Positions 1-64,000 of a stretch of 64,000 nt of DNA are shown here, one piece after another. The position numbers and the translations under genes were made by a program. Under the pieces are notes generated by a model. That model had not been told where the DNA came from and ran no database searches. It saw only the letters and a list, made by a program, of their open reading frames with translations. Origin of the DNA: Acidimicrobiales bacterium. GTDB lineage: Bacteria; Actinomycetota; Acidimicrobiia; Acidimicrobiales; MedAcidi-G1. The number at the start of each line of letters is the position of its first letter. Positions within the stretch are counted from its first letter, which is position 1. The stretch is from the NCBI GenBank assembly GCA_014237715.1, contig JAAZZG010000002.1, positions 62,001 to 126,000 of the forward strand. The letters run 5' to 3'.

Positions 1-1
1 A

Positions 2-583
2 CCCGAATCTGACGTGGTCTCAATGCTCGCGGGCTCCGACGACTTGACTCCCCGGGAGTTCCAGACCTTCTTCCTCTTGTTGGTCATCGCAGGGAATGAG
101 ACCACTCGCCACAGCCTGAGCCACGGCGCCCTGGCTCTGGCCGAATTTCCGGACCAACTGCACCGGCTACGCGAAAACCCCAACCTGACTGACACGGCGT
201 CAGAGGAAGTCCTTCGATGGGCCTGCCCCCAGATCCATTTCAGGAGAACCGCCACCGGAGACACAACCCTGGCGGGAGTACCTATCTCCGCCGGGGACAA
301 GGTCGTTACCTGGTACATCTCGGCCAACTACGACGAGAGCGCCTTCACTGACCCATTCACGCTTGACCTGGGCAGAGATCCCAATCCACACGTGACTTTT
401 GGAGGTGGAGGCCCGCACATTTGTCTCGGCGCCTGGTTGGCCAGGTTGGAAGTGAGGGTCTTCCTAGACGAGGTTGCAAAGCGCATCGACCGCATCCACC
501 TCGTGGGCAAGCCAGAGCGAATCCGTTCGAACTTCATCAATGGCTTGAAATACCTGCCGCTCGAATTGGAAGCGATTAACTGA
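2..583 (+). CDS. Cytochrome P450, C-terminal part (5' end outside window)
   Basis: The reading frame is open from the left edge, so only the C-terminal half (about 193 residues) is visible; the first ATG at 14 is internal. Counting from that Met, the I-helix oxygen-binding motif AGNETTR is at 26-32, the K-helix ExxR at 65-68 (EVLR) and the haem-ligand loop FGGGGPHICLGAW near the C-terminus, with Cys137 as the thiolate. These are the hallmarks of soluble bacterial class I P450s that hydroxylate small lipophilic substrates using ferredoxin and ferredoxin reductase, neither of which is in view. It clearly resembles the complete P450 at 9536-10807 (same FRRTAT, ANYDE and LGAWLAR segments). It is convergent with the flavin hydroxylase gene. 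Substrate unknown. Confidence 0.93.
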   Translation, partial: PESDVVSMLAGSDDLTPREFQTFFLLLVIAGNETTRHSLSHGALALAEFPDQLHRLRENPNLTDTASEEVLRWACPQIHFRRTATGDTTLAGVPISAGDKVVTWYISANYDESAFTDPFTLDLGRDPNPHVTFGGGGPHICLGAWLARLEVRVFLDEVAKRIDRIHLVGKPERIRSNFINGLKYLPLELEAIN

Positions 584-589
584 CCACGG

Positions 590-1990
590 TCAAAGGGCCC
601 TTCCCCAGACCAGGTGCTCTGCAGACGCAACGAGTTCACCAATGGAATGCTCGTCCGCCGAACCGAAGACATAGCGATCTGGGCGGATGAGGGCTGCTGC
701 CTGTCCAGCGAGGAGGAGATCAAGGCCACCGTCTAGGTCAACCAGGTCGTCAACGAGGACCGTTTCGCACCAGCTCCCTGTCTGATGGGGAACTCGGGAC
801 AGTAGATACCAGTCCGAGCCGCCAACATCGTCGAGCAGCGCCGGTGACCCATTGGCCAGAACCCTTGGTTGGCGTGCCTGATGTCCGATTCTTTCATCGG
901 GCCCTGAGGAAAATATCCCCTCTGTTAGCGGTGGGAGACGCGACCACCGCTCCGCGTCGTTCGCATCAGGGAGGGGGAACTCTGCGACCTGTCCTGAGAC
1001 GATGCGGCCGGCTTCGATCGACATGGCGATGCATCTCTCTACATGGCTGCGACGCTCCATTTCGTAGCTTTCCAGGAGTTCTTCGGGAGCTGCGTACTGG
1101 AGGACCGACTTCAGTTTCCAGGCGAGATTGGCGGCGTCACGAATTCCCGAGCACATCCCTTGGCCGATGAACGGCGGCATCTGATGAGCCGCGTCGCCAG
1201 CTAGAAAGAAACGGCCATCCCGCCAGCTTTCAGCCACGACTGCGTGGAATCGGTAGGCGGCGGCTCGAACGATTTCCCCGGCATCCTCGGGAAGCCATGG
1301 TCGGAGTAGTTCGCGAACTCTTCGATGGTCTTCGAACTCTTCGTGGCTCTCACCGTCCATGAGCTGAAACTCCCAGCGGTGATGGCCATGAGCGGAAGGC
1401 ACGTAGGTCGCCGGCCTATCCGCATCACAAACCTGCTGGATCACCGAAGGTAGGCCGGCATCGCCGTCGAGCATTAGATCCACTACGAGCCAGTACTGGT
1501 CAAAGCCCCAGTCCTCCAGATCGATGCCCAGATTGCGGCGAGTGGTGCTCGAGGCTCCGTCGCAGGCAACGACGAACCGCGCATCGACAGAGTCCAGGTC
1601 GGTTACCTGTGAACCAAGGAACAACTCGACCTCAGGGAACCTCTCAAGGCCTTCACGAAGAACGCGATCTAGTTGCGGCTGCTGGAATACGTAGTCCTCG
1701 AACCACCCGAGTATCGGCGACCTCTCAAAGTCCTCGTAGGTGAAGAGCCTCTCCCCCTCGGAGTCGACAAACTCCATCCCTCGGCTTGGTTCGACGAGTC
1801 GTTCTACCCGGTCCGAAAGGCCCGCACCCTGGAAGATCCTCATGATCTCCGCGTCCAGATGACAGGCCCGAGGAAGCGGATACGCATCCAAAGAGGCCTC
1901 GTGAACTGCGGTCTCCACTCCGGCTTGTCCTAGAAGATTTGCCAGTAGGGCGCCGACCGGCCCACAACCGATTATTGCGACCTGCGGCAC
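590..1990 (-). CDS. FAD-dependent aromatic hydroxylase (MhpA/PheA-type)
   Basis: 466 residues, class A flavoprotein aromatic monooxygenase family. The N-terminal Rossmann motif GCGPVG is at 8-13, the NAD(P)H/FAD DG motif (CDG) at 143-145, and the second FAD motif (AGDAAHQMPPF) around 264-274 with GD at 265-266. Family members use NAD(P)H and O2 to put a hydroxyl group on a phenolic ring, typically producing the catechol for a ring-cleavage dioxygenase. It is shorter than E. coli MhpA (about 554 residues). The start is GTG at 1990, four bases after the cupin stop. It is the last gene of a leftward operon: HpaD-like dioxygenase, FAH hydrolase, cupin, hydroxylase. A 3-hydroxyphenyl-acid or hydroxypyridine substrate is possible but unproven. 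Confidence 0.85.
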   Translation of the reverse strand: MPQVAIIGCGPVGALLANLLGQAGVETAVHEASLDAYPLPRACHLDAEIMRIFQGAGLSDRVERLVEPSRGMEFVDSEGERLFTYEDFERSPILGWFEDYVFQQPQLDRVLREGLERFPEVELFLGSQVTDLDSVDARFVVACDGASSTTRRNLGIDLEDWGFDQYWLVVDLMLDGDAGLPSVIQQVCDADRPATYVPSAHGHHRWEFQLMDGESHEEFEDHRRVRELLRPWLPEDAGEIVRAAAYRFHAVVAESWRDGRFFLAGDAAHQMPPFIGQGMCSGIRDAANLAWKLKSVLQYAAPEELLESYEMERRSHVERCIAMSIEAGRIVSGQVAEFPLPDANDAERWSRLPPLTEGIFSSGPDERIGHQARQPRVLANGSPALLDDVGGSDWYLLSRVPHQTGSWCETVLVDDLVDLDGGLDLLLAGQAAALIRPDRYVFGSADEHSIGELVASAEHLVWGRAL

Positions 1991-1994
1991 GTCC

Positions 1995-2366
1995 CTAGTG
2001 GACTAGGTCTGGTACTGCGTCATGCCAACAGGTCGTCCCCCAGGTAACTGCGAGCAGGGTGCAATCAGATCCGTCCATCGCCCCATGCCAGTGCGCCTCG
2101 CCTGGTGGAGCAACAACAAGGTGGCCAGGGTTGATCGCGACCGCTCCATCGGCCGACGTTCCCACGCGGGCCTCACCGGATACGACAAAGAGCAGTTGTC
2201 CACCGGGATGATGGTGCCAGTTGGTCACCGCTCCAGAGTGGAAATGGACCAGAGCCGTGTCAGGTTCTTGGTCGCCCGACGCCGCATGAAGCATCTCTAG
2301 TTCGACATGTCCGGTGAACAGCCCCCCGTAGCTGCTGTCTCGGTCGCCACCGGTCACGACGATCAT
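1995..2366 (-). CDS. Small single-domain cupin protein
   Basis: 123 residues, one cupin barrel. Motif 1 reads TNWHHHPGGQLLFVVSGEA (about 48-66), with the His-His-His cluster and downstream residues that usually bind a metal; motif 2 (PPGEAHWHGA) is about 90-99. Small cupins of this type occur in aromatic degradation operons as isomerases, dioxygenases or binding proteins, and the sequence alone does not decide which. ATG at 2366 overlaps the stop of the upstream FAH gene by 4 bp, indicating translational coupling. An isomerase or tautomerase step after ring opening would fit the context, but that is inference. Confidence 0.8.
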   Translation of the reverse strand: MIVVTGGDRDSSYGGLFTGHVELEMLHAASGDQEPDTALVHFHSGAVTNWHHHPGGQLLFVVSGEARVGTSADGAVAINPGHLVVAPPGEAHWHGAMDGSDCTLLAVTWGTTCWHDAVPDLVH

Positions 2367-3211
2367 GAAGAATCTCCGGCGACGAATCGATTACGAATCG
2401 TCCCGATCCCCTCTATGGAAGCCTCGACAACCTGGCCGTCTTGCAGGTAGGTAGGTGGATCCATTGAGTCGCCGACCCCACCAGTTGTCCCAGTAAAGAT
2501 CAAGTCACCCACTTCTAGCGTGACGTACCGGGACAGCCATTCGATCAGAACCGGTACAGGAAAGATGAAGTCACCGGTTCTTGCCTGCTGGCGAAGTTCG
2601 CCATCGACGGTCAGAGATATTTCGAGGTCGTCGCGATTCGGAAGGTCGTCTGGGGTGACAAGGACCGGGCCAATGGGTCCGAATCGGTCATAGCTCTTTG
2701 CCATCGAGAACTGCCGGATTGGGGGTCGGAACTGTTCGTTTCGGTCGCTCACATCGTTGCCTACCGTCAGCCCAGCGATGTGATCCCAAGCCGAAGCTCT
2801 TGGAATCCGGATACCGCTACGGCCAATAGCTAGGACGAGTTCGACCTCGTAATCAACCATCTCCAGGTCGTGCATGAACACATCGTCGTGCGGACCTGTG
2901 ATGCAAGTGGAAAATTTGACCATTACATGCGGTTCGGTCGGAATGGCCTTGTTCGCCTCCTCCGCATGGCTTCGGTAGTTGATTGCAATGGCAATGATCT
3001 TTCCGGGTCTTGGCACCGGCGGTCCTAGGTCGGACTCGTCGATCTCCTGAGCCTCACCATCCGGTTGGATCTGGGCCAGCAGGGGATGATTTCTGAGATC
3101 AACGAGTTCCATCGGGTCACTCGAGATCTCTCCAGCGGTTGCCGACTCGACGTCGACTATCCGACCGTCGATGATCAGCGACCCTCGTCCTTCCACATTT
3201 GCTATTTGCAC
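2363..3211 (-). CDS. Fumarylacetoacetate hydrolase family protein (HpaG-like)
   Basis: 282 residues from a GTG start at 3211, preceded by AGGAAG six bases upstream; a longer frame would run into the preceding gene and has no such site. The C-terminal two thirds is the FAH fold: PGKIIAIAINYRSHAEE, the acidic metal-binding stretch YEVELVLAIGR, the GNDVSDRNEQ loop and GDLIFTGTTGGVG near the end. Family members hydrolyse or decarboxylate/isomerise 2,4-dioxo acids from ring cleavage; in the homoprotocatechuate pathway HpaG performs decarboxylation and isomerisation. Its position directly after an HpaD-like dioxygenase supports that role. It could instead be a simple acylpyruvase. Confidence 0.85.
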   Translation of the reverse strand: MQIANVEGRGSLIIDGRIVDVESATAGEISSDPMELVDLRNHPLLAQIQPDGEAQEIDESDLGPPVPRPGKIIAIAINYRSHAEEANKAIPTEPHVMVKFSTCITGPHDDVFMHDLEMVDYEVELVLAIGRSGIRIPRASAWDHIAGLTVGNDVSDRNEQFRPPIRQFSMAKSYDRFGPIGPVLVTPDDLPNRDDLEISLTVDGELRQQARTGDFIFPVPVLIEWLSRYVTLEVGDLIFTGTTGGVGDSMDPPTYLQDGQVVEASIEGIGTIRNRFVAGDSS

Positions 3212-3243
3212 GAACTTCCTACCTAATCCGGTTTGTGAGTCGT

Positions 3244-4128
3244 CTACTTCTGGGCGGTCCAGCCACTGACAGGCTTTTCGAACCACATGTGCACCTGGCC
3301 TGTCCCACCTGCGGATTCGTAGTTCGAATACCGAAGGCCGGTCGCGCTGCAAGCACTCCCACCGATTGCCCCGACCATCATCAGGTAATGGCCAAAGAAG
3401 CCCTCGGGGGCATGCCTTCTGTATTCCGGCTGGTACTCAATCACTTGACGGTGGTCTCCTTGCTCCCACCATCGAAGCACCTTCTCATCGGCTTCGCGGG
3501 CTTCCGGAGTCCGGATGTTGTCGAGGGAAGCTGATTCATGGTCGGCGAACTCCATCAAAGGCCAGAAGCGGTGACTCAATCCCCCAGAGGCGAGCAGAAC
3601 AACGCGCCGGTCGGACATGTCGATCGCCTGAGCCAGGAGGTTGCCAAAAAGCAGGAAATCCTCTGGAGTCGCCGTTTGGCAGACTCCGACCGACATCCAC
3701 CTTTCGTCGCCCTGAAGAAACCCGAGAAGATTGATCGTCGGGTAATGAACCGGCAGGTAGGGATCGTCGCTAGCCAGCACTCTGGTGTCATCTCGAACGG
3801 ACGCTAGGGAATCGACCAAGAGGGCTAGGTCAGGATCACCGGGCATGTCGTAGGGGACTTGGGACATCCCCCGAGGCAATTCGTCGGATGTGAACTTGCC
3901 TGCCCGCCGCTCGTGAGAGGCGACCACGTGCTCCACGGTCGTGAACCAGTGCGTATCGAATACGACAACGGTGTCGGGCTTCACGCGATCTAGGCACTCT
4001 GTACGCAGCCGATGAAGCCCCTCCACGAGTGAGAAGTCGTTGCCATCATTGAGTTCCCGACGGAGAGCTTCCGGCATGACTATGGGTGGGACATGTGAGA
4101 CAACGGCCGCACCGACGATCTCACCCAT
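3244..4128 (-). CDS. Extradiol ring-cleavage dioxygenase, class III (HpaD-like)
   Basis: 294 residues, LigB superfamily. The sequence follows E. coli HpaD (3,4-dihydroxyphenylacetate 2,3-dioxygenase) along its length: SHVPP near the N-terminus with His12, VVFDTHWF with His60, FTSDELPRGM, VVLLASGGLSHRFWP and the terminal GTGQVHMWF. His12 and His60 correspond to the metal ligands of this class, which binds Fe(II) and opens catechols by meta cleavage. First gene of a leftward operon with an FAH hydrolase, cupin and flavin hydroxylase. A perfect palindrome lies 53-74 bp upstream of its ATG. Best call: homoprotocatechuate-type dioxygenase; the exact catechol is uncertain. Confidence 0.86.
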   Translation of the reverse strand: MGEIVGAAVVSHVPPIVMPEALRRELNDGNDFSLVEGLHRLRTECLDRVKPDTVVVFDTHWFTTVEHVVASHERRAGKFTSDELPRGMSQVPYDMPGDPDLALLVDSLASVRDDTRVLASDDPYLPVHYPTINLLGFLQGDERWMSVGVCQTATPEDFLLFGNLLAQAIDMSDRRVVLLASGGLSHRFWPLMEFADHESASLDNIRTPEAREADEKVLRWWEQGDHRQVIEYQPEYRRHAPEGFFGHYLMMVGAIGGSACSATGLRYSNYESAGGTGQVHMWFEKPVSGWTAQK

Positions 4129-4180
4129 GGTCGAGACCTCGGTTGGTGATTATTGGCGAAGGCTGCATGTCGTCAACCCT

Positions 4181-4202
4181 AATCATTTGGGACCAAATGA
4201 TT
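4181..4202. promoter_or_regulatory. Perfect palindromic operator (MarR-type), upstream of hpaD-like operon
   Basis: Two perfect 10-bp arms (AATCATTTGG and CCAAATGATT) flank a GA spacer. The site sits 53 bp upstream of the leftward dioxygenase ATG and touches the last base of the neighbouring decarboxylase stop codon. Size and symmetry fit a MarR-family dimer site. It is the best copy of a motif seen again at 6113, 8682 and 14655; a MarR gene lies at 5581-6102. Confidence 0.8.
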
Positions 4203-5584
4203 CAACCTGGGGGTGCGTCCGCCAGGCCGTCCAGGACGGAGGCCACCTCGTCAACGTCGGTGGTCGGGTTGATGAAGCAGAACCGGAGCATGGAACGATC
4301 CTCCCACCGTGTGGGCACGCAGAGGACGTTCCCCGCCCGGGCGTGATAGTCCGACCAGGCCTCGTAGTCGGCCGGCTCCCACCCCACCCGTTCGAATAAC
4401 ACCACCGAGAGGTCGGGTTCCATGACGAGGCGGAGGTGGGGCCGGGACCGGATCTCGTCGGCCACCGCCCGTGTGGTGGCCAGCACCGTCTCCACCGCAT
4501 CCCGGTATCGGTCGGTGCCGTAGGTGGCCAGCGAGAACCAGAACGGCAGGCCCCGGGCCCGCCGGGTGAGGTGCACCGCGAAGTCGGCCGGATTCCACAC
4601 CGTCCGGTCGACGCCCTCGAGGTAATTGGCAAATTGGGAGTGGGCCGCCGCCCCGTGTTCGGGTTCGCGATACACCAGCGCGCAGCAGTCGTAGGGAGCG
4701 AACAACCACTTGTGGGGATCAACCACAAACGAGTCGGCGTGCTCCATCCCGGCGAACAGGGGCGCCACCGACGGCGCCACCATCGCCGCTGCCCCGTAGG
4801 CACCGTCCACGTGCAACCACAGTCCATTGGCCCGGCACACCTCGGCCACCCCGGCGATGTCATCAACCACCCCGGCGTTGGTGGTCCCTGACGACACCAC
4901 CACCGCGAACAAGCCCTCGGCCACTGGATCGGGACCGAGAGTGGCCAGCACCTCCGCGAGGGCGGTACCGGTCATGCGCCCCCGCTCGTCTCCGGGCACG
5001 GCCAGCACCTCGCAGTCCATGACGGTCGCTGCGGCCCGAACCGAACTATGGGCGTCGCCGGTGGCCGCGAACCGCCACCGAGGCGGTGCCGCCCCGTCAA
5101 GGCGCGTCCGGGCCCGCTCCCGACTGGCCACCAACGCGCTCAGGTTGCCCATGGTCGCCCCTGACACAAAACACCCGCCGGCGCTGGCCGGCCAACCGGC
5201 CAGCGAAGCTAGCCAGGCCAGGGCCTGATTCTCCGCGGCGATGGCGCCCGCTCCGGCCTCCCACGTGCCGGCGAACATCTCGGCCGCGCTAACAGCCAGG
5301 TCGAATACCAGCGCCGCCTCGGTGGGGGCGGCGGGCACGAATGCCAGGTTCATCGGGTTGTCCTGGGCTCGGGTAGCCGGGACCACCACCTGTGTGAACA
5401 GGCGTAACGCCTCGTGACCGCCGATGCCGTCGGGCACCACAGTGTCGCCGAGTGCCGCATCTAACTCGGCGGACGGTCGAGCCCGAGCCTGGGGATTTTG
5501 GCCATCGGTGATCCTGCGCCAACTCCAGTCCATGACCGACCGGAGCAGCTGCTCGTCATGCGGCCAGAACCGCTCACCGGTCAC
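4202..5584 (-). CDS. Group II PLP-dependent decarboxylase (aromatic L-amino acid decarboxylase-like)
   Basis: 460 residues, PLP fold type I. The Schiff-base lysine is K292 in DPHKWL; Asp260 in LHVDGAYG is placed to bind the pyridine nitrogen and His179 in DAHSS to stack on PLP. The family includes tyrosine, DOPA, tryptophan and glutamate decarboxylases; the overall pattern is closest to the aromatic amino acid and related decarboxylases, releasing CO2 and an amine. Its ATG overlaps the stop of the MarR gene by 4 bp, so the two are cotranscribed. Next to a glutamine-synthetase-like amine ligase and aldehyde dehydrogenases, it could feed an aromatic amine into catabolism. Substrate is inferred. 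Confidence 0.85.
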   Translation of the reverse strand: MTGERFWPHDEQLLRSVMDWSWRRITDGQNPQARARPSAELDAALGDTVVPDGIGGHEALRLFTQVVVPATRAQDNPMNLAFVPAAPTEAALVFDLAVSAAEMFAGTWEAGAGAIAAENQALAWLASLAGWPASAGGCFVSGATMGNLSALVASRERARTRLDGAAPPRWRFAATGDAHSSVRAAATVMDCEVLAVPGDERGRMTGTALAEVLATLGPDPVAEGLFAVVVSSGTTNAGVVDDIAGVAEVCRANGLWLHVDGAYGAAAMVAPSVAPLFAGMEHADSFVVDPHKWLFAPYDCCALVYREPEHGAAAHSQFANYLEGVDRTVWNPADFAVHLTRRARGLPFWFSLATYGTDRYRDAVETVLATTRAVADEIRSRPHLRLVMEPDLSVVLFERVGWEPADYEAWSDYHARAGNVLCVPTRWEDRSMLRFCFINPTTDVDEVASVLDGLADAPPG

Positions 5585-6102
5585 CGGCCGTCGAGGTCCT
5601 CGGCGGTCCGCAGGACCCTGCGGAGCAGGCTGGCCAGGGTCGCCGTCTCGTCCTCGGTCAGGTCACCGGTGACCAGAGACTCCTCATGGTTGAATGCCGG
5701 CATTACATCGTTTACCACCTTCGTGCCCGCCGGGGTGAGGGCCACCTCAACCCGCCGACGGTCCTCGGGGACCGGCTGACGCATGGCGAGGCCCTTACGC
5801 TCCAGGGTGTCGAGCACACCGGTGAGAGTGCCTCCGGAAATCCCGGCCTCAGTGGCCAGGCTGCGGGACTCCTGAGAGCCCCAGATCCGCAGGACGAACA
5901 ATACGACGAAGGCGCTCCACGATAGTCGGTGGGGTCGCAGGACGTCGCGCTCCATGCGGTTTCGCACCGCGGTGGCCGTGCGAAACACGTTGGACACGGC
6001 GGCCAACGACAACAGGTCGAGGTTCAGGCCGGACATCCGGTCCCTGATGAGGTGCTCGGCCTCAACCAACTCGTCATCTCCAGCAGCGAAGGCACGTGGC
6101 AT
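5581..6102 (-). CDS. MarR family transcriptional regulator
   Basis: 173 residues with a winged helix-turn-helix in the middle: WSAFVVLFVLRIWG, then SRSLATEAGISGGTLTGVLDTLERKGL (recognition helix about 90-106) and the wing RQPVPEDRRRVEVALTPAG. MarR proteins are usually homodimeric repressors released by small phenolic or CoA ligands. It is divergent from the glutamine-synthetase-like gene; an imperfect copy of the 22-bp palindrome lies 11-32 bp before its start, suggesting autoregulation. Likely regulator of all four palindromes between 4.1 and 14.7 kb, although this pairing is inferred from proximity and motif type. Confidence 0.9.
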   Translation of the reverse strand: MPRAFAAGDDELVEAEHLIRDRMSGLNLDLLSLAAVSNVFRTATAVRNRMERDVLRPHRLSWSAFVVLFVLRIWGSQESRSLATEAGISGGTLTGVLDTLERKGLAMRQPVPEDRRRVEVALTPAGTKVVNDVMPAFNHEESLVTGDLTEDETATLASLLRRVLRTAEDLDGR

Positions 6103-6112
6103 GTCCGCAAAC

Positions 6113-6134
6113 TAACATTTGGGGCCGAACGATT
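6113..6134. promoter_or_regulatory. MarR-type operator in marR / amine-ligase divergent region
   Basis: Arms TAACATTTGG and CCGAACGATT around a GG spacer; each matches the perfect arm at 4181 in 8 of 10 positions. It lies between the divergent MarR gene and the glutamine-synthetase-like gene, where it could control both. An in-frame ATG at 6119 falls inside the site and is probably not the start of the rightward gene. Confidence 0.72.
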
Positions 6135-6166
6135 TACCACGGCCCGACCAGGAGTTCCCGATTCCG

Positions 6167-7480
6167 ATGACTGACCACCGACGCATCCGCGTGCTCTGGC
6201 CCGACCACCTGGCCCTGGCTCGGGGCAAGTACCTCCCCACGCACCTCGCCCACCGGGGCACCCGGCACTCCATGTCGGTCTTCGCCCTGTTGTACGACCG
6301 CGACATGATCCCCGCCCCCGGCACCCGGATGCTCGAGGGCTTCCCCGACATGGAGTGCACCATCGATACGTCGGCCATCCGTGACGGTTGGGAGGAAGGC
6401 GTAGGCGTGGTGGTCGGCGACCTGGTGTCTGACGGCGCGCCGGTCTCCTTCGCCCCCCGCAACGCCCTCAGGGAGGCCGTGGCCGCCTGGGAGGCCCTCG
6501 GCTACACCCCGAAGATCGGCATCGAGTTCGAAGCCTTCGTGCTCCAGCGGGATGACGAGGGAGGTTGGGAGCCCTACGACTGCCCGGGCTCGTACGTGTA
6601 CGGCACCGGTCCCATGAGCGACCCCATGGGGATTGCCGAGGCCATCCACGACGTGGCCGACGCGGTGGGCTTCCGACTCGAATCGGTCAACGGCGAGTTC
6701 GACTCCGCCCAGTTCGAGTTCACCCTCGAGTACGACGACGCCATGGCAGCCGCCGACGAGGCGTTCCTGTTCCGGGCCATGGCCCGCGACGTGGCCTACG
6801 AGATGGGCCACCTGCTGACCTTCCTACCCCGTCCCCTTCTGGACCGTGGCGGCAGCGGGATGCACATCAACCTGAGCCTCGTGGACGCCGACGGGAACAA
6901 TGCCCTGCTGGATCCGGCGGCCGCCGACGGGCTATCAGATCTGGCCCACCGGTGCATTGCCGGCCAGCTCCACCACCTATCGGCCATGGGCGCCCTGTGC
7001 GCTCCCACCGTCAACTCCTACAAGCGCCTGCGCCCGGGACAGATCTCGGGCTACTGGGCTAACTGGGGTCACGACCACCGGTGCGCCACGGTGCGGGTGA
7101 ACCCCGAACGCGATGGCTCGACCCGACTCGAGAACCGGATGCCCGATGCCTCGGCCCCCATCCACACCGTGGTCGCCGCGGTGCTGACCGCGGCCCGACT
7201 CGGGCTCGAACACAGGCTGGACTGCCCGGGACCCGAGACCGGGGATGCCATCGAGGAGGCATGCACCGACCGGTTCGTGGCCGACGGCCTGGGTGGGGCG
7301 TTGGCCGCTCTAGCCGGCGACGATGTGTTCGCCGACGCCATCGGGCGGGGCCTGGTGGATCAGTTCACCGCCATCAAGGAAGCCGAGTTGGGCAAGTACC
7401 TCGAGGCGGTGGGCGATGAGGCCTCAGCCCGCGACGAGTTCACCGACTGGGAGAAGGCCTTCTACCTGCCCTACCTGTAG
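6167..7480 (+). CDS. Glutamine synthetase family amine ligase (gamma-glutamylamide synthetase type)
   Basis: 437 residues from ATG 6167, chosen because the earlier in-frame ATG (6119) lies inside the operator and an AGGAG occurs about 12 bases before 6167. Glutamine synthetase signatures are the acidic IGIEFEAFV, NGEFDSAQFEF, the His loop GGSGMHINLSL and the arginine segment RVNPERDGSTRLENRMPDASAP. Instead of making glutamine, catabolic members (PuuA, IpuC, TdnQ types) use ATP and glutamate to gamma-glutamylate an amine so that it can be oxidised safely. No nitrogen-regulation context is present; the neighbours are an amino acid decarboxylase and aldehyde dehydrogenases, favouring an amine-catabolic role. 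Confidence 0.85.
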   Translation: MTDHRRIRVLWPDHLALARGKYLPTHLAHRGTRHSMSVFALLYDRDMIPAPGTRMLEGFPDMECTIDTSAIRDGWEEGVGVVVGDLVSDGAPVSFAPRNALREAVAAWEALGYTPKIGIEFEAFVLQRDDEGGWEPYDCPGSYVYGTGPMSDPMGIAEAIHDVADAVGFRLESVNGEFDSAQFEFTLEYDDAMAAADEAFLFRAMARDVAYEMGHLLTFLPRPLLDRGGSGMHINLSLVDADGNNALLDPAAADGLSDLAHRCIAGQLHHLSAMGALCAPTVNSYKRLRPGQISGYWANWGHDHRCATVRVNPERDGSTRLENRMPDASAPIHTVVAAVLTAARLGLEHRLDCPGPETGDAIEEACTDRFVADGLGGALAALAGDDVFADAIGRGLVDQFTAIKEAELGKYLEAVGDEASARDEFTDWEKAFYLPYL

Positions 7481-7484
7481 TTGG

Positions 7485-7694
7485 TCAAACCGACGCGACG
7501 CCGCGCCGGATGTGGGCCAGCATCTCGGCCTCGGCCCTATCGCCGTCGCCGGACAGGATCTCGTCGTGCAGTACCCGGTGCTCGTCCACGTCGACCGTCG
7601 ATCCGTGTCGGGCCGACTCGGCAAACGACAGCACGGCCAGGCCCCGACCCCAGATGGCGTCGAAGCAGTCAACGACCACCGGGTTACCGGCGGC
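7485..7694 (-). pseudogene. Remnant of a GntR/FadR-type regulator (FCD domain C-terminus only)
   Basis: A leftward frame starting AAGNPVVVDCFDAIWGRG and ending VDVDEHRVLHDEILSGDGD then AEAEMLAHIRRG reads like the last 65-70 residues of an FCD ligand-binding domain (the usual NP...W...EHRAIL...GD...A...MR.HI pattern). Two in-frame TAG codons lie immediately upstream (7695-7700), and no DNA-binding domain follows. The sequence beyond turns AT-rich (7695-7740), consistent with a deletion or rearrangement junction. It follows the amine-ligase gene in convergent orientation. Probably non-functional; a GTG at 7679 would still permit a 64-residue peptide. Confidence 0.6.
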
Positions 7695-7756
7695 CTACTA
7701 ATAACTAGATCAGATTTACATACAAAATGCGAACCACAAATATCACGGACGGCGGC
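7695..7756. other. AT-rich junction without a gene
   Basis: About 60 bases rich in A and T within otherwise GC-rich DNA, between the regulator remnant and the end of the FAH-family gene. No ORF, hairpin or promoter can be supported. The base composition and broken neighbour suggest a recombination scar. Confidence 0.4.
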
Positions 7757-8644
7757 TCACCGCTGTGGCGGACGAATCCCCCGGAACTCCCAGTCGCCAC
7801 CAAGGGCGGTCGACAGGACCTCTTCGGACTCGGTGGGCTGGGCGCCACAATCACAGCGAATCGGTATCGGCCCCCCGACGATGGTGTTGGTCAGTGCGCC
7901 AAGGCCCTCGACTTCCACGGTGACCACGTCGCCGGGCTGAACGGGCCGGGAGTTGGCCGGTGTCCCAGAGAACACCATGTCGCCTGGTAGCAGGGTGATT
8001 GTGCGGGCCAGGTCAGCTACCAGATAGTGCATGTCCCAGGTCATCTCGTTGGTAGTGCCATCCTGTGCCACCTCGCCGTTGACCAGCGTGCGTATGCCCT
8101 TGTCACGAAAGTCCCAGCCCTCGACCAGGCCGGGGCCTACAGGGCAGAGGGTGTCGGAACCCTTGACCCGCAGCATCGAGCCAGCATCGGTGTCACGGAA
8201 GTCATGAAGGCCGTAGTCGTTGCCGATGCTGTACCCGGCGATGAAGTCGCCCGCCTCGTCGGGGCTGACGTTGCGGCACGTTTTCCCAATCACGATGACG
8301 ATCTCGCCCTCGTAGTTGAGCCAACGGCACCGCTCGGGTCGTACCACGTCGCCACGATGTGCGTTCAACGACGACGTCGGCTTGTGGAAGTAAGTGGGCG
8401 CCGCCGGCAGCGACACCTGGAACTCCTCGACCCGGCTGAAGTGGTTGAGGTGGACACAGAGGATCTTGGATGGCTCGCTAGGAGGCAGGTGCGTGGCATC
8501 GGCCTCGGATATTCGGCGACCATCACTGGTCACCAATTCTTTGCCATCCACTGTCACGGGGACCACCGACCCGTCCAGCATGATTCGCCGGGTCTCTCGC
8601 GATCCGCTTCCGTCCGTGGCCACCCGCAGCTCCCAATCGGTCAA
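7757..8644 (-). CDS. Fumarylacetoacetate hydrolase family protein
   Basis: 295 residues, a second FAH-fold enzyme. Recognisable segments are KILCVHLNHFSRVEEF, the metal-site stretch LNYEGEIVIVIGK (two acidic ligands), GYSIGNDYGLHDFRDTD and GDMVFSGTPANSRPV. Such enzymes cleave, decarboxylate or isomerise oxo-acids from aromatic ring opening. It differs substantially from the FAH protein at 2363-3211, so the two probably handle different intermediates. Divergent from the acetoacetate-decarboxylase-like gene, with a MarR-type palindrome in the intergenic region about 38 bp upstream of its start. A C-terminal tail of about 25 residues carries a CDCG pair. Confidence 0.84.
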   Translation of the reverse strand: MTDWELRVATDGSGSRETRRIMLDGSVVPVTVDGKELVTSDGRRISEADATHLPPSEPSKILCVHLNHFSRVEEFQVSLPAAPTYFHKPTSSLNAHRGDVVRPERCRWLNYEGEIVIVIGKTCRNVSPDEAGDFIAGYSIGNDYGLHDFRDTDAGSMLRVKGSDTLCPVGPGLVEGWDFRDKGIRTLVNGEVAQDGTTNEMTWDMHYLVADLARTITLLPGDMVFSGTPANSRPVQPGDVVTVEVEGLGALTNTIVGGPIPIRCDCGAQPTESEEVLSTALGGDWEFRGIRPPQR

Positions 8645-8681
8645 TCCCGCGCTAGCGGCGGGGGCAGCATCTTTGCATGGA

Positions 8682-8703
8682 AGTCGTTAGGGACCAAATG
8701 ATA
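8682..8703. promoter_or_regulatory. MarR-type operator between divergent FAH and ADC-like genes
   Basis: The right arm CCAAATGATA matches the consensus in 9 of 10 positions; the left arm AGTCGTTAGG matches in 7 of 10, with a GA spacer as in the perfect site at 4181. It lies in the short divergent region of the FAH gene (start 8644) and the acetoacetate-decarboxylase-like gene, so one dimer could repress both. Confidence 0.68.
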
Positions 8704-8714
8704 TGCTCATCTTC

Positions 8715-9524
8715 ATGGCGACCCTCCAAGGTTTTACGTTCCCCCGATCGGCCACCGGCTTCTCCTCACTGGTGCCCTCGCCTCCGTGGCACTACTCGGG
8801 CGACATGCTCACCATCGAGTACCGCACCGATCCAGCGGCCGTGGCTGAACTTCTTCCCGAGCCGTTGGTCCCAGTTGACGACGACCCGGGCGCAGTGGCC
8901 GTCATCTGGGCCGACTGGCAGTCCTGCTCCGACGACTTCAATGAGGTCGTCGATCCCGACCGACTCCAGTACAAGGAGTGCTTCGTCGTCGTCCGCTGCA
9001 CCTACGAGGGCCAGACGTACAGTCGCTGCGTCTACATCTGGGTCGACAAGGACTACGCAATGTTGCGTGGCCACGTGCAGGGCTACCCCAAGAAGTTGGG
9101 CGACATCTGGGTCACCCGGCCAGTCACGGTGGGCAAGGCCGGACCTCGACTTGAACCTGGCGGCCACTTCGGCGCTACCTGCTCGGCCTACGGGCGCCGA
9201 CTTATCGAAGCCGAATTCACGATCACTGGCCCCAGCGACCACGCCGGCTTCGTGAACGCTTTGCCAATGATCCACCACCGATATTTTCCGACCATCGAGG
9301 CTGACGGCACCGATTCGCTGCACGAACTGGTCACCATGCAGGGCTACGACGCTGAGGTCAGTCCGGCCTTCACCGGCGACGTTGATCTCCGGGTATTCGA
9401 ATCTCCAGTCGAGGAACTCAACCGCCTCGCTCCCAAGGAAATGATCGCCGGATACTGGCGCAGCGTGAGCGCCTCGTGGAACGGAGGCACCACTCTTGCC
9501 GATCTCCGCCCAGAACGGGAATAG
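8715..9524 (+). CDS. Acetoacetate decarboxylase family protein
   Basis: 269 residues from ATG 8715; an earlier ATG at 8703 overlaps the operator, so the later start is preferred, though neither has a clear Shine-Dalgarno. The ADC fold signature is LRGHVQGYPKKLG, in which the two consecutive lysines (126-127) correspond to the Schiff-base lysine and its neighbour in clostridial acetoacetate decarboxylase. YKECFVVVRCTYEGQ and YIWVDKDYAM are also typical. Family members decarboxylate beta-keto acids or catalyse related aldol and dehydration reactions through a Schiff base; many act in specialised catabolism. Immediately followed by a P450 gene, with which it probably forms an operon. Substrate unknown. 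Confidence 0.8.
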   Translation: MATLQGFTFPRSATGFSSLVPSPPWHYSGDMLTIEYRTDPAAVAELLPEPLVPVDDDPGAVAVIWADWQSCSDDFNEVVDPDRLQYKECFVVVRCTYEGQTYSRCVYIWVDKDYAMLRGHVQGYPKKLGDIWVTRPVTVGKAGPRLEPGGHFGATCSAYGRRLIEAEFTITGPSDHAGFVNALPMIHHRYFPTIEADGTDSLHELVTMQGYDAEVSPAFTGDVDLRVFESPVEELNRLAPKEMIAGYWRSVSASWNGGTTLADLRPERE

Positions 9525-9535
9525 TGACCGGCAAC

Positions 9536-10807
9536 ATGGAGACGAAGGTGGCCCGTCACCCCTGGACACCGGACTCCGACGACGGCCACGCCGACCTGTC
9601 GTCACATGACACCTGGGTGGCCGGTACGCCGTACTCCACCTTCCACCGAATGCGCGATGAAGATCCGGTGGCATGGGTCGACGAGGCTGACGGCTCCGGC
9701 TTCTGGGCCGTGACTCGTTACGACGACGTGGTTGATCTCAACCACCGCTGGGACGACTTCACCTCGTATCGAGGTATCCGCCTTGAGGAGATGGACGCCG
9801 AGGAGACCGAGGCCCGACGAACCCTCATGGAGCTCGACCCACCCGACCACACCAGGTTGCGCCGACTCGTCAACCGGGGTTTCACACGTATGACAGTCGA
9901 GTCCTACGAGGAGTCAATCCGGGAGCTCACAGCCGGGATCCTTGATGAAGCGCTCGTCCACGGCGAGTTCGACTTCGTGGCCGAGGTGGCCCGTTTGCTT
10001 CCGATGCGCATGCTGGGTCGGCTTCTGGGGGTCCCCGACGACCATGCCGAGCAACTCGTGGAATGGGGCGATCAGCTCCTGTCCAACTCCGATCCCGAGT
10101 ACACCGACCACGTGGTCGACCAGGTCGACACCGACGAGTTCCGACTCATCCCGTTCCGCAGCCCAGCCGGCCTCGAGGTGTTCCGCTACGCCCAGGAGGC
10201 GGCCAGCGAACGGCGGGGATGCCCACACGACGACGTCATCTCCCGCCTCCTGGAGCCCACCACCGACGGTGAACCGCTCAGCGACCTGGAGTTCAACAAC
10301 TTCTTCGCCGTACTGGTGGCTGCCGGCAACGACACCACCCGGTACTCGTTGACCGAAGGTCTGCGAGCCCTCGTCGACCACCCCGACCAGTTCCGTGCGC
10401 TGCGAAACGACCCGTCGCTCATCGACACCGCTGTCGAGGAGATCCTGCGCTGGACCACGGTCACCACCCATTTCCGTCGCACAGCGACCAGAGACCAGGA
10501 GGTCGGGGGCCGGAGCATTTCCGAGGGCGACAAGGTCGTGCTCTGGTGGACGGCAGCTAACTACGACGAGCGAAAGTTTGACGACCCCTACCGGTTCGAC
10601 ATCCGGCGGGCCCCCAACGACCACGTGGCCTTCGGGCGCAACGGGCCGCATCTCTGTCTGGGGGCGTGGCTGGCCCGCATGGAGATCCGCATCACCCTGC
10701 AGGAACTGCTGGCCCGCACCACCGACATCGAGATCGTGCACGCCTCGGACCGGCTGCGTTCCAACCTCATCAGCGGCACCAAGCACCTCACCATCCGGAC
10801 CGCCTGA
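9536..10807 (+). CDS. Cytochrome P450
   Basis: 423 residues from ATG 9536. A GTG at 9524 overlapping the preceding stop is an alternative start; anything earlier would run into the previous gene. I-helix motif AGNDTTR, ExxR (EILR), and haem loop FGRNGPHLCLGAW with the Cys ligand near residue 373. The sequence type resembles actinobacterial CYP124/125/142-like enzymes that hydroxylate lipid or sterol side chains, but class cannot be fixed by eye. It shares extended similarity with the truncated P450 at the left edge. Cotranscribed with the ADC-like gene and probably controlled by the 8682 palindrome. Redox partners are not in the window. Confidence 0.92.
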   Translation: METKVARHPWTPDSDDGHADLSSHDTWVAGTPYSTFHRMRDEDPVAWVDEADGSGFWAVTRYDDVVDLNHRWDDFTSYRGIRLEEMDAEETEARRTLMELDPPDHTRLRRLVNRGFTRMTVESYEESIRELTAGILDEALVHGEFDFVAEVARLLPMRMLGRLLGVPDDHAEQLVEWGDQLLSNSDPEYTDHVVDQVDTDEFRLIPFRSPAGLEVFRYAQEAASERRGCPHDDVISRLLEPTTDGEPLSDLEFNNFFAVLVAAGNDTTRYSLTEGLRALVDHPDQFRALRNDPSLIDTAVEEILRWTTVTTHFRRTATRDQEVGGRSISEGDKVVLWWTAANYDERKFDDPYRFDIRRAPNDHVAFGRNGPHLCLGAWLARMEIRITLQELLARTTDIEIVHASDRLRSNLISGTKHLTIRTA

Positions 10808-10878
10808 GCTCAAAGAGGCAGTCCTCCGAGCCACGTACCTACCCGATCCCAGCCATCAGCCCAGACCGGGCCAGTCAT

Positions 10879-11916
10879 TCAGGTCAGGTCTGAAACCAGG
10901 GTCCCGTCGACCACTACGGGCACACCGTCGAGGGCCACCGTGCAGTTTCGCATCGGCAGGTCGAAGTGGCCCCGGCAGAACCGGTCGGCCACCTCGTTGG
11001 CGCCGGTCGACCACAGGAAGTTCCCGGCGAAGGCCCGTAGCTCCGTGCCGTTCAGGTCGGCCTTGTCGTACAGCGGCAGGACATCCCACCGGCAGGCGTG
11101 GTTCATGCCCCAGCCCACGTGGCTGACCGCGTAGGCCTCCGGCTCGTCCCATGCGGCCAGGTACGACGAGAAGAGTTCGGCGTCCAACCCGTCACCGTCG
11201 ACGGACACGACGTGATCGTCCTCCAGCGTGCAGGTGATCGGTGATCGCACGTATTCCTTGAAGGTCAGGTTGGCGTCACCCGGGGCCATGACGATGGTTC
11301 CCGAGGTCGAGCCGGCGGCCGGGAAGCAGAGCACCAGCCCGCCTGGCCAGTGGGCGATGCCACCCGGCTCGGTGACCGTGCCGTCCGATCCGGCGACCAC
11401 CGCGCCAGCCAGGTGGACCGTGAGGTCGGTTCCGGCCGCCGAGGTGACCCGCATGGTCGACGCCCCGGCCAGCAGTCGGCGCCCATGGGCCACCCGTCCT
11501 CCCATGGATTCATCGTGGCCGACGCGGTCGAACACCTCCGGGTGCTCGTTGGACAACATCAGGATCCGGGCGCCGTCGGACAGGATGGCAGGGCGTTCCT
11601 CGGCGTGCAGCAGGCCCTCCACGGTGCAGTCGGCGATGAAGTCGGCAGCTGCCAGTCCGGCCAGCACCGCCGGGTTGTGGGCGAGGGCCACCGACGCTCC
11701 GGTGGAGCGAATGGGGACGGGGCCCCGGTTGGGGGGCGTGGGCAGCACCACGGTCGACACCGCGGCACCGAGGCGTTGCAGGGCGACCACGGCCGCCTCG
11801 ACCAGTTCAGGCCGGCCGTCGTCCTCAGCCAGCACCACGGCCGTCTCGCCGGCGTGCACTGCACAACGGGCGAAGTGGTCGGAGAACGCCTCGATCCGAT
11901 GCCACGGCACGCTCAT
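10879..11916 (-). CDS. 2,5-dihydroxypyridine 5,6-dioxygenase family protein (NicX-like)
   Basis: 345 residues resembling Pseudomonas NicX throughout: RILMLSNEHPEVFDRV, MRVTSAAGTDL, HWPGGLVLCFPAAGSTSGT, LTFKEYVRSPITC, AVSHVGWGMN, RAFAGNFLWSTGAN and HFDLPMRNC. NicX is an Fe(II) dioxygenase of M29-aminopeptidase-like fold that opens 2,5-dihydroxypyridine to N-formylmaleamate. The iron ligands known from NicX (two His and an Asp of an HxD motif) fall at His266, His317 and Asp319 here, practically the same numbering. AGGAAGG precedes the ATG. Last gene of the leftward ALDH / acyl-CoA-dehydrogenase-like / NicX operon. An M29-type aminopeptidase is less likely. Confidence 0.82.
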   Translation of the reverse strand: MSVPWHRIEAFSDHFARCAVHAGETAVVLAEDDGRPELVEAAVVALQRLGAAVSTVVLPTPPNRGPVPIRSTGASVALAHNPAVLAGLAAADFIADCTVEGLLHAEERPAILSDGARILMLSNEHPEVFDRVGHDESMGGRVAHGRRLLAGASTMRVTSAAGTDLTVHLAGAVVAGSDGTVTEPGGIAHWPGGLVLCFPAAGSTSGTIVMAPGDANLTFKEYVRSPITCTLEDDHVVSVDGDGLDAELFSSYLAAWDEPEAYAVSHVGWGMNHACRWDVLPLYDKADLNGTELRAFAGNFLWSTGANEVADRFCRGHFDLPMRNCTVALDGVPVVVDGTLVSDLT

Positions 11917-11944
11917 GTCAGTCCCCCGTCCCTTCCTGACCGGT

Positions 11945-13114
11945 TCAGTCGTCGTAGAGGCCGGCCCGGCCCAGCCGATCGAGCGTCACCTCGACGCTCC
12001 ACGGAAGCATCGTGGCACCGCAGCGGGCGTCGCGGTACATCCGCTCCAGAGCACTGGGTCGCAGCAGCGAGCGGCCACCACACACCCGGACCGCAGTGGA
12101 CGCCACCTCGGGTGCCGTCTCCATGGCCGTCACCGTGGCCGACCAGGCCCGATGGAGCTGGTCCTCGGTGGGATCCACCCCGACCTCGCCAAGCACCCGG
12201 TAGGTCAGTGCCTGGGACCGTTCCCACGCCAAGCGCATCTCCGCCCACCCGTTCTGCTTCTGCGGGTGGTCCCGGCGTTCCGTCGCCCCGCCGTCGCCTC
12301 GCAGGGCGGCTGCCGTGTAGTCCAGCACCGCTCGCTGGATCCCCAGGTAGGAAAACGACAGCGTCATGTAGAAGTACGGCCAGCGGGTGGCCACCTGGTC
12401 GAAGCAACCAGGCGGCAGCAACTCCTGGTCGGCGCGTACGAACACGTTGTCGAACAGCAGGTTCTTGGAAACGGTGCCCCGCATGCCCAACGGATCCCAG
12501 TCGCCCTGGATGGTGATGCCCTCGGCGTCAGCCGGTACCCCGAGGAACCGGACCCGATCGTCGCCTTCGACCATGCACGTCACGTTGTGGCTGTCGGCGG
12601 CTTCGGACAACGAGGCGAAGATCTTGCGACCCGACACCCGGAAGCCCCCGTCGACGGGAACGGCCTGCGTGGCGAAGCCCGCGGTCTCTCCGGGCGCCCG
12701 ACCCTCGCTGAACGGCTGAGCGTGGATCGTGCCGTCCTCGACCACGCCACGCCACACGGCGGTGCGGCGCCGGTCGTGTTCCACCCGCTCCTCGTCACCC
12801 ATCGAGAGGTCGTCGGCGATCTGGCCGATCAGCAACATGGTGGCCGTGTGCATGTTGAAGGTCAGCGCGGTCGACCCGCAGTGCCTGGCCAATTCCTCGG
12901 ATATCAGGGCGTAGGTCGAGAAGTCCGCACCCAGTCCGCCGTGTTCCTCAGGGATGCACAGGGCAAGGAAGCCCGCCTCGCGAAGATCGGCGTAGTTCTC
13001 GTAGGGAAAGGCCGCATCCCGGTCGACCTGGTCGGCCCGGGCCGCGATGGTCGGTCCCAGCGCTGCCATTCGGCCCACCAGCTCTCGCCGGCGGGGGGTC
13101 ATCAGGTCGATCAT
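11945..13114 (-). CDS. Acyl-CoA dehydrogenase family flavoprotein
   Basis: 389 residues with the three ACAD domains: helical N-terminus (LREAGFLALCIPEEHGGLGADFSTY), beta domain (QPFSEGRAPGETAG, VSGRKIFASLSEAADSHNVTCMV split across about 150-200) and C-terminal helical bundle. The ACAD catalytic base is not evident near the C-terminus (GGRSLLRPSALERMYRDARCG, about 350-370), so it may be a flavin monooxygenase of the DszC/HsaA branch instead of a true dehydrogenase. ATG overlaps the upstream aldehyde dehydrogenase stop by 4 bp; the NicX-like gene follows after 28 bp. In this operon a ring hydroxylase role is attractive but unproven. Confidence 0.78.
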   Translation of the reverse strand: MIDLMTPRRRELVGRMAALGPTIAARADQVDRDAAFPYENYADLREAGFLALCIPEEHGGLGADFSTYALISEELARHCGSTALTFNMHTATMLLIGQIADDLSMGDEERVEHDRRRTAVWRGVVEDGTIHAQPFSEGRAPGETAGFATQAVPVDGGFRVSGRKIFASLSEAADSHNVTCMVEGDDRVRFLGVPADAEGITIQGDWDPLGMRGTVSKNLLFDNVFVRADQELLPPGCFDQVATRWPYFYMTLSFSYLGIQRAVLDYTAAALRGDGGATERRDHPQKQNGWAEMRLAWERSQALTYRVLGEVGVDPTEDQLHRAWSATVTAMETAPEVASTAVRVCGGRSLLRPSALERMYRDARCGATMLPWSVEVTLDRLGRAGLYDD

Positions 13115-14616
13115 GTGGTGGTGTCCTCACGTATCTGGAGGGTCTTGAGGTCGGCGTGGAACTCCAGGGCGTGATCGCCACCCTCGCGCCCCAGGCCGCT
13201 GATGCCCAAGCCGCCAAACGGCGCCGTCAGGTCGCGAACCAGAAAGCAATTGACCCAGGTGGTACCCGCCCGAAGAGCGCCACCCACCCTCTCGGCCCGC
13301 TCGGCCGATCCGGTGAACAGGGTGGCCGACAGCCCGTAGGCCGTCGAGTTGGCGAGCCGGATCGCCTCATCCTCGTCGACGAACGTCTGGAAGGTCAGGA
13401 CGGGCCCGAACACCTCGTGTTGGACGATCTCACTGTCATTGGACGCCGGTGCGATGAGGGTGGGCTCAATCCACAGGGCGTCCTCAGGTCGCCCGGTCCA
13501 ACCGTCGGGCACATGACGGTGCCCACCCCGGAGCACCTTGTCGCCAGCCGCCAGCGCCCGCTCGATGAACCCCTCTACGCGGGTCACGTGGGTGGGATGG
13601 ATCATCGGAGTGATCGTGGTGGCATCGTCGTGGGCGTCGCCGAGGAGGTGCTCGTCGGCGCGGGCGTGGAACCGGGCCAGAAAGTCGTCGGCCGCCGAAG
13701 CCTCGACGAGCAGGCGGGTCCCGGCCAGGCAAACCTGGCCCGAGTCGTCGTACTGGCCGGCTGCCGTGCGGGCCGCTGCATCCAGGTCGCTGTCGGCAAA
13801 CACCACCAGGGCGCCCTTTCCGCCCAGTTCCGCGGTGAACGGCACGATGTTGGCCGCGGCAGCCGTCCCGATCGCCCGGGCGGTGGCCGGCGAACCGGTG
13901 AACGACAGGCGCCGCACCCGCCGATCCGACGTCAGGGGTGGACCGATCTGGGACCCGATGCCCTGCACGACGTTGAGTACGCCGGGCGGCAGTCCAGCCT
14001 CGTCGGCCAGGTCGGCCAGCAGGCTGGCCGACAGGGGCGACCACTCGGCAGGCTTGAGGACCACCGGGTTGCCGGCAGCCAGCGCGGGAGCCAGCTTCCA
14101 GGTGGCCAGCATGAACGGGGCGTTCCACGGCGTGATGACCACCGCTGGACCAGCAGGGAGTCGCTGCACACGGTTGGCGGTGCCGTTGGACGACCAGACC
14201 CGTTCCTCGTGCTGCTCGGCCAGTTCGGCGTAGGCCCGGAAGTTTCGGGCCCCCCGACCAATGACCCGGTTGCGGAGGCTCTCGTGGCGCATCCCCATGT
14301 CGACGCACTCGACCGCCGCGATATCGGCCACCCGCTCGTCGATCAGGTCGGCCAGACGACGAAGGTGGGGTGCCCGCCCGGTGGGACCCAGGGCGGCCCA
14401 GCCCTCGAAGGCCTCGGCGGCCGCGGTCAGGGCAGCATCCGCTGTGGCGGCGTCACCGGCCGATACCTCGGCCAACACCGTCGACCAGTCCGACGGGGAG
14501 CGGTTCTCGAAGGTGGTAGGCGACGACAGGCGACGCCCTCCGACGTAATGGTCGACCGAGACCGACACCCCAGCCACGGAGACCCGTGACCGCACTCCAG
14601 CGTCGTCGCCCATCAT
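13111..14616 (-). CDS. Aldehyde dehydrogenase (HpaE / muconate-semialdehyde dehydrogenase type)
   Basis: 501 residues from ATG 14616, three codons after GAGGG; the frame stays open to 14703, but those upstream codons encode the operator palindrome, so the shorter form is preferred. ALDH signatures (this numbering): substrate-orienting Asn165 in TPWNAPF, general base Glu263 in AELGGKG, nucleophile Cys296 in SGQVCLAGTR. The C-terminal block VNCFLVRDLTAPFGG then GREGGDHALEF is typical of 5-carboxymethyl-2-hydroxymuconate semialdehyde and 2-hydroxymuconate semialdehyde dehydrogenases, matching the HpaD-like ring-cleavage enzyme at 3244-4128. First gene of the leftward operon ending in the NicX-like gene. 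Confidence 0.87.
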   Translation of the reverse strand: MMGDDAGVRSRVSVAGVSVSVDHYVGGRRLSSPTTFENRSPSDWSTVLAEVSAGDAATADAALTAAAEAFEGWAALGPTGRAPHLRRLADLIDERVADIAAVECVDMGMRHESLRNRVIGRGARNFRAYAELAEQHEERVWSSNGTANRVQRLPAGPAVVITPWNAPFMLATWKLAPALAAGNPVVLKPAEWSPLSASLLADLADEAGLPPGVLNVVQGIGSQIGPPLTSDRRVRRLSFTGSPATARAIGTAAAANIVPFTAELGGKGALVVFADSDLDAAARTAAGQYDDSGQVCLAGTRLLVEASAADDFLARFHARADEHLLGDAHDDATTITPMIHPTHVTRVEGFIERALAAGDKVLRGGHRHVPDGWTGRPEDALWIEPTLIAPASNDSEIVQHEVFGPVLTFQTFVDEDEAIRLANSTAYGLSATLFTGSAERAERVGGALRAGTTWVNCFLVRDLTAPFGGLGISGLGREGGDHALEFHADLKTLQIREDTTT

Positions 14617-14654
14617 CGCCCTCATCCCAGGGCCCGGCGGGCCCACACCATCAG

Positions 14655-14676
14655 ATTCATTTGGGTCCAAAGTATC
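14655..14676. promoter_or_regulatory. MarR-type operator between divergent aldehyde dehydrogenase genes
   Basis: Left arm ATTCATTTGG (9 of 10 to the consensus), spacer GT, right arm CCAAAGTATC (7 of 10). It lies about 38 bp upstream of the preferred start of the leftward ALDH operon and about 52 bp upstream of the rightward ALDH gene, a position from which both could be repressed. Confidence 0.68.
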
Positions 14677-14728
14677 TGTATCAGTGTAGGTTGTCCCGGT
14701 CACACGCGCGTCCCCGGAGGTCTTCCCC

Positions 14729-16150
14729 GTGAGCGAACATCACCTGATGATCATCGGCGCCGAGCGCGTCGACGCCGACCAGGCCGACGAGGTCCGGTCG
14801 CCTTACGACGGTCGTGTCCTAGGCAGTGTCCCGGTGGGCACGACGAAACACCTCGACGCGGCCATCGCCACAGCAAAGGCCACCCTGGCCGCCGGAGCAA
14901 TCCCCACCCACGAACGCGCCGCCATCTTGGACCGTCTGGCCGAGGCCCTCACGGCCCGACAGGAGGAGTTCGCCCAGAGCATCTCGGCTGAGGCAGCCAA
15001 GCCCATCAGCACCGCCCGCGTCGAGGCCTCCCGGGCCATCGACACGGCCAGGTTCTCAGCCGCCGTGGCCCGGACCATGACCAGCGAAGCCCTGACGCTG
15101 GACGCCAGCCCGGCTGGTGAAGGTAAGACCGGCTTCATCAAGAAGGTCCCGATCGGCGTGGTCGGGGCCATCTCGCCGTTCAACTTCCCGTTGAACCTGG
15201 TGTGTCACAAGATTGCCCCGGCCATCGCCGCGGGCTGCCCGGTGGTCCTCAAGCCGGCCTCGTCTACCCCGTTGACCGCCCTCCTACTGGCCGAGGTCCT
15301 CGTCGAGGACTGCGGCCTGCCGCCGGGCTGGTTGAACGTGGTCACCTGCCCGGGCCGCACTGCCGCACATATGGTCGAACACGATGACGTGGCCATGATC
15401 ACCTTCACCGGATCGCCACCCGTGGGTTGGAACATCCGAGCCACCGCCCCCCGCAAAAAGGTGTCCCTCGAACTCGGCAACAACTCACCGATCGTCATCG
15501 AACCCGACGTCGACGTGGCTGCTGCAGCCGCCAAGTTGAAGATGGCGGCCTTCGGCTTCGCCGGTCAGACCTGCATCTCCACCCAGCGCATCTACGTGCA
15601 CGAGGACATCGCCACTGCGTTCACCGAGGCCATGGCCGACCAGGCCCGCAGCCTCACCGTGGGCGATCCGGCCGATCCGGCCACCGAAGTGTCCTCGCTC
15701 ATCGACAGCGGCGAGACCGAACGGGTCGCCGCCTGGGTCGACGAGGCCACAGCAGCCGGGGCCACGCTGATCTGCGGCGGCACCATGGCCGACGGCGTCC
15801 TGGCCCCCACCGTCCTGGCCGACGTCACCGATGACATGAAGGTCAGCTGCGTCGAGGTGTTCGGACCGGTGGTGGGCATCGCCACCTATACCGACTACGA
15901 GGACGCCCTGACCCGGGCTAACGCCAGTACCTACGGACTGCAGGCCGCTGTGTTCACCAACGACATCGGCAAGGCCCTGCGGGCCACCGAGGTCCTCGAG
16001 TACGGCGGTGTGCTCATCAACGAGTCGCCGTCGTGGCGGGCCGACCACATGCCGTACGGCGGCATCCGCGACTCGGGCAACACCCGTGAAGGCCCCGCCT
16101 ACACGGTGCGCGAGATGACCGAGGACCGCCTCATCATCATCCAGCCCTGA
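14729..16150 (+). CDS. Aldehyde dehydrogenase, NAD(P)-dependent
   Basis: 473 residues. GTG start at 14729 with GGAGG nine bases upstream. Catalytic residues: Asn152 (SPFNFPL), Glu248 (LELGNNSP), Cys282 (FAGQTCISTQR). The FAGQTCIS context and PVVLKPASSTPLTAL resemble the lactaldehyde/phosphonoacetaldehyde/methylglyoxal-type branch of the superfamily rather than the semialdehyde dehydrogenase on the other side of the operator. It oxidises an aldehyde to the acid in the cytoplasm; an aldehyde released from an amine would fit the neighbouring decarboxylase and amine ligase. Divergent from the HpaE-like operon and sharing its palindrome. A hairpin follows the stop codon. Confidence 0.86.
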   Translation: MSEHHLMIIGAERVDADQADEVRSPYDGRVLGSVPVGTTKHLDAAIATAKATLAAGAIPTHERAAILDRLAEALTARQEEFAQSISAEAAKPISTARVEASRAIDTARFSAAVARTMTSEALTLDASPAGEGKTGFIKKVPIGVVGAISPFNFPLNLVCHKIAPAIAAGCPVVLKPASSTPLTALLLAEVLVEDCGLPPGWLNVVTCPGRTAAHMVEHDDVAMITFTGSPPVGWNIRATAPRKKVSLELGNNSPIVIEPDVDVAAAAAKLKMAAFGFAGQTCISTQRIYVHEDIATAFTEAMADQARSLTVGDPADPATEVSSLIDSGETERVAAWVDEATAAGATLICGGTMADGVLAPTVLADVTDDMKVSCVEVFGPVVGIATYTDYEDALTRANASTYGLQAAVFTNDIGKALRATEVLEYGGVLINESPSWRADHMPYGGIRDSGNTREGPAYTVREMTEDRLIIIQP

Positions 16151-16155
16151 CCGCG

Positions 16156-16175
16156 TGTCGGCCCGTAGGCCGACA
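16156..16175. terminator. Hairpin between convergent genes (bidirectional terminator candidate)
   Basis: A perfect 8-bp stem (TGTCGGCC / GGCCGACA) closes on a CGTA loop, six bases after the aldehyde dehydrogenase stop and just before the end of the convergent hydrolase gene. There is no T-tract, so termination may be Rho-assisted. Confidence 0.6.
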
Positions 16176-16192
16176 GGTACCAACCGAAAGGA

Positions 16193-17080
16193 TCAGAGGG
16201 TCTCGGCCCGGGCAATCAGCGCACTGATCGGATCAAGGATCTGAGGCCAAGCCGCCTCGGGCATCTCGTGCCCCATGCCCTCGATCCACACCAGTTCGGC
16301 ACCCGGGATTGCATCGGCCGTCTCCTGCCCACCCTGAGGCACGACGAGCGGATCCTCGGTGCCGTGGATGACCAACGTGGGAACCGTGACCTCTGCCAGA
16401 CCGGGGCGACGATCGTCGTCGGCCAATGCGGCGAAAGCCTGACGTACGCCACCGTCAGGGTGCCAGGCCCGCTTCAGGTTGGCCAGTGATTGCCGGCGGG
16501 CTCCCTCCTCGTCGAAGGTGAACCCCGTTCCGGCGTATAGGCGGGCCGCAGCGACCCCCGATGCCGCGACCGCTTCGTGGTCCGACGGGTCCACATCGGG
16601 AGCCTGCAGCGACAGGGCCACCTCCAGATCCATGGGGATGACCCTGGGCATCGACATGATCGAGGTCAGACTCCGGACCCGGCCGGGATGCCCGATGGCG
16701 ATCCGCTGGGCGATCATCCCTCCGAACGAGGCGCCCACCACATGCACAGAATCGAGGCCGAGGGCGTCCACCAGACCGGCAGCATCATCGGCCATATCGG
16801 CCATGGCGTAAGGCGATTCGACGGTCCCGCCGCCCAGGAACGTAAGGAAGGCCTCGACCGGATCACCCACCGGGCACTGGTCGAACCACGTGCTGAGGCC
16901 GACGTCCCGGTTGTCGAATCGGATCACCCGGTGGCCCCGGTGGGCCAACTGCCGACAGAAGTCCTCGGGCCACACCGTCATCTGGGCACTCAGCCCCATG
17001 ACGAGCAGGATCGGCGGATCGGCGGAATCGCCGAACTCCTCGTACTCCAGTGTCAGCCCATTGGACTCTGCCTGAGGCAT
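16193..17080 (-). CDS. Alpha/beta hydrolase
   Basis: 295 residues. ATG 17080 chosen because GGAGGAAGG precedes it; a longer frame would overlap the divergent amidase. Alpha/beta-hydrolase fold: oxyanion region VMGLSAQMTVW, nucleophile elbow GASFGG (Ser of GxSxG), acid in VIHGTEDPLV and the C-terminal catalytic His in GMGHEMPEA. The FDNRDVGLS segment is typical of aclacinomycin-methylesterase (RdmC)-like and related esterases. Function cannot be fixed; an esterase, lactonase or C-C hydrolase is possible. Divergent from the amidase gene with a gap of about 42 bp, so the pair may share regulation. Confidence 0.82.
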   Translation of the reverse strand: MPQAESNGLTLEYEEFGDSADPPILLVMGLSAQMTVWPEDFCRQLAHRGHRVIRFDNRDVGLSTWFDQCPVGDPVEAFLTFLGGGTVESPYAMADMADDAAGLVDALGLDSVHVVGASFGGMIAQRIAIGHPGRVRSLTSIMSMPRVIPMDLEVALSLQAPDVDPSDHEAVAASGVAAARLYAGTGFTFDEEGARRQSLANLKRAWHPDGGVRQAFAALADDDRRPGLAEVTVPTLVIHGTEDPLVVPQGGQETADAIPGAELVWIEGMGHEMPEAAWPQILDPISALIARAETL

Positions 17081-17122
17081 GTCGCCTTCCTCCGCTCTCC
17101 GGGTGGTGGTTAGGTTGCCACG

Positions 17123-18535
17123 ATGACTGATCCACTCTGGCAACGGACCGGCACCGAACTGGTCGCTCTGATGGCCAGTGTCGACGTGTCAGCCCGCGAG
17201 GTGATTGAGGCCCACCTGGAACGCATCGACGAGGTGAACGGCTGGCTGAACGCTGCCGTGCTGGTGGCGGCCGACGAAGCCCGGGCCGCCGCCGACGCCA
17301 CTGACCGGGCCCGTGCCGCCGGCGAGACACTGGGTCCGCTGGCCGGCGTCCCCTTCACCGTCAAGGACGGGCTGGACTTGGCAGGCCACCCAACCACCTA
17401 CGGCATCCCGGCCTTCGCCGGCAATGTCGCCCCGGTCGACGACCCCACCATCGGCCGGCTCCGGTCCGCTGGGGCCATCCCCATCGCCAAGACCAACCAG
17501 CCCGAGATGGCCATGCGGTTGGCCACCGACAACCCCTTGTTCGGCCTGACCCGCAACCCCTGGCACCCGGACCGTACGGCCAGCGGATCGTCCGGTGGCG
17601 ACGCTTCGGCCATCGCCTCGGGCATGACCCCTATGGGCGTGGGCAGCGACCTCGGCGGGTCGGTCCGCAACCCGGCCTACGCGTGTGGTATCGCTGCGAC
17701 CAAGACCTCCCTCGGACGCCTGCCCGTGCACGGCACGTCACCGCGCGCGTCCGAAGCCCTGCTGGGACGGCAACTCATGGCCGTCGCCGGCCCCATGGCC
17801 CGCTCGGTGGCGGACCTCGAGGCGATGTTGCGGGTCACCGTGGGGCGCCACCCGCGTGACCCCCGGTCGGTCGATGTGCCCCACGACGGCAGCAGCTTCG
17901 TCCGACGGGCCGCCGTGCCTACCGACCTGCCCGGCGGGCCGATCCACCCTGATGCCCGCGAAGCTGTGCGCCGGGCCGGCGAGGCCCTGGCCGCCGACGG
18001 CTGGGAGGTCGTCGACGCCACCCCGCCCGAGATGGAGCGGTGCTACGACGTGTGGGGTCGACTCCTCGGCGAAGACTTCCCGATGACCATGGAGGCCCTG
18101 TCCGCCGTGATATCCGACGACGGCGCCCACCTGATCCGCTCCTCGATGGTGTTCTGGCCAGCCGGTGAGGTAGCGCCCCAGGAGGTTCACATCGAACGCC
18201 ACCGCCTGGCCCGCCAGTGGGCCTTGTTCCTAGACGAGTTCCCGGTGCTGGTGCTACCCACCTGGTACCAGCCGCCGTTCGGCCATCACGACGATCTCTC
18301 CGATGACCTGAGCGTCGTCCGGGCCCTCTACGACGGCGTCTTCACCCCCATCACCCCGGCCAACGTGCTCGGCCTTCCCGCCACCCAGATCCCGGTCGGA
18401 TGTAATGCCGACGGCGTGCCCCTCGGCGTGCAGTTCATGGCCGACCGTCACCGAGAGGACCGCACCCTCGCGGCGGCGGCCGTCGTCGAAGCCGCCCACC
18501 CGCCGATTACTCCCATTGATCCCGTTCTGGGTTGA
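17123..18535 (+). CDS. Amidase (amidase signature family)
   Basis: 470 residues. The Ser-cisSer-Lys triad is visible: Lys81 in TVKDG, cis-Ser157 in GSSGGDASA and nucleophile Ser180 in GSDLGGSVR. The glycine-serine-rich signature spans about 154-182. Family members hydrolyse amides to acid plus ammonia in the cytoplasm. With many amine and N-heterocycle genes nearby, a catabolic amidase is likely; a GatA role is unlikely because no gatB or gatC is adjacent. Divergent from the alpha/beta hydrolase and convergent with a methyltransferase gene, 6 bp away. Confidence 0.87.
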   Translation: MTDPLWQRTGTELVALMASVDVSAREVIEAHLERIDEVNGWLNAAVLVAADEARAAADATDRARAAGETLGPLAGVPFTVKDGLDLAGHPTTYGIPAFAGNVAPVDDPTIGRLRSAGAIPIAKTNQPEMAMRLATDNPLFGLTRNPWHPDRTASGSSGGDASAIASGMTPMGVGSDLGGSVRNPAYACGIAATKTSLGRLPVHGTSPRASEALLGRQLMAVAGPMARSVADLEAMLRVTVGRHPRDPRSVDVPHDGSSFVRRAAVPTDLPGGPIHPDAREAVRRAGEALAADGWEVVDATPPEMERCYDVWGRLLGEDFPMTMEALSAVISDDGAHLIRSSMVFWPAGEVAPQEVHIERHRLARQWALFLDEFPVLVLPTWYQPPFGHHDDLSDDLSVVRALYDGVFTPITPANVLGLPATQIPVGCNADGVPLGVQFMADRHREDRTLAAAAVVEAAHPPITPIDPVLG

Positions 18536-18541
18536 CCTGCG

Positions 18542-19171
18542 TCAGTCCGGCTTGGTCGCCCGGACGACCTTGGCCGGGACGCCGGCCACCATCTCGTGGG
18601 TCCCGGCGGCATCCAGCCCCAGAGTCACCATGGCCACGGCGATGGCTTCTACGTCGACCGGCGTCAACTCGGCCTCGTGACCGGCGAACTCTCCATGGTC
18701 GGGATGGGTCGGGTCGTCATAGTCCTCGTCGACCAGCACCAGCCGGCCGCCTGGCGCCAACACCCGCGCGAACTCGGCGAACGCCGCCCCATGGTCGACC
18801 CAGTGGTGCATGGCGTTACCCGCCCAGAGCACCTCAGTGGATCTCCCGGCCACCGGCAGGTCCTCGGCCACCCCGGGTTCGACGGTGATCCTCTGCCGAC
18901 TCCGGTTGAACAATCGTCGCACCCGGGCCACCAGGCGCATAGTGCCGCCCGGCTCCACGGCCACCACGTGGGCACCGCGCCTGGCTGCCAGAACCGTGGC
19001 TGCACCCATGCCTGCGCCCACGTCTAGACCACGCTCGCCGGGCTGAGGATCTGCCAGGTCGACGATGGCCCGGTTCAGGTCGGTCTGCCAGAAGGTGCGG
19101 ATCTTTCGAAGCCATCGCAGCTCAGCCATGAGGCCCTTGTCGTGTTCATGTCGGTAACTCTCGTGGACCAT
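18542..19171 (-). CDS. Class I SAM-dependent methyltransferase
   Basis: 209 residues with the Rossmann-like methyltransferase motifs: motif I GLDVGAGMGAATV (about 48-60), the acidic end of beta2 in VVAVEPG, motif post I GVAEDLPVAGRSTEV, and APGGRLVLVDEDY as motif III. The type is Methyltransf_11/25, acting on small molecules or lipids. Substrate is not apparent. Starts divergently from the ureohydrolase gene, leaving roughly 80 bp between starts. It is not clearly part of any neighbouring pathway. Confidence 0.82.
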   Translation of the reverse strand: MVHESYRHEHDKGLMAELRWLRKIRTFWQTDLNRAIVDLADPQPGERGLDVGAGMGAATVLAARRGAHVVAVEPGGTMRLVARVRRLFNRSRQRITVEPGVAEDLPVAGRSTEVLWAGNAMHHWVDHGAAFAEFARVLAPGGRLVLVDEDYDDPTHPDHGEFAGHEAELTPVDVEAIAVAMVTLGLDAAGTHEMVAGVPAKVVRATKPD

Positions 19172-19250
19172 GGTGCGGAGCCTGCCACGGCCCGGCCGCC
19201 ACGACCGATTCGAGGCGACTTACTGGGGCCACCCGTGGAATACTCCCCCG

Positions 19251-20216
19251 GTGACCCAGCGATTCGAGACAGGGAACCCCCAGCCCCTCGGCGGCAACGA
19301 GATGCCCCGCTTCGGCGGCATTGCCACCTTCATGCGCCTTCCCGGCACCACCGAGCCGGCTGACCTGGACGTCGCCGTGGTGGGCGTCCCCATGGACATC
19401 GGCACCTCCAACCGGCCGGGCGCCCGCTTCGGCCCTCGCGACATCCGCTCCGAATCGGTGCTGCTTCGCCCCTACAACATGGCCACCCGGGCCGCCCCGT
19501 TCGACAGCCTCCGCATCGATGACACGGGCGACGTGGCAGCCAGCCCCTTCGACCTGGGGGCCGCCGTGGATGCCATCGAGGCCCACTACGTCGACCTGCT
19601 GGCCCACGACGTGATCACCGCGTCAATGGGCGGCGACCACACCATCGTGCTGCCCATCCTGCGAGCCATGGCCAGTAAGCACGGCCCAGTCGGACTGATC
19701 CACGTGGACGCCCACACCGACATCAACGACACCATGTTCGGCTCCAAGGTGGCACACGGCACCCCGTTCCGGAGGGCCGTCGAAGAAGGTCTGCTGGACG
19801 GCAACCGTGTCGTCCAGATCGGTGTTCGGGGCACCGGCTATGCGGCCGATGACTTCGACTGGTCGCGGGAGCAGGGCTTCCGGGTCGTTCAGGCCGAGGA
19901 ATGCTGGCACCGCAGCCTCGAACCGCTCATGGCCGAGGTGCGCGAACAGGTGGACGGAGGCCCCGTCTACCTGAGCTTCGACATCGACGGCCTGGACCCC
20001 GCGTACGCACCCGGCACCGGCACGCCCGAGGTCGGTGGCCTCACCATGCCCCAGGGCCTCGAGGTGATCCGGGGTTGCCGTGGTCTGGACCTCGTGGGAT
20101 GCGACCTCGTCGAGGTGGCCCCCATCTACGACACCACCGGCATGACCAGTCTGGTGGCCGCCAACCTGCTCTACGAGATGCTCTGCGTGCTCCCCGGCGT
20201 CGACGTCCGTGGCTGA
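19251..20216 (+). CDS. Ureohydrolase (agmatinase / guanidinobutyrase family)
   Basis: 321 residues from GTG 19251; upstream codons overlap the divergent methyltransferase, and a later ATG (19302) would cut into the conserved QPLGGNEMPRFGGIATFMRL N-terminus. Binuclear manganese ligands are visible: GGDH at 127-130, DAHTD at 153-157, and SFDIDGLDPAYAPGTGTPE near the C-terminus. Family enzymes release urea from agmatine, 4-guanidinobutyrate, 3-guanidinopropionate or arginine. The N-terminal block is especially like pseudomonad guanidinobutyrase and guanidinopropionase, and the following carrier and aminotransferase support a guanidino-acid substrate. First gene of a three-gene rightward operon. 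Confidence 0.86.
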   Translation: MTQRFETGNPQPLGGNEMPRFGGIATFMRLPGTTEPADLDVAVVGVPMDIGTSNRPGARFGPRDIRSESVLLRPYNMATRAAPFDSLRIDDTGDVAASPFDLGAAVDAIEAHYVDLLAHDVITASMGGDHTIVLPILRAMASKHGPVGLIHVDAHTDINDTMFGSKVAHGTPFRRAVEEGLLDGNRVVQIGVRGTGYAADDFDWSREQGFRVVQAEECWHRSLEPLMAEVREQVDGGPVYLSFDIDGLDPAYAPGTGTPEVGGLTMPQGLEVIRGCRGLDLVGCDLVEVAPIYDTTGMTSLVAANLLYEMLCVLPGVDVRG

Positions 20217-21432
20217 GGATCTGACGAGTAACGGTGAGCCCCCCAAGACCGGGCCCAGCCTTGCTCCCTACTTCCTGATCCTGTTCGGGGCGTCAGCGGG
20301 GCTGGGGTCGATCATCGTGCTGCTGGCCGAGATCCGCAGTGAGCTCGGGTTCACCGATACCGGGATCGGCCTGGCCATCGCTGCGGGATTCGCGGCGGCC
20401 TTCGTGGCCAACATCAGCATGGCCCCCCAAGCCGACCGGGGCCGGGCCCCGGCCATGCTTCGCGGCGGCCTCGCCCTCGGCGTCGTCGGCATGGTGCTCC
20501 TGGCCGTCGGCCAGGATCTTTGGCACTACGTGCTCGGGCGGGCGGTCTTCGGCTTCGCCCTGGGCACTGCCGGCCCGGCGGCCCGACGCACAGTCATCGT
20601 GGCCGATCCGACGAACCTGGGACGCAACATGGGTCGCCTTGGAGCGTGGGACGTCGGCGGCTTCGTGGCCGGTCCGATGATCGCCTCCCTGCTGGCCGGT
20701 ATCGGTGGCTTTCGGTTCACGTTCTGGGCCATGGCCGTCGCATTGGCCATGCTGCTGCCCGTCTCCTTCCGGGCCCAACCCGACACGGCGGCACGAGACG
20801 AGGAGGGCCTCGGCCTCAAGGGCCTGCTTCGCATCCGCCGCCTGGTGGGCGCCTTCTTCGTGGTGGCGGCCTACTTCGTGTTCATCGGTGCCTTCGAGGC
20901 CGTGTGGGTCCTCGAGATGGATACCCGCGGCGCCACCCAGACCACTCTGGCGGTCGGGATCACCCTGGCGGCTCTCCCCATCGCCCTGCTGTCCCCACTG
21001 GGTGGCTCACTGGCCCAGCGGTACGGCGCCCGCCGGTGGGCCATCGGAGGCCTGGCCAGCATCACCCTGCTGACCACCTTCTACGGCGTCGTCCCCGGAG
21101 TGGCCGCCCTGGTGGCCATCACCATGGCCACCTCGGTCATGGAGGGCTTCACCTTCCCGTCGGCCCCCATGCTGGTGGCTGCCGCAGTGGCCGAGAACCG
21201 ACAGGCCTCCGCGCAGGGCCTCATGGGTGCCGTCGAGGTGGCCACGGCCGCGGTGGCAGCCATGATCATTGCCATGATCTACGACAGCCACGGTGACCTC
21301 ACGGCCTGGATTGTCACCGCCTCCACCATGGCGATCCTGTTGCTGATTGGTGCCATACTCACGCGACCCACCGACCGTCAGCTCGTCCAACCCGGCGTCC
21401 CCACCGACCCGATCAGGAGACCCTTTCAATGA
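20209..21432 (+). CDS. Major facilitator superfamily transporter
   Basis: 407 residues, about 12 hydrophobic segments with an internal break after about residue 200 (QPDTAARDEEGLGLKG), typical of two 6-helix halves. The loop RAVFGFALGTAGPAARR resembles the MFS motif between helices 4 and 5. GTG start at 20209 overlaps the ureohydrolase stop by 8 bp and its stop overlaps the aminotransferase ATG, so the genes are translationally coupled. Likely carries the ureohydrolase substrate into the cell (compare the carrier encoded next to guanidinopropionase in pseudomonads), but export of a product cannot be excluded. Confidence 0.85.
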   Translation: MAEDLTSNGEPPKTGPSLAPYFLILFGASAGLGSIIVLLAEIRSELGFTDTGIGLAIAAGFAAAFVANISMAPQADRGRAPAMLRGGLALGVVGMVLLAVGQDLWHYVLGRAVFGFALGTAGPAARRTVIVADPTNLGRNMGRLGAWDVGGFVAGPMIASLLAGIGGFRFTFWAMAVALAMLLPVSFRAQPDTAARDEEGLGLKGLLRIRRLVGAFFVVAAYFVFIGAFEAVWVLEMDTRGATQTTLAVGITLAALPIALLSPLGGSLAQRYGARRWAIGGLASITLLTTFYGVVPGVAALVAITMATSVMEGFTFPSAPMLVAAAVAENRQASAQGLMGAVEVATAAVAAMIIAMIYDSHGDLTAWIVTASTMAILLLIGAILTRPTDRQLVQPGVPTDPIRRPFQ

Positions 21433-22634
21433 CCAACGCCCTGCTCCACCCGTTTTCCCCACCGGCCATGCCCGAGGGCGACTTCATCGACATCGTCCGC
21501 GGCGAGGGCTCGCTCGTCTACGACGCCTCCGGCAAGGACTATGTCGACGCCATGGCCAACCTCTGGCTCTGTCAGGTCGGCCACGGACGTACCGAGATCA
21601 TCGACGCCGTCACCGCTCAGATGCACCAGATGGAGGCGTACAACACCTTCGCTCCGTTCACCAACGGTCCCGCCGCCCGGGTGGCTGAGATGATCGTGGA
21701 GCGGTCGCCGCACCCCGACGGACGGACCTTCCTGGGTTGCTCGGGATCTGAGGCTGTCGACACCGCGCTGAAGATTGCCCGACTGGTCCAGCAACGCCGG
21801 GGCACCGAGGGTCGCCAGGTCATCATCAAGCGCACCAACGGCTACCACGGAACCAACTTCGGAGGGACGTCAGCTCAGGGCATCGCCCCCAACCGTGAGG
21901 GCTGGGGCGACCTGGTCCCCCACTTCCTGGAGGTCCCCCACGACGACCTAGAAGCCATGGCGTCGATCTTCGCCGAGCAGGGTGACCGGATTGCCGCTGT
22001 CCTGACCGAGCCGCTACAGGGTGCTGGCGGTGTCTTCCCACCGGCCGACGGCTACCTCGAGGGCCTGCGTCGCCTGTGTGACGACAACGAGGCACTGCTC
22101 ATCTTCGATGAGGTGATCTGCGGCTTCGGTCGGACCGGCGAATGGTTCGGCGCCCAGACCTTTGGCGTCACCCCTGACCTGATCACCTTCGCCAAGGGCG
22201 TCACGTCGGGCTACCTCCCGCTGTCCGGCGTCATCGTGTCCCGGGCCGTCTGCGAGGAGCTCGAAGAGCCCGGCTTCCTGCTCCGAACCGGCTACACGTA
22301 CTCGGGACACCATGCCTCGTGCGCAGCGGGCATAGCCAACCTCCAGATCATGACCGACGAAGGCCTTGATCAGCGGGCCAACCACGTCGGCGAAAAGCTC
22401 CAGGAGGGCCTGCGTGCCCTGGCGGCCGACGGACACATCGAATCGTGGCGGGGCATGGGCGCGGTGTACGCCGCGGAACTGGGCCGCGACTCCATCCCGG
22501 TACGAAACGCCATCCTTGAGGAGGGGGTGATAGTGCGGCCCATCGGGACCTGCCTGGCCATCTGTCCGCCACTCGTCATCACCGACGACGAAATCGGCCG
22601 CGTCATCGACACCCTGGCCAACGCTCTGCGTTGA
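21429..22634 (+). CDS. Class III PLP-dependent aminotransferase
   Basis: 401 residues, fold type I omega-aminotransferase. The PLP lysine is Lys256 in FAKGVTSGY and the pyridine-nitrogen Asp is Asp227 in LIFDEVICGFGRTG; GCSGSEAVDTALKIAR (about 103-118) binds phosphate. These enzymes transfer amino groups from GABA, beta-alanine, putrescine or similar amines to pyruvate or 2-oxoglutarate. ATG overlaps the transporter stop by 4 bp. After ureohydrolase action on a guanidino acid, the released omega-amino acid would be the natural substrate. It resembles, but is clearly distinct from, the aminotransferase at 23165-24532. Confidence 0.87.
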   Translation: MTNALLHPFSPPAMPEGDFIDIVRGEGSLVYDASGKDYVDAMANLWLCQVGHGRTEIIDAVTAQMHQMEAYNTFAPFTNGPAARVAEMIVERSPHPDGRTFLGCSGSEAVDTALKIARLVQQRRGTEGRQVIIKRTNGYHGTNFGGTSAQGIAPNREGWGDLVPHFLEVPHDDLEAMASIFAEQGDRIAAVLTEPLQGAGGVFPPADGYLEGLRRLCDDNEALLIFDEVICGFGRTGEWFGAQTFGVTPDLITFAKGVTSGYLPLSGVIVSRAVCEELEEPGFLLRTGYTYSGHHASCAAGIANLQIMTDEGLDQRANHVGEKLQEGLRALAADGHIESWRGMGAVYAAELGRDSIPVRNAILEEGVIVRPIGTCLAICPPLVITDDEIGRVIDTLANALR

Positions 22635-22662
22635 CCAGGCCGGTGAGACCGGGAAGCAAGCG

Positions 22663-23154
22663 TTAGCCGGTGCCCCAGGAGAACGTCATCTTCTCCATCT
22701 TGAGTATGGAGAACACCTCGGTAGAGGCCACGCCGTCGATAGACCGGATTCGGTCGTTGACCAGCGACAGCAGAGCCTCGTTGTCCTCGCACAAGACCTC
22801 GGCCAGCACGTCGTAGCGACCAGCGGTGATCAGGACATACTCGGCCTCCCGATACTCAGAGACCGCAGCAGCCACCGCCCGGACGTCACCGGAGACGCTG
22901 ATACCAACCATGGCCTGGGTGGACAGGCCGAGGCTGAGGGGATCGGTCACGGCCACCACCTGCATGACCCCACGCCCGATGAGCCGGTTGACCCGCTGAC
23001 GCACCGCTGCCTGGGACAGGCCGACGCGTGGCGCCAGGTCGGAGTAGGACATGCGCCCGTCCACCTGGAGTTCAGTGATGATCGCCCGATCCTTTTCGTC
23101 GAGGGGGAAGACCTCGCTCGTCGCCCGTCCCGGGACCCCCGTCAGCTCGTTCAC
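22663..23154 (-). CDS. Lrp/AsnC family transcriptional regulator
   Basis: 163 residues: N-terminal helix-turn-helix (DEKDRAIITELQVDGRMSYSDL, then LSQAAVRQRVNRLIGRGV, about 20-63) and C-terminal RAM ligand-binding/oligomerisation domain (LGLSTQAMVGISVSGDVRAVAAAV... YDVLAEVLCEDNEALLSLVND). Lrp/AsnC proteins respond to amino acids and often control amino acid or polyamine catabolism. Ten bases downstream of the second aminotransferase, so probably in its operon. Candidate regulator of the ureohydrolase and polyamine clusters on either side; this is inferred from position. Confidence 0.9.
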   Translation of the reverse strand: MNELTGVPGRATSEVFPLDEKDRAIITELQVDGRMSYSDLAPRVGLSQAAVRQRVNRLIGRGVMQVVAVTDPLSLGLSTQAMVGISVSGDVRAVAAAVSEYREAEYVLITAGRYDVLAEVLCEDNEALLSLVNDRIRSIDGVASTEVFSILKMEKMTFSWGTG

Positions 23155-23164
23155 GATGCCGGTC

Positions 23165-24532
23165 CTACACGCCCAACTCAGCCATGGCTTCGGTTAGCGC
23201 CTGACGGAGTTTCGAGTTGATCTCCGCGAACTCATCTGGGCCGGCAATGAGCGGTGGCGAGAGCTGGATGACCGGTTCACCCCGATCATCGGCCCGACAG
23301 ATCAGGCCTAGTTCCAGAAGGCGGTTGGACAGGAAACCTCGTAGTAGGTGCTCGCGCTCGTCGTCGCTGAACGAGGCCCGGGTGTCGCGGTCCCGGACTA
23401 GTTCGATGCCGTAGAAGTAGCCGACACCACGGATGTCGCCGACGATCGGCAGATCAGCCAGATCGTCTAGCGCTGCCCGGAAGGCCGACTCATTCGTCTG
23501 GACGTGGCCGATGATGCCTTCGTCCTGGAAGATCTGGAGGTTGGCCAGCGCCACGGCGCAGCTCACCGGATGGCCCGCGAAGGTAATGCCATGCAGGAAC
23601 GAGTCGCCGGTGCCCACGAAGGGCTCGGCCACCCGGTCACTCACGATCATGGCGCCGAGCGGCGCGTAGCCCGAGGTGAGGCCCTTGGCCGAGGTGATCA
23701 CGTCGGGTATGTAACCGAACCGTTCGCACCCGAACATGTGGCCGATGCGCCCGTAGGCGCAGATGACCTCGTCGGAAACCAGCAACACGTCGTGACGGTT
23801 GCAGATCTCACGGACCCGGTCGAAGTAGCCGGGCGGGGGCACAAAGCAGCCGCCGGCATTCTGCACCGGCTCAACGAACAGGGCGGCCACGGTGTCGGGG
23901 CCCTCCCTGATGATGGCCTCTTCGATGGCGTCTGCCGCGTGCAACGAGCAGTGCGGGTCGTCCTGACAGGTCGGGCACCGGTAGTGGTTGGTCTCGGGCA
24001 CCTTGATCGCACCGGGCACTAGCGGCTCGAACACCGTCTTGATGGAATCAAGCCCGGTGATGGACAGTGCACCCATCGTGGTCCCGTGGTAGGCGAGGTT
24101 CCGACTGACGACCTTGACTTTGTCGGGCTTGCCCTTCAACTTGAAGTACTGGCGAGCTAGCTTCCAGGCCGACTCGACGGCCTCGGATCCACCGGTAGTG
24201 AAGAACACCCGGTTCAGGTCACCTGGCGCCAGTCCAGCCAGAATGGCCGACAGTTCAATGGCCGTCGGGTGCCCGTAGGTCCAGATGGGGAAGTACCCGA
24301 GCGTCGCTGCCTGGTCCCCGGCCGCCCGAGCCAGTTCGGGGCGACCGTGCCCCAGTTGGCTGACGAACAAACCGGCTAGGCCGTCGAGGTACCGGTTCCC
24401 CTCGGCGTCCCACACGTGGCAGCCCTGGCCGCGCTCGATGACCCGGGTCCCGTCAATGTCGTTCTTGAGGACAGAGAAGTGTCCCCACAGGTGCCGCTCG
24501 GCCAGTTCAGCCAGGCGCTGGTGCTCGCTCAT
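23165..24532 (-). CDS. Class III aminotransferase (putrescine/omega-amino acid:pyruvate type)
   Basis: 455 residues. PLP lysine Lys283 in SAKGLTSGY, Asp in LLVSDEVICAYGR, and FTTGGSEAVESAWKLAR for phosphate binding. Length and LFVSQLGHGRPELA, YHGTTMGALSITG and FAGHPVSCAVALANL segments resemble SpuC-like putrescine:pyruvate and other omega-transaminases. Unusual is a small cysteine/histidine cluster in the CPTCQDDPHC segment, Cys186, Cys189 and Cys195, which could bind a metal. It lies downstream of a complete polyamine ABC transporter, after a strongly structured spacer, and upstream of an Lrp regulator, pointing to polyamine catabolism. Confidence 0.87.
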   Translation of the reverse strand: MSEHQRLAELAERHLWGHFSVLKNDIDGTRVIERGQGCHVWDAEGNRYLDGLAGLFVSQLGHGRPELARAAGDQAATLGYFPIWTYGHPTAIELSAILAGLAPGDLNRVFFTTGGSEAVESAWKLARQYFKLKGKPDKVKVVSRNLAYHGTTMGALSITGLDSIKTVFEPLVPGAIKVPETNHYRCPTCQDDPHCSLHAADAIEEAIIREGPDTVAALFVEPVQNAGGCFVPPPGYFDRVREICNRHDVLLVSDEVICAYGRIGHMFGCERFGYIPDVITSAKGLTSGYAPLGAMIVSDRVAEPFVGTGDSFLHGITFAGHPVSCAVALANLQIFQDEGIIGHVQTNESAFRAALDDLADLPIVGDIRGVGYFYGIELVRDRDTRASFSDDEREHLLRGFLSNRLLELGLICRADDRGEPVIQLSPPLIAGPDEFAEINSKLRQALTEAMAELGV

Positions 24533-24573
24533 CGTCGGGTTCCCATCATCGTTCGTTGGTTCATCTCGCCGTC

Positions 24574-24650
24574 CCGCCGACGGAAACCGGCGGTGGGCCC
24601 GCCCGGTCGGCGGGCCGGAAGTGCGTCTTGCACCCCGACCCGCCGACCGG
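24574..24650. promoter_or_regulatory. Structured intercistronic region with overlapping hairpins
   Basis: Between the leftward substrate-binding-protein and aminotransferase genes there are three inverted repeats: 24574-24579 with 24588-24593 (6 bp); 24596-24603 with 24609-24616 (8 bp); and 24603-24614 with 24639-24650 (12 bp perfect, with an inner GTGC/GCAC stem at 24621-24633). The second and third share bases and cannot form together. Such structures often protect the upstream message or partly terminate, leaving less aminotransferase than transporter message. Confidence 0.6.
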
Positions 24651-24663
24651 AAGGGAGGAAGGA

Positions 24664-25767
24664 TCAGCCGCGCGCCCTGGTCAGAGCGTCGGTGTACTCG
24701 ATCTCGAACTCACCGGTGTCCTCGATGAACTCGAGGCGCTCCATCGTCGCCGCGGACGGGTAGATGATCTGGTTGTCGAGCACCTCCTGGTCGATGAACT
24801 CCTCAGCGGCGCCGTTGGGGCTGGCGTACCAGTTGAAGTTCGTCAGTTGCGCACCGTTGTGGGCGTCCAACAGGAAGTTGATGAAGGCGAAAGCCGTGCA
24901 GGGATGCGGCGCGTCAACAAGGACGGCCATGCCGTCCACCCAGACCGTGCCACCCTCGTCGGGCACGAAGTAGGTGTACTCGCTCTCGCCCTCCTCGAAG
25001 TCCCAGAGGAAGTTGCCGCTGTAACCGTGACCGGCGATGGTCTCGCCGGCTACCACCAGCTCGCTGTACTGGTCCGAATCGAAGGCGGCGACCCGGCTGA
25101 CGGCGTCGGCGATGACCGCCTCGGCCTCGGCCAGCTCGTCGGCCGACGTGGAGTTCAGTGAGTAACCCAGGTACTTGAGCGCTGCGCCCATGGTCTCGCG
25201 TGGATCGTCCAGCAGGCTGATCTTGCCCGACAGGCCGTACTGCTCGGCGAGGTCGGCGTCGAAGAGCAGGCCCCAGGTCAGCGGGATGTCGTGCCCGGTC
25301 ACGCCTAGGTCCACGCCCACCCCGGTGGTTCCCCACTGGTAGGGCTGCGTGTAGGTGTTCCCCGGATCGAACGGCGGATCGGCGAACTTGTCGGCGATGT
25401 TGACGTGGTTGGGTACCGCGTCCTTCTGGATGGGCTGGATCAGAGCTTCGGACCTCAGGATTGAGATCATGTAGTCCGACGGGACGATTACGTCGTAGCC
25501 CGTTCCTCCGGGCGAGATCTTGGCAAACATCTCTTCGTTGGACGGGTAGAAGTCCTCGGTCACGGCGACCCCGAACTCGTCCTGGAACGCCGCGATCAGG
25601 TCAGGGTCCATGTACTCCGACCAGTTGAAGAACGCCAGGTCACCGTCGGTCTCGCCGGCGTCGCACTGCTTGAAGTCGCCTGCAGCTTCCTCAGAATCGC
25701 TGCCGCAACTAGCGGCTACGACGCTGAGGATGCCCAACAGGGCGACGATTCGAATCCACTTCCTCAT
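24664..25767 (-). CDS. Polyamine ABC transporter substrate-binding lipoprotein (PotD/SpuD-type)
   Basis: 367 residues from ATG 25767, preceded by GGAGGAAAGG; the frame continues upstream into the permease gene but without a signal peptide. The N-terminus is a lipoprotein signal (MRKWIRIV, hydrophobic LLGILSVV, lipobox AASC at about residue 20), placing the mature protein at the outer face of the membrane. The mature part begins FFNWSEYMDPDLIAAFQDEFGV and continues with EDFYPSNEEMFAKI, the pattern of spermidine/putrescine binding proteins. Acts with the two permeases and ATPase upstream. Specificity (putrescine, spermidine or another cation) is not decidable by eye. Confidence 0.92.
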   Translation of the reverse strand: MRKWIRIVALLGILSVVAASCGSDSEEAAGDFKQCDAGETDGDLAFFNWSEYMDPDLIAAFQDEFGVAVTEDFYPSNEEMFAKISPGGTGYDVIVPSDYMISILRSEALIQPIQKDAVPNHVNIADKFADPPFDPGNTYTQPYQWGTTGVGVDLGVTGHDIPLTWGLLFDADLAEQYGLSGKISLLDDPRETMGAALKYLGYSLNSTSADELAEAEAVIADAVSRVAAFDSDQYSELVVAGETIAGHGYSGNFLWDFEEGESEYTYFVPDEGGTVWVDGMAVLVDAPHPCTAFAFINFLLDAHNGAQLTNFNWYASPNGAAEEFIDQEVLDNQIIYPSAATMERLEFIEDTGEFEIEYTDALTRARG

Positions 25768-25772
25768 AGCAC

Positions 25773-26630
25773 TCACCTTTCCTCCCTCTCCGAGCCCGTT
25801 GCCCGGGAGATCACGAGCGACGCCATGACGAATGCCATGGACGCCGCCAACATCACGACCGACACGGAGTTCACGAGGGGGGTGACCCCCTTGCGCAACA
25901 TGCCGAACACGTACACCGACAGCGGGGTGCCTCCCACCGCGGAGACGAAGCTGGATACCACCACGTCGTCCAGCGAGATGGTCACCGCCAGCAGGGCCCC
26001 ACCGATCACGCCCGGCATGATTTGGGGCAGGGTGACCCGGCGAAAGGCCTGCCAACGGTTGGCGTAAAGGTCGGCGGCCGCCTCCTCCATGGAGGCGTCC
26101 AGGTTGGCCAGACGGGCCCGTACCACCACCGACACGAACGAGATGTTGAACGCCACGTGGCTGAACACCAGCTTCTCGAGGCCGTTCTGGAGGTTGACGC
26201 CGGGAATCCAGTCGAACCATGACGCCGTCTCGCTGAAGAAGACCAGCATCATCACGGCCATGGTGACGTCGGGGATGATGATCGGCAGGTAGAGGACAGC
26301 GTCGAAGGCCTTCTGGCCCCACCACCGGAACCGTTCGAGGGCCAACGCTCCAGCTGTGCCCAGCACTACCGAGATCAGCGTCGACACCACGCACACCTTG
26401 ACCGACACCCAAATCGAGGACTGGATGTTGTCGTTGGCGAACAGGTCTGAGTACCAGTCCAGCGTGAAGCCGTTCCAGTTTCCCACCGCGTTGCTGTCGT
26501 TGAACGAGAAGACGCAGAGCACGACGATCGGGGCGTAGAAGAAGGCGAACACGGCCGCCGAGTGGCCGCGAAGCAGCCAGCGACTAGCCCCCTGGGGTTC
26601 AGCGGTCGACTTGGCGACGCCCTTGCTCAC
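25773..26630 (-). CDS. Polyamine ABC transporter permease (PotC-type)
   Basis: 285 residues from GTG 26630, chosen because it sits at the stop of the upstream permease gene (4-bp overlap) and begins just before the first membrane segment (SAAVFAFFYAPIVVLCVFSF). About six transmembrane helices. The coupling loop EEAAADLYANRWQAFRRVTLPQIMPGV is the EAA motif that contacts the ATPase. Inner-membrane subunit that forms the channel with the PotB-type permease. The substrate-binding protein gene follows after only 5 bp. Confidence 0.92.
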   Translation of the reverse strand: MSKGVAKSTAEPQGASRWLLRGHSAAVFAFFYAPIVVLCVFSFNDSNAVGNWNGFTLDWYSDLFANDNIQSSIWVSVKVCVVSTLISVVLGTAGALALERFRWWGQKAFDAVLYLPIIIPDVTMAVMMLVFFSETASWFDWIPGVNLQNGLEKLVFSHVAFNISFVSVVVRARLANLDASMEEAAADLYANRWQAFRRVTLPQIMPGVIGGALLAVTISLDDVVVSSFVSAVGGTPLSVYVFGMLRKGVTPLVNSVSVVMLAASMAFVMASLVISRATGSEREER

Positions 26631-27547
26631 AGGTTCTTCCCCCCAGCCCGGAAGTAGATGAGTGTGCTGACGAGCATCACGCCGAGGACCACCACCGACA
26701 CTGCCGAACCCACCGGCCCGTTCCGGGCCGAGAGGAACTGCAGCACGATGTAACTGCCCAGCAGGCCCTCCTTGTTGCCGCCCAGGATGGCTGGGGTGAC
26801 GTAGGCCCCGAAGCTGGGCACGAAGACCAGCATCGAACCAGCAATGACGCCAGGGCGCGACAGCGGCCACACCACCCGGCGAAAGGCCGCCCAGCCACTG
26901 GCGTAGAGGTCACGGGCACCTTCTACGAGGCTCCAGTCGACGCGCTCGATGGCCGCGTACAGAGGAAGCACCATGAACGGCAAGTAGCCGTAGACGAGGC
27001 CCAGGATCACCGCATTGGAGGTGAACAAGATGCGTCCATCCCCTAGACCGAGCAACTCCAGGCCCTGGGTCACGAGCCCGTCGCTGTCAAGCAGCACCCG
27101 CCAGGCGTAAGTCCGGATCAGGAAGTTTGACCAGAACGGGATCATCACCGCGACCAGGAGCATGTTGCGCACAGCCGGGCTGCGGGTCGAAATGAAGTAG
27201 GCCAGCGGGTAAGCCAGCACCAGGCAGATCAGCGTGGCCAGCACGGCCATCCACAGCGACCGCCAGGCAACCGTCATGATGATGTCGTCGCCGAGGCGGG
27301 CGTAGGCGTTCAAGTTGAAGTCGCGTAACTCGGTCCGGCCGGTGCTGGTGCGGGTGGCGAAGGAGTAGGCCACCACGAATCCCAGCGGGGCAACGAAGAA
27401 GATCAGCAAATAGACGATGGTGGGCAGCCCCAGCAGGAAGCCCTGACGCGCCTTGGCGCGTTCGGCCTGGTGCTCCAGACCCAGTGTGGCCACCTCGGTG
27501 GTGTCCTCCAGTTCCGGGGCGTCGCCCGGAGGTGCCTCGACGGGCAT
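26627..27547 (-). CDS. Polyamine ABC transporter permease (PotB-type)
   Basis: 306 residues from ATG 27547, whose first base is the last base of the ATPase stop codon (TGATG). An N-terminal cytoplasmic stretch of about 35 residues precedes the first helix (FLLGLPTIVYLLIFFVAPLGF), followed by five more. The EAA loop LVEGARDLYASGWAAFRRVVWPLSRPGV contacts the ATPase. The set of ATPase, two permeases and a binding protein in this order is the usual potABCD arrangement for spermidine/putrescine uptake. Confidence 0.92.
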   Translation of the reverse strand: MPVEAPPGDAPELEDTTEVATLGLEHQAERAKARQGFLLGLPTIVYLLIFFVAPLGFVVAYSFATRTSTGRTELRDFNLNAYARLGDDIIMTVAWRSLWMAVLATLICLVLAYPLAYFISTRSPAVRNMLLVAVMIPFWSNFLIRTYAWRVLLDSDGLVTQGLELLGLGDGRILFTSNAVILGLVYGYLPFMVLPLYAAIERVDWSLVEGARDLYASGWAAFRRVVWPLSRPGVIAGSMLVFVPSFGAYVTPAILGGNKEGLLGSYIVLQFLSARNGPVGSAVSVVVLGVMLVSTLIYFRAGGKNL

Positions 27548-28644
27548 CAGCCGGTCACCACCGCGGCGTGGTCGGGCTCGAAGGACACCGTGACGTCGTC
27601 GCCCACGTCCCGACGGTCGCCGGCCAGGGTGGCTGGACAACGGACCTCGAGGTGCATCCAGTCCACGCCGATGCCGTAGACAACGGCGTTGCCCAGATAG
27701 GTCACGGTCTCCACCCGGCCCTCGACGCAATGACGATCCATAGGCGCCTCGCCCCGGCGGTGCACGGTGAGTCGCTCGGGTCGGACGGTGACGGCCACTG
27801 ACGACCCGGACGGCTGGTCCGACGACAGGCGGAGGCGGTCGCCGTTCGCCAGCACAACCTCCTCGCCACTGGCCACCGTGGCCTCGAGGAAGTTGGTCTG
27901 TCCGATGAAGTCGGCCACGAATCGGGTGGTGGGCCGCTCGTAGATGGCCTCGGGCGTGTCGACCTGTAGGAGCCGACCCTCATGCATGACGCCGATGCGG
28001 TCACTCATGGTGACCGCCTCCTCTTGGTCGTGGGTGACGTAAACGAAGGTGATGCCGACCTCGCGTTGGAGGTTCTTAAGTTCGAACTGCATCTGCTGAC
28101 GGAGCTTCAGGTCGAGAGCTCCCAGCGGCTCATCCAACAGGAGCACCTCGGGCCGGTTCACCAACGCCCGGGCCAAAGCCACCCGCTGCTGCTGGCCACC
28201 CGACAACTGGGTGGGCTTGCGGTGGGCCATGGAACCCATCTCAACCAGGTCGATGGCCCAGTCGATGAGGTCCTTGCGCTCGGAAGCGGGGACCTTGCGC
28301 ATCTCGAGCCCGAAGCCGACGTTGGCGGCCACCGTCATGTGGGGGAATAGCGCGTAGCTCTGGAAGACGGTGTTGACGGGTCGCTTGTTTGGCGGCCGGA
28401 GGCCCATCTCCTCACCGTGGATACGGATGGACCCGGCGGTCGGCAGTTCGAGGCCGGCCACCATGCGCAGAGTGGTGGTCTTGCCACAGCCTGACGGGCC
28501 GAGCAGGGAGAAGAACTCGCCATCCATGACGGTGAGGTCAATGTGGTCCACCGCAGTCACCTCGGTGCCTGAGCGATCGCCGAAGCGCTTGACCACTCCA
28601 GCCAACTCGACGGCTGGGCCCTGCCCGTTCGTGGTTCCGTTCAT
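27547..28644 (-). CDS. Polyamine ABC transporter ATP-binding protein (PotA-type)
   Basis: 365 residues from ATG 28644, preceded by GGAGG. Walker [10 protein letters not shown] at 49-57, Q-loop in [15 protein letters not shown], signature [15 protein letters not shown], Walker [13 protein letters not shown], and switch His in VTHDQEEA. The C-terminal third carries a TOBE-type domain ([15 protein letters not shown]), as in PotA. Hydrolyses ATP at the cytoplasmic face to drive import. First gene of the leftward transporter operon; the divergent region upstream (28645-28861) holds its probable promoter and operators. Confidence 0.93.
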
Positions 28645-28861
28645 CGATTCGGTCCTCCCCGTCCCTCGTCTGAACCCGCCAGACCCCTTCTGGAGTACCG
28701 GCCGGGCCACTCGAACCCGGGCACGGAGGGACTACTCTCCATGCCATGCGGCACACTACTGAATTCGTCGTCCAGCTGCCAGTTATACAATGGATTTCGT
28801 CGTTCAATAGCATTTCTGCTACCTGTTCCGTTGGAATGACCGAGACCGGCAAGGACAGCCG
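28645..28861. promoter_or_regulatory. Divergent control region of transporter operon and DAO-type oxidase
   Basis: About 217 bases, locally AT-rich near 28755-28815. It holds two TTCGTCGT elements on the same strand 32 bp apart (28764 and 28796, about three helical turns); the second forms an imperfect inverted repeat (28786-28804, 5 of 9 paired), and resembles the palindrome at 57054-57072. TACAAT at 28786-28791, 16 bp after TTCGTC, could be a rightward promoter. The binding factor is unknown; the Lrp protein at 22663 is one candidate. Confidence 0.5.
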
Positions 28862-30304
28862 ATGAGGGCGGATTCCTTCCTGATAGCCGCCGAAGGAGGC
28901 CCACGCAGCGACGTGGTGGATGCGGCGCTGGCCGACTCGGCCCCCACGGTGCTCTGGCTGGACCAACCCGCCCGACCGGTTGCCGCTCCAGCGCTAGACG
29001 GTCCGACCACCGCCGACCTCGTGGTCGTGGGCGGAGGTTTCACCGGATTGTGGACCGCGTTGTGCGCGGTCGAGGCCGACCCAGGGCGGACGGTCGTGGT
29101 GCTGGAAGCCAACGAGACGGCAGCGGGCGCAACGGGGCGCAACGGTGGGTTTTGCGACGCCTCACTCACCCACGGCCTGGAGAACGGGGTGGCCCACTGG
29201 CCCGAGGAGATCGCCGACCTGGTCCGACTCGGCGATGAGAACCTGGGCGAGATCGTGGCCACCATCGACCGCCACGACATCGACTGCGGAGCTGAACGGA
29301 CCGGTGAGTTGAACGTCGCAGTCGCCGACTGGCAGGCCGTCGAGTTGGCCGATGCCGTGGACGTTCACCTCGCCCACGGCATCGAGGCCACCCTGCTTGA
29401 CGCCCCGACGACCCGGTCCCGGGTCGACTCTCCGCTGTACCGGGCCGGACTGCTGATACCCAACCGCACGGTGATGCTGGACCCGGCCCGCCTGGCTTGG
29501 GGCCTGCGGACCGCTGCCGAGAGCCTGGGCGTCCGGTTCTACGACCACAGCGCCGTCCGGTCTTTGGAGGCCACCCTGAGCAGCATTCGGGTCGGCACCG
29601 ACCACGGCACGGTCACAACGGACCGTGCGGTGGTGGCCACCAACGCCTACCAATCGCCGATTCGGGCCATCCGAAAGAGGGTGGCACCGGTCTACGACCA
29701 CGTACTGGCTACCGAGCCCCTGTCGTCGACGCAGTTGGCGTCCCTGGGCTGGATGGGCCGGGAGGGACTGTCCGACGTGGGCAACCAGTTCCACTACTAC
29801 CGCCTCACCCCCGACGACCGGATCCTGTGGGGTGGGTGGGACGCGCTGTACCACTTCGGCAACCGGGTGGGCCCGGACCACGAACAAAGCGAGTCGACCA
29901 CCCGTACCCTGGCCCGACACTTCCTGGCGACCTTCCCCCAACTGGAGGGCATCCGGTTCACTCACCGATGGGGCGGCCCGATCGCCACCACCAGCCGCTT
30001 CACCTGCACGTGGGGCACAAGCCACCGGGGGCGGGCCGCATGGGTCGCCGGGTACACCGGGCTCGGGGTGGGGGCCAGCCGGTTCGGTGCCCGGGTGGCC
30101 CTGGATCTGGTCGACGGAATCACCTCGGAACGAACTTCGCTGGAGATGGTTCAACGGGCCCCGTTTCCGTTCCCCCCAGAACCGCTGCGCTGGCCGGCCA
30201 TCCAGCTCACCCGCCGGGCGATCAAGAACTGCGACCGTCGGGATGGACGACGCGGGCCCTGGCTGTCGCTACTGGACCGCTTCGGAATCGGCTTCGACAG
30301 CTGA
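28862..30304 (+). CDS. FAD-dependent amine/amino acid oxidoreductase (DAO family)
   Basis: 480 residues. FAD-binding motif VVVGGGFTGLWTALCAVE (about 58-75), then GATGRNGGF, typical of DadA, PuuB and sarcosine oxidase-like enzymes; the C-terminal GYTGLGVGASRFGARVA closes the FAD site. Family members oxidise C-N bonds of amino acids, N-methyl amino acids or gamma-glutamyl-polyamines. Divergent from the polyamine transporter operon, so a role in oxidising imported polyamine or its glutamylated form is plausible. A paralogue follows directly. An AAGGA precedes the ATG. Substrate not determined. Confidence 0.87.
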   Translation: MRADSFLIAAEGGPRSDVVDAALADSAPTVLWLDQPARPVAAPALDGPTTADLVVVGGGFTGLWTALCAVEADPGRTVVVLEANETAAGATGRNGGFCDASLTHGLENGVAHWPEEIADLVRLGDENLGEIVATIDRHDIDCGAERTGELNVAVADWQAVELADAVDVHLAHGIEATLLDAPTTRSRVDSPLYRAGLLIPNRTVMLDPARLAWGLRTAAESLGVRFYDHSAVRSLEATLSSIRVGTDHGTVTTDRAVVATNAYQSPIRAIRKRVAPVYDHVLATEPLSSTQLASLGWMGREGLSDVGNQFHYYRLTPDDRILWGGWDALYHFGNRVGPDHEQSESTTRTLARHFLATFPQLEGIRFTHRWGGPIATTSRFTCTWGTSHRGRAAWVAGYTGLGVGASRFGARVALDLVDGITSERTSLEMVQRAPFPFPPEPLRWPAIQLTRRAIKNCDRRDGRRGPWLSLLDRFGIGFDS

Positions 30305-30351
30305 CCGCCTGGTGGTCATACCCGAACCGCCCGCCACCTAGGTTCGACCCG

Positions 30352-31761
30352 ATGGATAACCTTGAGGAACCCCGCGACGACCGTGCCGTCTCGTTCTGGC
30401 ACGACACCGTGCCCGGGTCTCTCGACCCCCGCCCGGCCCTTCAAGGCGACCGGGATGCCGACGTGGCCATCGTGGGCGCCGGTTTCACAGGCCTCTGGAC
30501 CGCCTACCACCTACTGCGAATCGACCCCGGCCTTCGCGTCGTGGTCGTGGAACGCGAGATCGCCGGATTTGGTGCCTCGGGACGAAACGGAGGCTGGGCC
30601 CTCGGCGAGTACAGCATCAGCCCTATGGACTGGGCCGCCCGATCCACCCCGGAGGCCGCTGTCCGCCAGATGCGTGGACTGTACGACGCCATCGACGACA
30701 TTGGCCGAGTGGCCGAGGTCGAGGGCATTGACTGCCACTACGCCAAGGGCGGCTGGATCGACATGGCCCGCAGCGGCCCCCAGGCCGAACGGATCGGCGC
30801 CGGCGTGCGGGCCCGGCACGCCCTCGGGCTGACCGACGACGACGTTCATTGGGTGGACGGCGACGAGGCCCGTTCGTTATGCAACGCCACCGACGTGGTC
30901 GGCGGCTGGTTCAACCGACACGTAGCGGCCATCCACCCGAGCCGGCTGGTGCGAGGTCTGGCCGAAGCCGTAGAACGCCTGGGTGGCACCATCCACGAAC
31001 GGACCGCGGTGTCGGCCATCCACCCTGCCGACCCGACCAGTTCAGCCCGGCTGGACACCGACCGGGGCACGGTGCGGGCGGACGTCGTGGTGCGGGCCAC
31101 CGAGGGCTACACCCGGGACCTGGCCGGCCACCGCCGCACCCTCGTCCCTCTGTACTCGATGATGGTGGCCACTGAACCACTGTCGAACGCCGTGTGGGAC
31201 GAGATCGGCCTGACCGACCGGCCCACGTTCGGCGATGGCCGCAATCTCATCATCTACGGCCAACGCACAGCCGACGGCCGCATCGCCATGGGGGGAAGGG
31301 GAGCGCCCTACCAGTTCGGGTCGAAGGTCTCGTCGACCACCGGGGTTCACCACGAGGTGCATGACAAGGTCGAAGCCTCGCTGCGGCAACTGTTCCCGGT
31401 GTTGGGTGAAGCGGCGATTACCCACCGGTGGGGTGGCGTCATGGGCCTGGCCCGCGACTGGGTCCCATCGTGTGGCTTCGACCGGCCCTCGGGCATGGCG
31501 TGGGCTGGCGGCTACGTGGGCGACGGAGTAGCCACCGCCAAACTGGCCGGGCACACCATCGCTGAACTGATCACTGGGACGGCGAGTGGCCGCATTGACC
31601 TCCCATGGATCGGCCACCAGGCCCGGAGGTGGGAACCCGAGCCACTGCGCTGGGTGGGTGTCACCGCTGGCCTTTGGATGGCCGCAGGTGCCGACCGGGC
31701 AGAGGCCCGCACCGGCCAACCGTCTCGTCGGGTGGAATGGCTGAACCGGCTCCTGCGGTAG
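30352..31761 (+). CDS. FAD-dependent amine/amino acid oxidoreductase (DAO family), paralogue
   Basis: 469 residues from ATG 30352. FAD motif AIVGAGFTGLWTAYHLL near residue 40, GASGRNGGWALGEYSI, and the C-terminal GGYVGDGVATAKLAGHTIAEL. Same family and same GFTGLWTA core as the preceding gene, 47 bp upstream, but divergent elsewhere, so probably an old tandem duplication with different substrates. Likely oxidises a secondary or primary amine with O2 or a quinone as acceptor. Probably cotranscribed with the preceding gene. Confidence 0.87.
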   Translation: MDNLEEPRDDRAVSFWHDTVPGSLDPRPALQGDRDADVAIVGAGFTGLWTAYHLLRIDPGLRVVVVEREIAGFGASGRNGGWALGEYSISPMDWAARSTPEAAVRQMRGLYDAIDDIGRVAEVEGIDCHYAKGGWIDMARSGPQAERIGAGVRARHALGLTDDDVHWVDGDEARSLCNATDVVGGWFNRHVAAIHPSRLVRGLAEAVERLGGTIHERTAVSAIHPADPTSSARLDTDRGTVRADVVVRATEGYTRDLAGHRRTLVPLYSMMVATEPLSNAVWDEIGLTDRPTFGDGRNLIIYGQRTADGRIAMGGRGAPYQFGSKVSSTTGVHHEVHDKVEASLRQLFPVLGEAAITHRWGGVMGLARDWVPSCGFDRPSGMAWAGGYVGDGVATAKLAGHTIAELITGTASGRIDLPWIGHQARRWEPEPLRWVGVTAGLWMAAGADRAEARTGQPSRRVEWLNRLLR

Positions 31762-31894
31762 CAGCCACAGCCACTCTTGCACCCCACTTGGGAGCCATCG
31801 GCCTTCGCACGATCAGCCTCGGCGAGCCCATCGAGCTCGGTTCGACCGACGACAAGCGATAGGCCACCGGGTCGGATCCCACCGGCAGCGCGAC

Positions 31895-32152
31895 TTAGGA
31901 ACCCGCCGTCAGGTGTGCAATTAGTGCATCGGGTGACGGGTTGGTGACCGCCCGGCCGTCGGGCAGGACGACCGTGGGCACCGTCTCGGCTCCGTCGTTC
32001 ACCGAGCGGACGAAAGCTGCTGCCTCCGGGTCCTCCCAGATGTCCCGCAGTTCGACGTCGACACCCGCGCCCTCAAGCGCGCCCAGTAGACGGGTGCAGA
32101 ACCCGCACATCCGACGCCAATAGACGACCGTGGTACCTGTCTCGTCAGTCAT
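31895..32152 (-). CDS. Glutaredoxin-like (mycoredoxin-type) protein
   Basis: 85 residues with a thioredoxin fold: redox motif CGFC (Cys16, Cys19) after the first strand, cis-Pro in ETVPTVVLPDG, and a C-terminal helix. Length and lack of a signal peptide fit actinobacterial mycoredoxins, which reduce mycothiol mixed disulfides in the cytoplasm; other glutaredoxin-like roles are possible. The ATG overlaps the stop of the TetR gene by 4 bp, so it is cotranscribed with the regulator. Confidence 0.87.
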   Translation of the reverse strand: MTDETGTTVVYWRRMCGFCTRLLGALEGAGVDVELRDIWEDPEAAAFVRSVNDGAETVPTVVLPDGRAVTNPSPDALIAHLTAGS

Positions 32153-32793
32153 GGCTTCTCGGTTCCAGGATCAAGGACGGCCACCAGTGCGTCAGCCAGT
32201 CGGGCACAGAGTCGACCACGGTCGGTAGCGCCCAACAGCACCGGGTTGTTGATCCCCTGACCCAGCACGACCAGCAGGTCGGCAAGTTCATCCGGATCGC
32301 CGTCGGCGATTCGCCCCGCCGCTTGGCCCAACTCCACGAACCGCCGATTGGCAACTCGAGCCGTAGCCTCGTGACGGCGGTAGGCGTCGCGTAGTGAGCG
32401 ACTCTCGGGCAGCCGGGCCAGGGCGGCCCGCATGACCAGTGCGTCGGCAGAAAAGGCTTCGCACAGGCCGTCGACCAAAGCGGTCATCGTCCCGGCCAAC
32501 CCGTGGTCCAGTAGGTGCTCCGCCGTCAGCGGGCGGGTACTGGCCTCCACCACCCCGTCTAGCGCCCGGTCGAAGGCGGCGGCCAGCAGGCCGTCACGCC
32601 CATCGGGAAACCGGTTGTAGATGGTGGCCACGCTCACCCCGGCGTCGGTCGCCACCTGCTCAGCGGTAAACGAGCCGTCACTCCGTAACCGGGCCAGCGT
32701 GGCCTCCACCAGGGCGGCACGGGTCCGGGCGGCCCGTCCGTCAGGGGTCCGTTCCGGCCCGACGATCTCGAAGGCGGCCTCCTGACTGGACAT
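32149..32793 (-). CDS. TetR family transcriptional regulator
   Basis: 214 residues from ATG 32793; a GTG at 32811 would add six residues. N-terminal TetR helix-turn-helix: RAALVEATLARLRSDG, then FTAEQVATDAGVSVATIYNRF. The C-terminal part is an all-helical ligand-binding domain. Divergent from the acyl-CoA-dehydrogenase-like gene at 32860 across an AT-rich spacer with inverted repeats, so it probably represses that gene and itself. The regulated enzymes suggest an acyl-CoA or aromatic ligand, but this is inference. Confidence 0.88.
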   Translation of the reverse strand: MSSQEAAFEIVGPERTPDGRAARTRAALVEATLARLRSDGSFTAEQVATDAGVSVATIYNRFPDGRDGLLAAAFDRALDGVVEASTRPLTAEHLLDHGLAGTMTALVDGLCEAFSADALVMRAALARLPESRSLRDAYRRHEATARVANRRFVELGQAAGRIADGDPDELADLLVVLGQGINNPVLLGATDRGRLCARLADALVAVLDPGTEKP

Positions 32794-32859
32794 ACTCAAA
32801 CTGTAGATCACTTCTATCTAAATTTGACGTTTCTAGAAGGATATTCTATATTTCTGCCC
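32794..32859. promoter_or_regulatory. TetR divergent promoter/operator region
   Basis: AT-rich gap with short inverted repeats: TAGAT (32804-32808) with ATCTA (32816-32820), and TAGAA (32834-32838) with TTCTA (32844-32848), plus the palindrome TTCTAGAA at 32831-32838. Either could be the TetR operator controlling both flanking genes. Confidence 0.5.
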
Positions 32860-34035
32860 ATGTCCTCCCTCCCCAGGGTGACCGCGTCCGATCTACTCCC
32901 CGCCGCCCGGACACTCGGACCGTCGCTAGCCGAACGCGCCGAACGCGCCGAGGCTGAACGCACCCTGCCCGACGACGTGGTGGCAGACCTACGCGATGCA
33001 GGGCTATTTCGCCTCCTCACCCCCGCCGACCTAGGCGGGCCGGAGGCCGACGTGGCCACCGCATCGCAGGTGATCGCCGAGGTGGCCCGCCATGACGGCG
33101 GCGCGGCGTGGTGTGTGATGATCGCCGGGACCACCTCCCTCATGGCCGGGTTCCTGCCCGAGGACGTGGCCTTTCTGGTCTTCGGCTCCCCTGACTCCTG
33201 TGCCGGCGGATACGCCGCCCCGGTGGGCACCGCCACCCCAGTCGACGGAGGCCTACGCGTCTCGGGCACCTGGGCATGGGGCTCAGGTACTCGCCACTGC
33301 ACCTGGATCGGCGGGGGTGCCCGCATCGTCGACCCCGATGGAAAACCGGCCCGCCGGGCTGACGGCCTGGTAGCTCCGTTCGTGTTCTTCGACCGCGACG
33401 ACGTCGAGCACCTTGACACCTGGCACGTCACCGGACTCTCTGGCAGTGGGTCGACTGACTACCGCGTCGAGGACACCTTCGTCCCCGAGGGCCGGTGGCT
33501 CCAGATGATGGACGCCACGCCTCGCCTCGACGGCCCCACCTGGCGCTTCCCCTTCTACGGAATGCTGGCCATCGGCATCGCCTCGGTGTCCATCGGCCTC
33601 TTGGATGGCGCCGTCGACCGATTTGGAGAGTTGGCCACAGCCAAGAAGCCCGAGGGCTCAAAGCGAACGCTGGCTGAACGAGCCTCCGGGCAGGCGGCTC
33701 TCTCCACCGCTGAGGCCACCGCCCGATCCAGCCGGGCCTTCCTGCACGACGCCATCGGCGAGGCGTGGACCACCGCAGCAGCCGGCGACCCCCTCACCCT
33801 CGAGCACCGACGCAGCCTCAGGCTGGCGGCCTGCGATGCTGCCCAGCGCTGCGCCGACGCCTTAATCACACTCGGACGTGAGGCGGGTGGAGCAGCGGTG
33901 TACCTCCGAGAACCGCTTCAGCGAAAGATCCGCGACGGCCAGGTCGCCGCCACTCACGCAATGGTGGCTCCCCGCATTCACGAGCTCACCGGCCGGCTGG
34001 CCCTCGGTCTCGAGACCGACACCACCCTTCTCTAG
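32860..34035 (+). CDS. Acyl-CoA dehydrogenase-like flavoprotein (group D flavin monooxygenase type)
   Basis: 391 residues from ATG 32860 (an in-frame ATG at 32824 lies within the control region). The N-terminal helix ARTLGPSLAERAERAEAER, central VSGTWAWGSGTRHCTWIG and C-terminal helical ACAD domain resemble the HsaA / HpaB-C / DszC branch, which uses FADH2 or FMNH2 supplied by a reductase to hydroxylate aromatics, more than true acyl-CoA dehydrogenases. Divergent from the TetR gene and followed by an acyl-CoA dehydrogenase, enoyl-CoA hydratase and nitroreductase-family flavoprotein, the last a possible source of reduced flavin. Confidence 0.8.
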   Translation: MSSLPRVTASDLLPAARTLGPSLAERAERAEAERTLPDDVVADLRDAGLFRLLTPADLGGPEADVATASQVIAEVARHDGGAAWCVMIAGTTSLMAGFLPEDVAFLVFGSPDSCAGGYAAPVGTATPVDGGLRVSGTWAWGSGTRHCTWIGGGARIVDPDGKPARRADGLVAPFVFFDRDDVEHLDTWHVTGLSGSGSTDYRVEDTFVPEGRWLQMMDATPRLDGPTWRFPFYGMLAIGIASVSIGLLDGAVDRFGELATAKKPEGSKRTLAERASGQAALSTAEATARSSRAFLHDAIGEAWTTAAAGDPLTLEHRRSLRLAACDAAQRCADALITLGREAGGAAVYLREPLQRKIRDGQVAATHAMVAPRIHELTGRLALGLETDTTLL

Positions 34036-34086
34036 GGACTGGTCTCTAGGGTCTCCGGAACACCACTCCCCAACCGGCAGACACCC

Positions 34087-35205
34087 GTGGACTTCACTCT
34101 TCCTCCCGACAACGATCCGAGACGCCTCGAGATACGCGTCTGGCTGGACACCCATCCACACCCCGATAGGACCACGCTGGCCACCGGTGGATTCATTGCC
34201 CCACACTGGCCCGGTCCATGGGGACGCGATGCCGATGCCGTCACCCAACTCATCATCGATGACGAATTCCAGCGGGCTGGGATTCGTATCCCCGGTGCCT
34301 CCATCGGTGTCGGCTGGGCTGGGCCGACCATCATCGCCGGAGGCACCCAGGCCCAAAAGGAGCGCTTCCTCCCACCGATGCTGGCCAACACCGAGGACTG
34401 GTGCCAATTATTCAGTGAGCCCGAGGCCGGCTCAGATCTGGCGTCGCTGCGTACCAGGGCCGTGCGTGACGGCGACCACTACATCGTGAACGGCTCCAAG
34501 ATCTGGTCCACCCGGGCCGATGTCACCGACTGGGGCATCCTGCTGGTCCGAACCTCCGACGACGGCCCGCCCCAGAAAGGCATCTCGTACCTACTGTTGG
34601 ACATGACCACACCGGGCATTGAGGTCCGCCCCATCGTAGAGATGACCGGTGGCCGGCACTTCAACGAGACGTTCCTAACCGACGTGGAGATTCCTGTCGA
34701 GAATCTGGTGGGCACCGAGAACGAGGGCTGGCGCCTCGCCAAAGTAACGCTGGCTAACGAACGGGTATCCCTCTCCCAAGGCGGCGTGCTATGGGGCCGC
34801 GGCCCCGACGACCCAACGGTGCTGGACCGCATCCGCGAACTGGGCTGTGAAGACCCGATCCTTCGCCAACGGGTGGCTGACCTCTACACCGAGATGGCGG
34901 TGTTGCGCCTTCTGAACCAGCGGGTCATGAGCGCCCAGTTGACCGGCGGCGATCCTGGGCCGTTGTCGTCAATCCGCAAGGCCATCGGCGACAAGCACGG
35001 ACAGAAGGCCATGACGCTGGTGAAGGACCTCGAGGGACCGTCGACCATGCTGGACGGTCACTACCCGTATGAGGAGGACGAAGACCTCTGGGCGTGGGGG
35101 CACTACTTCTCCCGAGCTCTCACCATTGGAGGTGGCACCAGCGAGGTCCAACGCAACATCATCGGGGAACGCCTTCTGGGACTCCCCCGTGAACCCCGAC
35201 CCTGA
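34087..35205 (+). CDS. Acyl-CoA dehydrogenase
   Basis: 372 residues from GTG 34087. Standard ACAD features: FSEPEAGSDLASLRTRAV (flavin and substrate contact), YIVNGSKIWSTRADV, the FNETFLTDVEIPVENLVG linker, and the C-terminal TIGGGTSEVQRNIIGERLLGLPR block that ends most members. It oxidises an acyl-CoA to the 2-enoyl-CoA, passing electrons to ETF. The N-terminal helix is short compared with classical members. Part of the rightward set with an enoyl-CoA hydratase, consistent with successive beta-oxidation steps. Chain specificity unknown. Confidence 0.88.
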   Translation: MDFTLPPDNDPRRLEIRVWLDTHPHPDRTTLATGGFIAPHWPGPWGRDADAVTQLIIDDEFQRAGIRIPGASIGVGWAGPTIIAGGTQAQKERFLPPMLANTEDWCQLFSEPEAGSDLASLRTRAVRDGDHYIVNGSKIWSTRADVTDWGILLVRTSDDGPPQKGISYLLLDMTTPGIEVRPIVEMTGGRHFNETFLTDVEIPVENLVGTENEGWRLAKVTLANERVSLSQGGVLWGRGPDDPTVLDRIRELGCEDPILRQRVADLYTEMAVLRLLNQRVMSAQLTGGDPGPLSSIRKAIGDKHGQKAMTLVKDLEGPSTMLDGHYPYEEDEDLWAWGHYFSRALTIGGGTSEVQRNIIGERLLGLPREPRP

Positions 35206-35256
35206 CCCTTCCTGAACACGACCCCTAGAACGACCCAGAGAAACAGGAGACAACCG

Positions 35257-36066
35257 GTGTCCGACGATTCCCGATTCGACGAGTTTGAGTACATGCGGTT
35301 CGAGCGCGACGGCGACGTCTTGGTCGTCACCGTTGACAAGCCCGATGACGACCTGAACAAGGTCGATGCCCAGATGCACCACGAGTTAGCGCTGCTGTTC
35401 AAGGAGTTGCGCGAGGAACGCGAAGCCCGAGCCGTGCTACTGGCTGGCACCGAACAGGCCTTCACCGCCGGCGGCGACTTCGCCTGGTTCCCCCGGTTCG
35501 CCGAGCCCGGCTATGCCGCCGACATCCGCTTGGACGGCAAGTCGATCGTGTGGAACATGCTCGACGTGCACCTCCCCATCGTGTGCGCGGTGACCGGCCA
35601 CGCCATGGGCCTCGGGGCCAGCATCGCCCTGCTGGCCGACATCACCGTGATGTCCGATACCGCCCGTCTCGGCGACCCGCATGTCAAGGTGGGGATCGTG
35701 GCCGGCGACGGCGGCACCGTGGCCTGGCCCCTGGCCGTCGGCCCGCAGTTGGCCAAGCGGTACCTGCTAACCGGTGACCCGGTCACCGCGGCCGATGCCG
35801 AGAAGATGGGGCTGATCGTCGAATCGGCGCCCGACCCCGAGGCCTGCATGGCCGCCGGCCTGGCGTGGGCGAAGCGCCTGGCCGCCGGCGCCCCCCAGGC
35901 TGTGCAGTTCACCAAGCAGGCAGTCAACACGTGGATCAAACAGACTTGCGGCCCCGCCTTCGACCTGTCGACGGCCCTGGAGACGGTGACCTTCGCGTCG
36001 GAGGACTTCCACGAGGCCCTAGCCGCCCTAGCCGAAAAGCGCGAGCCCCGGTTCACCGGGAAATAA
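35257..36066 (+). CDS. Enoyl-CoA hydratase/isomerase family protein
   Basis: 269 residues from GTG 35257 with AGGAG seven bases upstream. Crotonase fold: the oxyanion-hole strand AVLLAGTEQAFTAGGDFAWF and HAMGLGASIALLADITVMSD are typical, and KVGIVAGDGGTVAWPLAVGP matches the second half of the active site, although the usual catalytic glutamate is not obvious at that position. Likely hydrates the enoyl-CoA made by the preceding dehydrogenase, or acts as an isomerase or hydrolase of the same superfamily. In operon with the flanking genes. Confidence 0.88.
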   Translation: MSDDSRFDEFEYMRFERDGDVLVVTVDKPDDDLNKVDAQMHHELALLFKELREEREARAVLLAGTEQAFTAGGDFAWFPRFAEPGYAADIRLDGKSIVWNMLDVHLPIVCAVTGHAMGLGASIALLADITVMSDTARLGDPHVKVGIVAGDGGTVAWPLAVGPQLAKRYLLTGDPVTAADAEKMGLIVESAPDPEACMAAGLAWAKRLAAGAPQAVQFTKQAVNTWIKQTCGPAFDLSTALETVTFASEDFHEALAALAEKREPRFTGK

Positions 36067-36089
36067 TCGATCAGAAACTGGAGAGCACC

Positions 36090-36776
36090 ATGACCTTCGA
36101 GACGGGCGGAGCCCGCGGCAACGAGATCGGGCTGTTGGACGGCCTGATGACCAACCGGGCCATGCGCCGGTACAGCGACGAACCAGTGTCCGACGAGGAC
36201 ATCTGGACCTGTCTACAGGCCGCCGTTCAGGCCCCCAGTGGCGGCAACATCCAGCCGTACCAGTTCGTGGTCGTGCAGGACCCCGTGCAGAAATTCGGGC
36301 TGGCAGAGATCTACCGACGCGGTTGGCGGCGCTACGAACCGGCTATCGCTCCCACCGAGTTCCCCAACGACGAGGTCCGCGAGGGCTGGGAACGCAACAG
36401 CCGGGCCACCGTGCATCTGGCCGAAAACCTCGAACACGTGCCGGTGCTGGTGCTGCTGCTCATGCCGTCCATCGACATGACGGTCCACGACGACGAGGGA
36501 CCGATGCCCGTCGGCCCGACCCACGCCTCGGTGTACCCGGCTATCCAGAACTTCATGCTGGCCGCTCGGTCCCTCGGACTGGGTACGGCGATGACCACGC
36601 TGCACCGAATCTATGAGGACGACGTGCGCGAGTTGGTGGGCATCCCAGAGCGCTACGAGGTCCTGGCCTTGCTGCCCCTCGGTCACCCCACCGGAAAGTG
36701 GGGCGTGGCTCCCCGTTATCGGGGCGCCGACAAGATCACCTCATGGGACCAGTTTGGCGAGAAGCGAACGCCGTGA
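36090..36776 (+). CDS. Nitroreductase family flavoprotein
   Basis: 228 residues from ATG 36090, with GGAG upstream; 23 bp after the hydratase stop. The nitroreductase fold begins with the FMN-binding arginine motif MTNRAMRRYSDEPVSDEDI and QAPSGGNIQPYQFVVV, and ends with YEVLALLPLGHPTGKWG. Such proteins bind FMN, use NAD(P)H and reduce nitro, quinone or enoyl groups, or supply reduced flavin. It may serve the flavin monooxygenase-like protein at 32860, but this is inferred from position only. Confidence 0.86.
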   Translation: MTFETGGARGNEIGLLDGLMTNRAMRRYSDEPVSDEDIWTCLQAAVQAPSGGNIQPYQFVVVQDPVQKFGLAEIYRRGWRRYEPAIAPTEFPNDEVREGWERNSRATVHLAENLEHVPVLVLLLMPSIDMTVHDDEGPMPVGPTHASVYPAIQNFMLAARSLGLGTAMTTLHRIYEDDVRELVGIPERYEVLALLPLGHPTGKWGVAPRYRGADKITSWDQFGEKRTP

Positions 36777-36785
36777 ACCACGGGC

Positions 36786-37733
36786 ATGGCTAACCAGCGG
36801 GCCGGGAATCACATGACCCAAGGGGTTCGGGTCGGCGTGTCTATCCCGCCGGCTGGCTTCGCATCGCATGACGACGCAACGGCCTACGTGCACGGAGCAG
36901 CTAACGCGGACCTCGACCACGTGTTCACCGCCGACCACGTGTCGTTCTTCGACGGTCGCGGCATGGACGGCCTCATGAAGGTCTCATGGCTAGCTGGCCT
37001 ACATCCCACCATCGGCGTGTACGTCGGTGTGTACCTGCTGGCCCTGCGCCATCCGGTTGCCGTGGCCCGTCAGGTGGCGACGCTGGCCGAACAGGCACCT
37101 GGGCGACTGACCTTCGGTGTGGGCGTGGGTGGCGAGGACCGCCACGAGATGGAGGTGGTGGGCGTTGACCCGTCAACCCGTGGACGTCGTACCGACGAGG
37201 CCCTCGACGTGCTGCGACCCCTGCTGGCCGGCGAGGCGGTCGACCACCACGGTGAGTTCTACGACGCGCCTGACGTCTCGATCCGCCCCGCGCCGACCCC
37301 ACCGGTACCGGTTACCGTGGGTGGCCGGTCCGACGCGGCTGCCAGACGGGCCGGTCGACGGGGGGACGGGTGGCTTGCCTCATGGTGCTCGCCACGCCGG
37401 TTCGCCGAAGGCGTGCACATCGCTGAGCAGGCGGCCGCCGCGAGCGGCCGTGACGCCGTGGCGTGGCGGCACGGCTACCAAATCTGGGTGGGCCTGGGTG
37501 ACACGCCGACCGAGGGTGCGGCGCTACTGGCCCCCGCCATGGAGAAGTTCTACGGCGCTCCGTGGGCGGCCTTCGAGCGCTATTCGCCGGTCGGCACACC
37601 AGCCGACATCGTGGAGTGGCTCCGACCGTTCATGGATGCCGGAGCGGTCGACTTCAACTTGGCTCCCATCGCGGCGACCGACGCCGAGCGGGTAGCTGGT
37701 GCAGCCGAGATCCGCCGCCTCCTAGTCGACTAA
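36786..37733 (+). CDS. Luciferase-like (LLM class, probably F420-dependent) oxidoreductase
   Basis: 315 residues from ATG 36786, or 306 from ATG 36813; neither start has a strong ribosome-binding site. TIM-barrel LLM family: RVGVSIPPAGFASHD, HVFTADHVSFFDG, GRLTFGVGVGGEDRHEMEVVG, RTDEALDVLRPLLAGE and VPVTVGGRSDAAARRAGRRGDGW. Members use F420 or FMN; in actinobacteria most such proteins use F420. It closes the TetR-associated rightward gene set, 9 bp after the nitroreductase gene. Substrate unknown. Confidence 0.87.
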   Translation: MANQRAGNHMTQGVRVGVSIPPAGFASHDDATAYVHGAANADLDHVFTADHVSFFDGRGMDGLMKVSWLAGLHPTIGVYVGVYLLALRHPVAVARQVATLAEQAPGRLTFGVGVGGEDRHEMEVVGVDPSTRGRRTDEALDVLRPLLAGEAVDHHGEFYDAPDVSIRPAPTPPVPVTVGGRSDAAARRAGRRGDGWLASWCSPRRFAEGVHIAEQAAAASGRDAVAWRHGYQIWVGLGDTPTEGAALLAPAMEKFYGAPWAAFERYSPVGTPADIVEWLRPFMDAGAVDFNLAPIAATDAERVAGAAEIRRLLVD

Positions 37734-37763
37734 CCGCCTATGCCAGCCCGCGCCAGCTAGTAG

Positions 37764-39857
37764 TCAACCCAAGGACGCTGGTGCACCAGAGGCCGGCATC
37801 GCGCTCTCCGGACCGACCACCGTCAATTGGTCGTCGGCCTCCAACACCAGGTCGTCCTCGACGGGCAGGGCCACACCGAAGCGACTCACCGCAGCTACCG
37901 AAACCTCCTCGGGCAGGCTCAGATCGCCAATGCGCCTCCCGATCAGGCCCGCATCCAGGCCCTCGGGTAGCAAGGCGTACTGGCGGACAGTCCGTCCGGG
38001 TAGCAACGCCGTCTTCACCTCGTCCTCGGTGGCCGCCTGCCCGCACGCCCGTGCCCCGGTGTGCAAGAACCCCGCCAACTCTCCGGCTAGGCGGAGCGCC
38101 CGACCTGGCTCGGCGGTCGTCCCAGCAAGGAAGAACAGGGCGTTGACCCGCTCCCCCGACCCGCCCCATGCTGCCGGAATGCGGATGCCTGACGACGCCC
38201 GAACGATGACCAACTGATCAACGTCCAGCACCTCGAACAGGGCCACCGGTGTAGCCGTCGGATGGTCCGACGACGGCTGGATCCACAACGACCCGGTCTC
38301 CAAGAACCGTTCGGTGACCCGCTCCGTGGACACCCCGATCCGATCCGACAGCACCGTCGATGCACGGGCGGCCGCCTCACCAATGTCGGCTCCCTCGGGG
38401 ATGGACAGCACCACAGCCCGGGCGATAAGGCCTGCGTAGTCGTCCCGGTCCCGAAGGCCGTGGCCAGCCATCGCCGCGCTGATCTCTCGCTCCAAGGAGT
38501 CGTCGGCCTCCCGGCCCCACCGGCGAAACACGTGGCGGATGGCACCTGTTCGCTCGGTACGCGGCGTGGCGTACAGGTGGTGCCATGCCCAGCCGACAGC
38601 CGTCACCACCCCGACGAAGATGAGAGCGGCCGATCCCAGCTGTGCGATCAGGTACCCGGAAATGGCGATGCCAGCCAGTTGGGTCCACGGATACAACGGC
38701 GATCGAAAGGACGGCGCATAGGACCGGATCTCCGACGCCCGGAGCACCAGAACAGCGAGGTTCACCAGGCCGAGGGTGAGCAGCACGAAGGCGCTGGCCA
38801 GCTTGGCGATTGACTCGGCATCGAAAGCCACCACCACCACGGCGATGGCCGAACCGGTGGACACCACGCCAAACACCGGGGTCCCGAACCGGCCCAGGCC
38901 TCCCATCCAACCGGGGAGCAGGCCGTCGCGGGCCATCGCCATCGGGTAACGGGCGGCGGACAGGATGCCGGCGTTGACCGCCGAGGAGAAGGCCGCCAGG
39001 GCGGCCACCACGACCAGCCATACCCCCACCTTCGGGAGCACGGTCTCGGCCGCCGTGTGGATGGGGGCCAGATCGCCGTGCAGCACGTCGGCTGGCACCA
39101 CGGCCACGACCACCAGCACACCAAGCGTGTAGACGACGGTGGCCACGGCCAGCGACAGCGCCATACCGAGCGGGATTCGCTGGCTGGGATCCTCGACCTC
39201 TTCGGCGGCGCTGGCCACCTTGGTCAGGCCGCCGTAGGACACGAACACCAGCCCGATGACCGCCACCAGACCGGAACCCCCGTGGGTGAAGAACGGGTCG
39301 AGATTCGAGCCGTCGATCCCCCGCTCGCCGGCCTCGATCAGCCCACCGGCCAGGAACCACGCCATAGCGCTCAGCACGATGACCACTAGGCCGAGCTGCA
39401 TGGATGCGCTGGCCTTGGAACCCACCACGTTGACCATGGTGAACAGGCCGATCAACACCAGAGCCAAGGTCGTGGCATCGACGTCGACGATAAGCACCAG
39501 GTAGGCGCTCATTCCGACCATGGCGAAGGCATCCTTGAGGACGAGCGAAAGCCAGGTCCCGAAACCAGCCACTGTTCCCACCGCTGGGCCGAGCGCCCGC
39601 TCCAGGAAGTAGTAGGCGCCCCCGGCCTTAGGTAGTGCGGTGGCCAGCTCGGACACGCTGAGCATGGCCGGCACGGCCAGACACCCGGCCAACAGGTAGG
39701 CCAGCACGGCCGACGGTCCGGCCTTGGCAGCAGCCAACCCGGGCAAAAGGAACAGACCCGACGAGAGCATGGCCCCGGTGGACAGAGCGAAGACGTGGCG
39801 GAGGCCCAGCGAGCGGGTCAGCCGGCCGTGGTCGTCCTTGCGCTCGGACTTCCCCAT
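37764..39857 (-). CDS. APC superfamily amino acid permease with EIIA-like and TrkA-C domains
   Basis: 697 residues. Residues 1-430 form an APC amino acid/polyamine permease (about 12 membrane segments; helix 1 LSTGAMLSSGLFLLPGLAA, helix 6 area GGLTKVASAAEEVEDPSQRIP). After about 450, a cytosolic domain (DDYAGLIARAVVLSIPEGADIGEAA to about 610) resembles a PTS EIIA-2/PtsN fold, but I see no clear active-site histidine. From about 620, LDAGLIGRRIGDLSLPEEVSVAAVSRFG and DDLVLEADDQLTVVGPE match a TrkA-C (RCK-C) ligand domain. The tail likely senses a nucleotide or other ligand. Nine bp downstream of the epoxide-hydrolase-like gene. Confidence 0.85.
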   Translation of the reverse strand: MGKSERKDDHGRLTRSLGLRHVFALSTGAMLSSGLFLLPGLAAAKAGPSAVLAYLLAGCLAVPAMLSVSELATALPKAGGAYYFLERALGPAVGTVAGFGTWLSLVLKDAFAMVGMSAYLVLIVDVDATTLALVLIGLFTMVNVVGSKASASMQLGLVVIVLSAMAWFLAGGLIEAGERGIDGSNLDPFFTHGGSGLVAVIGLVFVSYGGLTKVASAAEEVEDPSQRIPLGMALSLAVATVVYTLGVLVVVAVVPADVLHGDLAPIHTAAETVLPKVGVWLVVVAALAAFSSAVNAGILSAARYPMAMARDGLLPGWMGGLGRFGTPVFGVVSTGSAIAVVVVAFDAESIAKLASAFVLLTLGLVNLAVLVLRASEIRSYAPSFRSPLYPWTQLAGIAISGYLIAQLGSAALIFVGVVTAVGWAWHHLYATPRTERTGAIRHVFRRWGREADDSLEREISAAMAGHGLRDRDDYAGLIARAVVLSIPEGADIGEAAARASTVLSDRIGVSTERVTERFLETGSLWIQPSSDHPTATPVALFEVLDVDQLVIVRASSGIRIPAAWGGSGERVNALFFLAGTTAEPGRALRLAGELAGFLHTGARACGQAATEDEVKTALLPGRTVRQYALLPEGLDAGLIGRRIGDLSLPEEVSVAAVSRFGVALPVEDDLVLEADDQLTVVGPESAMPASGAPASLG

Positions 39858-39866
39858 GAATGGACC

Positions 39867-40877
39867 CTAGATGGTGAGCGAAGCCAGGAAGTCCAGCAGC
39901 GCCGCGTTGGTACCCCCCGCATCCTCCTGCTGCATCCAGTGGCCCACCCCGGGGAGGATCACCGAGTCGTGCAGGCCAGGCAGGGTCTCGCCATAGCGGG
40001 CGATGCTCCCAGCTCCCCAGATGGTGGGGCCGTCCTTCTCCCCGCCGATGTAGAGGGAGGGCTGCCGGATCGACGCCTCACGCCATGCCCGCAGGTCGAC
40101 CCAGTCGTGGTCCACGCAGCGATACCTGTTGAGGCCACCGGAGAACCCGGCACGGGCGAACTCGCCAACATAGAAGGCGATGTCGTCGGCGTCCTGCCAT
40201 GCCAACGGGCCATCCGGATAGTGGAACCGGTCGTCCAGCCGACCTCCCGGGGCTACGGCAAACCCGGCCGGTGCTCCCGGCATCGGGGGCGGCGCGTCGC
40301 CCGAGGCGCTGAAGATCATCCCCTCCAACCAGTGGGCCGGGTCGGTTCCGATCTCGGCTTCGGCTACCCCGGGTTCCTGGAAGTACTCGATGTAGAACAT
40401 GTCGTCGCCACCCATCATCCGGAAGATGTCGCTGGGCCTGAACCCGTTGGGCGGGGTGTAGGCCACGCTCAGGAGCGCCACCGCCCGAAAGACGTCGGGT
40501 CGGAGGAGCGCTGCCGTGCTGGCAATGGGCGATCCCCAGTCGTGGCCAACGATCACTGCCTCGGTCTCCCCGAGGGCCTCTACCACCCCGATGCAGTCGC
40601 CGACGAGGTCGACCAGCCGGTAGTCGTCGATCGCGTCGGGCGCTTCGGACGAGCCGTAGCCCCGCACGTCAATGGCTGCCGCCCGGAAGCCTGCGGCGGC
40701 GACCGCCGGCAGCTGGTGCCGCCACGAGTACCACGATTCGGGAAAGCCGTGAACGAACAAGACCAACGGGCCGGCCCCCGAATCACCTCCCATCTCGGCC
40801 ACGTGGATACGCGTGCCGTGGGCGTCCACGTCGTGGCGGGTCAGCCCTGCCGCGGTCAGATCATCCAGTGTCGTCAT
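39867..40877 (-). CDS. Alpha/beta hydrolase (epoxide hydrolase-like)
   Basis: 336 residues. Oxyanion motif HGFPESWYSWRHQLPAVA and nucleophile elbow GHDWGSPIA with Asp as nucleophile, the combination typical of epoxide hydrolases and haloalkane dehalogenases; the catalytic His is in GVGHWMQQEDAGG near the end. Opens epoxides or hydrolyses esters of small hydrophobic compounds in the cytoplasm. Its ATG overlaps the PIN-domain gene stop by 4 bp, an unusual partner for a toxin-antitoxin pair. Confidence 0.87.
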   Translation of the reverse strand: MTTLDDLTAAGLTRHDVDAHGTRIHVAEMGGDSGAGPLVLFVHGFPESWYSWRHQLPAVAAAGFRAAAIDVRGYGSSEAPDAIDDYRLVDLVGDCIGVVEALGETEAVIVGHDWGSPIASTAALLRPDVFRAVALLSVAYTPPNGFRPSDIFRMMGGDDMFYIEYFQEPGVAEAEIGTDPAHWLEGMIFSASGDAPPPMPGAPAGFAVAPGGRLDDRFHYPDGPLAWQDADDIAFYVGEFARAGFSGGLNRYRCVDHDWVDLRAWREASIRQPSLYIGGEKDGPTIWGAGSIARYGETLPGLHDSVILPGVGHWMQQEDAGGTNAALLDFLASLTI

Positions 40878-41311
40878 GTTTGTGGTTTCCCGTTCGTCTC
40901 CGCTGGATCCTCAACCCGGACCCCACGGACGAGGCTGCCATGGGCCATAGCCTCGGTGACCATCCGGTCGCACCCGCCAACCACCGCGGCCTCCACGGCC
41001 AGGGCATCACGGATGGTCAGGCCCACCTCGTCGGCGACGTCGGCGGCAGCCAGCACAAGCGAGGCATCGGCGGGTACCACGGTGAGTTCAGCCAACTCCG
41101 CCAGGGCACGCCGGGCCACCATGGCCGAGAGGGGGCGTGCCATCCGGGTGGTGACGGCATCCAGGAACTCGGCCAATACCGGACCCGATACGACCAACGC
41201 GGGGCCGTCGGTAGCCCCGATCGACGCCCGGGCTGCGGCCTGACGTCCCGGTTCGTCATCGTCGAACAACCTGGCCAGGATCGAGGCGTCCACGAAGGTC
41301 CGAGCCGCCAT
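40874..41311 (-). CDS. VapC-type PIN domain ribonuclease toxin
   Basis: 145 residues, PIN fold. The acidic residues are Asp8 (TFVDASILARLF), the Glu in VSGPVLAEFLDAVTTR and the Asp in GLTIRDALAVEAAV, with a final GGCDRMVT. VapC toxins cut tRNA or rRNA in a Mg-dependent manner and are inactivated by VapB. It follows the small ribbon-helix-helix gene, sharing one base (41311), as expected for a vapBC pair. Downstream overlap with a hydrolase gene suggests a longer operon. Confidence 0.85.
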   Translation of the reverse strand: MAARTFVDASILARLFDDDEPGRQAAARASIGATDGPALVVSGPVLAEFLDAVTTRMARPLSAMVARRALAELAELTVVPADASLVLAAADVADEVGLTIRDALAVEAAVVGGCDRMVTEAMAHGSLVRGVRVEDPAETNGKPQT

Positions 41312-41547
41312 CAGGTACTCCGACCCGGATCGGGGCTCGCTCCGGTGATGGGTCGACCGCCAGAACCAGCCGCCGAGGAGACCGACAGGGCCACCAGCCG
41401 GCGGCGTGCCGCATCCACCCGGTCGGCAGCCGAGTAGGCGGTCAGAAGTTCACGGACCACGGCATTGACCGAGGTGCCTTCCTCGGCGGCCCGGACCCGG
41501 GCCCGGTGCAGCAGGTCATCGTCAACGGCCAGCGTCAGGTTTGCCAC
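41311..41547 (-). CDS. VapB-type ribbon-helix-helix antitoxin
   Basis: 78 residues. The N-terminal ANLTLAVDDDLLHRARVRAAEEGTSVNAVVRELLTAY is a ribbon-helix-helix (CopG/Arc-like) DNA-binding segment; the disordered-looking C-terminal tail (ALSVSSAAGSGGRPITGA) would bind and neutralise the PIN toxin. It is upstream of the toxin gene, and an inverted repeat 29-65 bp upstream of its start is a likely autoregulatory operator. Confidence 0.82.
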   Translation of the reverse strand: MANLTLAVDDDLLHRARVRAAEEGTSVNAVVRELLTAYSAADRVDAARRRLVALSVSSAAGSGGRPITGASPDPGRST

Positions 41548-41575
41548 GGGTCGACTTCCTTTCTCGAATCCCTGT

Positions 41576-41612
41576 AATCCTGTGATTCACATATCTCGTG
41601 TAACACAGGATT
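41576..41612. promoter_or_regulatory. vapBC operator/promoter palindrome
   Basis: Nine-bp perfect arms AATCCTGTG (41576-41584) and CACAGGATT (41604-41612) flank a 19-bp AT-rich core that is itself partly symmetric (TTCAC with GTGTAA). It lies just before vapB in unusually AT-rich DNA. VapB or the VapBC complex would be expected to bind here. It also abuts the end of the oxygenase gene at 41619. Confidence 0.7.
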
Positions 41613-41618
41613 CTAGAT

Positions 41619-42755
41619 TCAAGTCAGTTGTCGCCCGTGGATCCAGTCCCTATCGAGGTAGCAGCCCTGTAGATATCGCTCAGGATCAGCCTCACCATGC
41701 CGGCCGTGAAGTACCCGTTCGTTGTCGAACACCAGGCACTCTCCGGGCGCCAGAGTGAACCGGTACTCCAGATCCTCACGATGCAGCAGCTGGGCAAAGG
41801 TCCGAAACGCCTCGTAGAAGGCTGTCATCTCGTCGAACGGCTGGTCGAACGGTGCGGCTGACCGGTTGTTGTATCGGACGGCCCGGATGGCCCCTGCCTC
41901 TGGGCCACCCTCCTCCACCTCGATCAACGGTCCCCGATTTTGTAGATCGAAACCGTCTCCCGACCAGCGGAACGGCACGCTGCGGGTTGACAACAGTTCG
42001 AAGGCTCCCGGCTCCTCGCCCCGCAACAGCTCGGCAGCCCGGAAGCCGTCGACCAGTACCGTCACCCCACCCACGTCGCTGGCGACCAGGCAGTGCAGCA
42101 ACTGGTACCCGGGAACCGGCCGGCGATACGGGTTGTCGGTGTGCACGTTGAGTGCCCGCGGCGTGAAGGCCAGATTGGTCGGGTTGGCCTCGGCCCGTAC
42201 GTGAAAGATCTCGCCGTAGTTGGTCTCACGGACCGGGCCCCACAGATTGGCCACGTCGACGATGCCCGCCCCCGTGCCAGTGGCGCCCGTTCCCGCAGCA
42301 TCGTCCCCCACGGCCAGGCCATCCACGATGGCCAGGCCATCGCGCACGAGTGCCATGGTGATGGCCTCCCACGCCTCGAGATCCTGCCGATCGGTCCATG
42401 GCAGCCGCTGGACCGACAGGCCGGCAGCCCCCCAGGAGACCGGTCGCCCAAATGATGCGGTCACGGAGCCGTCGTAGCGATTGGCTTCCAGCCATACCTC
42501 GTCATAGACGCTGGTCACGCCATCGGGGCCGAACGCCACCACCAGACAGCCGTTGACCACCTCAGCCGACATTGCGGTGACTTCGTCGGCCAACTCGGTG
42601 ACGTCGAAGAGGCGCTGGTCGTTGTCCCCGTGACGCGACGCCTCGTCCCGGGCGTTGTCCCTAAGCCACAGGGCGTGGAACCGCACCGGACCGGCGGCCA
42701 TCTCAACGGTGACCACGTCGCCGGCCGGGCCGACCGAGGCACCGAGGAGGCTCAC
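41619..42755 (-). CDS. Fe(II)/2-oxoglutarate dioxygenase, TmpA / gamma-butyrobetaine hydroxylase-like
   Basis: 378 residues. N-terminal GBBH-like domain (FHALWLRDNARDE, about 27-39) followed by a TauD-type jelly roll with iron ligands His205 and Asp207 (HTDNPYR) and His350 (VLHGRHG); the 2-oxoglutarate-binding arginine should lie about ten residues beyond. The cysteines that bind zinc in the N-terminal domain of mammalian gamma-butyrobetaine hydroxylase are missing. Coupled by a 4-bp overlap to an HD-domain oxygenase of PhnZ/TmpB type; this pair is the arrangement of TmpA and TmpB, which hydroxylate and then cleave 2-trimethylaminoethylphosphonate. A carnitine-pathway hydroxylase is the alternative if context is ignored. 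Confidence 0.82.
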   Translation of the reverse strand: MSLLGASVGPAGDVVTVEMAAGPVRFHALWLRDNARDEASRHGDNDQRLFDVTELADEVTAMSAEVVNGCLVVAFGPDGVTSVYDEVWLEANRYDGSVTASFGRPVSWGAAGLSVQRLPWTDRQDLEAWEAITMALVRDGLAIVDGLAVGDDAAGTGATGTGAGIVDVANLWGPVRETNYGEIFHVRAEANPTNLAFTPRALNVHTDNPYRRPVPGYQLLHCLVASDVGGVTVLVDGFRAAELLRGEEPGAFELLSTRSVPFRWSGDGFDLQNRGPLIEVEEGGPEAGAIRAVRYNNRSAAPFDQPFDEMTAFYEAFRTFAQLLHREDLEYRFTLAPGECLVFDNERVLHGRHGEADPERYLQGCYLDRDWIHGRQLT

Positions 42756-43318
42756 CGCCGCAGCCCCGGCGCAACAAGCAGGTACTCCCAGTGCTCAACC
42801 GGCGGGATCTCCAACCCGTCCACCCGGTCCCCGTCGATCTTGCCAGCGTCGTCCCAGCCTCGAACGGCGAGCGCGGCGTCGGCGAACGGCTCGGATTCAA
42901 ATGCCGCCGCCTCGACGGCCGACATAGGCCCACCCTGTAATCGCAGGGTCCCCACCGAGGCCGGACTCAACTCGGCCTCATAGCCCGGATCCACGAAGCA
43001 CCGGTACCGCTTGGCTGCCACGTGCAGGCGTACCGGCTCGCTCACACCGTCCGCGAAGCGCTCGGCCACCCAGGCCCCGCCGGTCGTCCCGTGGTCGGTC
43101 ACCCCGAACGCCGAGTCCGGTTCGTCCAGGAAGTGCCCCACGTCGTGCAGCAGGGCAGCCAGCACCAGGGCGTCATCGGCGCCGGCGACATGAGCCAACG
43201 CCGCAGCCTGACGGGCATGTTCGGCCATCGTCACCCTCTCGCTGTAGGTCTCATGGCCCCGGGCGGCAAACAGCGCCCGCACCTCATCAGGCACCCGATC
43301 CTTCATGTCGCGCATCAT
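42752..43318 (-). CDS. HD-domain mixed-valent diiron oxygenase, PhnZ/TmpB-like
   Basis: 188 residues from ATG 43318 (43306 is possible; a longer frame would overlap the divergent gene). It resembles PhnZ along its length: MAEHARQAAALAHVAGADD, AALLHDVGHF, a DHGTTGGAWVAERF block, LHVAAKRY, LSPASVGTLRLQGG, AAAFESEPFADAALAVRGWD. Predicted iron ligands are His34, His58, Asp59, His76, His99 and Asp156 or Asp157, in the same order and almost the same numbering as PhnZ. PhnZ and TmpB oxidatively cleave the C-P bond of 1-hydroxyphosphonates, releasing phosphate. Coupled to the 2-oxoglutarate oxygenase that would make the hydroxy intermediate. Confidence 0.85.
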   Translation of the reverse strand: MMRDMKDRVPDEVRALFAARGHETYSERVTMAEHARQAAALAHVAGADDALVLAALLHDVGHFLDEPDSAFGVTDHGTTGGAWVAERFADGVSEPVRLHVAAKRYRCFVDPGYEAELSPASVGTLRLQGGPMSAVEAAAFESEPFADAALAVRGWDDAGKIDGDRVDGLEIPPVEHWEYLLVAPGLRR

Positions 43319-43397
43319 GCCCGCTGGGGACCCCGGCGACCAGCGGGAATAGGTTCGACCCGTTCGTCCAACCCCACACACCCCCCGGAGAAACACC

Positions 43398-44720
43398 ATG
43401 GCAATCGGCCCCGGCCTCCACATCGAAGATCCCAGCGATCCGTCCCTCGACCTGCGCATGTCCGACGGCGCCCGTCCGCTCTACGAGCAGGTGAAGGCCT
43501 TCATCGCCGAGGAGATCGAACCGGTCACCCTGAAGTTCCACCGTCTGGGTACCGAACGCACCGAGCACTGGGGTCACCATCCCGGCCAGATCGAGATTCT
43601 CGAGGCCCTCAAGGTCAAGGCACGCGAGGCCGGCCTGTGGAACTTCTTCCTCCCCGACGCCGAGACCGGAGAGGGCCTGTCCAACTTGGACTACGCCTAC
43701 ATCGCCTCCGAATTGGGTAAGAACCCGCTGGCCTCCCAGAGCATGAACTGCTCGGCCCCCGACACCGGAAACATGGAGGTCATCGAACGGGTCGGCACCC
43801 CCGAACAGAAGAAGCAGTGGCTCGAGCCGCTACTCAACGGCGAGATCCGCTCGGCGTACGCCATGACCGAACCCGATCTGGCCTCCTCGGACGCCAAGAA
43901 CATTGCCTGCCAGGCCGTACTAGACGGTGACGAGTGGGTCATCAACGGGACCAAGTACTACATCTCGGGCGCCGGCGACCCCCGCTGCAAGGTGATGATC
44001 ACCATGGTCCAGACCAGCCCCGACGGACCCCCGCACCGCCGCCAGTCGCAGATCCTCGTCCCCATCGACACCCCCGGGGTCACCATCGACCACCCCATGC
44101 AGGTGTTCGGTGATGACGATGCCCCCCACGGCCACATGCACATCACGTTCAAGGACGCCCGGGTACCGGCCGCCAACCTCCTGCTCGGCGAGGGACGGGG
44201 CTTCGAGATCTCCCAGCTACGCCTCGGCCCCGGTCGCATCCACCACTGCATGCGATCCATCGGTGCTGCCGAGCGGGCCATCGAGCTGATGTGTCGACGG
44301 GGGCTCCACCGCGAGGCCTTCGGCAAGACCATCTCGCACCTGGGTAAGAACATGGAGGTCATCGCCCGGGCCCGCATCGAGATCGAGGCCATGCGCCTCA
44401 TGGTGCTCCGAGCCGCCAAGGCCATGGACACCATGGGCAACGCCGAAGCCCGGGTCTGGATCAGCGCCGTGAAGGCCATGGTGCCCGAGAAGGTCTGCCA
44501 AATCATCGACGCCGCCATCCAGATTCACGGCGCCACCGGCGTCTCCCAGTGGACGCCGCTGGCCACCATGTACACCCAACAGCGCACGCTTCGCCTAGCC
44601 GACGGCCCCGACGAGGTACACCACTTCGTGGTGGCCCGCTTCGAACTGAACCGCTACCAGGACGGCCCCGGCGACGTCCCCATGACCTCGCACACCGGCC
44701 CGGTGTTCGCCGGACCCTGA
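43398..44720 (+). CDS. Acyl-CoA dehydrogenase
   Basis: 440 residues, ATG 43398 with GGAG upstream. ACAD features: YAMTEPDLASSDAKNI, WVINGTKYYISGAGDPRCKV, the C-terminal helices and IHGATGVSQWTPLATMYTQQRTLRLADGPDEVHH, where members of this branch carry the substrate base and CoA contacts. Length and this ending resemble the FadE/ACAD10-11-like group found with acyl-CoA ligases or CaiB transferases. Downstream is an alkylsulfatase, so it could degrade the acyl chain released from an alkyl sulfate. Probably cotranscribed with that gene (53-bp gap). Confidence 0.88.
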   Translation: MAIGPGLHIEDPSDPSLDLRMSDGARPLYEQVKAFIAEEIEPVTLKFHRLGTERTEHWGHHPGQIEILEALKVKAREAGLWNFFLPDAETGEGLSNLDYAYIASELGKNPLASQSMNCSAPDTGNMEVIERVGTPEQKKQWLEPLLNGEIRSAYAMTEPDLASSDAKNIACQAVLDGDEWVINGTKYYISGAGDPRCKVMITMVQTSPDGPPHRRQSQILVPIDTPGVTIDHPMQVFGDDDAPHGHMHITFKDARVPAANLLLGEGRGFEISQLRLGPGRIHHCMRSIGAAERAIELMCRRGLHREAFGKTISHLGKNMEVIARARIEIEAMRLMVLRAAKAMDTMGNAEARVWISAVKAMVPEKVCQIIDAAIQIHGATGVSQWTPLATMYTQQRTLRLADGPDEVHHFVVARFELNRYQDGPGDVPMTSHTGPVFAGP

Positions 44721-44773
44721 TCCCCTAGCCCGCCACCGACCTGCTCCGCCCAGCCACAGGAATCGAGACCCCG

Positions 44774-46705
44774 ATGACCGACGACCCGCGCGCCCATAAG
44801 CCGGCCACCGCCCGGACCCGGGCCGACATCGAGGCTTTCGCCACCTCGTTGCCACCCGACGACGGCACCGACGCCGCTGACGTGGCCCGGGGCTTTATCG
44901 CCACCCGGACCGATCCGGTCATCGACAAGATCGAACCCAACCCGTGGCTGCCCATCAGCTGGGATCTCTCGAAGTCGGACTTCGTCCACGGACCCTGCCC
45001 CGACACCGTCAACCCTTCGTTGTGGCGCCAGGCCGGATTCAACGCCCAGCACGGCCTCTACGAGGTGATCGACGGCTTTTACCAGGTGCGCGGGTTCGAC
45101 ACCTCGACAGTGACCTTCATCCGGGGTCACGAAGGGTGGGTGGTAATCGATCCTCTCACGACCACGGAGACGGCCCGGGCCGCCTTCGAACTGGTTACCG
45201 AGCAGCTCGGAGAGCGTCCGGTCACCGCCGTCATCTACACCCACTCCCACATGGACCACTTCGGCGGGATTCTCGGCGTGGTCTCCCAAGAGCGGATCGA
45301 CTCCGGCGAGGTGCCGATCGTGGCCCCAGAAGGGTTCGTCAAGGAAGCCGTGTCCGAGAATCTTCTGGCCGGGCCGGCCATGGGACGCCGGGCCATGTAC
45401 CAGTTCGGGATGCTCCTCGACTGGGACCAGCACGGTCACGTCGACCAGGGCCTGGGCAAGGGCGTACCCACCGGATCGTCGTCCCTCGTGCCGCCCACCA
45501 TCGAAATCACCGAGACTGGTCAGGAACTGGTGCTCGACGGCGTCCGGATCGAGTTCCAACTCACGCCCGAATCCGAAGCGCCGGCCGAGATGCACTTCTA
45601 CTTCCCGGACCACCGGGCCCTGTGCATGGCAGAGAACTGCACCGGCACCATGCACAACGTGCTCACCCTGCGCGGTGCCCTAGTGCGCGACACGCTCATG
45701 TGGAGCCGCTACATCGATGAGGCCATGGACCGGTGGGGCGACGTGTCCGACGTGGTGTTCGCCAGCCACGGCTGGCCCCACTGGGGCGCCGAGGCCGTCA
45801 ACGGCTACCTGACCCGCCAGCGGGACCTCTACCGCTGGCTTCACGACCAGTCCATGCGGCTCATCAATCTCGGCTACTCGCCCAATGAGATCTCGGCCAA
45901 CATCGACCTGCCGCCCGGGTTGTGGGCCGACTACCACTGCCACGGCTACTACGGCACGGTCAGCCACAACGTGCGGGCCGTTTACCAGCGGTACATCGGC
46001 TTCTACGACGGACACCCGTCCAGCCTCGACCCCTACGAGCCCGTGGAGGCCGGTCGGCGCTACGTCGACTTCATTGGCGGGATGGACCAACTCCTGGCCA
46101 AGGCCCGCGAGTCCTACGAGGCCGGTGACCACCGGTGGGTGGCGGAGGTGCTGCGCCATGCGGTGTTCGCCGATCCGACGTGTGAGGAGGCCCGACTACT
46201 TCAGGCCGACGCCTTCGAACAGTTGGCCTACCGGGCCGAGTCCGGGCCGTGGCGCGACATATACCTGAGCGGTGCCCAGGAGCTCCGCAACGGTTCCATC
46301 GCCATCGAATCGATCAACCGTCCACGGCCCGAGATGGTCATAGGGATGGACCTCCAGCAGGCCTTCGACCTGCTGGCCGCGTCTCTCGACGGGGTGGCCG
46401 CGGCGGCCATCGGCCCGCTGACCGTCGACTGGTACCTCAATGACACGGGCGGATTGAACAACACGGTGCGCCTGGAACTGTCCAACGGCACCCTCCATTC
46501 GCTGCCCGGCGCCACGCACGCGTCGGCCGACGTGGTGGTGCACGGCAACCGCAGCCAGTTGAATCGGCTCTTCGCCTCGGATGCCACGGGTGTCAGCCTG
46601 CTCGACGAGGGCGCCATCACGGCCGAGGGAAAGACCGATCAGCTGCGGGCCCTGTTCGCCTGCGTGACGGACTTCCCCCGCTTCTACAACATCATCGAAC
46701 CCTAG
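44774..46705 (+). CDS. Alkylsulfatase / SdsA1-like metallo-beta-lactamase fold protein
   Basis: 643 residues. The N-terminal two thirds is a metallo-beta-lactamase fold with the zinc motif THSHMDHFGG (His157, His159, Asp161, His162), further ligands in CMAENCTGTMHN and VVFASHGWPHWG. After about residue 400 comes an alpha-helical dimerisation domain (LPPGLWADYHCHGYYGTVSHN) and from about 530 a C-terminal SCP2-like lipid-binding domain (LTVDWYLNDTGGLNNTVRLELSNG). This three-domain layout is that of SdsA1-type alkylsulfatases, which hydrolyse long alkyl sulfates to alcohol and sulfate. No signal peptide is obvious. Exact substrate untested. Confidence 0.87.
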   Translation: MTDDPRAHKPATARTRADIEAFATSLPPDDGTDAADVARGFIATRTDPVIDKIEPNPWLPISWDLSKSDFVHGPCPDTVNPSLWRQAGFNAQHGLYEVIDGFYQVRGFDTSTVTFIRGHEGWVVIDPLTTTETARAAFELVTEQLGERPVTAVIYTHSHMDHFGGILGVVSQERIDSGEVPIVAPEGFVKEAVSENLLAGPAMGRRAMYQFGMLLDWDQHGHVDQGLGKGVPTGSSSLVPPTIEITETGQELVLDGVRIEFQLTPESEAPAEMHFYFPDHRALCMAENCTGTMHNVLTLRGALVRDTLMWSRYIDEAMDRWGDVSDVVFASHGWPHWGAEAVNGYLTRQRDLYRWLHDQSMRLINLGYSPNEISANIDLPPGLWADYHCHGYYGTVSHNVRAVYQRYIGFYDGHPSSLDPYEPVEAGRRYVDFIGGMDQLLAKARESYEAGDHRWVAEVLRHAVFADPTCEEARLLQADAFEQLAYRAESGPWRDIYLSGAQELRNGSIAIESINRPRPEMVIGMDLQQAFDLLAASLDGVAAAAIGPLTVDWYLNDTGGLNNTVRLELSNGTLHSLPGATHASADVVVHGNRSQLNRLFASDATGVSLLDEGAITAEGKTDQLRALFACVTDFPRFYNIIEP

Positions 46706-46729
46706 GCCCGACCCGATCTACTGGGCCGA

Positions 46730-47929
46730 TCAGTTGGCGGTCTCGGCACGGATTTCGGCGCCGTGCTCGTCGTTGGACGGCGGGCGCCGGCGAACCGTCG
46801 GTGGGGTGGTCGACATCCGGATCGGTGAGCGAACCGACCGGAACGCCTCAGTTCGTCCACCGGTCGACCCACCGTCGTCCAGGACGGCGATCGGATCTAG
46901 GCCGAGGGCCTCGGCGTCTAGGAACGCCTGACGCACCGTGTTGATGGGACCAGCCGGAATGCCCGCGGCCCGCAGAACCACCAGCCAACCGGCGGCCGTG
47001 TTGGTGGCCAGCACCGACTCGATCTCGGCTTCCAGGTCGTCGGCATTGACCATGCGTGCCGCGTTGTCGGCAAACCGCTCGTCGGTCCGCCAGTCGTCTC
47101 GGCCAAGGGCCTCACAGAGCTTCTCCCACAGGGCGGGGCTGGCCGCCGCGATGGCCAGCACCCCGTCGGCGGTGCGGTACGGCTGGTAAGGGACGATCGA
47201 CGGGTGGCGGTTGCCCTGACGCCCCGGGTCGGTGTCGGCCACCACGTGCCCCGAACCCACGTTGAGCAGCCCGGCCAGGGCAGCCGACATGAGCGAGACC
47301 TCCACGTGCTGGCCTTCGCCACACTCCCGGCGCTGCTCGACGGCCGCCAAGATGGCGATGGCTGCGTAGAGGCCGGTCAGGTTGTCGACCATGGCCGACC
47401 CGATCTTGGTCGGTTCGCCGTCGGCCTCGCCGGTAATCGCCATCACCCCGCTCATGGCCTGCACCAAAAAGTCGTAGCCAGCCAGCGTGGCGCCATCACC
47501 GGCACTGCCGAACCCGGTGACAGAACAGGTGATGACGCCCGGATGCTCAGCGGCCAGGGTCTCCCGGTCCAGACCGAACCGGGCCATGGTGCCGACCCGG
47601 AAGTTGTCGACCACCACGTCGGCGGCCAGAGCGAGCCGGCGGGCCACCGCCAGGTCATCGAGGTCCCGCAGGTCGAGAGCGATGCTTCGCTTGTTGCGGT
47701 TAAGGCCCAGGTAGTAGGTGCTGGTCGCCTCGTCGCCATCACCCCACCACGGTGGGCCCCAGGTGCGGGTCTCGTCACCCACCCCGGGTTGTTCGACCTT
47801 GACCACATCGGCGCCTAGGTCGGCCAGAACCATGGTGGCCATGGGCCCGGCCAGCACTCGGCTGAAGTCAGCCACCCGAAGGTGCCCGAGCGCTCCGGGG
47901 GGCGGCTGCGAGCTGGTCTCATCGGTCAC
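46730..47929 (-). CDS. CaiB/BaiF family CoA-transferase (family III)
   Basis: 399 residues from GTG 47929, where the conserved N-terminus begins; a longer frame reaches the divergent methyltransferase promoter. Family III features: VLAGPMATMVLADLGADVVKVEQPG, NRNKRSIALDLRD, TGEADGEPTKIGSAMVDNLTGLYAAIAILAAV. Members form interlocked homodimers and move CoA between carboxylic acids, as for carnitine, 2-arylpropionate or oxalate. Convergent with the alkylsulfatase gene and divergent from the MttB-family gene. An acid from a degraded betaine or fatty acid is a plausible acceptor; not determinable from sequence. Confidence 0.87.
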   Translation of the reverse strand: MTDETSSQPPPGALGHLRVADFSRVLAGPMATMVLADLGADVVKVEQPGVGDETRTWGPPWWGDGDEATSTYYLGLNRNKRSIALDLRDLDDLAVARRLALAADVVVDNFRVGTMARFGLDRETLAAEHPGVITCSVTGFGSAGDGATLAGYDFLVQAMSGVMAITGEADGEPTKIGSAMVDNLTGLYAAIAILAAVEQRRECGEGQHVEVSLMSAALAGLLNVGSGHVVADTDPGRQGNRHPSIVPYQPYRTADGVLAIAAASPALWEKLCEALGRDDWRTDERFADNAARMVNADDLEAEIESVLATNTAAGWLVVLRAAGIPAGPINTVRQAFLDAEALGLDPIAVLDDGGSTGGRTEAFRSVRSPIRMSTTPPTVRRRPPSNDEHGAEIRAETAN

Positions 47930-48057
47930 GGGCCGGAGTCTCGCAGCGCCACTACCGCCATACAACAAGCCCATGTTCGAGCGGACGCCGGAACCGAGCA
48001 TCAGAAAAATACGGCTCATCTCTTGCATTGCGGCTTGATCGTGGAGAGCATCCCGCA
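47930..48057. promoter_or_regulatory. Divergent intergenic region of CoA-transferase and MttB-family gene
   Basis: About 128 bases. It must contain the promoters of both divergent genes. A GGAG at 48043-48046 serves the rightward gene. I could not identify a convincing palindrome or promoter core by eye. Confidence 0.4.
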
Positions 48058-49632
48058 GTGACCATGACTCCAATCAACGAGCCGTCCACCGGATCGGCAA
48101 CCGGGCCCGAGCCGAGGCAGGTCCGTCGAGGTCGCGATGCACGAGCCGCCAAGCGCCGTACCCGGGCGCAGACCTGGTTCCCTGAACTGGAGCGGAAAAT
48201 CCCTTGGGTGGACCTGCTGACTGAGGAACAGGTCCAGACCATCCACGACGCCTCCATGGACGTCATCGAGGAGGTGGGCATCGAGTTCCGCTGCCCCGAC
48301 GCCATCGCAATGTGGACGGCCGCCGGTGCCTCGGTTGACGGCGTCCGGGTTCGCGTCGACCGCGAACTCCTCATGTCGCTGGTCGGCACCGCCCCATCCT
48401 CGTACACCATGGAGGCCCGAGATTCCGCCCACACCGTGACGGTGGGCGACGGGAAGACCATCTTCACCCCCTCCTACGGCGCCCCGTACGTCCTCGGCCT
48501 GGACGGGGTCCGGCGCCCGGGAAGCATCGAGGACTTCCGGAACTTCACAAAGCTCAACCACCTCTCGCCCGCCCTGCACATGTCGGGCGGCGTGGTCTGC
48601 GAACCCATGGACATACCAGTCCCCAAGCGGCACCTCTACATGACCGAGAGCCTGTTGAAGTATTCCTCCAAGCCGTTCATGGGCGCTGTGACGTCGATGG
48701 AGCGAGCCGAAGACAGCCTCCACATGGCCGGCATCGTCTTCGGGCAGGAATTCGTCCGGAACACCACCGTCATGACCTGTCTGGCCAACGGCAACACGCC
48801 GCTGGTATGGGACAAGACCATGCTGGACAGCGTCCGAGTGTTTGCCGGCGCCAACCAGGCCACCCTGTTCAGCCCCTTCGTGCTCGGAGGGGCGTCCACC
48901 CCGGCATCGACGGTCGGCGCGGTGATCCAAGTCAACATCGAAGCCCTCACCGGCGTGGCCTTCTCCCAGCTGGTCCGGGCCGGCGCACCCGCCCTGTACG
49001 GCCAGTGGCTGTCCACCGTCTCGATGAAGACCGGTGCCCCACAGGCCGGCACACCCGAGATCTGCCATATGAACCTGCTCACCGCCCAGATGGCCCGCCA
49101 CTACCGGCTGCCATCGCGCTGCAGCGGCTCGTGCACCAGCTCCAAGTTGGTCGACGCCCAGGCCGGCTACGAGGCGGCCCGCAACATGTACGGCGTGCTC
49201 ATGGCTGGCACCAACTTCGTACTGTCGACCACCGGCTACCTGGAGAGCGCCATGTGCCAGAGCTACGCCAAGTGGGTGCTGGACAGCGAGCAGTTGGAGA
49301 TGATGATGCGCCTCGGCGGCGGTGTCTCGTTCAACGACCTCGACGAGGTGCTGGCCACCATGCGCGAGGTCCCCCCGGGCGGCCACCATCTGGGAACTGC
49401 CCACACGCTGGCCAACTTCCAGACCGCGTTCTCGATGCCCGAGATGATGAACAGCGACAACTACGAACAGTGGCTGGCCGATGGAGCCCTCAGTGCCGAG
49501 GACCGGGCCGCCGCCAAGTGCCGACAACTCCTCGACGAATATGAGGAGCCCAACCTGCCCGACGACGTCCGTGCCGAACTCGAGGAGTACGTGGCCCGCC
49601 GCGATGCCGAACTCCCCGACCTGGTTTCCTGA
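48058..49632 (+). CDS. MttB-family (non-pyrrolysine) trimethylamine/betaine methyltransferase homologue
   Basis: 524 residues from GTG 48058 (ATG 48064 possible). It has the TIM-barrel MttB signature stretches: EVGIEFRCPDAIAMW, FTPSYGAPYVLGLDGVRRPG, SSKPFMGAVTSMERAEDSLHMA and RLPSRCSGSCTSSKLVDAQAGYE. There is no in-frame TAG, so it belongs to the large non-pyrrolysine branch, of which MtgB demethylates glycine betaine and MtpB proline betaine to a corrinoid protein. No corrinoid partner (MttC/MtgC) or activase is encoded in the window. First gene of an operon with DapA-like, ALDH, DadA-like and SDR genes. Substrate likely a quaternary amine (inferred). Confidence 0.84.
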   Translation: MTMTPINEPSTGSATGPEPRQVRRGRDARAAKRRTRAQTWFPELERKIPWVDLLTEEQVQTIHDASMDVIEEVGIEFRCPDAIAMWTAAGASVDGVRVRVDRELLMSLVGTAPSSYTMEARDSAHTVTVGDGKTIFTPSYGAPYVLGLDGVRRPGSIEDFRNFTKLNHLSPALHMSGGVVCEPMDIPVPKRHLYMTESLLKYSSKPFMGAVTSMERAEDSLHMAGIVFGQEFVRNTTVMTCLANGNTPLVWDKTMLDSVRVFAGANQATLFSPFVLGGASTPASTVGAVIQVNIEALTGVAFSQLVRAGAPALYGQWLSTVSMKTGAPQAGTPEICHMNLLTAQMARHYRLPSRCSGSCTSSKLVDAQAGYEAARNMYGVLMAGTNFVLSTTGYLESAMCQSYAKWVLDSEQLEMMMRLGGGVSFNDLDEVLATMREVPPGGHHLGTAHTLANFQTAFSMPEMMNSDNYEQWLADGALSAEDRAAAKCRQLLDEYEEPNLPDDVRAELEEYVARRDAELPDLVS

Positions 49633-49673
49633 ATACACGGTTTACTGAGAATCTGGCCGAGAAGGACCCCATC

Positions 49674-50735
49674 ATGAACACTCCTGCCGACCCACCCCTG
49701 CTCCACGGCGTCTGCGCCGCCATGAGCTCTCCGTTCGATGACTCCGGCGAGTCGGTCGACGAGGGCCGCCTCCGCGACCACATCGACAGCCTGGTGGAGG
49801 CCGGCGTGCACGGTCTGGTACTGGCCGCGGGCACTGGCGAGTTCGCCTTCCTCTCAGCCGACGAGAAGGAACGCATCTTTCGCATCGGGATCGACCAGGT
49901 GGCCGGTCGCATCCCGGTCATTTGCCAGACGTCGGCCATCACCACCGTGGATGCCATCGAGAACTCCCGGGCCGCCATCGACCTCGGAGCCAGCGCCGTG
50001 ATGGTCCTCCCTCCCTACTTCGAGGGGCCGTTCGAACGGGGCGTCCTGTACCACTACGAGAAGTTGGCCCGGGCTGTCGACGCCCCGATCGTCCTGTACA
50101 ACATTCCGGTCCAGTCCGGCTTCGACATCACGCCGGACCTGTACCGCCGGCTCATCGCCATGGAGAACATCGACTACATCAAGGATTCCACCGGCGACCT
50201 CATCCGACTCCAACAGTTGGTCGGGATCGGCGGCCATGTGCTGGCCGGGGCCGACCCGCTGGCCCCCTTCGCCCTCATGGCCGGCAGCGCCGGGTGGATC
50301 TGGGGGGCGGCCAACGTCATGCCGCATGAGTGTGTGGCCCTCTACGACCACATCACGGCTGGCCGCCACCCCGAGGCCATGGAACTGTGGCGCCGGATGC
50401 TCCCCGCCAACCTCTACTTCTGGGACAACCCGCACGAGGCCGAGTACAACGCGGCGGTCAAGACGGCCGCCAACATGGTGGGCCGCGCCATCGGTCCCTG
50501 CCGTCGCCCGGTCATGCCCATGACCCACCAGGGCCGTGTCGCTCTGCAGGCCGCACTCTCGACCCTGCCAGTCAACGGGGTCGACCGCGACCGCCTGGTC
50601 TTCCGTGAATGGGAGGACGAGCGGGACTGGCTCGTCCAGATGACCAGTCGCGCCGGCGTGGGCCGCGCTGGAGCCAGTCGCTTCGGAGCAGGCAGTACAC
50701 GACCGACCACTACCCAGAACGGGAGCAGCAACTGA
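49674..50735 (+). CDS. Dihydrodipicolinate synthase family lyase
   Basis: 353 residues, class I aldolase (DapA/NAL) family. Schiff-base Lys170 in YIKDSTGD, Tyr142 in LYNIP, and GTGEF at 53-57 in place of the usual GTTGE. A tail of about 40 residues beyond the normal C-terminus is rich in Arg, Gly and Thr. Because it sits with a DadA-like oxidase and an aldehyde dehydrogenase, a biosynthetic DapA role is unlikely; catabolic members include pyrroline-4-hydroxy-2-carboxylate deaminase of hydroxyproline degradation. Its stop overlaps the ALDH start by one base. Confidence 0.83.
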   Translation: MNTPADPPLLHGVCAAMSSPFDDSGESVDEGRLRDHIDSLVEAGVHGLVLAAGTGEFAFLSADEKERIFRIGIDQVAGRIPVICQTSAITTVDAIENSRAAIDLGASAVMVLPPYFEGPFERGVLYHYEKLARAVDAPIVLYNIPVQSGFDITPDLYRRLIAMENIDYIKDSTGDLIRLQQLVGIGGHVLAGADPLAPFALMAGSAGWIWGAANVMPHECVALYDHITAGRHPEAMELWRRMLPANLYFWDNPHEAEYNAAVKTAANMVGRAIGPCRRPVMPMTHQGRVALQAALSTLPVNGVDRDRLVFREWEDERDWLVQMTSRAGVGRAGASRFGAGSTRPTTTQNGSSN

Positions 50736-52231
50736 TGGCACTCGACCTCGCCAATCCAACTGCACTGGCCGCGTCGATCAACCCGCCCACCCGGGCCGTC
50801 ATCGGTGGCCGCAGTGTGGAGTCGGCCTCCGGAAAGACGTTCGCCACCCTCAACCCGGCCACCGGCACCGAGCTGGCTCAAGTATCGGAATGCGACGCTG
50901 AAGACGTCGACCGAGCGGTCGCCGCGGCCCGAGCCGCCTTCGAGGACGGCCCGTGGGGGCATCTGGCTCCCAGCGACCGCAAGCGCCTGATCCTGCGGTT
51001 CGCCTCGCTCGTCGAGGCCCACACCGACGAGCTGGCCATCATCGAGACCCTGGAAGCCGGCAAGCCGATCAGCGACTGCTCGGGACTGGACGTCCCCGAC
51101 CTGGTGGCCACCCTCCGGTGGCACGCCGAGGCGGCCGACAAGCTCTACGACCAACTCTCGCCGTCGGGGCCGGGTCGGGTCGGCATGGTGGTGCGGGAGC
51201 CCATTGGCGTGGTGGGCGCCGTGCTGCCCTGGAACTACCCGCTGATGATGGCCGGCTGGAAGATCGGCCCGATCCTGGCCGCCGGCAACACGTGCGTCGT
51301 CAAGCCGGCCGAGCAGACCTCCATGTCGACCATCCGCATTGCCGAACTGGCTATCGAGGCCGGCATCCCCGACGGCGTGCTCAACGTGGTCCCCGGATTC
51401 GGCGAGACGGCCGGGGCGGCCATCGGCCTGCACCCCGACGTGGACTGCGTGGCCTTCACCGGTTCGACCGAGGTGGGTCGCCACTTTCTGCGCTACTCGG
51501 CGGACTCCAACCTCAAGGAGGTCCTGCTGGAGTGCGGTGGCAAGAGTCCGGTCATCGTCATGGCCGACGCCGACGACCTGGATGCTGCTGCGATCGGGAT
51601 CTGCGAGGGCATCTTCTGGAACGGTGGACAGAACTGCAGCGCCAACTCTCGTCTCATCGTGCAGCGATCGGTGGCCGACGAGCTACTGGAACGGATTGCC
51701 GAACGCAGCCACGACTGGGTGGTCGGCGATCCCCTGGTGTCTGAGACGACCGTGGGCGCCATGATCGAGGAGGCCCATCTGGACAAGGTGCTGGGTCATA
51801 TCGCTGATGCCCACGAGGCCGGCTCGACGTGTGTGGTGGGCGGCAACCGGGTCCGTCAGGAGAGCGGCGGCTGGTTCGTGGAGCCCACCGTGTTTACCGA
51901 CGTGGACCCCGATAGCCGTCTGGCCCGGGAAGAGGTCTTCGGACCGGTGCTGGCCGTGACCACCTTCGACGCCCCGGAGGAGGCCATCCGCCTGGCCAAC
52001 GACACCGACTACGGCCTGGCCGGCACGATTCACACCACCGACCTGCGTACCGCCCATCTGGCAGCCCGGGCCATTCGGGCCGGCACGGTAGCCGTGAACT
52101 GTTACGGCGAGGGCGACATCACTACCCCGTTCGGTGGCTTCAAGCAGTCGGGCTTCGGCGGACGCGACAAGTCCATCGCGGCCCACGAGCAGTACACCGA
52201 GCTCAAGACCATCTGGATGGACCTGTCTTGA
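50735..52231 (+). CDS. Aldehyde dehydrogenase (betaine/semialdehyde type)
   Basis: 498 residues from ATG 50735 (TGATG overlap with the lyase stop, GGGAG upstream). Asn167 in LPWNYPL, Glu266 in LECGGKSP, Cys301 in GGQNCSANSR. The end PFGGFKQSGFGGRDKSI then ALDH-type YTELKTIW is typical of PuuC/BetB-like enzymes that oxidise amino- or ammonio-aldehydes, and of some 2-oxoglutarate semialdehyde dehydrogenases. In the present operon either the aldehyde from a betaine/amine or the semialdehyde from a DapA-like step is plausible. Confidence 0.87.
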   Translation: MALDLANPTALAASINPPTRAVIGGRSVESASGKTFATLNPATGTELAQVSECDAEDVDRAVAAARAAFEDGPWGHLAPSDRKRLILRFASLVEAHTDELAIIETLEAGKPISDCSGLDVPDLVATLRWHAEAADKLYDQLSPSGPGRVGMVVREPIGVVGAVLPWNYPLMMAGWKIGPILAAGNTCVVKPAEQTSMSTIRIAELAIEAGIPDGVLNVVPGFGETAGAAIGLHPDVDCVAFTGSTEVGRHFLRYSADSNLKEVLLECGGKSPVIVMADADDLDAAAIGICEGIFWNGGQNCSANSRLIVQRSVADELLERIAERSHDWVVGDPLVSETTVGAMIEEAHLDKVLGHIADAHEAGSTCVVGGNRVRQESGGWFVEPTVFTDVDPDSRLAREEVFGPVLAVTTFDAPEEAIRLANDTDYGLAGTIHTTDLRTAHLAARAIRAGTVAVNCYGEGDITTPFGGFKQSGFGGRDKSIAAHEQYTELKTIWMDLS

Positions 52232-52261
52232 CCCCGCTTCAAACGGATCTGTCCTGATTCC

Positions 52262-53581
52262 ATGGGCGCCGTCACCCTCCTACCCGATGCCCGTCGCGAC
52301 AACGGGTGGTTCGAGATCCTCAAAGAGGTGCCACCCGCCGCGCCCCTGAGCGGCCCGACCGAAGCCGATGTGGTCGTGGTCGGCGCGGGATTCACCGGCC
52401 TGGCGGCGGCCCGGCGGCTCGGCCAGTTGCGCCCCGACGCCCGCATCCTCCTGTTGGAGGCCGGGCGTATCGGCAACAACGCTGCGGGCAGGTCGTCAGG
52501 GTTCGGCATCGACCACGCCCACAACATCCGATCCGAGGGCTTCGCTGACACCGCCGAATTCGAAAAGCAGCAGATCGCCCTGAACCGAGCCGGCCTCTCG
52601 TACCTGGAGGAGGCAGTGACCGCCCACGGCATCGACTGCGACTGGTCGTGGACCGGCAAGACCCATGCCGCCTGCACCGACCGTGGCGCCCGGGACCTGA
52701 AGCACTTCGCCTCGACCCTGGACCGGATCGACGAGCCGTACGAACTACTGGACGCCGATGCCCTGGTCGACCGGCTAGGTATTGACCACTACCACCAGGG
52801 TCTGCACACACCGGGAACCGCACTCATGCAGCCCGCTGCCCTCTGTCGAGGCCTGGCTACCACCCTGCCGGACAACGTGGTGGTTCATGAGGAAACCCCG
52901 GTGACCTGGCTGGACGCCGGACCACCCCATGAGTTGTGGACCGACGGGGGCAGCGTCCGGACCCCCGAACTGCTTCTGGCCAACAACGGCTTCCTGGCCG
53001 CGTTCGGCTTCTACCGAAAACACCTCATTCCGGTCGTCACGTGGGGCTCGATGACCCGACCGTTGACCGACGATGAGTCGACGTCGATCGGCGGGCACCG
53101 CACGTGGGGGGTCATCCCGGCCGCCCCGTCGGGTACGACGGTTCGACGCCTAGCCAACGGCCGGATCCTCATCCGGAACGTCTACTCCTACAGTCGCCAC
53201 TCACTCGCCGGAGGGCGCCGCCGCCAGCGGGCCGGCCGGTCCCACCGGAAGGCCTTCGAGGCTCGGTTCCCCAGTCTCGCCGACGTGCCGTTCGAATACA
53301 CGTGGGGCGGGGCATTGAGTATGGCCCGCAACGGCGAACCGGTCTTCGGGACGGTGGCTGACGGCATCACGGCCGCCGGTGTCCACAACGGCACCGGACT
53401 CGCCAGGGGCGCCATCTGCGGGAAGTTGATCGCCGAGATGATGTGCGGCGAAGGCTCCGACCTGCTGGACGCCATGCTCGGCCGGGGTCGTCCCAATAAG
53501 AACGTTCCCGACCCGGTCCTCGGGTGGGGCGTTGAGATGTACGCCCGCCGGCTGCGCCTGCAGTCCGGCCGCGAGATGTGA
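52262..53581 (+). CDS. FAD-dependent oxidoreductase (DadA-like)
   Basis: 439 residues. FAD motif VVVVGAGFTGLAAARRLGQL near 37-56, GNNAAGRSSGFGIDHAHN, and the C-terminal GVHNGTGLARGAICGKLIAEM. DAO family, related to but distinct from the two at 28862-31761. Such enzymes oxidise D-amino acids, N-methyl amino acids or cyclic imino acids such as D-hydroxyproline. Thirty bases after the aldehyde dehydrogenase, in the same operon; it would act before the lyase and dehydrogenase if the pathway is of the hydroxyproline kind. No N-terminal signal. Confidence 0.86.
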   Translation: MGAVTLLPDARRDNGWFEILKEVPPAAPLSGPTEADVVVVGAGFTGLAAARRLGQLRPDARILLLEAGRIGNNAAGRSSGFGIDHAHNIRSEGFADTAEFEKQQIALNRAGLSYLEEAVTAHGIDCDWSWTGKTHAACTDRGARDLKHFASTLDRIDEPYELLDADALVDRLGIDHYHQGLHTPGTALMQPAALCRGLATTLPDNVVVHEETPVTWLDAGPPHELWTDGGSVRTPELLLANNGFLAAFGFYRKHLIPVVTWGSMTRPLTDDESTSIGGHRTWGVIPAAPSGTTVRRLANGRILIRNVYSYSRHSLAGGRRRQRAGRSHRKAFEARFPSLADVPFEYTWGGALSMARNGEPVFGTVADGITAAGVHNGTGLARGAICGKLIAEMMCGEGSDLLDAMLGRGRPNKNVPDPVLGWGVEMYARRLRLQSGREM

Positions 53582-53609
53582 TCCGGATGCCTGACCGAGG
53601 GAAGACCGA

Positions 53610-54386
53610 ATGACTGATTCACCCACCGGGCCAGCCACCGGGCCACGGGTCGCCCTGATTACCGGTGCCACGTCGGGGATCGGCCGGGCGTGTGCCTTGC
53701 GCCTCGCTGCCGAGGGCTTCACCGTGGTGGTCGGAGGCCGCGACGCCACCCGGGCCGACGCCGTGGTGGCTGAGATCACCGCCGCCGGTGGGTCGGCCAC
53801 CACCGCGCTGGGCGACGTGGCCGACCCGACCTATGGAGACGAGGCCGTGGGGTCCGCGATACGGGCCCATGGGCGACTCGACGTGCTGGTCAACGCGGCG
53901 GGCGTCATCACGAGGGCCAACGCCGAGGACACCACCGACGAGGAATGGCACCGGGTCATGTCCACCAACGTGGACGGCCTGTTCCGGTGTACTCGAGCCG
54001 CCCTTCCGGCACTGCGGGCCGTCGGGGGTGGGGCCGTCGTCAACATCAGCTCGACCAACGGGCTGGTAGGTGGACCCGGACTGGCCGCCTACTGCGCCTC
54101 CAAGGGGGCGGTCACCAACCTCACCCGGGCCATGGCGCTGGACCACGCCCACGAGGGCATCCGCATCAACGCCGTCTGCCCGGGCGCTGTGGATACCAAC
54201 ATGCTCTATTCGGAACGTAACGACTCGCGAGAAGAGGTACATGCCATGAACATCGGGGGTATCCCCGAGGGGCGACTTCCCGCCGGCGACGAGGTCGCCC
54301 ACGTGGTGGCCTTCCTGGCCGACGAGCGGTCCCGACATGTGAACGGTGCCAACATCAGCGTCGACGGTGGGTACACCGCAGCATGA
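53610..54386 (+). CDS. Short-chain dehydrogenase/reductase
   Basis: 258 residues, classical SDR. NAD(P)-binding TGATSGIGRA at about 16-25, NAG-like NAAGV, catalytic Ser in NISSTNG, Tyr and Lys in YCASKGAVT, and the C-terminal GANISVDGGYTA. An arginine-bearing GGRDATRAD after beta2 suggests NADP(H). The next SDR overlaps it by 4 bp. Role in the operon unknown; it might interconvert an alcohol or ketone intermediate. Confidence 0.87.
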   Translation: MTDSPTGPATGPRVALITGATSGIGRACALRLAAEGFTVVVGGRDATRADAVVAEITAAGGSATTALGDVADPTYGDEAVGSAIRAHGRLDVLVNAAGVITRANAEDTTDEEWHRVMSTNVDGLFRCTRAALPALRAVGGGAVVNISSTNGLVGGPGLAAYCASKGAVTNLTRAMALDHAHEGIRINAVCPGAVDTNMLYSERNDSREEVHAMNIGGIPEGRLPAGDEVAHVVAFLADERSRHVNGANISVDGGYTAA

Positions 54387-55189
54387 ATGACGACCCGGGG
54401 GGAAACGGCCGGGCCACCGGCCGCATCGTCGTGGTCACCGGCGGCGCCCAGGGCATTGGGCGGGCCATCGTGGACCGATTCGCCGCCGAGGGCGCCACCG
54501 TCGTCATCGGCGACCTCACCGATCCGGGCAACCTGTTCCCAGAGAGCGACGCGGCCGGCCACCGTGAGTGGACGCCCCTCGACGTCACCAACGAGATCTC
54601 GATCCTGGAGTTCGCCGAGTCGGTAGCCGCCGTCCACGGCGGCGTCGACGTACTGGTCAACAACGCCGGGGTCATGGACACCCGGGCCCTCGCCGATGAG
54701 ACGGTGGCCGACTGGGACCTCACCATGGCAGTCAACCTTCGGGGACCGTTCCTCATGGCCAAGTACCTCGTGCCGCTCATGGAGGGCCGATCCGATCCAG
54801 CCATCGTGAACATCGGCTCCATCGAGGGGCTGGGGGCCAATACACTCCACTCCTCGTATGCGGCCTCCAAGGCCGGTGTACACGGCCTCACCCGCGCGCT
54901 GGCCGTCGAACTCGGTCCGGCGGGAATCCGCTGCAACGCGGTGGCCCCCGGCTGGATCGACACCGAACTGAACCGGGGTTACGTCGACAAGCACCCGAAC
55001 CGTGAGCAGGCGGTGGCCGACCTAGCCACGCTGCACCCGGTAGGCCGAATTGGTGAACCCGCTGATGTGGCGGCCACCGTGTCCTGGCTGGCCAACCCGG
55101 ACGCCGGCTTCGTGACCGGCCAGGTGGTGACCGTGGACGGCGGTCGCATGAGCCGCCTACCAATCCCCGCCTCGCTCTCCGACGACTGA
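54383..55189 (+). CDS. Short-chain dehydrogenase/reductase
   Basis: 268 residues. TGGAQGIGRA cofactor motif at about 17-26, VNNAGV, Ser in IVNIGSIEG, and YAASKAGVH with the Tyr-Lys pair; C-terminal GQVVTVDGGRMS. The IGDLTD after beta2 suggests NAD(H). ATG overlaps the preceding SDR stop. Two consecutive, unlike SDRs suggest separate oxidation steps or a heteromeric enzyme. Last gene of the MttB-led operon; a hairpin follows. Confidence 0.87.
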   Translation: MNDDPGGNGRATGRIVVVTGGAQGIGRAIVDRFAAEGATVVIGDLTDPGNLFPESDAAGHREWTPLDVTNEISILEFAESVAAVHGGVDVLVNNAGVMDTRALADETVADWDLTMAVNLRGPFLMAKYLVPLMEGRSDPAIVNIGSIEGLGANTLHSSYAASKAGVHGLTRALAVELGPAGIRCNAVAPGWIDTELNRGYVDKHPNREQAVADLATLHPVGRIGEPADVAATVSWLANPDAGFVTGQVVTVDGGRMSRLPIPASLSDD

Positions 55190-55199
55190 GCCCAGCCAG

Positions 55200-55218
55200 C
55201 CGACCCCCATCCGGTCGG
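55200..55218. terminator. Short hairpin between convergent operons
   Basis: Six-bp stem (CCGACC / GGTCGG) with a 7-base loop, 11 bases after the second SDR stop and upstream of the convergent GNAT gene end. No T-tract; weak candidate terminator. Confidence 0.4.
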
Positions 55219-55235
55219 GCCGGGCCGGGGAGAGG

Positions 55236-55904
55236 TCAGACCAGGTCGGGGTTTCGCCAGACGATGAGAACAGCGTTGCCGCCTACCGCGGGATCGTCCA
55301 TGTAGTCGGGGATGGCACAGATGGCCTCGAACCCGTTCTCGATCTGGAAACTGAGCGTCGGGTCATAGAGTTCACCGGCCCGCACCCGGTCCACGTACTG
55401 GTCGGCCGACATTTTGTCGATCTGGTCCTTGTAACCGGGGATGACCCCTCCAGCCACGATGCCCTTCTTGCCGAGGCGCCGGACGACATCCTTGCGGAGG
55501 ACGTACAACTCCTGACCGATCCCGAGACGGCGGTAACCGGGATCCACGGCGATGGTCACGCCGTAGTACCAGTCCGAGTCGTCGGAGTGGTTGCCACATG
55601 AGTTGGCGCCGATCAGGTCGTCCAGCGAGTGATGCGGGTCGTCGAAGTCGAAGTCGATGAGGATCCCGACACCCATGCCGACCGGCGTGTCACCGTCGAG
55701 GGCCACGAATCCGCCATCGGGGAATGTCTCGCACAGGGCCAGGATGTCCGGCACCTCGAGGAGGTCCTCGATGCCGGCCGTGGGAAAGGCTGCGCGTTCA
55801 ATGGCCGCCAGTTCCTCTGCCCAACGGGCATCAATGGGTGCGTAGGTGATCTCCGGCGCGGAAGGTCCTCTGGCCGAGCGGCCCGTCTCAGGCGGCGTCT
55901 TCAT
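55236..55904 (-). CDS. GNAT family N-acetyltransferase
   Basis: 222 residues. The acetyl-CoA pyrophosphate motif VTIAVDPGYRRLGIGQELYVLRKDVVRRLG (roughly 115-145) contains the R/Q-x-x-G-x-G/A pattern (RRLGIG). The rest of the protein is the usual GNAT sandwich with an acidic N-terminal half. Overlaps the upstream C45 hydrolase gene by 4 bp (start 55904, hydrolase stop 55901), so the two are coupled. A pairing of acetyltransferase and Ntn-hydrolase suggests acylation and deacylation of a common small molecule, but that is speculative. Confidence 0.8.
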   Translation of the reverse strand: MKTPPETGRSARGPSAPEITYAPIDARWAEELAAIERAAFPTAGIEDLLEVPDILALCETFPDGGFVALDGDTPVGMGVGILIDFDFDDPHHSLDDLIGANSCGNHSDDSDWYYGVTIAVDPGYRRLGIGQELYVLRKDVVRRLGKKGIVAGGVIPGYKDQIDKMSADQYVDRVRAGELYDPTLSFQIENGFEAICAIPDYMDDPAVGGNAVLIVWRNPDLV

Positions 55905-57043
55905 GCAGGAAAAGGCACGTGGACGTACTCGTTCTGACTGGGCAGGCCCCAGACGGCCCAGAAGTCCAGCGTGGCGGGACGCATGATCGCCGCACCGCTG
56001 GACTCGATGTGGGTCGGTTCCACCGACACCTGGCAGATGGCCTCGTCGTCACGGGTCACGGCCATCAGATCCTCGACGCCGATGCCGTCGCGGTCCAACA
56101 GTTCGATGGCCCGATCGCGCCGACGAGTCGAGCTGGCCATCAGGCCATCCTGCTTGGGTGCCTGCCGGGCCAGAGCCTCGTCCCAGATGGCGTGGTTGGT
56201 GTGGACCTGGGCGTTGTCGGCCAACGCCTCGGTAGGCCGGGCCGTGGGGAAGGCCTCGATCATGTGACCGTCGCCGCTGGCGTCGAACGTCAGGAAGCTG
56301 TGGGCACCGGCGAGGTCGGCGTCGAGGATGGCGTCGCGGGCGGCCGCTGCCGAGTCGCAGGTGAGGGCATCACGTACCACCGACGTCCACATGACGCCCC
56401 GGCAGCCGTCGGTGGCCACCAGGTTGTTAATACCCACGCATACGCCGGCCTCGTTCATGCCCAGTTGGCCTAGGCATCCCGTGGTGGTGAACACCAGGGC
56501 GGCCGGGCCGTCATCGGGCTGGAGCCGCAGCAGGACCACGTAAGGGGTGGCCGTGTCGTGCATATCCCACGTCTGGCCGTAGAACCCCTGCCCGTCACAC
56601 CGTGCATCGGGGACGATGAACGCGGTGCAGTCATCCTCCTGGACCTCTAGGGGATGCGTCCCGCCGACCACCGATCGCACGGTGTCGACGAAGTCGGTGA
56701 ATCCGCCGGCCACCACGGCCTCCTCGGGCGTAATGCCGGCGCCGTCGGCCAGGCCGCACAGTTCGGAATACAGATCTACCGAGTGCGCCTCGTGGGCCGG
56801 CAGGCACGATCGGGCGATGTCGAGCACCTCGGCCCGGTCGATCTCGCCGCCCGCCCAGAACTTCGATCCAGCGAGGCGGACCCGTTCATCGGCGTAGGCC
56901 CGGATCTCGTCTGCGTGGGCCATTCCGTGGGCGTGGCCCATGGCCTCGTGGCTTCCGGCCAGATCCAGGATCCGCAGGGGAGGTCGTCTCATTTCGTCAG
57001 TCTGGCTCAACCCCTTGCCGGATGCAAGGGATTCGGTCGCCAT
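55901..57043 (-). CDS. C45-family Ntn hydrolase (acyl-CoA:6-APA acyltransferase-like)
   Basis: 380 residues. The N-terminal helical part (EAMGHAHGMAHADEIRAYADERVR) and EDDCTAF with Cys139, the likely autocatalytic nucleophile, are typical of the C45 family; FYGQTWDMHD, then GCLGQLGMNEAGVCVGINNL follow. Known members are fungal isopenicillin acyltransferase and bacterial relatives that act on small acyl-amides; expected autoproteolysis before Cys139 would yield two chains. ATG 57043 lies just downstream of a palindrome (57054-57072). A shorter start at 56992 is possible. Coupled to the following GNAT gene. Confidence 0.82.
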   Translation of the reverse strand: MATESLASGKGLSQTDEMRRPPLRILDLAGSHEAMGHAHGMAHADEIRAYADERVRLAGSKFWAGGEIDRAEVLDIARSCLPAHEAHSVDLYSELCGLADGAGITPEEAVVAGGFTDFVDTVRSVVGGTHPLEVQEDDCTAFIVPDARCDGQGFYGQTWDMHDTATPYVVLLRLQPDDGPAALVFTTTGCLGQLGMNEAGVCVGINNLVATDGCRGVMWTSVVRDALTCDSAAAARDAILDADLAGAHSFLTFDASGDGHMIEAFPTARPTEALADNAQVHTNHAIWDEALARQAPKQDGLMASSTRRRDRAIELLDRDGIGVEDLMAVTRDDEAICQVSVEPTHIESSGAAIMRPATLDFWAVWGLPSQNEYVHVPFPA

Positions 57044-57053
57044 AATTCTTTCA

Positions 57054-57072
57054 AACGACGAATTTCGTTGTT
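57054..57072. promoter_or_regulatory. Palindromic operator before the C45 hydrolase gene
   Basis: Arms AACGACGAA and TTCGTTGTT around a single T; 8 of 9 positions pair. It sits 11-29 bp upstream of the hydrolase start and just after the putA stop. It resembles the TTCGTCGTT elements at 28764-28804 before the polyamine transporter operon, suggesting a shared regulator. Confidence 0.65.
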
Positions 57073-57078
57073 GTCTAT

Positions 57079-60000
57079 TTAGTCAGCCACTGTTTCCGTC
57101 GTATGACTGGAGGCCACTAGGTTCCCGAACCGGTGCAGGGTCCGGCTTACCGACTGCTCCCGCAGGTGGTGTCGAAGCTCCAGACGACCGCTGGACGTGA
57201 CCGTCTCATCAACCACGTCGACCTCGGCGGTCACCGCGGCCCGACGCACCGTCTCGGACACGAAGCCCACTGCCCGGATCCGGCCGAACCGATGGGCCGA
57301 CATGGACCTGACGAACGACGCGTCGTCCTCGTCGCAAGCCCGACTCACCCTGGGAACCACTCCACAACAAGCCGCCGCTGCCAGCACCCGGTCGACCTCG
57401 GCGGGCGTCCCTCCGGGGCCGATCCGGATAATCAGGTCGGGATGGGGCCGATACCGGTGAACGTTCGCCTCACAGAACAATCCAGCCGGATCCTGATCCG
57501 TGCCGTAGTGGGTCTCCCACCATTCGCCGTCGGATGCCTCGACGTCGGCGGCGTCCACCTCGTCTAGACCGTCCGTCGACTCCCAGGTGCCCAACTGCAG
57601 CAGGTAGTCGGGCCCACCGGCCTTCGCACCGGTTCCGACCGACGACCGCTTCCAACCCCCGAACGGCTGACGCTGCACAATGGCGCCGGTAATCCCCCGG
57701 TTGACGTAGGCATTACCCACCTCGACGGCGTCCAGCCAGCGGTCGATCTCGACGGGATCCAGCGAGTGGATCCCACCGGTCAACCCGTAGTCCACCGCGT
57801 TCTGAACCTCGAGGGCCTCGTCCAGGTCGGCCACCGCAATCAAGCCGAGAACTGGCCCGAAGACCTCCGTCCGGTGGAACGACGAGTCCGGGCGCACACC
57901 AACCTTGATGCCCGGCGTCCAGTGCCGACCCCACCCACCTCCAGGCAACGGGTCCAGGCAACGGGGCTCCAGCAGCCACTCCTCGCCGGGGGCCAGCAGA
58001 GTCAACGCGTCCAGCAACTTGCCGGTCGGAGCTCCGACGAGCGGAGCCAGCACGGTGGCCGGATCATGCGCCGGCCCGGGTCGCAGCGAACGAGCCGCGT
58101 CCACTACCTGGCGAAGGAAGCGTTCGTCGCCGGCTACCGACCCGACCAGGATTCCCAAGCTTGCCGCCGAGCACTTCTGTCCCTGGTGACCGAACGCAGA
58201 GGCCACCAGGTCGGCGGCCGCCAGGTCCAGATCGGCCTGCGGGGTGACCACCAGGGCGTTCTTGCCGCTGGTCTCGGCGAACAGCCGGAGGTTCGGGTCC
58301 CAGCAGCGGAACAGGTCGGCCGTCTCGTAGCCGCCGGTCAGGATCACCCCGTCGGCGGTGGTCACCAGGTGACGGCCCACCTCGTCGTCCGGCGTCCGGA
58401 CAAACCGCAGAACGTCGGGCGGCACACCGGCCGCCCAGCACGCCTCGGCCACGATCTCCGCACAACGGGGCGTTTCCAGCGCTGGCTTGAATACCACGGC
58501 GTTGCCGGCGGCCAGCGCGGCCAGCGTCCCGCCCGCCGGAATGGCCACCGGGAAGTTCCACGGCGGGATGACGGCCACCACGCCCAACGGGCTGAACCGA
58601 GCGCCGTCGATCCGCTCCAGTTCGGGCGCCCGCTCGGCGTACCAACGGGCGAAATCAACCGCCTCGGCGATCTCCGGTGCGGACTCGGCGAAGGTCTTGG
58701 ACGCCTCATGGGCCATGGCCACCAGCAGCTCGTCGTGACGAACGAGGAGCTCGTCGGCCACCCGCTGCAACACGGCACGTCGGCCGACGCCGCCCAGGGC
58801 CGCCCACTCGGGCTGCGCGGCCCGAGCGGCGACCAGCACGGCGTCGATGCCGTCAGGTCCGTCGACCGTCACGGTCATCGGAGTCGCCGTCGGCTGGAAG
58901 GTCCGCCCGGCCACCGCGTCGATGCGTCTCCGCACCGAGGGCAGCGTCGGATCAGTGTCCGGTTGATTCCTGAAGGCACCATCGTTGGTCGCCCGCCCCG
59001 CACGGGTGGGCGTCTCACGGAGGGAGGCCTCCCGGCGGGGCAGGTCGCCGACTTCCCACCGATCGGCTACCCCCCGGCGGAACCCGTCAGCCTGTTCGGC
59101 GAACTCGGGGGTCCCCGGTCGAAGGGTGAATAGGTGACGCAGGAAGTTCTCGTCCGCCGCGTTCTCCTCCAGGCGACGGAACAGGTACGCCACCGCCACG
59201 TCGAAGTCGTCGCGCCCGACAATGGGCGTGTACAGCAGCAGTCCACCGACCTCGTCGCGGACCGTCCTGGCCTGGGCGGGTGCCATCCCCTGAAGCATCT
59301 CGAACTCCACCCGATCGGCGACGCCCCGGCTCTCGGCGAGCAGGTGGGCCCACGCCACGTCGAACAGGTTGTGGCTGGCGAGCCCGATTCGCACCGCCCG
59401 GGCGTGGACGGGTCGAAGCGCCCAGTCGACACATCGCTTGTAGTTGGCGTCGACGTCGGCCTTGGTCTCGTACGGCGTCTGGACCCAGCCGTGCACGGCG
59501 GCATCAACTCGCTCCATGGCCAGGTTGGCCCCCTTGACGAGCCGCACCTTCACCTCGCCACCCCTGGTGTCGTGACGGGCCGAGGCCCAGGAGCTGATCC
59601 GCTGGAGCGCACCGAAGGCGTCGGGCAGGTAGGCCTGCAGCACGATCCCCGCGTCGAGGTGCCGAAGTTCGGGCTCGTCGAGCAGGTCGGTGAACGCCCG
59701 GATGGTCAGCTCGAGGTCACGGTGCTCCTCCATATCGAGGTTCACGAAGGTAGGCCTCCCTGACGGCGTGGGGGCCACCGCTGCACGCTGGTACAGCACC
59801 CGGAGGCGTTCCTCGATTCGGGCCAGTGTGTCCTCGAACGCCCACATGTTGATCTGGCTGACAATGGCCGAGACCTTGACAGAGACGTAGTCGACCTCGG
59901 GGTCCTCGATGAGGGCAAGTGTCCTATCGAACCGTCGGGTCGCCTCGTCGTCTCCGAGGACAGCTTCGCCCAGCAGGTTGACGTTCATGGCGTAGCCCTC

Positions 60001-60516
60001 CGACCGCCGCTCGACAAGGTGCTCGTGGACTGGGCCGGGCGCCGCGTCGACCACCATGTGCCCGACCAGTTGGCGAAGGCGTCGACGGGCCAGAGGCATC
60101 ACGATTCGCGGCAGCACTGGGGCAAGGCGGGCGCCGGCCCGTAGGAGCAGCCGATCGACACGGCTCAGGAATTCCGGCAAGTCGCCGTCGTCGACCAGGG
60201 CGGCCAGCTGTTCGGCGGCCAGCGCGTCGTCGCGGTGTCGGGCCACCCGGTCCACGAACCGCATGGTGAATCCCACTCCGGACGGGTCCTCGATGATGCC
60301 CTTCATCCGGTCGGAGAGACGGGCCTCGGCAGGTTGTTCGTCCGCGTGGGCCTCGGTCAGCCAGCGGGCCACCACGGCCACTGCATCCTCTGCGAGCGAC
60401 TCGGGATCGGTCCGGGCACGGCCGGACGGGGGCACGGCCCGCAGGCCCGCCGTCTCCCGATCCGGGGTCGACCCGTCGTGAGGGAGCACAGGGGAGGAAC
60501 TCGGGGCCATCTGCAT
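57079..60516 (-). CDS. putA: Bifunctional proline dehydrogenase / 1-pyrroline-5-carboxylate dehydrogenase
   Basis: 1145 residues, ATG 60516 with GAGG upstream. Residues about 90-480 are the PRODH barrel (YVSVKVSAI, NLDMEEHRDLELT, LVKGANLAMERVD, VEFEMLQGMAPAQ), which oxidises proline with FAD. Residues about 520-1010 are the P5C dehydrogenase domain (IPPWNFPVAIPAGG, ETSGKNALVV, GHQGQKCSAAS with the catalytic Cys). The final 110 or so residues form an extra domain of unknown role. There is no N-terminal DNA-binding ribbon-helix-helix. Converts proline to glutamate with intramolecular channelling of P5C. Followed by the C45 hydrolase gene. Confidence 0.93.
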   Translation of the reverse strand: MQMAPSSSPVLPHDGSTPDRETAGLRAVPPSGRARTDPESLAEDAVAVVARWLTEAHADEQPAEARLSDRMKGIIEDPSGVGFTMRFVDRVARHRDDALAAEQLAALVDDGDLPEFLSRVDRLLLRAGARLAPVLPRIVMPLARRRLRQLVGHMVVDAAPGPVHEHLVERRSEGYAMNVNLLGEAVLGDDEATRRFDRTLALIEDPEVDYVSVKVSAIVSQINMWAFEDTLARIEERLRVLYQRAAVAPTPSGRPTFVNLDMEEHRDLELTIRAFTDLLDEPELRHLDAGIVLQAYLPDAFGALQRISSWASARHDTRGGEVKVRLVKGANLAMERVDAAVHGWVQTPYETKADVDANYKRCVDWALRPVHARAVRIGLASHNLFDVAWAHLLAESRGVADRVEFEMLQGMAPAQARTVRDEVGGLLLYTPIVGRDDFDVAVAYLFRRLEENAADENFLRHLFTLRPGTPEFAEQADGFRRGVADRWEVGDLPRREASLRETPTRAGRATNDGAFRNQPDTDPTLPSVRRRIDAVAGRTFQPTATPMTVTVDGPDGIDAVLVAARAAQPEWAALGGVGRRAVLQRVADELLVRHDELLVAMAHEASKTFAESAPEIAEAVDFARWYAERAPELERIDGARFSPLGVVAVIPPWNFPVAIPAGGTLAALAAGNAVVFKPALETPRCAEIVAEACWAAGVPPDVLRFVRTPDDEVGRHLVTTADGVILTGGYETADLFRCWDPNLRLFAETSGKNALVVTPQADLDLAAADLVASAFGHQGQKCSAASLGILVGSVAGDERFLRQVVDAARSLRPGPAHDPATVLAPLVGAPTGKLLDALTLLAPGEEWLLEPRCLDPLPGGGWGRHWTPGIKVGVRPDSSFHRTEVFGPVLGLIAVADLDEALEVQNAVDYGLTGGIHSLDPVEIDRWLDAVEVGNAYVNRGITGAIVQRQPFGGWKRSSVGTGAKAGGPDYLLQLGTWESTDGLDEVDAADVEASDGEWWETHYGTDQDPAGLFCEANVHRYRPHPDLIIRIGPGGTPAEVDRVLAAAACCGVVPRVSRACDEDDASFVRSMSAHRFGRIRAVGFVSETVRRAAVTAEVDVVDETVTSSGRLELRHHLREQSVSRTLHRFGNLVASSHTTETVAD

Positions 60517-60568
60517 GACGTCATCCTCGGGAAACCAGCGTCGGTGGTCTTATACGATCCGCTCCCCA

Positions 60569-60817
60569 ATGGTCACCGAATCGGACAATCCCCCGGTGGA
60601 TCCCCCGGCCGACGAGGCCGGCACCCGTTCAGATGCCCAATCTGATGTCGCGCCCGCTGTCGATCCGGGTGCCGTGTCCAATGCGCTGGACGCTGCCTTC
60701 CTGCCCGCCAAGGTGGCCGCCGAGTGCGGGTTCTCGGACTAGCCGAGCCTCACCCGTCAGTTCGAAAGACTCATCGGCGAGACAAGGGCCCGATTCTGGT
60801 CAAGAAGGGCCGGCTGA
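60569..60817 (+). pseudogene. Decayed AraC-family regulator remnant with in-frame TAG
   Basis: A rightward frame from ATG 60569 ends at TAG 60740-60742 after KVAAECGFSD. Reading through the stop gives PSLTRQFERLIGETRARFWS and a stop at 60815. Together these match the second helix-turn-helix of AraC regulators (usually AxxCGFSDxSxLTRxFxRxxGxTPxxFR), interrupted by the TAG. The first HTH and ligand-binding domain are missing, so this is a gene fossil. Weak start context. It lies divergently upstream of putA, where a regulator would be expected. Confidence 0.6.
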
Positions 60818-60842
60818 CCGCCCGTTCTCCAGAGAGCCGGAT

Positions 60843-61178
60843 TCAGGCTGCGGCGCGCTCCACGCGAATCGGCACACCCAGCTCCCACAGACCCAAAGCG
60901 TCAGCCATTGGTACGGGCCGGTTCACCTCGCCGTTGTGGTTCACGCCGTACAGCTCGGCCGACACGTCGTCGGCATCGGCCTTGACGACCACCGTGTAGA
61001 CGTCGTGGAATGCCTTGAGCCGGCGTTCGGCACCCCGCACGTTGGGTTCGACATCCAACACCAGCGTCGAGGTGCTGGATGAATCGCCGAAGCTCAGCAC
61101 AGCACCGCGGTCGTCGAACTCGACGGATTTCACGATGCCGATGGCTGCCGGCGTGCTCTTGGAGTTCTTGCCTGCCAC
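60843..61178 (-). CDS. Hypothetical protein, 111 residues
   Basis: 111 residues starting at GTG 61178, preceded by a strong AGGAGG, so it is probably real. I do not recognise a family. It begins MAGKNSKSTPAAIGIVKSVEFDD, contains the regular strands AVLSFGD and TLVLDVEP, and shows alternating beta/polar patterns consistent with a small beta-rich soluble protein; there is no signal peptide or membrane segment. Lies between the AraC remnant and the divergent psuG gene, with its own start region. Function unknown. Confidence 0.7.
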   Translation of the reverse strand: MAGKNSKSTPAAIGIVKSVEFDDRGAVLSFGDSSSTSTLVLDVEPNVRGAERRLKAFHDVYTVVVKADADDVSAELYGVNHNGEVNRPVPMADALGLWELGVPIRVERAAA

Positions 61179-61309
61179 TGGTGTACCTCCTGGAAACCGA
61201 GCCCCGTGCGATGCCGCTGAAAACCACTCCGGGGGAGTGGCCAGTCTACCGGGGGTGTCCTTCGGGCCCGACGGGGTAATGGAGGCGTGCCGAGGGGCAC
61301 ACTGGACCT

Positions 61310-62269
61310 GTGGACCAACCCCAACCCCGCCCGCCCGGCCACCCGGCCGATCGTCTAGTGGTGGCCGACGAGGTAGCGGCGACCTTGGCCGACGGCCGGG
61401 CCGTAGTGGCCCTGGAGTCCACGATCATCAGCCACGGCCTGCCGTCTCCGCAGAACGTCGAGACAGCACTGGACTGCGCAGCTCACGTTCGGGCCTCAGG
61501 TGCCGTCCCGGCCACTGTGGCCGTCATCGACGGATCACTCCGGGTCGGCCTCTCGGTCGACGAGATTGAGCGCCTTGGCAGTGGGGAGGCCGAGAAGGCC
61601 AGTCTTCGCGACCTGGGATACCTGCTTGCGGAAGGTCGGACGGGTTCCACCACGGTGGCCGCCACCATGTTCGCTTCCCACCGGGCTGGGATCCGAGTGT
61701 TCGCCACGGGTGGGATCGGTGGTGTACACCGCGGTGATGGTCAGGATATTTCGGCTGACCTCACCGCTCTAGCCACAACGCCGGTGGCCGTGGTATGCGC
61801 CGGAGTCAAAGCGGTCCTCGACTTGCCCCGAACCGTTGAAGCCTTGGAGACGCTCGGAGTCCCGGTTGTCGGGCAGAAAACCGGCGTGATGCCCGAGTTC
61901 TGGACCCGGGGCGGCGACCTACCGGTGTCGGTCCGTTCTGACCGTCCAACAACCACGGCCGGCATTCTTCACGCCCACTGGGGTTGCGGTCTACCCAGCG
62001 GAGTAGTGGTAGCTAATCCCATCCCTGTTACCGACGAGGCCGACCCACAGACCATCGCTGATGCCATCGCGGGTGGTCTGGCCGCAGCCGACGCTGCCGG
62101 AGTACACGGTCGCGACGTAACACCCTTCCTGCTGGCGCATATCGGCCAGACCACCCGCGGTGCCAGCCTCGCGGCCAACGTGGCCCTCGTGAAGCACAAC
62201 GCCGCTGTAGCCGCCGAAATCGCCGCTGCGCTGGCCGCCCTTCCGACCCTTGGCGTGGGGAGAAACTAA
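61310..62269 (+). CDS. psuG: Pseudouridine-5'-phosphate glycosidase
   Basis: 319 residues, GTG 61310. Indigoidine synthase A-like fold typical of PsuG: VALESTIISHGLPSPQN, VFATGGIGGVHRG, ISADLTALATTPVAVVCAGVKAVLDL (with the catalytic Lys in VCAGVK), and ANPIPVTDEAD. PsuG cleaves the C-glycosidic bond of pseudouridine 5'-phosphate to uracil and ribose 5-phosphate. The loop GQKTGVMPEFWTRGGDLPV differs slightly from the common GYGTDEFPAFYTR form. The kinase PsuK is not adjacent. Followed after 3 bp by an amidohydrolase gene. Confidence 0.88.
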   Translation: MDQPQPRPPGHPADRLVVADEVAATLADGRAVVALESTIISHGLPSPQNVETALDCAAHVRASGAVPATVAVIDGSLRVGLSVDEIERLGSGEAEKASLRDLGYLLAEGRTGSTTVAATMFASHRAGIRVFATGGIGGVHRGDGQDISADLTALATTPVAVVCAGVKAVLDLPRTVEALETLGVPVVGQKTGVMPEFWTRGGDLPVSVRSDRPTTTAGILHAHWGCGLPSGVVVANPIPVTDEADPQTIADAIAGGLAAADAAGVHGRDVTPFLLAHIGQTTRGASLAANVALVKHNAAVAAEIAAALAALPTLGVGRN

Positions 62270-62272
62270 GAG

Positions 62273-63901
62273 GTGGTCAACCGCTATCCCGAGCAGGGCA
62301 CGATCATCACCGGTGGACCCGCCTATCCGCTCGCGAAAGGCGGCCTCAGGACCGTTGAGGCGGTCCGGATCGACGGTGGCCGGATTACCCACGTCGGATC
62401 GCTGGCCGGTGCAAGAGCCCTCGGCGACGCTCAGGTTGTCGACCTAGACGGCCGCAGCATCCTCCCGGGCTTTGTCGACGCCCACACCCACCCTCTTATG
62501 CACGGCCAGTGCGCCTCGTGGGCCGACCTGACCTCGGCGGCCAGCATCGACGAGGTGGTCAAACTGCTCGGAGAACACGCCCGAACCGAGGCCCGCTCCA
62601 TAGGTCCGATTCGCGGCTTCGGCTACGACCACCACCGCCTGGCCGAGGGTCGGCACCCCACAGCCGTGGAACTGGACCTGGTGGCTGACAACCGAACGGT
62701 CACCGCAATGCACGTCAGTGGCCACGGATTCTCGGTGAACAGCCACGGGCTGGCCGAGGCCGGGATCACCGCGACGACACCCACCCCACTGGGCGGCGTC
62801 ATCGACCGTGACGAGGACGGACGGCCCACCGGTCGAGTATTCGACGCCGCCTGTGACCTACTCACCGGACCCAACGGGGTAAAACTCGGAAACCACGGCC
62901 CCAACCTCCACCTGCCGGACGACCCGGACGACCTGGCCAGCATGCTGGACGACGCTCAGGAGGCGTTCCTGGCTACCGGAATCACCACCGTGGGCGACTG
63001 CCAGGTCACCGAACGGGAAATGCGGGCCTTCCTGGCCGCTCGGGACGCCGGGCGCCTCGCGTTGCGCGTGGTGATGTACGTCCTGTCCAGTCACGTCGAC
63101 AGCCTGGACCGCCTAGGGATCGAGTCGTGGCTGGGGAATGACCGCCTGTCGGTTGGCGGAGTCAAGCACTATGCCGACGGTGCCCTGACCGGGGGCACTG
63201 CCTACCTACCGTGCGGCTGCGGGGCCACCCACGGGCACCTGTACCACGGTCCGGGTGAACTGGAAGACCTGCTGGTCGCCTCGGCCACTGCCGGTCGTCA
63301 GACCGCCACCCACGCGCAAGGACCTGAGGCCATCCAACTGGTGCTGGACGCTCTGGGCCGGGCCCCGCTACGCCCCGACCTCCGGCACCGCATCGAGCAC
63401 TGCGGCTTCCCGTCTGCCGACCAGCTAACCGAGATGTGTCGGCTCGGAGTGGTCCCGGTCCCACAGCCAACCCAGGTCCACCTTTACGGGGAGGGTGTGC
63501 GCCGCGACCACCCCGAGGTGGCAGATGGCATGTACCCCTCAGGACGGATCGCCGCGGCCGGCCTACCCGTCGTGCTGTCCTCGGACGCCCCGGTAACTAG
63601 GCCATGCGTGATGCTGTCCTGCTGGGCAGCTGAGACGCGTCTGACCTCAGCGGGACGCGTCCTCGGTGACCAAAATCGGATCACCCGGGCACAATCCCTC
63701 ACCGGCTACACGGTGGGCGGAGCCCACGCTCTACGGCGAGACGACGTCGGGTCACTGGCCGTCGGGAACCCCGCCGACCTCGTACTCCTGGCCGACGACC
63801 CGTTCACTGTCGCCGTCGACCGTCTCCCGGACGTAGCCGTCCTAGAGACCTGGATAGACGGCCATCCCTGCTGGACCCTCGCCGAAGGCCGCACGCCGTG
63901 A
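62273..63901 (+). CDS. Amidohydrolase family protein (YtcJ-like)
   Basis: 542 residues, GTG 62273 with GGGGAG ten bases upstream. Metal-dependent amidohydrolase: HxH motif FVDAHTHPL near 70-78, then HVSGHGFSVNSHG, HYADGALTGGTAYLPCGCG, THAQGPEAIQLV, RIEHCGFPSADQL and the Asp of VLSSDAP. The N- and C-terminal beta-sandwich (ILPGF... GSLAVGNPADLVLLADDPF) is typical of the YtcJ/LAF3-type group, which hydrolyse unusual amides and cyclic amides. Coupled to psuG by a 3-bp gap. Substrate unknown; a base-catabolic role would be speculative. Confidence 0.87.
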   Translation: MVNRYPEQGTIITGGPAYPLAKGGLRTVEAVRIDGGRITHVGSLAGARALGDAQVVDLDGRSILPGFVDAHTHPLMHGQCASWADLTSAASIDEVVKLLGEHARTEARSIGPIRGFGYDHHRLAEGRHPTAVELDLVADNRTVTAMHVSGHGFSVNSHGLAEAGITATTPTPLGGVIDRDEDGRPTGRVFDAACDLLTGPNGVKLGNHGPNLHLPDDPDDLASMLDDAQEAFLATGITTVGDCQVTEREMRAFLAARDAGRLALRVVMYVLSSHVDSLDRLGIESWLGNDRLSVGGVKHYADGALTGGTAYLPCGCGATHGHLYHGPGELEDLLVASATAGRQTATHAQGPEAIQLVLDALGRAPLRPDLRHRIEHCGFPSADQLTEMCRLGVVPVPQPTQVHLYGEGVRRDHPEVADGMYPSGRIAAAGLPVVLSSDAPVTRPCVMLSCWAAETRLTSAGRVLGDQNRITRAQSLTGYTVGGAHALRRDDVGSLAVGNPADLVLLADDPFTVAVDRLPDVAVLETWIDGHPCWTLAEGRTP

Positions 63902-63950
63902 AGACCGCCAGCGTAGAAAACAGCTGAAGAGGAACCAGCGGCGGAACCGG

Positions 63951-64000
63951 TCAGTCGACCAGGTTCTCCTCTGTCGTAGCAATGAAGACGGCGAGGGTGC
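63951..64000 (-). CDS. 3' end of an unidentified leftward gene (truncated by the window)
   Basis: A leftward frame enters from the right edge and ends at a TGA at 63951-63953, encoding a C-terminus TLAVFIATTEENLVD. Too short for family assignment. The frame is clean and the region otherwise holds only 50 bases after the amidohydrolase stop, convergent with it. Confidence 0.45.
   Translation of the reverse strand, partial: TLAVFIATTEENLVD

Follow-up and report, generated by a model that had tools for sequence, protein, structure and literature searches.

Which reaction, and on which substrate, do two overlapping oxygenase genes catalyze in a stretch of Acidimicrobiales DNA 64,000 nucleotides long (here called the window)? 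As far as sequence comparison can tell, the pair probably breaks down an N-trimethylated organophosphonate as a two-gene catabolic cassette, with 2-trimethylaminoethylphosphonate (TMAEP) as the likeliest candidate. The two parts of this answer differ in strength: that the substrate is a phosphonate appears very probable, and that it is TMAEP itself rather likely.

Organization of the locus

The initial annotation had described two overlapping reading frames, and both are indeed present on the minus strand:

42752..43318, minus strand: open reading frame of a TmpB/PhnZ-type HD-domain diiron oxygenase (profile and alignment)
41619..42755, minus strand: open reading frame of a TmpA-like Fe(II)/2-oxoglutarate (2OG) oxygenase (profile and alignment)
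42752-42755, minus strand: GTGA overlap, in which the TGA stop of the HD gene meets the GTG that starts its TmpA-like partner (sequence and reading frames)
43319..43397, minus strand: short divergent intergenic region (alignment of genus loci)

The HD gene lies upstream and the TmpA-like gene downstream, and the 4 bp that they have in common may couple their translation. Aligned with its relatives, the HD gene more likely starts at the second ATG (43315); residues of the HD protein are numbered here from the ATG at 43318. The intergenic blocks CGAAYCTA and CCCCAGCGGGCA are each present in 14/15 aligned genus loci (own locus included). The promoter scan found no sigma-70-like site in 43319..43397, and the promoter and terminator scan returned nothing.

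A PIN-domain (VapC-like) gene occupies 40874-41311 on the minus strand, with a small upstream frame (about 41311-41550) resembling an antitoxin gene; the PIN gene stands beside the cassette in 12/15 genus loci and is present at sites lacking the cassette, too. Some 5 kb away from the two oxygenase genes, at 48028-49632, is a gene for an MttB-superfamily methyltransferase without an in-frame TAG, and downstream of it are genes for DHDPS, an aldehyde dehydrogenase and an FAD oxidoreductase. The MttB-superfamily protein is possibly a demethylase of glycine betaine or another quaternary amine; since its gene belongs to the syntenic backbone of the region, it has no proven link to the pair.

The TmpA-like hydroxylase

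The product of the downstream gene matches Pfam TauD (PF02668, E = 1.5e-40) and, among the NCBIfam profiles, scores 340.8 bits on TmpA (NF049936) versus 261.8 bits on gamma-butyrobetaine hydroxylase (GBBH, TIGR02409), in both cases below the curated cut-off (400 and 414.75 bits, respectively). Its best match in a PDB sequence search is TmpA 6npb (E = 7.3e-76). The proposed iron ligands H205, D207 and H350 are borne out by alignment, and R360, which is invariant, would lie on the 2OG-binding side. The phosphonate contacts of TmpA, given as N187, N287 and R288 in the accessible part of PMC9296572 (the numbering of the solved chain is six higher), align with N194, N297 and R298 of the window protein. 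Both the iron-binding facial triad and the phosphonate contacts that mark a TmpA are present. Aromatic residues (Y180, F184, F197 and Y366) occupy what we take, with BBOX in mind, to be the cage positions, and three substitutions belong to the window clade: H185 for E/D, R212 for D, and F197 where most proteobacterial TmpA have Y. The lack of N-terminal zinc cysteines had been put forward as a difference from the described systems; it is none, because Leisingera TmpA lacks them in the alignment as well. The CxC..C zinc motif is kept in only 11/54 of the pair-linked or TmpA rows defined below.

The HD oxygenase

The upstream gene encodes a protein for which Phn-HD (TIGR03276) is the best-scoring family (181.7 bits), although its cut-off of 214.6 bits is missed, followed by TmpB (NF049941, 143.9 bits) and PhnZ1 (NF052439, 126.8 bits), each with a cut-off of 300 bits. 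We use the label TmpA/B-like for the two proteins because they miss the curated cut-offs (340.8 of 400 and 143.9 of 300 bits). In the PDB sequence search, TmpB 6npa was the best match (E = 3.9e-30), and PhnZ came next. Residues H34, H58, D59, H76, H99 and D156 align with the diiron ligands of TmpB and PhnZ; the predicted set of ligands is complete, with D156 (equivalent to PhnZ D161) as the last one and the alternative, D157, ruled out by the alignment. K103, S121, Q128 and R153 are also kept in common with both enzymes. A Tyr/Glu gate of HD phosphonate oxygenases is described in the part of PMC8177086 consulted, and its two residues, Y25 and E27, are present here with one residue between them (YSE, Y-x-E) in place of the Y-x-x-E loop of TmpB. 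The spacing is one residue in all 21 rows of the order with a motif found (order rows L085 and L086 gave no match) and two residues in 24/25 proteobacterial TmpB rows, as well as in TmpB and PhnZ.

The AlphaFold model of the HD protein (mean pLDDT 92.9) has PhnZ 4n71 (TM 0.86) and TmpB 6npa (TM 0.80) as its best folds, and that of the 2OG protein (mean pLDDT 84.9) has TmpA 6npb (TM 0.64) and BBOX (TM 0.66), with large rmsd. The fold search separates neither TmpA from BBOX nor TmpB from PhnZ, and it was rejected as a test of substrate.

A phylogeny against TmpB and PhnZ had been suggested; in the HD tree, the HD protein stands apart from PhnZ, which forms a separate long branch, and the window clade is not nested in the proteobacterial TmpB clade, beside which it is weakly joined (86/51) with the sister pair type described below. 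The HD copy of another genome, G012, scores nearly equally on TmpB (136.7 bits) and PhnZ1 (135.7 bits). Alternatively, the pair might act on an unmethylated phosphonate (such as 2-aminoethylphosphonate or methylphosphonate), as PhnY*/PhnZ pairs do. That the HD protein has general Phn-HD as its top NCBIfam family and PhnZ as its best fold would agree with such a substrate, but its partner is a TmpA/GBBH-type hydroxylase that has the aromatic cage positions, and PhnZ lies a long branch away in the HD tree; we consider this reading improbable.

Residue signature and phylogeny of the 2OG oxygenases

The signature was read from an alignment of 68 rows picked from the fetched loci, which include 7 window-type, 6/9 sister-type, 11 fusion and 23/71 proteobacterial loci, among others. 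HD-linked or HD-fused rows, the TmpA reference counted in, make up 54; the other 14 comprise four from a plasmid outgroup (labelled GBBH), a human BBOX fragment, eight same-order copies whose fetched stretch has no HD gene, and L166b. The combination N194+R298+S299 occurs in 54/54 pair-linked or TmpA rows and in 0/14 others. Its parts and neighbours are less exclusive, with R298 alone in 54/54 linked rows versus 4/14 others, the NPYR motif in 53/54 versus 2/14, and N297 in only 39/54 versus 5/14. All four cage positions are aromatic in 50/54 linked rows, the exceptions being an N at position 197 in three rows and one incomplete row. In human BBOX, A-T stands in place of R298-S299, the arginine thus being an alanine. 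On the rows examined, N194+R298-S299 offers a simple test of TmpA-type versus carnitine-type hydroxylases.

L166b (L166:7143-8878) is a second, TmpA-unlike 2OG copy directly after a TmpA-TmpB pair; it is without R298-S299 and, while beside an HD gene, groups outside.

In a careful tree of 49 rows, 43 TmpA-like rows are split from six others with support of 99/95, the window clade receives 100/100, and the window protein falls on the TmpA side, apart from GBBH. A larger quick tree of 65 rows has four HD-less copies of the order in the TmpA branch as well (89 SH-aLRT); these copies fall outside the signature because of D194 and L299. The NF049936 score alone was rejected as proof of TmpA function, since HD-less copies in G017 and G022 reach 324 bits with R298 absent.

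The hydroxylase might instead be a gamma-butyrobetaine hydroxylase of carnitine metabolism, its HD neighbour being unrelated. In keeping with this, it scores 261.8 bits on TIGR02409 and the BBOX fold is equally close, but its TmpA score is 79 bits higher, R298-S299 separates the linked rows (54/54) from the others (0/14), and the gene is tied to HD genes by linkage and by fusion. Such a role is very improbable.

Conservation and distribution of the pair

The HD gene was found in 14/16 other genomes of the genus and is followed by the TmpA-like gene in all 14. Against five relatives, the 2OG gene has a dN/dS of 0.13-0.24, the HD gene 0.14-0.27 and the neighbouring dehydrogenase 0.04-0.10; both cassette genes are thus under purifying selection, yet evolve faster than the backbone. 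The occurrence in 14/16 genomes, the constant TmpA-like neighbour and the dN/dS of 0.13-0.27 exclude a chance pairing. The flanking genes are a conserved backbone, syntenic across the genus, and between the acyl-CoA dehydrogenase and PIN genes the pair is missing from one genome of the genus (G011) and from two others of the family (G018 and G036), so that the two genes occur either together or not at all. An intervening reading frame at the empty site of G036 has weak similarity to an LLM-type oxidoreductase; absence could not be scored in G004 (flanking gene not found) and G022 (contig end). The neighbours (acyl-CoA dehydrogenase, alkylsulfatase-like hydrolase, CoA-transferase and MttB) were set aside as functional clues because synteny of the block extends throughout the genus and the near flanks are kept where the pair is missing.

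Outside the genus, G032 carries a window-type pair in nearly the same arrangement, and a second (sister) pair type, with TmpA before HD, occurs in four other members of the G032 genus and in five genomes of two more genera. The two types share 37-41% identity, and three sister-type TmpA proteins pass the 400-bit cut-off (420.5 bits in G017, 400.7 in G019 and 400.2 in G021). Among 40 wider loci fetched, both genes or domains are present in 28 and the HD gene only in 12, which means that the HD family occurs also without a TmpA-like neighbour. In a sister genus, a PhyH-family oxygenase gene (L083:3212-4189) directly follows a TmpA-HD pair and perhaps supplies a second hydroxylase that feeds the same HD enzyme.

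More widely, a scan of genome contigs gave 581 confirmed relatives, the best 80 of which were considered. An HD oxygenase is encoded in the fetched stretch of 79 of these 80, the exception (L131) being a 3.4-kb contig; in L111 the HD gene lies upstream on the opposite strand. Within the same best 80 of 581, the nine closest relatives with a name are MAGs of Acidimicrobiia, which upholds the earlier claim of a TmpA/TmpB-type pair for oxidative C-P cleavage in an actinobacterium, and the HD gene comes first in 9/9 Acidimicrobiia loci versus TmpA first in 69/71 proteobacterial ones. With two LysR queries, a match was found directly upstream in at least 42/71 proteobacterial loci and none beside the pair in the Acidimicrobiia loci of both pair types, as the initial annotation had noted for the window. 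In a literature search to which the primary TmpAB paper was out of reach, TmpAB in Acidimicrobiia was unreported among the matches listed, which is a weak negative.

Three-domain fusions and alkaline-phosphatase-superfamily neighbours

At least 11 genomes of the order, from 298 searched, encode an alkaline-phosphatase-superfamily domain, an HD oxygenase and a 2OG oxygenase in one reading frame (ten genomes plus G167, where a contig end interrupts the frame). Separate genes of that superfamily follow tmpB in 7/71 proteobacterial loci:

L241-L250 and L097 (e.g., L250:2340-4781): fusion reading frames, 788-1012 aa stop to stop in ten genomes, interrupted by a contig end in one more
L110, L115, L117 (fragment), L125 (two pieces), L152, L165 and L170: proteobacterial loci with a separate alkaline-phosphatase-superfamily gene after tmpB

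The 2OG domains of the fusions form a single clade (100 SH-aLRT). In their first domain, the D, D..GH and DHG positions typical of the superfamily, which we take to be its metal ligands, are retained; the closest proteins to this domain are nucleotide pyrophosphatase/phosphodiesterases, with a weak similarity to phosphonoacetate hydrolase; the whole is possibly a three-step enzyme degrading phosphonate esters. The fusions are an independent argument for two oxygenases working in series and suggest an unrecognised upstream step of ester cleavage. A gene of the superfamily also directly follows tmpB on an annotated Labrenzia plasmid (L184:9727-10572); several alphaproteobacteria share this arrangement. 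None was found in the window with the queries used. In two further loci (L087:9301-10347 and L085:2598-3674), such reading frames adjoin HD genes without a TmpA-like neighbour. The three-domain fusion was unreported among the matches listed in the literature search, again a weak negative.

Transport and other functions in the genome

In the genome (a MAG of 2.33 Mb in 75 contigs, 92.6% complete), TmpA and Phn-HD each have a single strong match, other matches being weak. It had been remarked that no phosphonate transporter adjoins the pair; this is true of the locus, while a putative phnDCEE-like set (PhnD-like binding protein, ATPase, PhnE, PhnE) lies elsewhere, on contig C55. Its PhnD-like protein is above the cut-off of the phosphate/phosphite/phosphonate subfamily and below that of the PhnD equivalog, both PhnE permeases are above cut-off, and the ABC ATPase frame was assigned by eye. 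A second, partial PhnD-like match is on contig C22. On contig C66 (L196:7700-13903), a choline/betaine-type ABC transporter, below its cut-offs and with two permease stretches within one 879-aa protein, adjoins an FMO-like monooxygenase gene; the arrangement presumably resembles TMA/TMAO gene sets.

The same genome speaks to whether the pair might serve phosphonate biosynthesis as tailoring enzymes, like DfmD, rather than catabolism. DfmD, a distant relative, acts on TMAEP according to the accessible part of PMC9296572, but the sole PEP-mutase-family match in this 92.6% complete MAG lies within isocitrate lyase, and a Pfam scan of the 17 neighbouring window proteins found no phosphonate-biosynthesis enzyme. 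We give a biosynthetic role the least probability of all.

Proposed pathway and its standing

In the preferred reading, the TmpA-like enzyme, working with Fe(II), 2OG and O2, would hydroxylate the phosphorus-bearing carbon, while its aromatic cage grips the trimethylammonium group and N194/N297/R298 grip the phosphonate. Cleavage of the C-P bond with another O2 would then fall to the HD enzyme, a predicted mixed-valent diiron oxygenase gated by Y25/E27, and release phosphate and glycine betaine. We infer these reactions, their stereochemistry and a use as a source of phosphate (and betaine); a TmpA would be expected to hydroxylate TMAEP at C1 in the R configuration. The two-step interpretation of the initial annotation stands in that the genes are a TmpA/TmpB-type pair and is weakened in that both proteins miss the curated TmpA/TmpB cut-offs.

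This explanation is favoured by several lines of evidence: (i) the best PDB matches are TmpA and TmpB, the phosphonate contacts are conserved and the signature separates 54/54 rows from 0/14; (ii) the tree split has 99/95 support, HD linkage holds in 79/80 (best 80 of 581) and fusions exist; (iii) the pair is present or absent as a unit, with dN/dS of 0.13-0.27, in a genome with a phnDCEE-like transporter. On the other hand, the following count against it: (i) the missed cut-offs, the shorter gate loop, H185/R212/F197 and the HD-only loci (12/40); (ii) Phn-HD as best model, the near-tie of TmpB and PhnZ1 in G012, the HD tree and the ambiguity of the folds; (iii) N297 in only 39/54 rows and the four HD-less copies in the TmpA branch of the quick tree.

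Given the clade-specific changes, the substrate may be a different methylated phosphonate, and the same two-step chemistry may act on a methylated or longer compound such as N,N-dimethyl-AEP, trimethylaminopropylphosphonate or another betaine-type phosphonate. Both missed equivalog cut-offs, the window clade's own H185, R212 and F197, the shorter Y-x-E gate and the separate clades in both trees point that way, but the window clade keeps the phosphonate contacts and all four aromatic cage positions, and we hold this to be unlikely. A wider proposal, which we advance tentatively and doubt more than we believe, is that Acidimicrobiia have an oxidative branch of their own, in which the window clade acts on a methylated phosphonate other than TMAEP and the three-domain proteins take a phosphonate ester through to phosphate. 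If so, the shortened gate loop and altered hydroxylase pocket would serve that substrate, and a single protein would pack ester hydrolysis, hydroxylation and C-P cleavage (e.g., for a phosphonolipid head group).

The cassette would place TmpAB-type chemistry, as a conserved unit of two genes, in a marine actinobacterial lineage, outside the proteobacterial clade of its description, and phosphonate surveys that apply the curated thresholds for TmpA, TmpB or Phn-HD would overlook it.

Comparison with known systems

The pair is a divergent clade of a chemistry known from proteobacteria, with the gene order reversed. TmpA and TmpB of Leisingera caerulea convert TMAEP to glycine betaine and phosphate (PDB 6npb-d and 6npa, as described in reviews). 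They have in common with the window pair the two-gene unit, the iron ligands, phosphonate contacts and cage positions of the hydroxylase, the diiron ligands and Tyr/Glu gate of the HD enzyme, and the absence of zinc cysteines. The window pair differs in its 37-40% identity, the HD gene coming first, the Y-x-E instead of Y-x-x-E gate loop, the absence of a LysR regulator and scores below both equivalog cut-offs. PhnY*/PhnZ (AEP) and GmPhnY/GmPhnZ (methylphosphonate) share the two-step logic and the HD family, whereas the window hydroxylase is of the TmpA/GBBH type and its HD protein is about 33% identical to PhnZ. BBOX resembles the 2OG protein in fold, Fe/2OG site, aromatic cage positions and an equivalent of N194, but is without R298-S299, and the outgroup loci have no HD partner. 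PhoF of Fonsecaea, a fused PhnY-PhnZ as described in the consulted part of PMC10574752, likewise makes one unit of a hydroxylase and a C-P-cleaving oxygenase, fused where the window genes are separate; as far as that part of the source goes, the fusions of the same order differ from PhoF in having another type of hydroxylase and an extra alkaline-phosphatase-superfamily domain.
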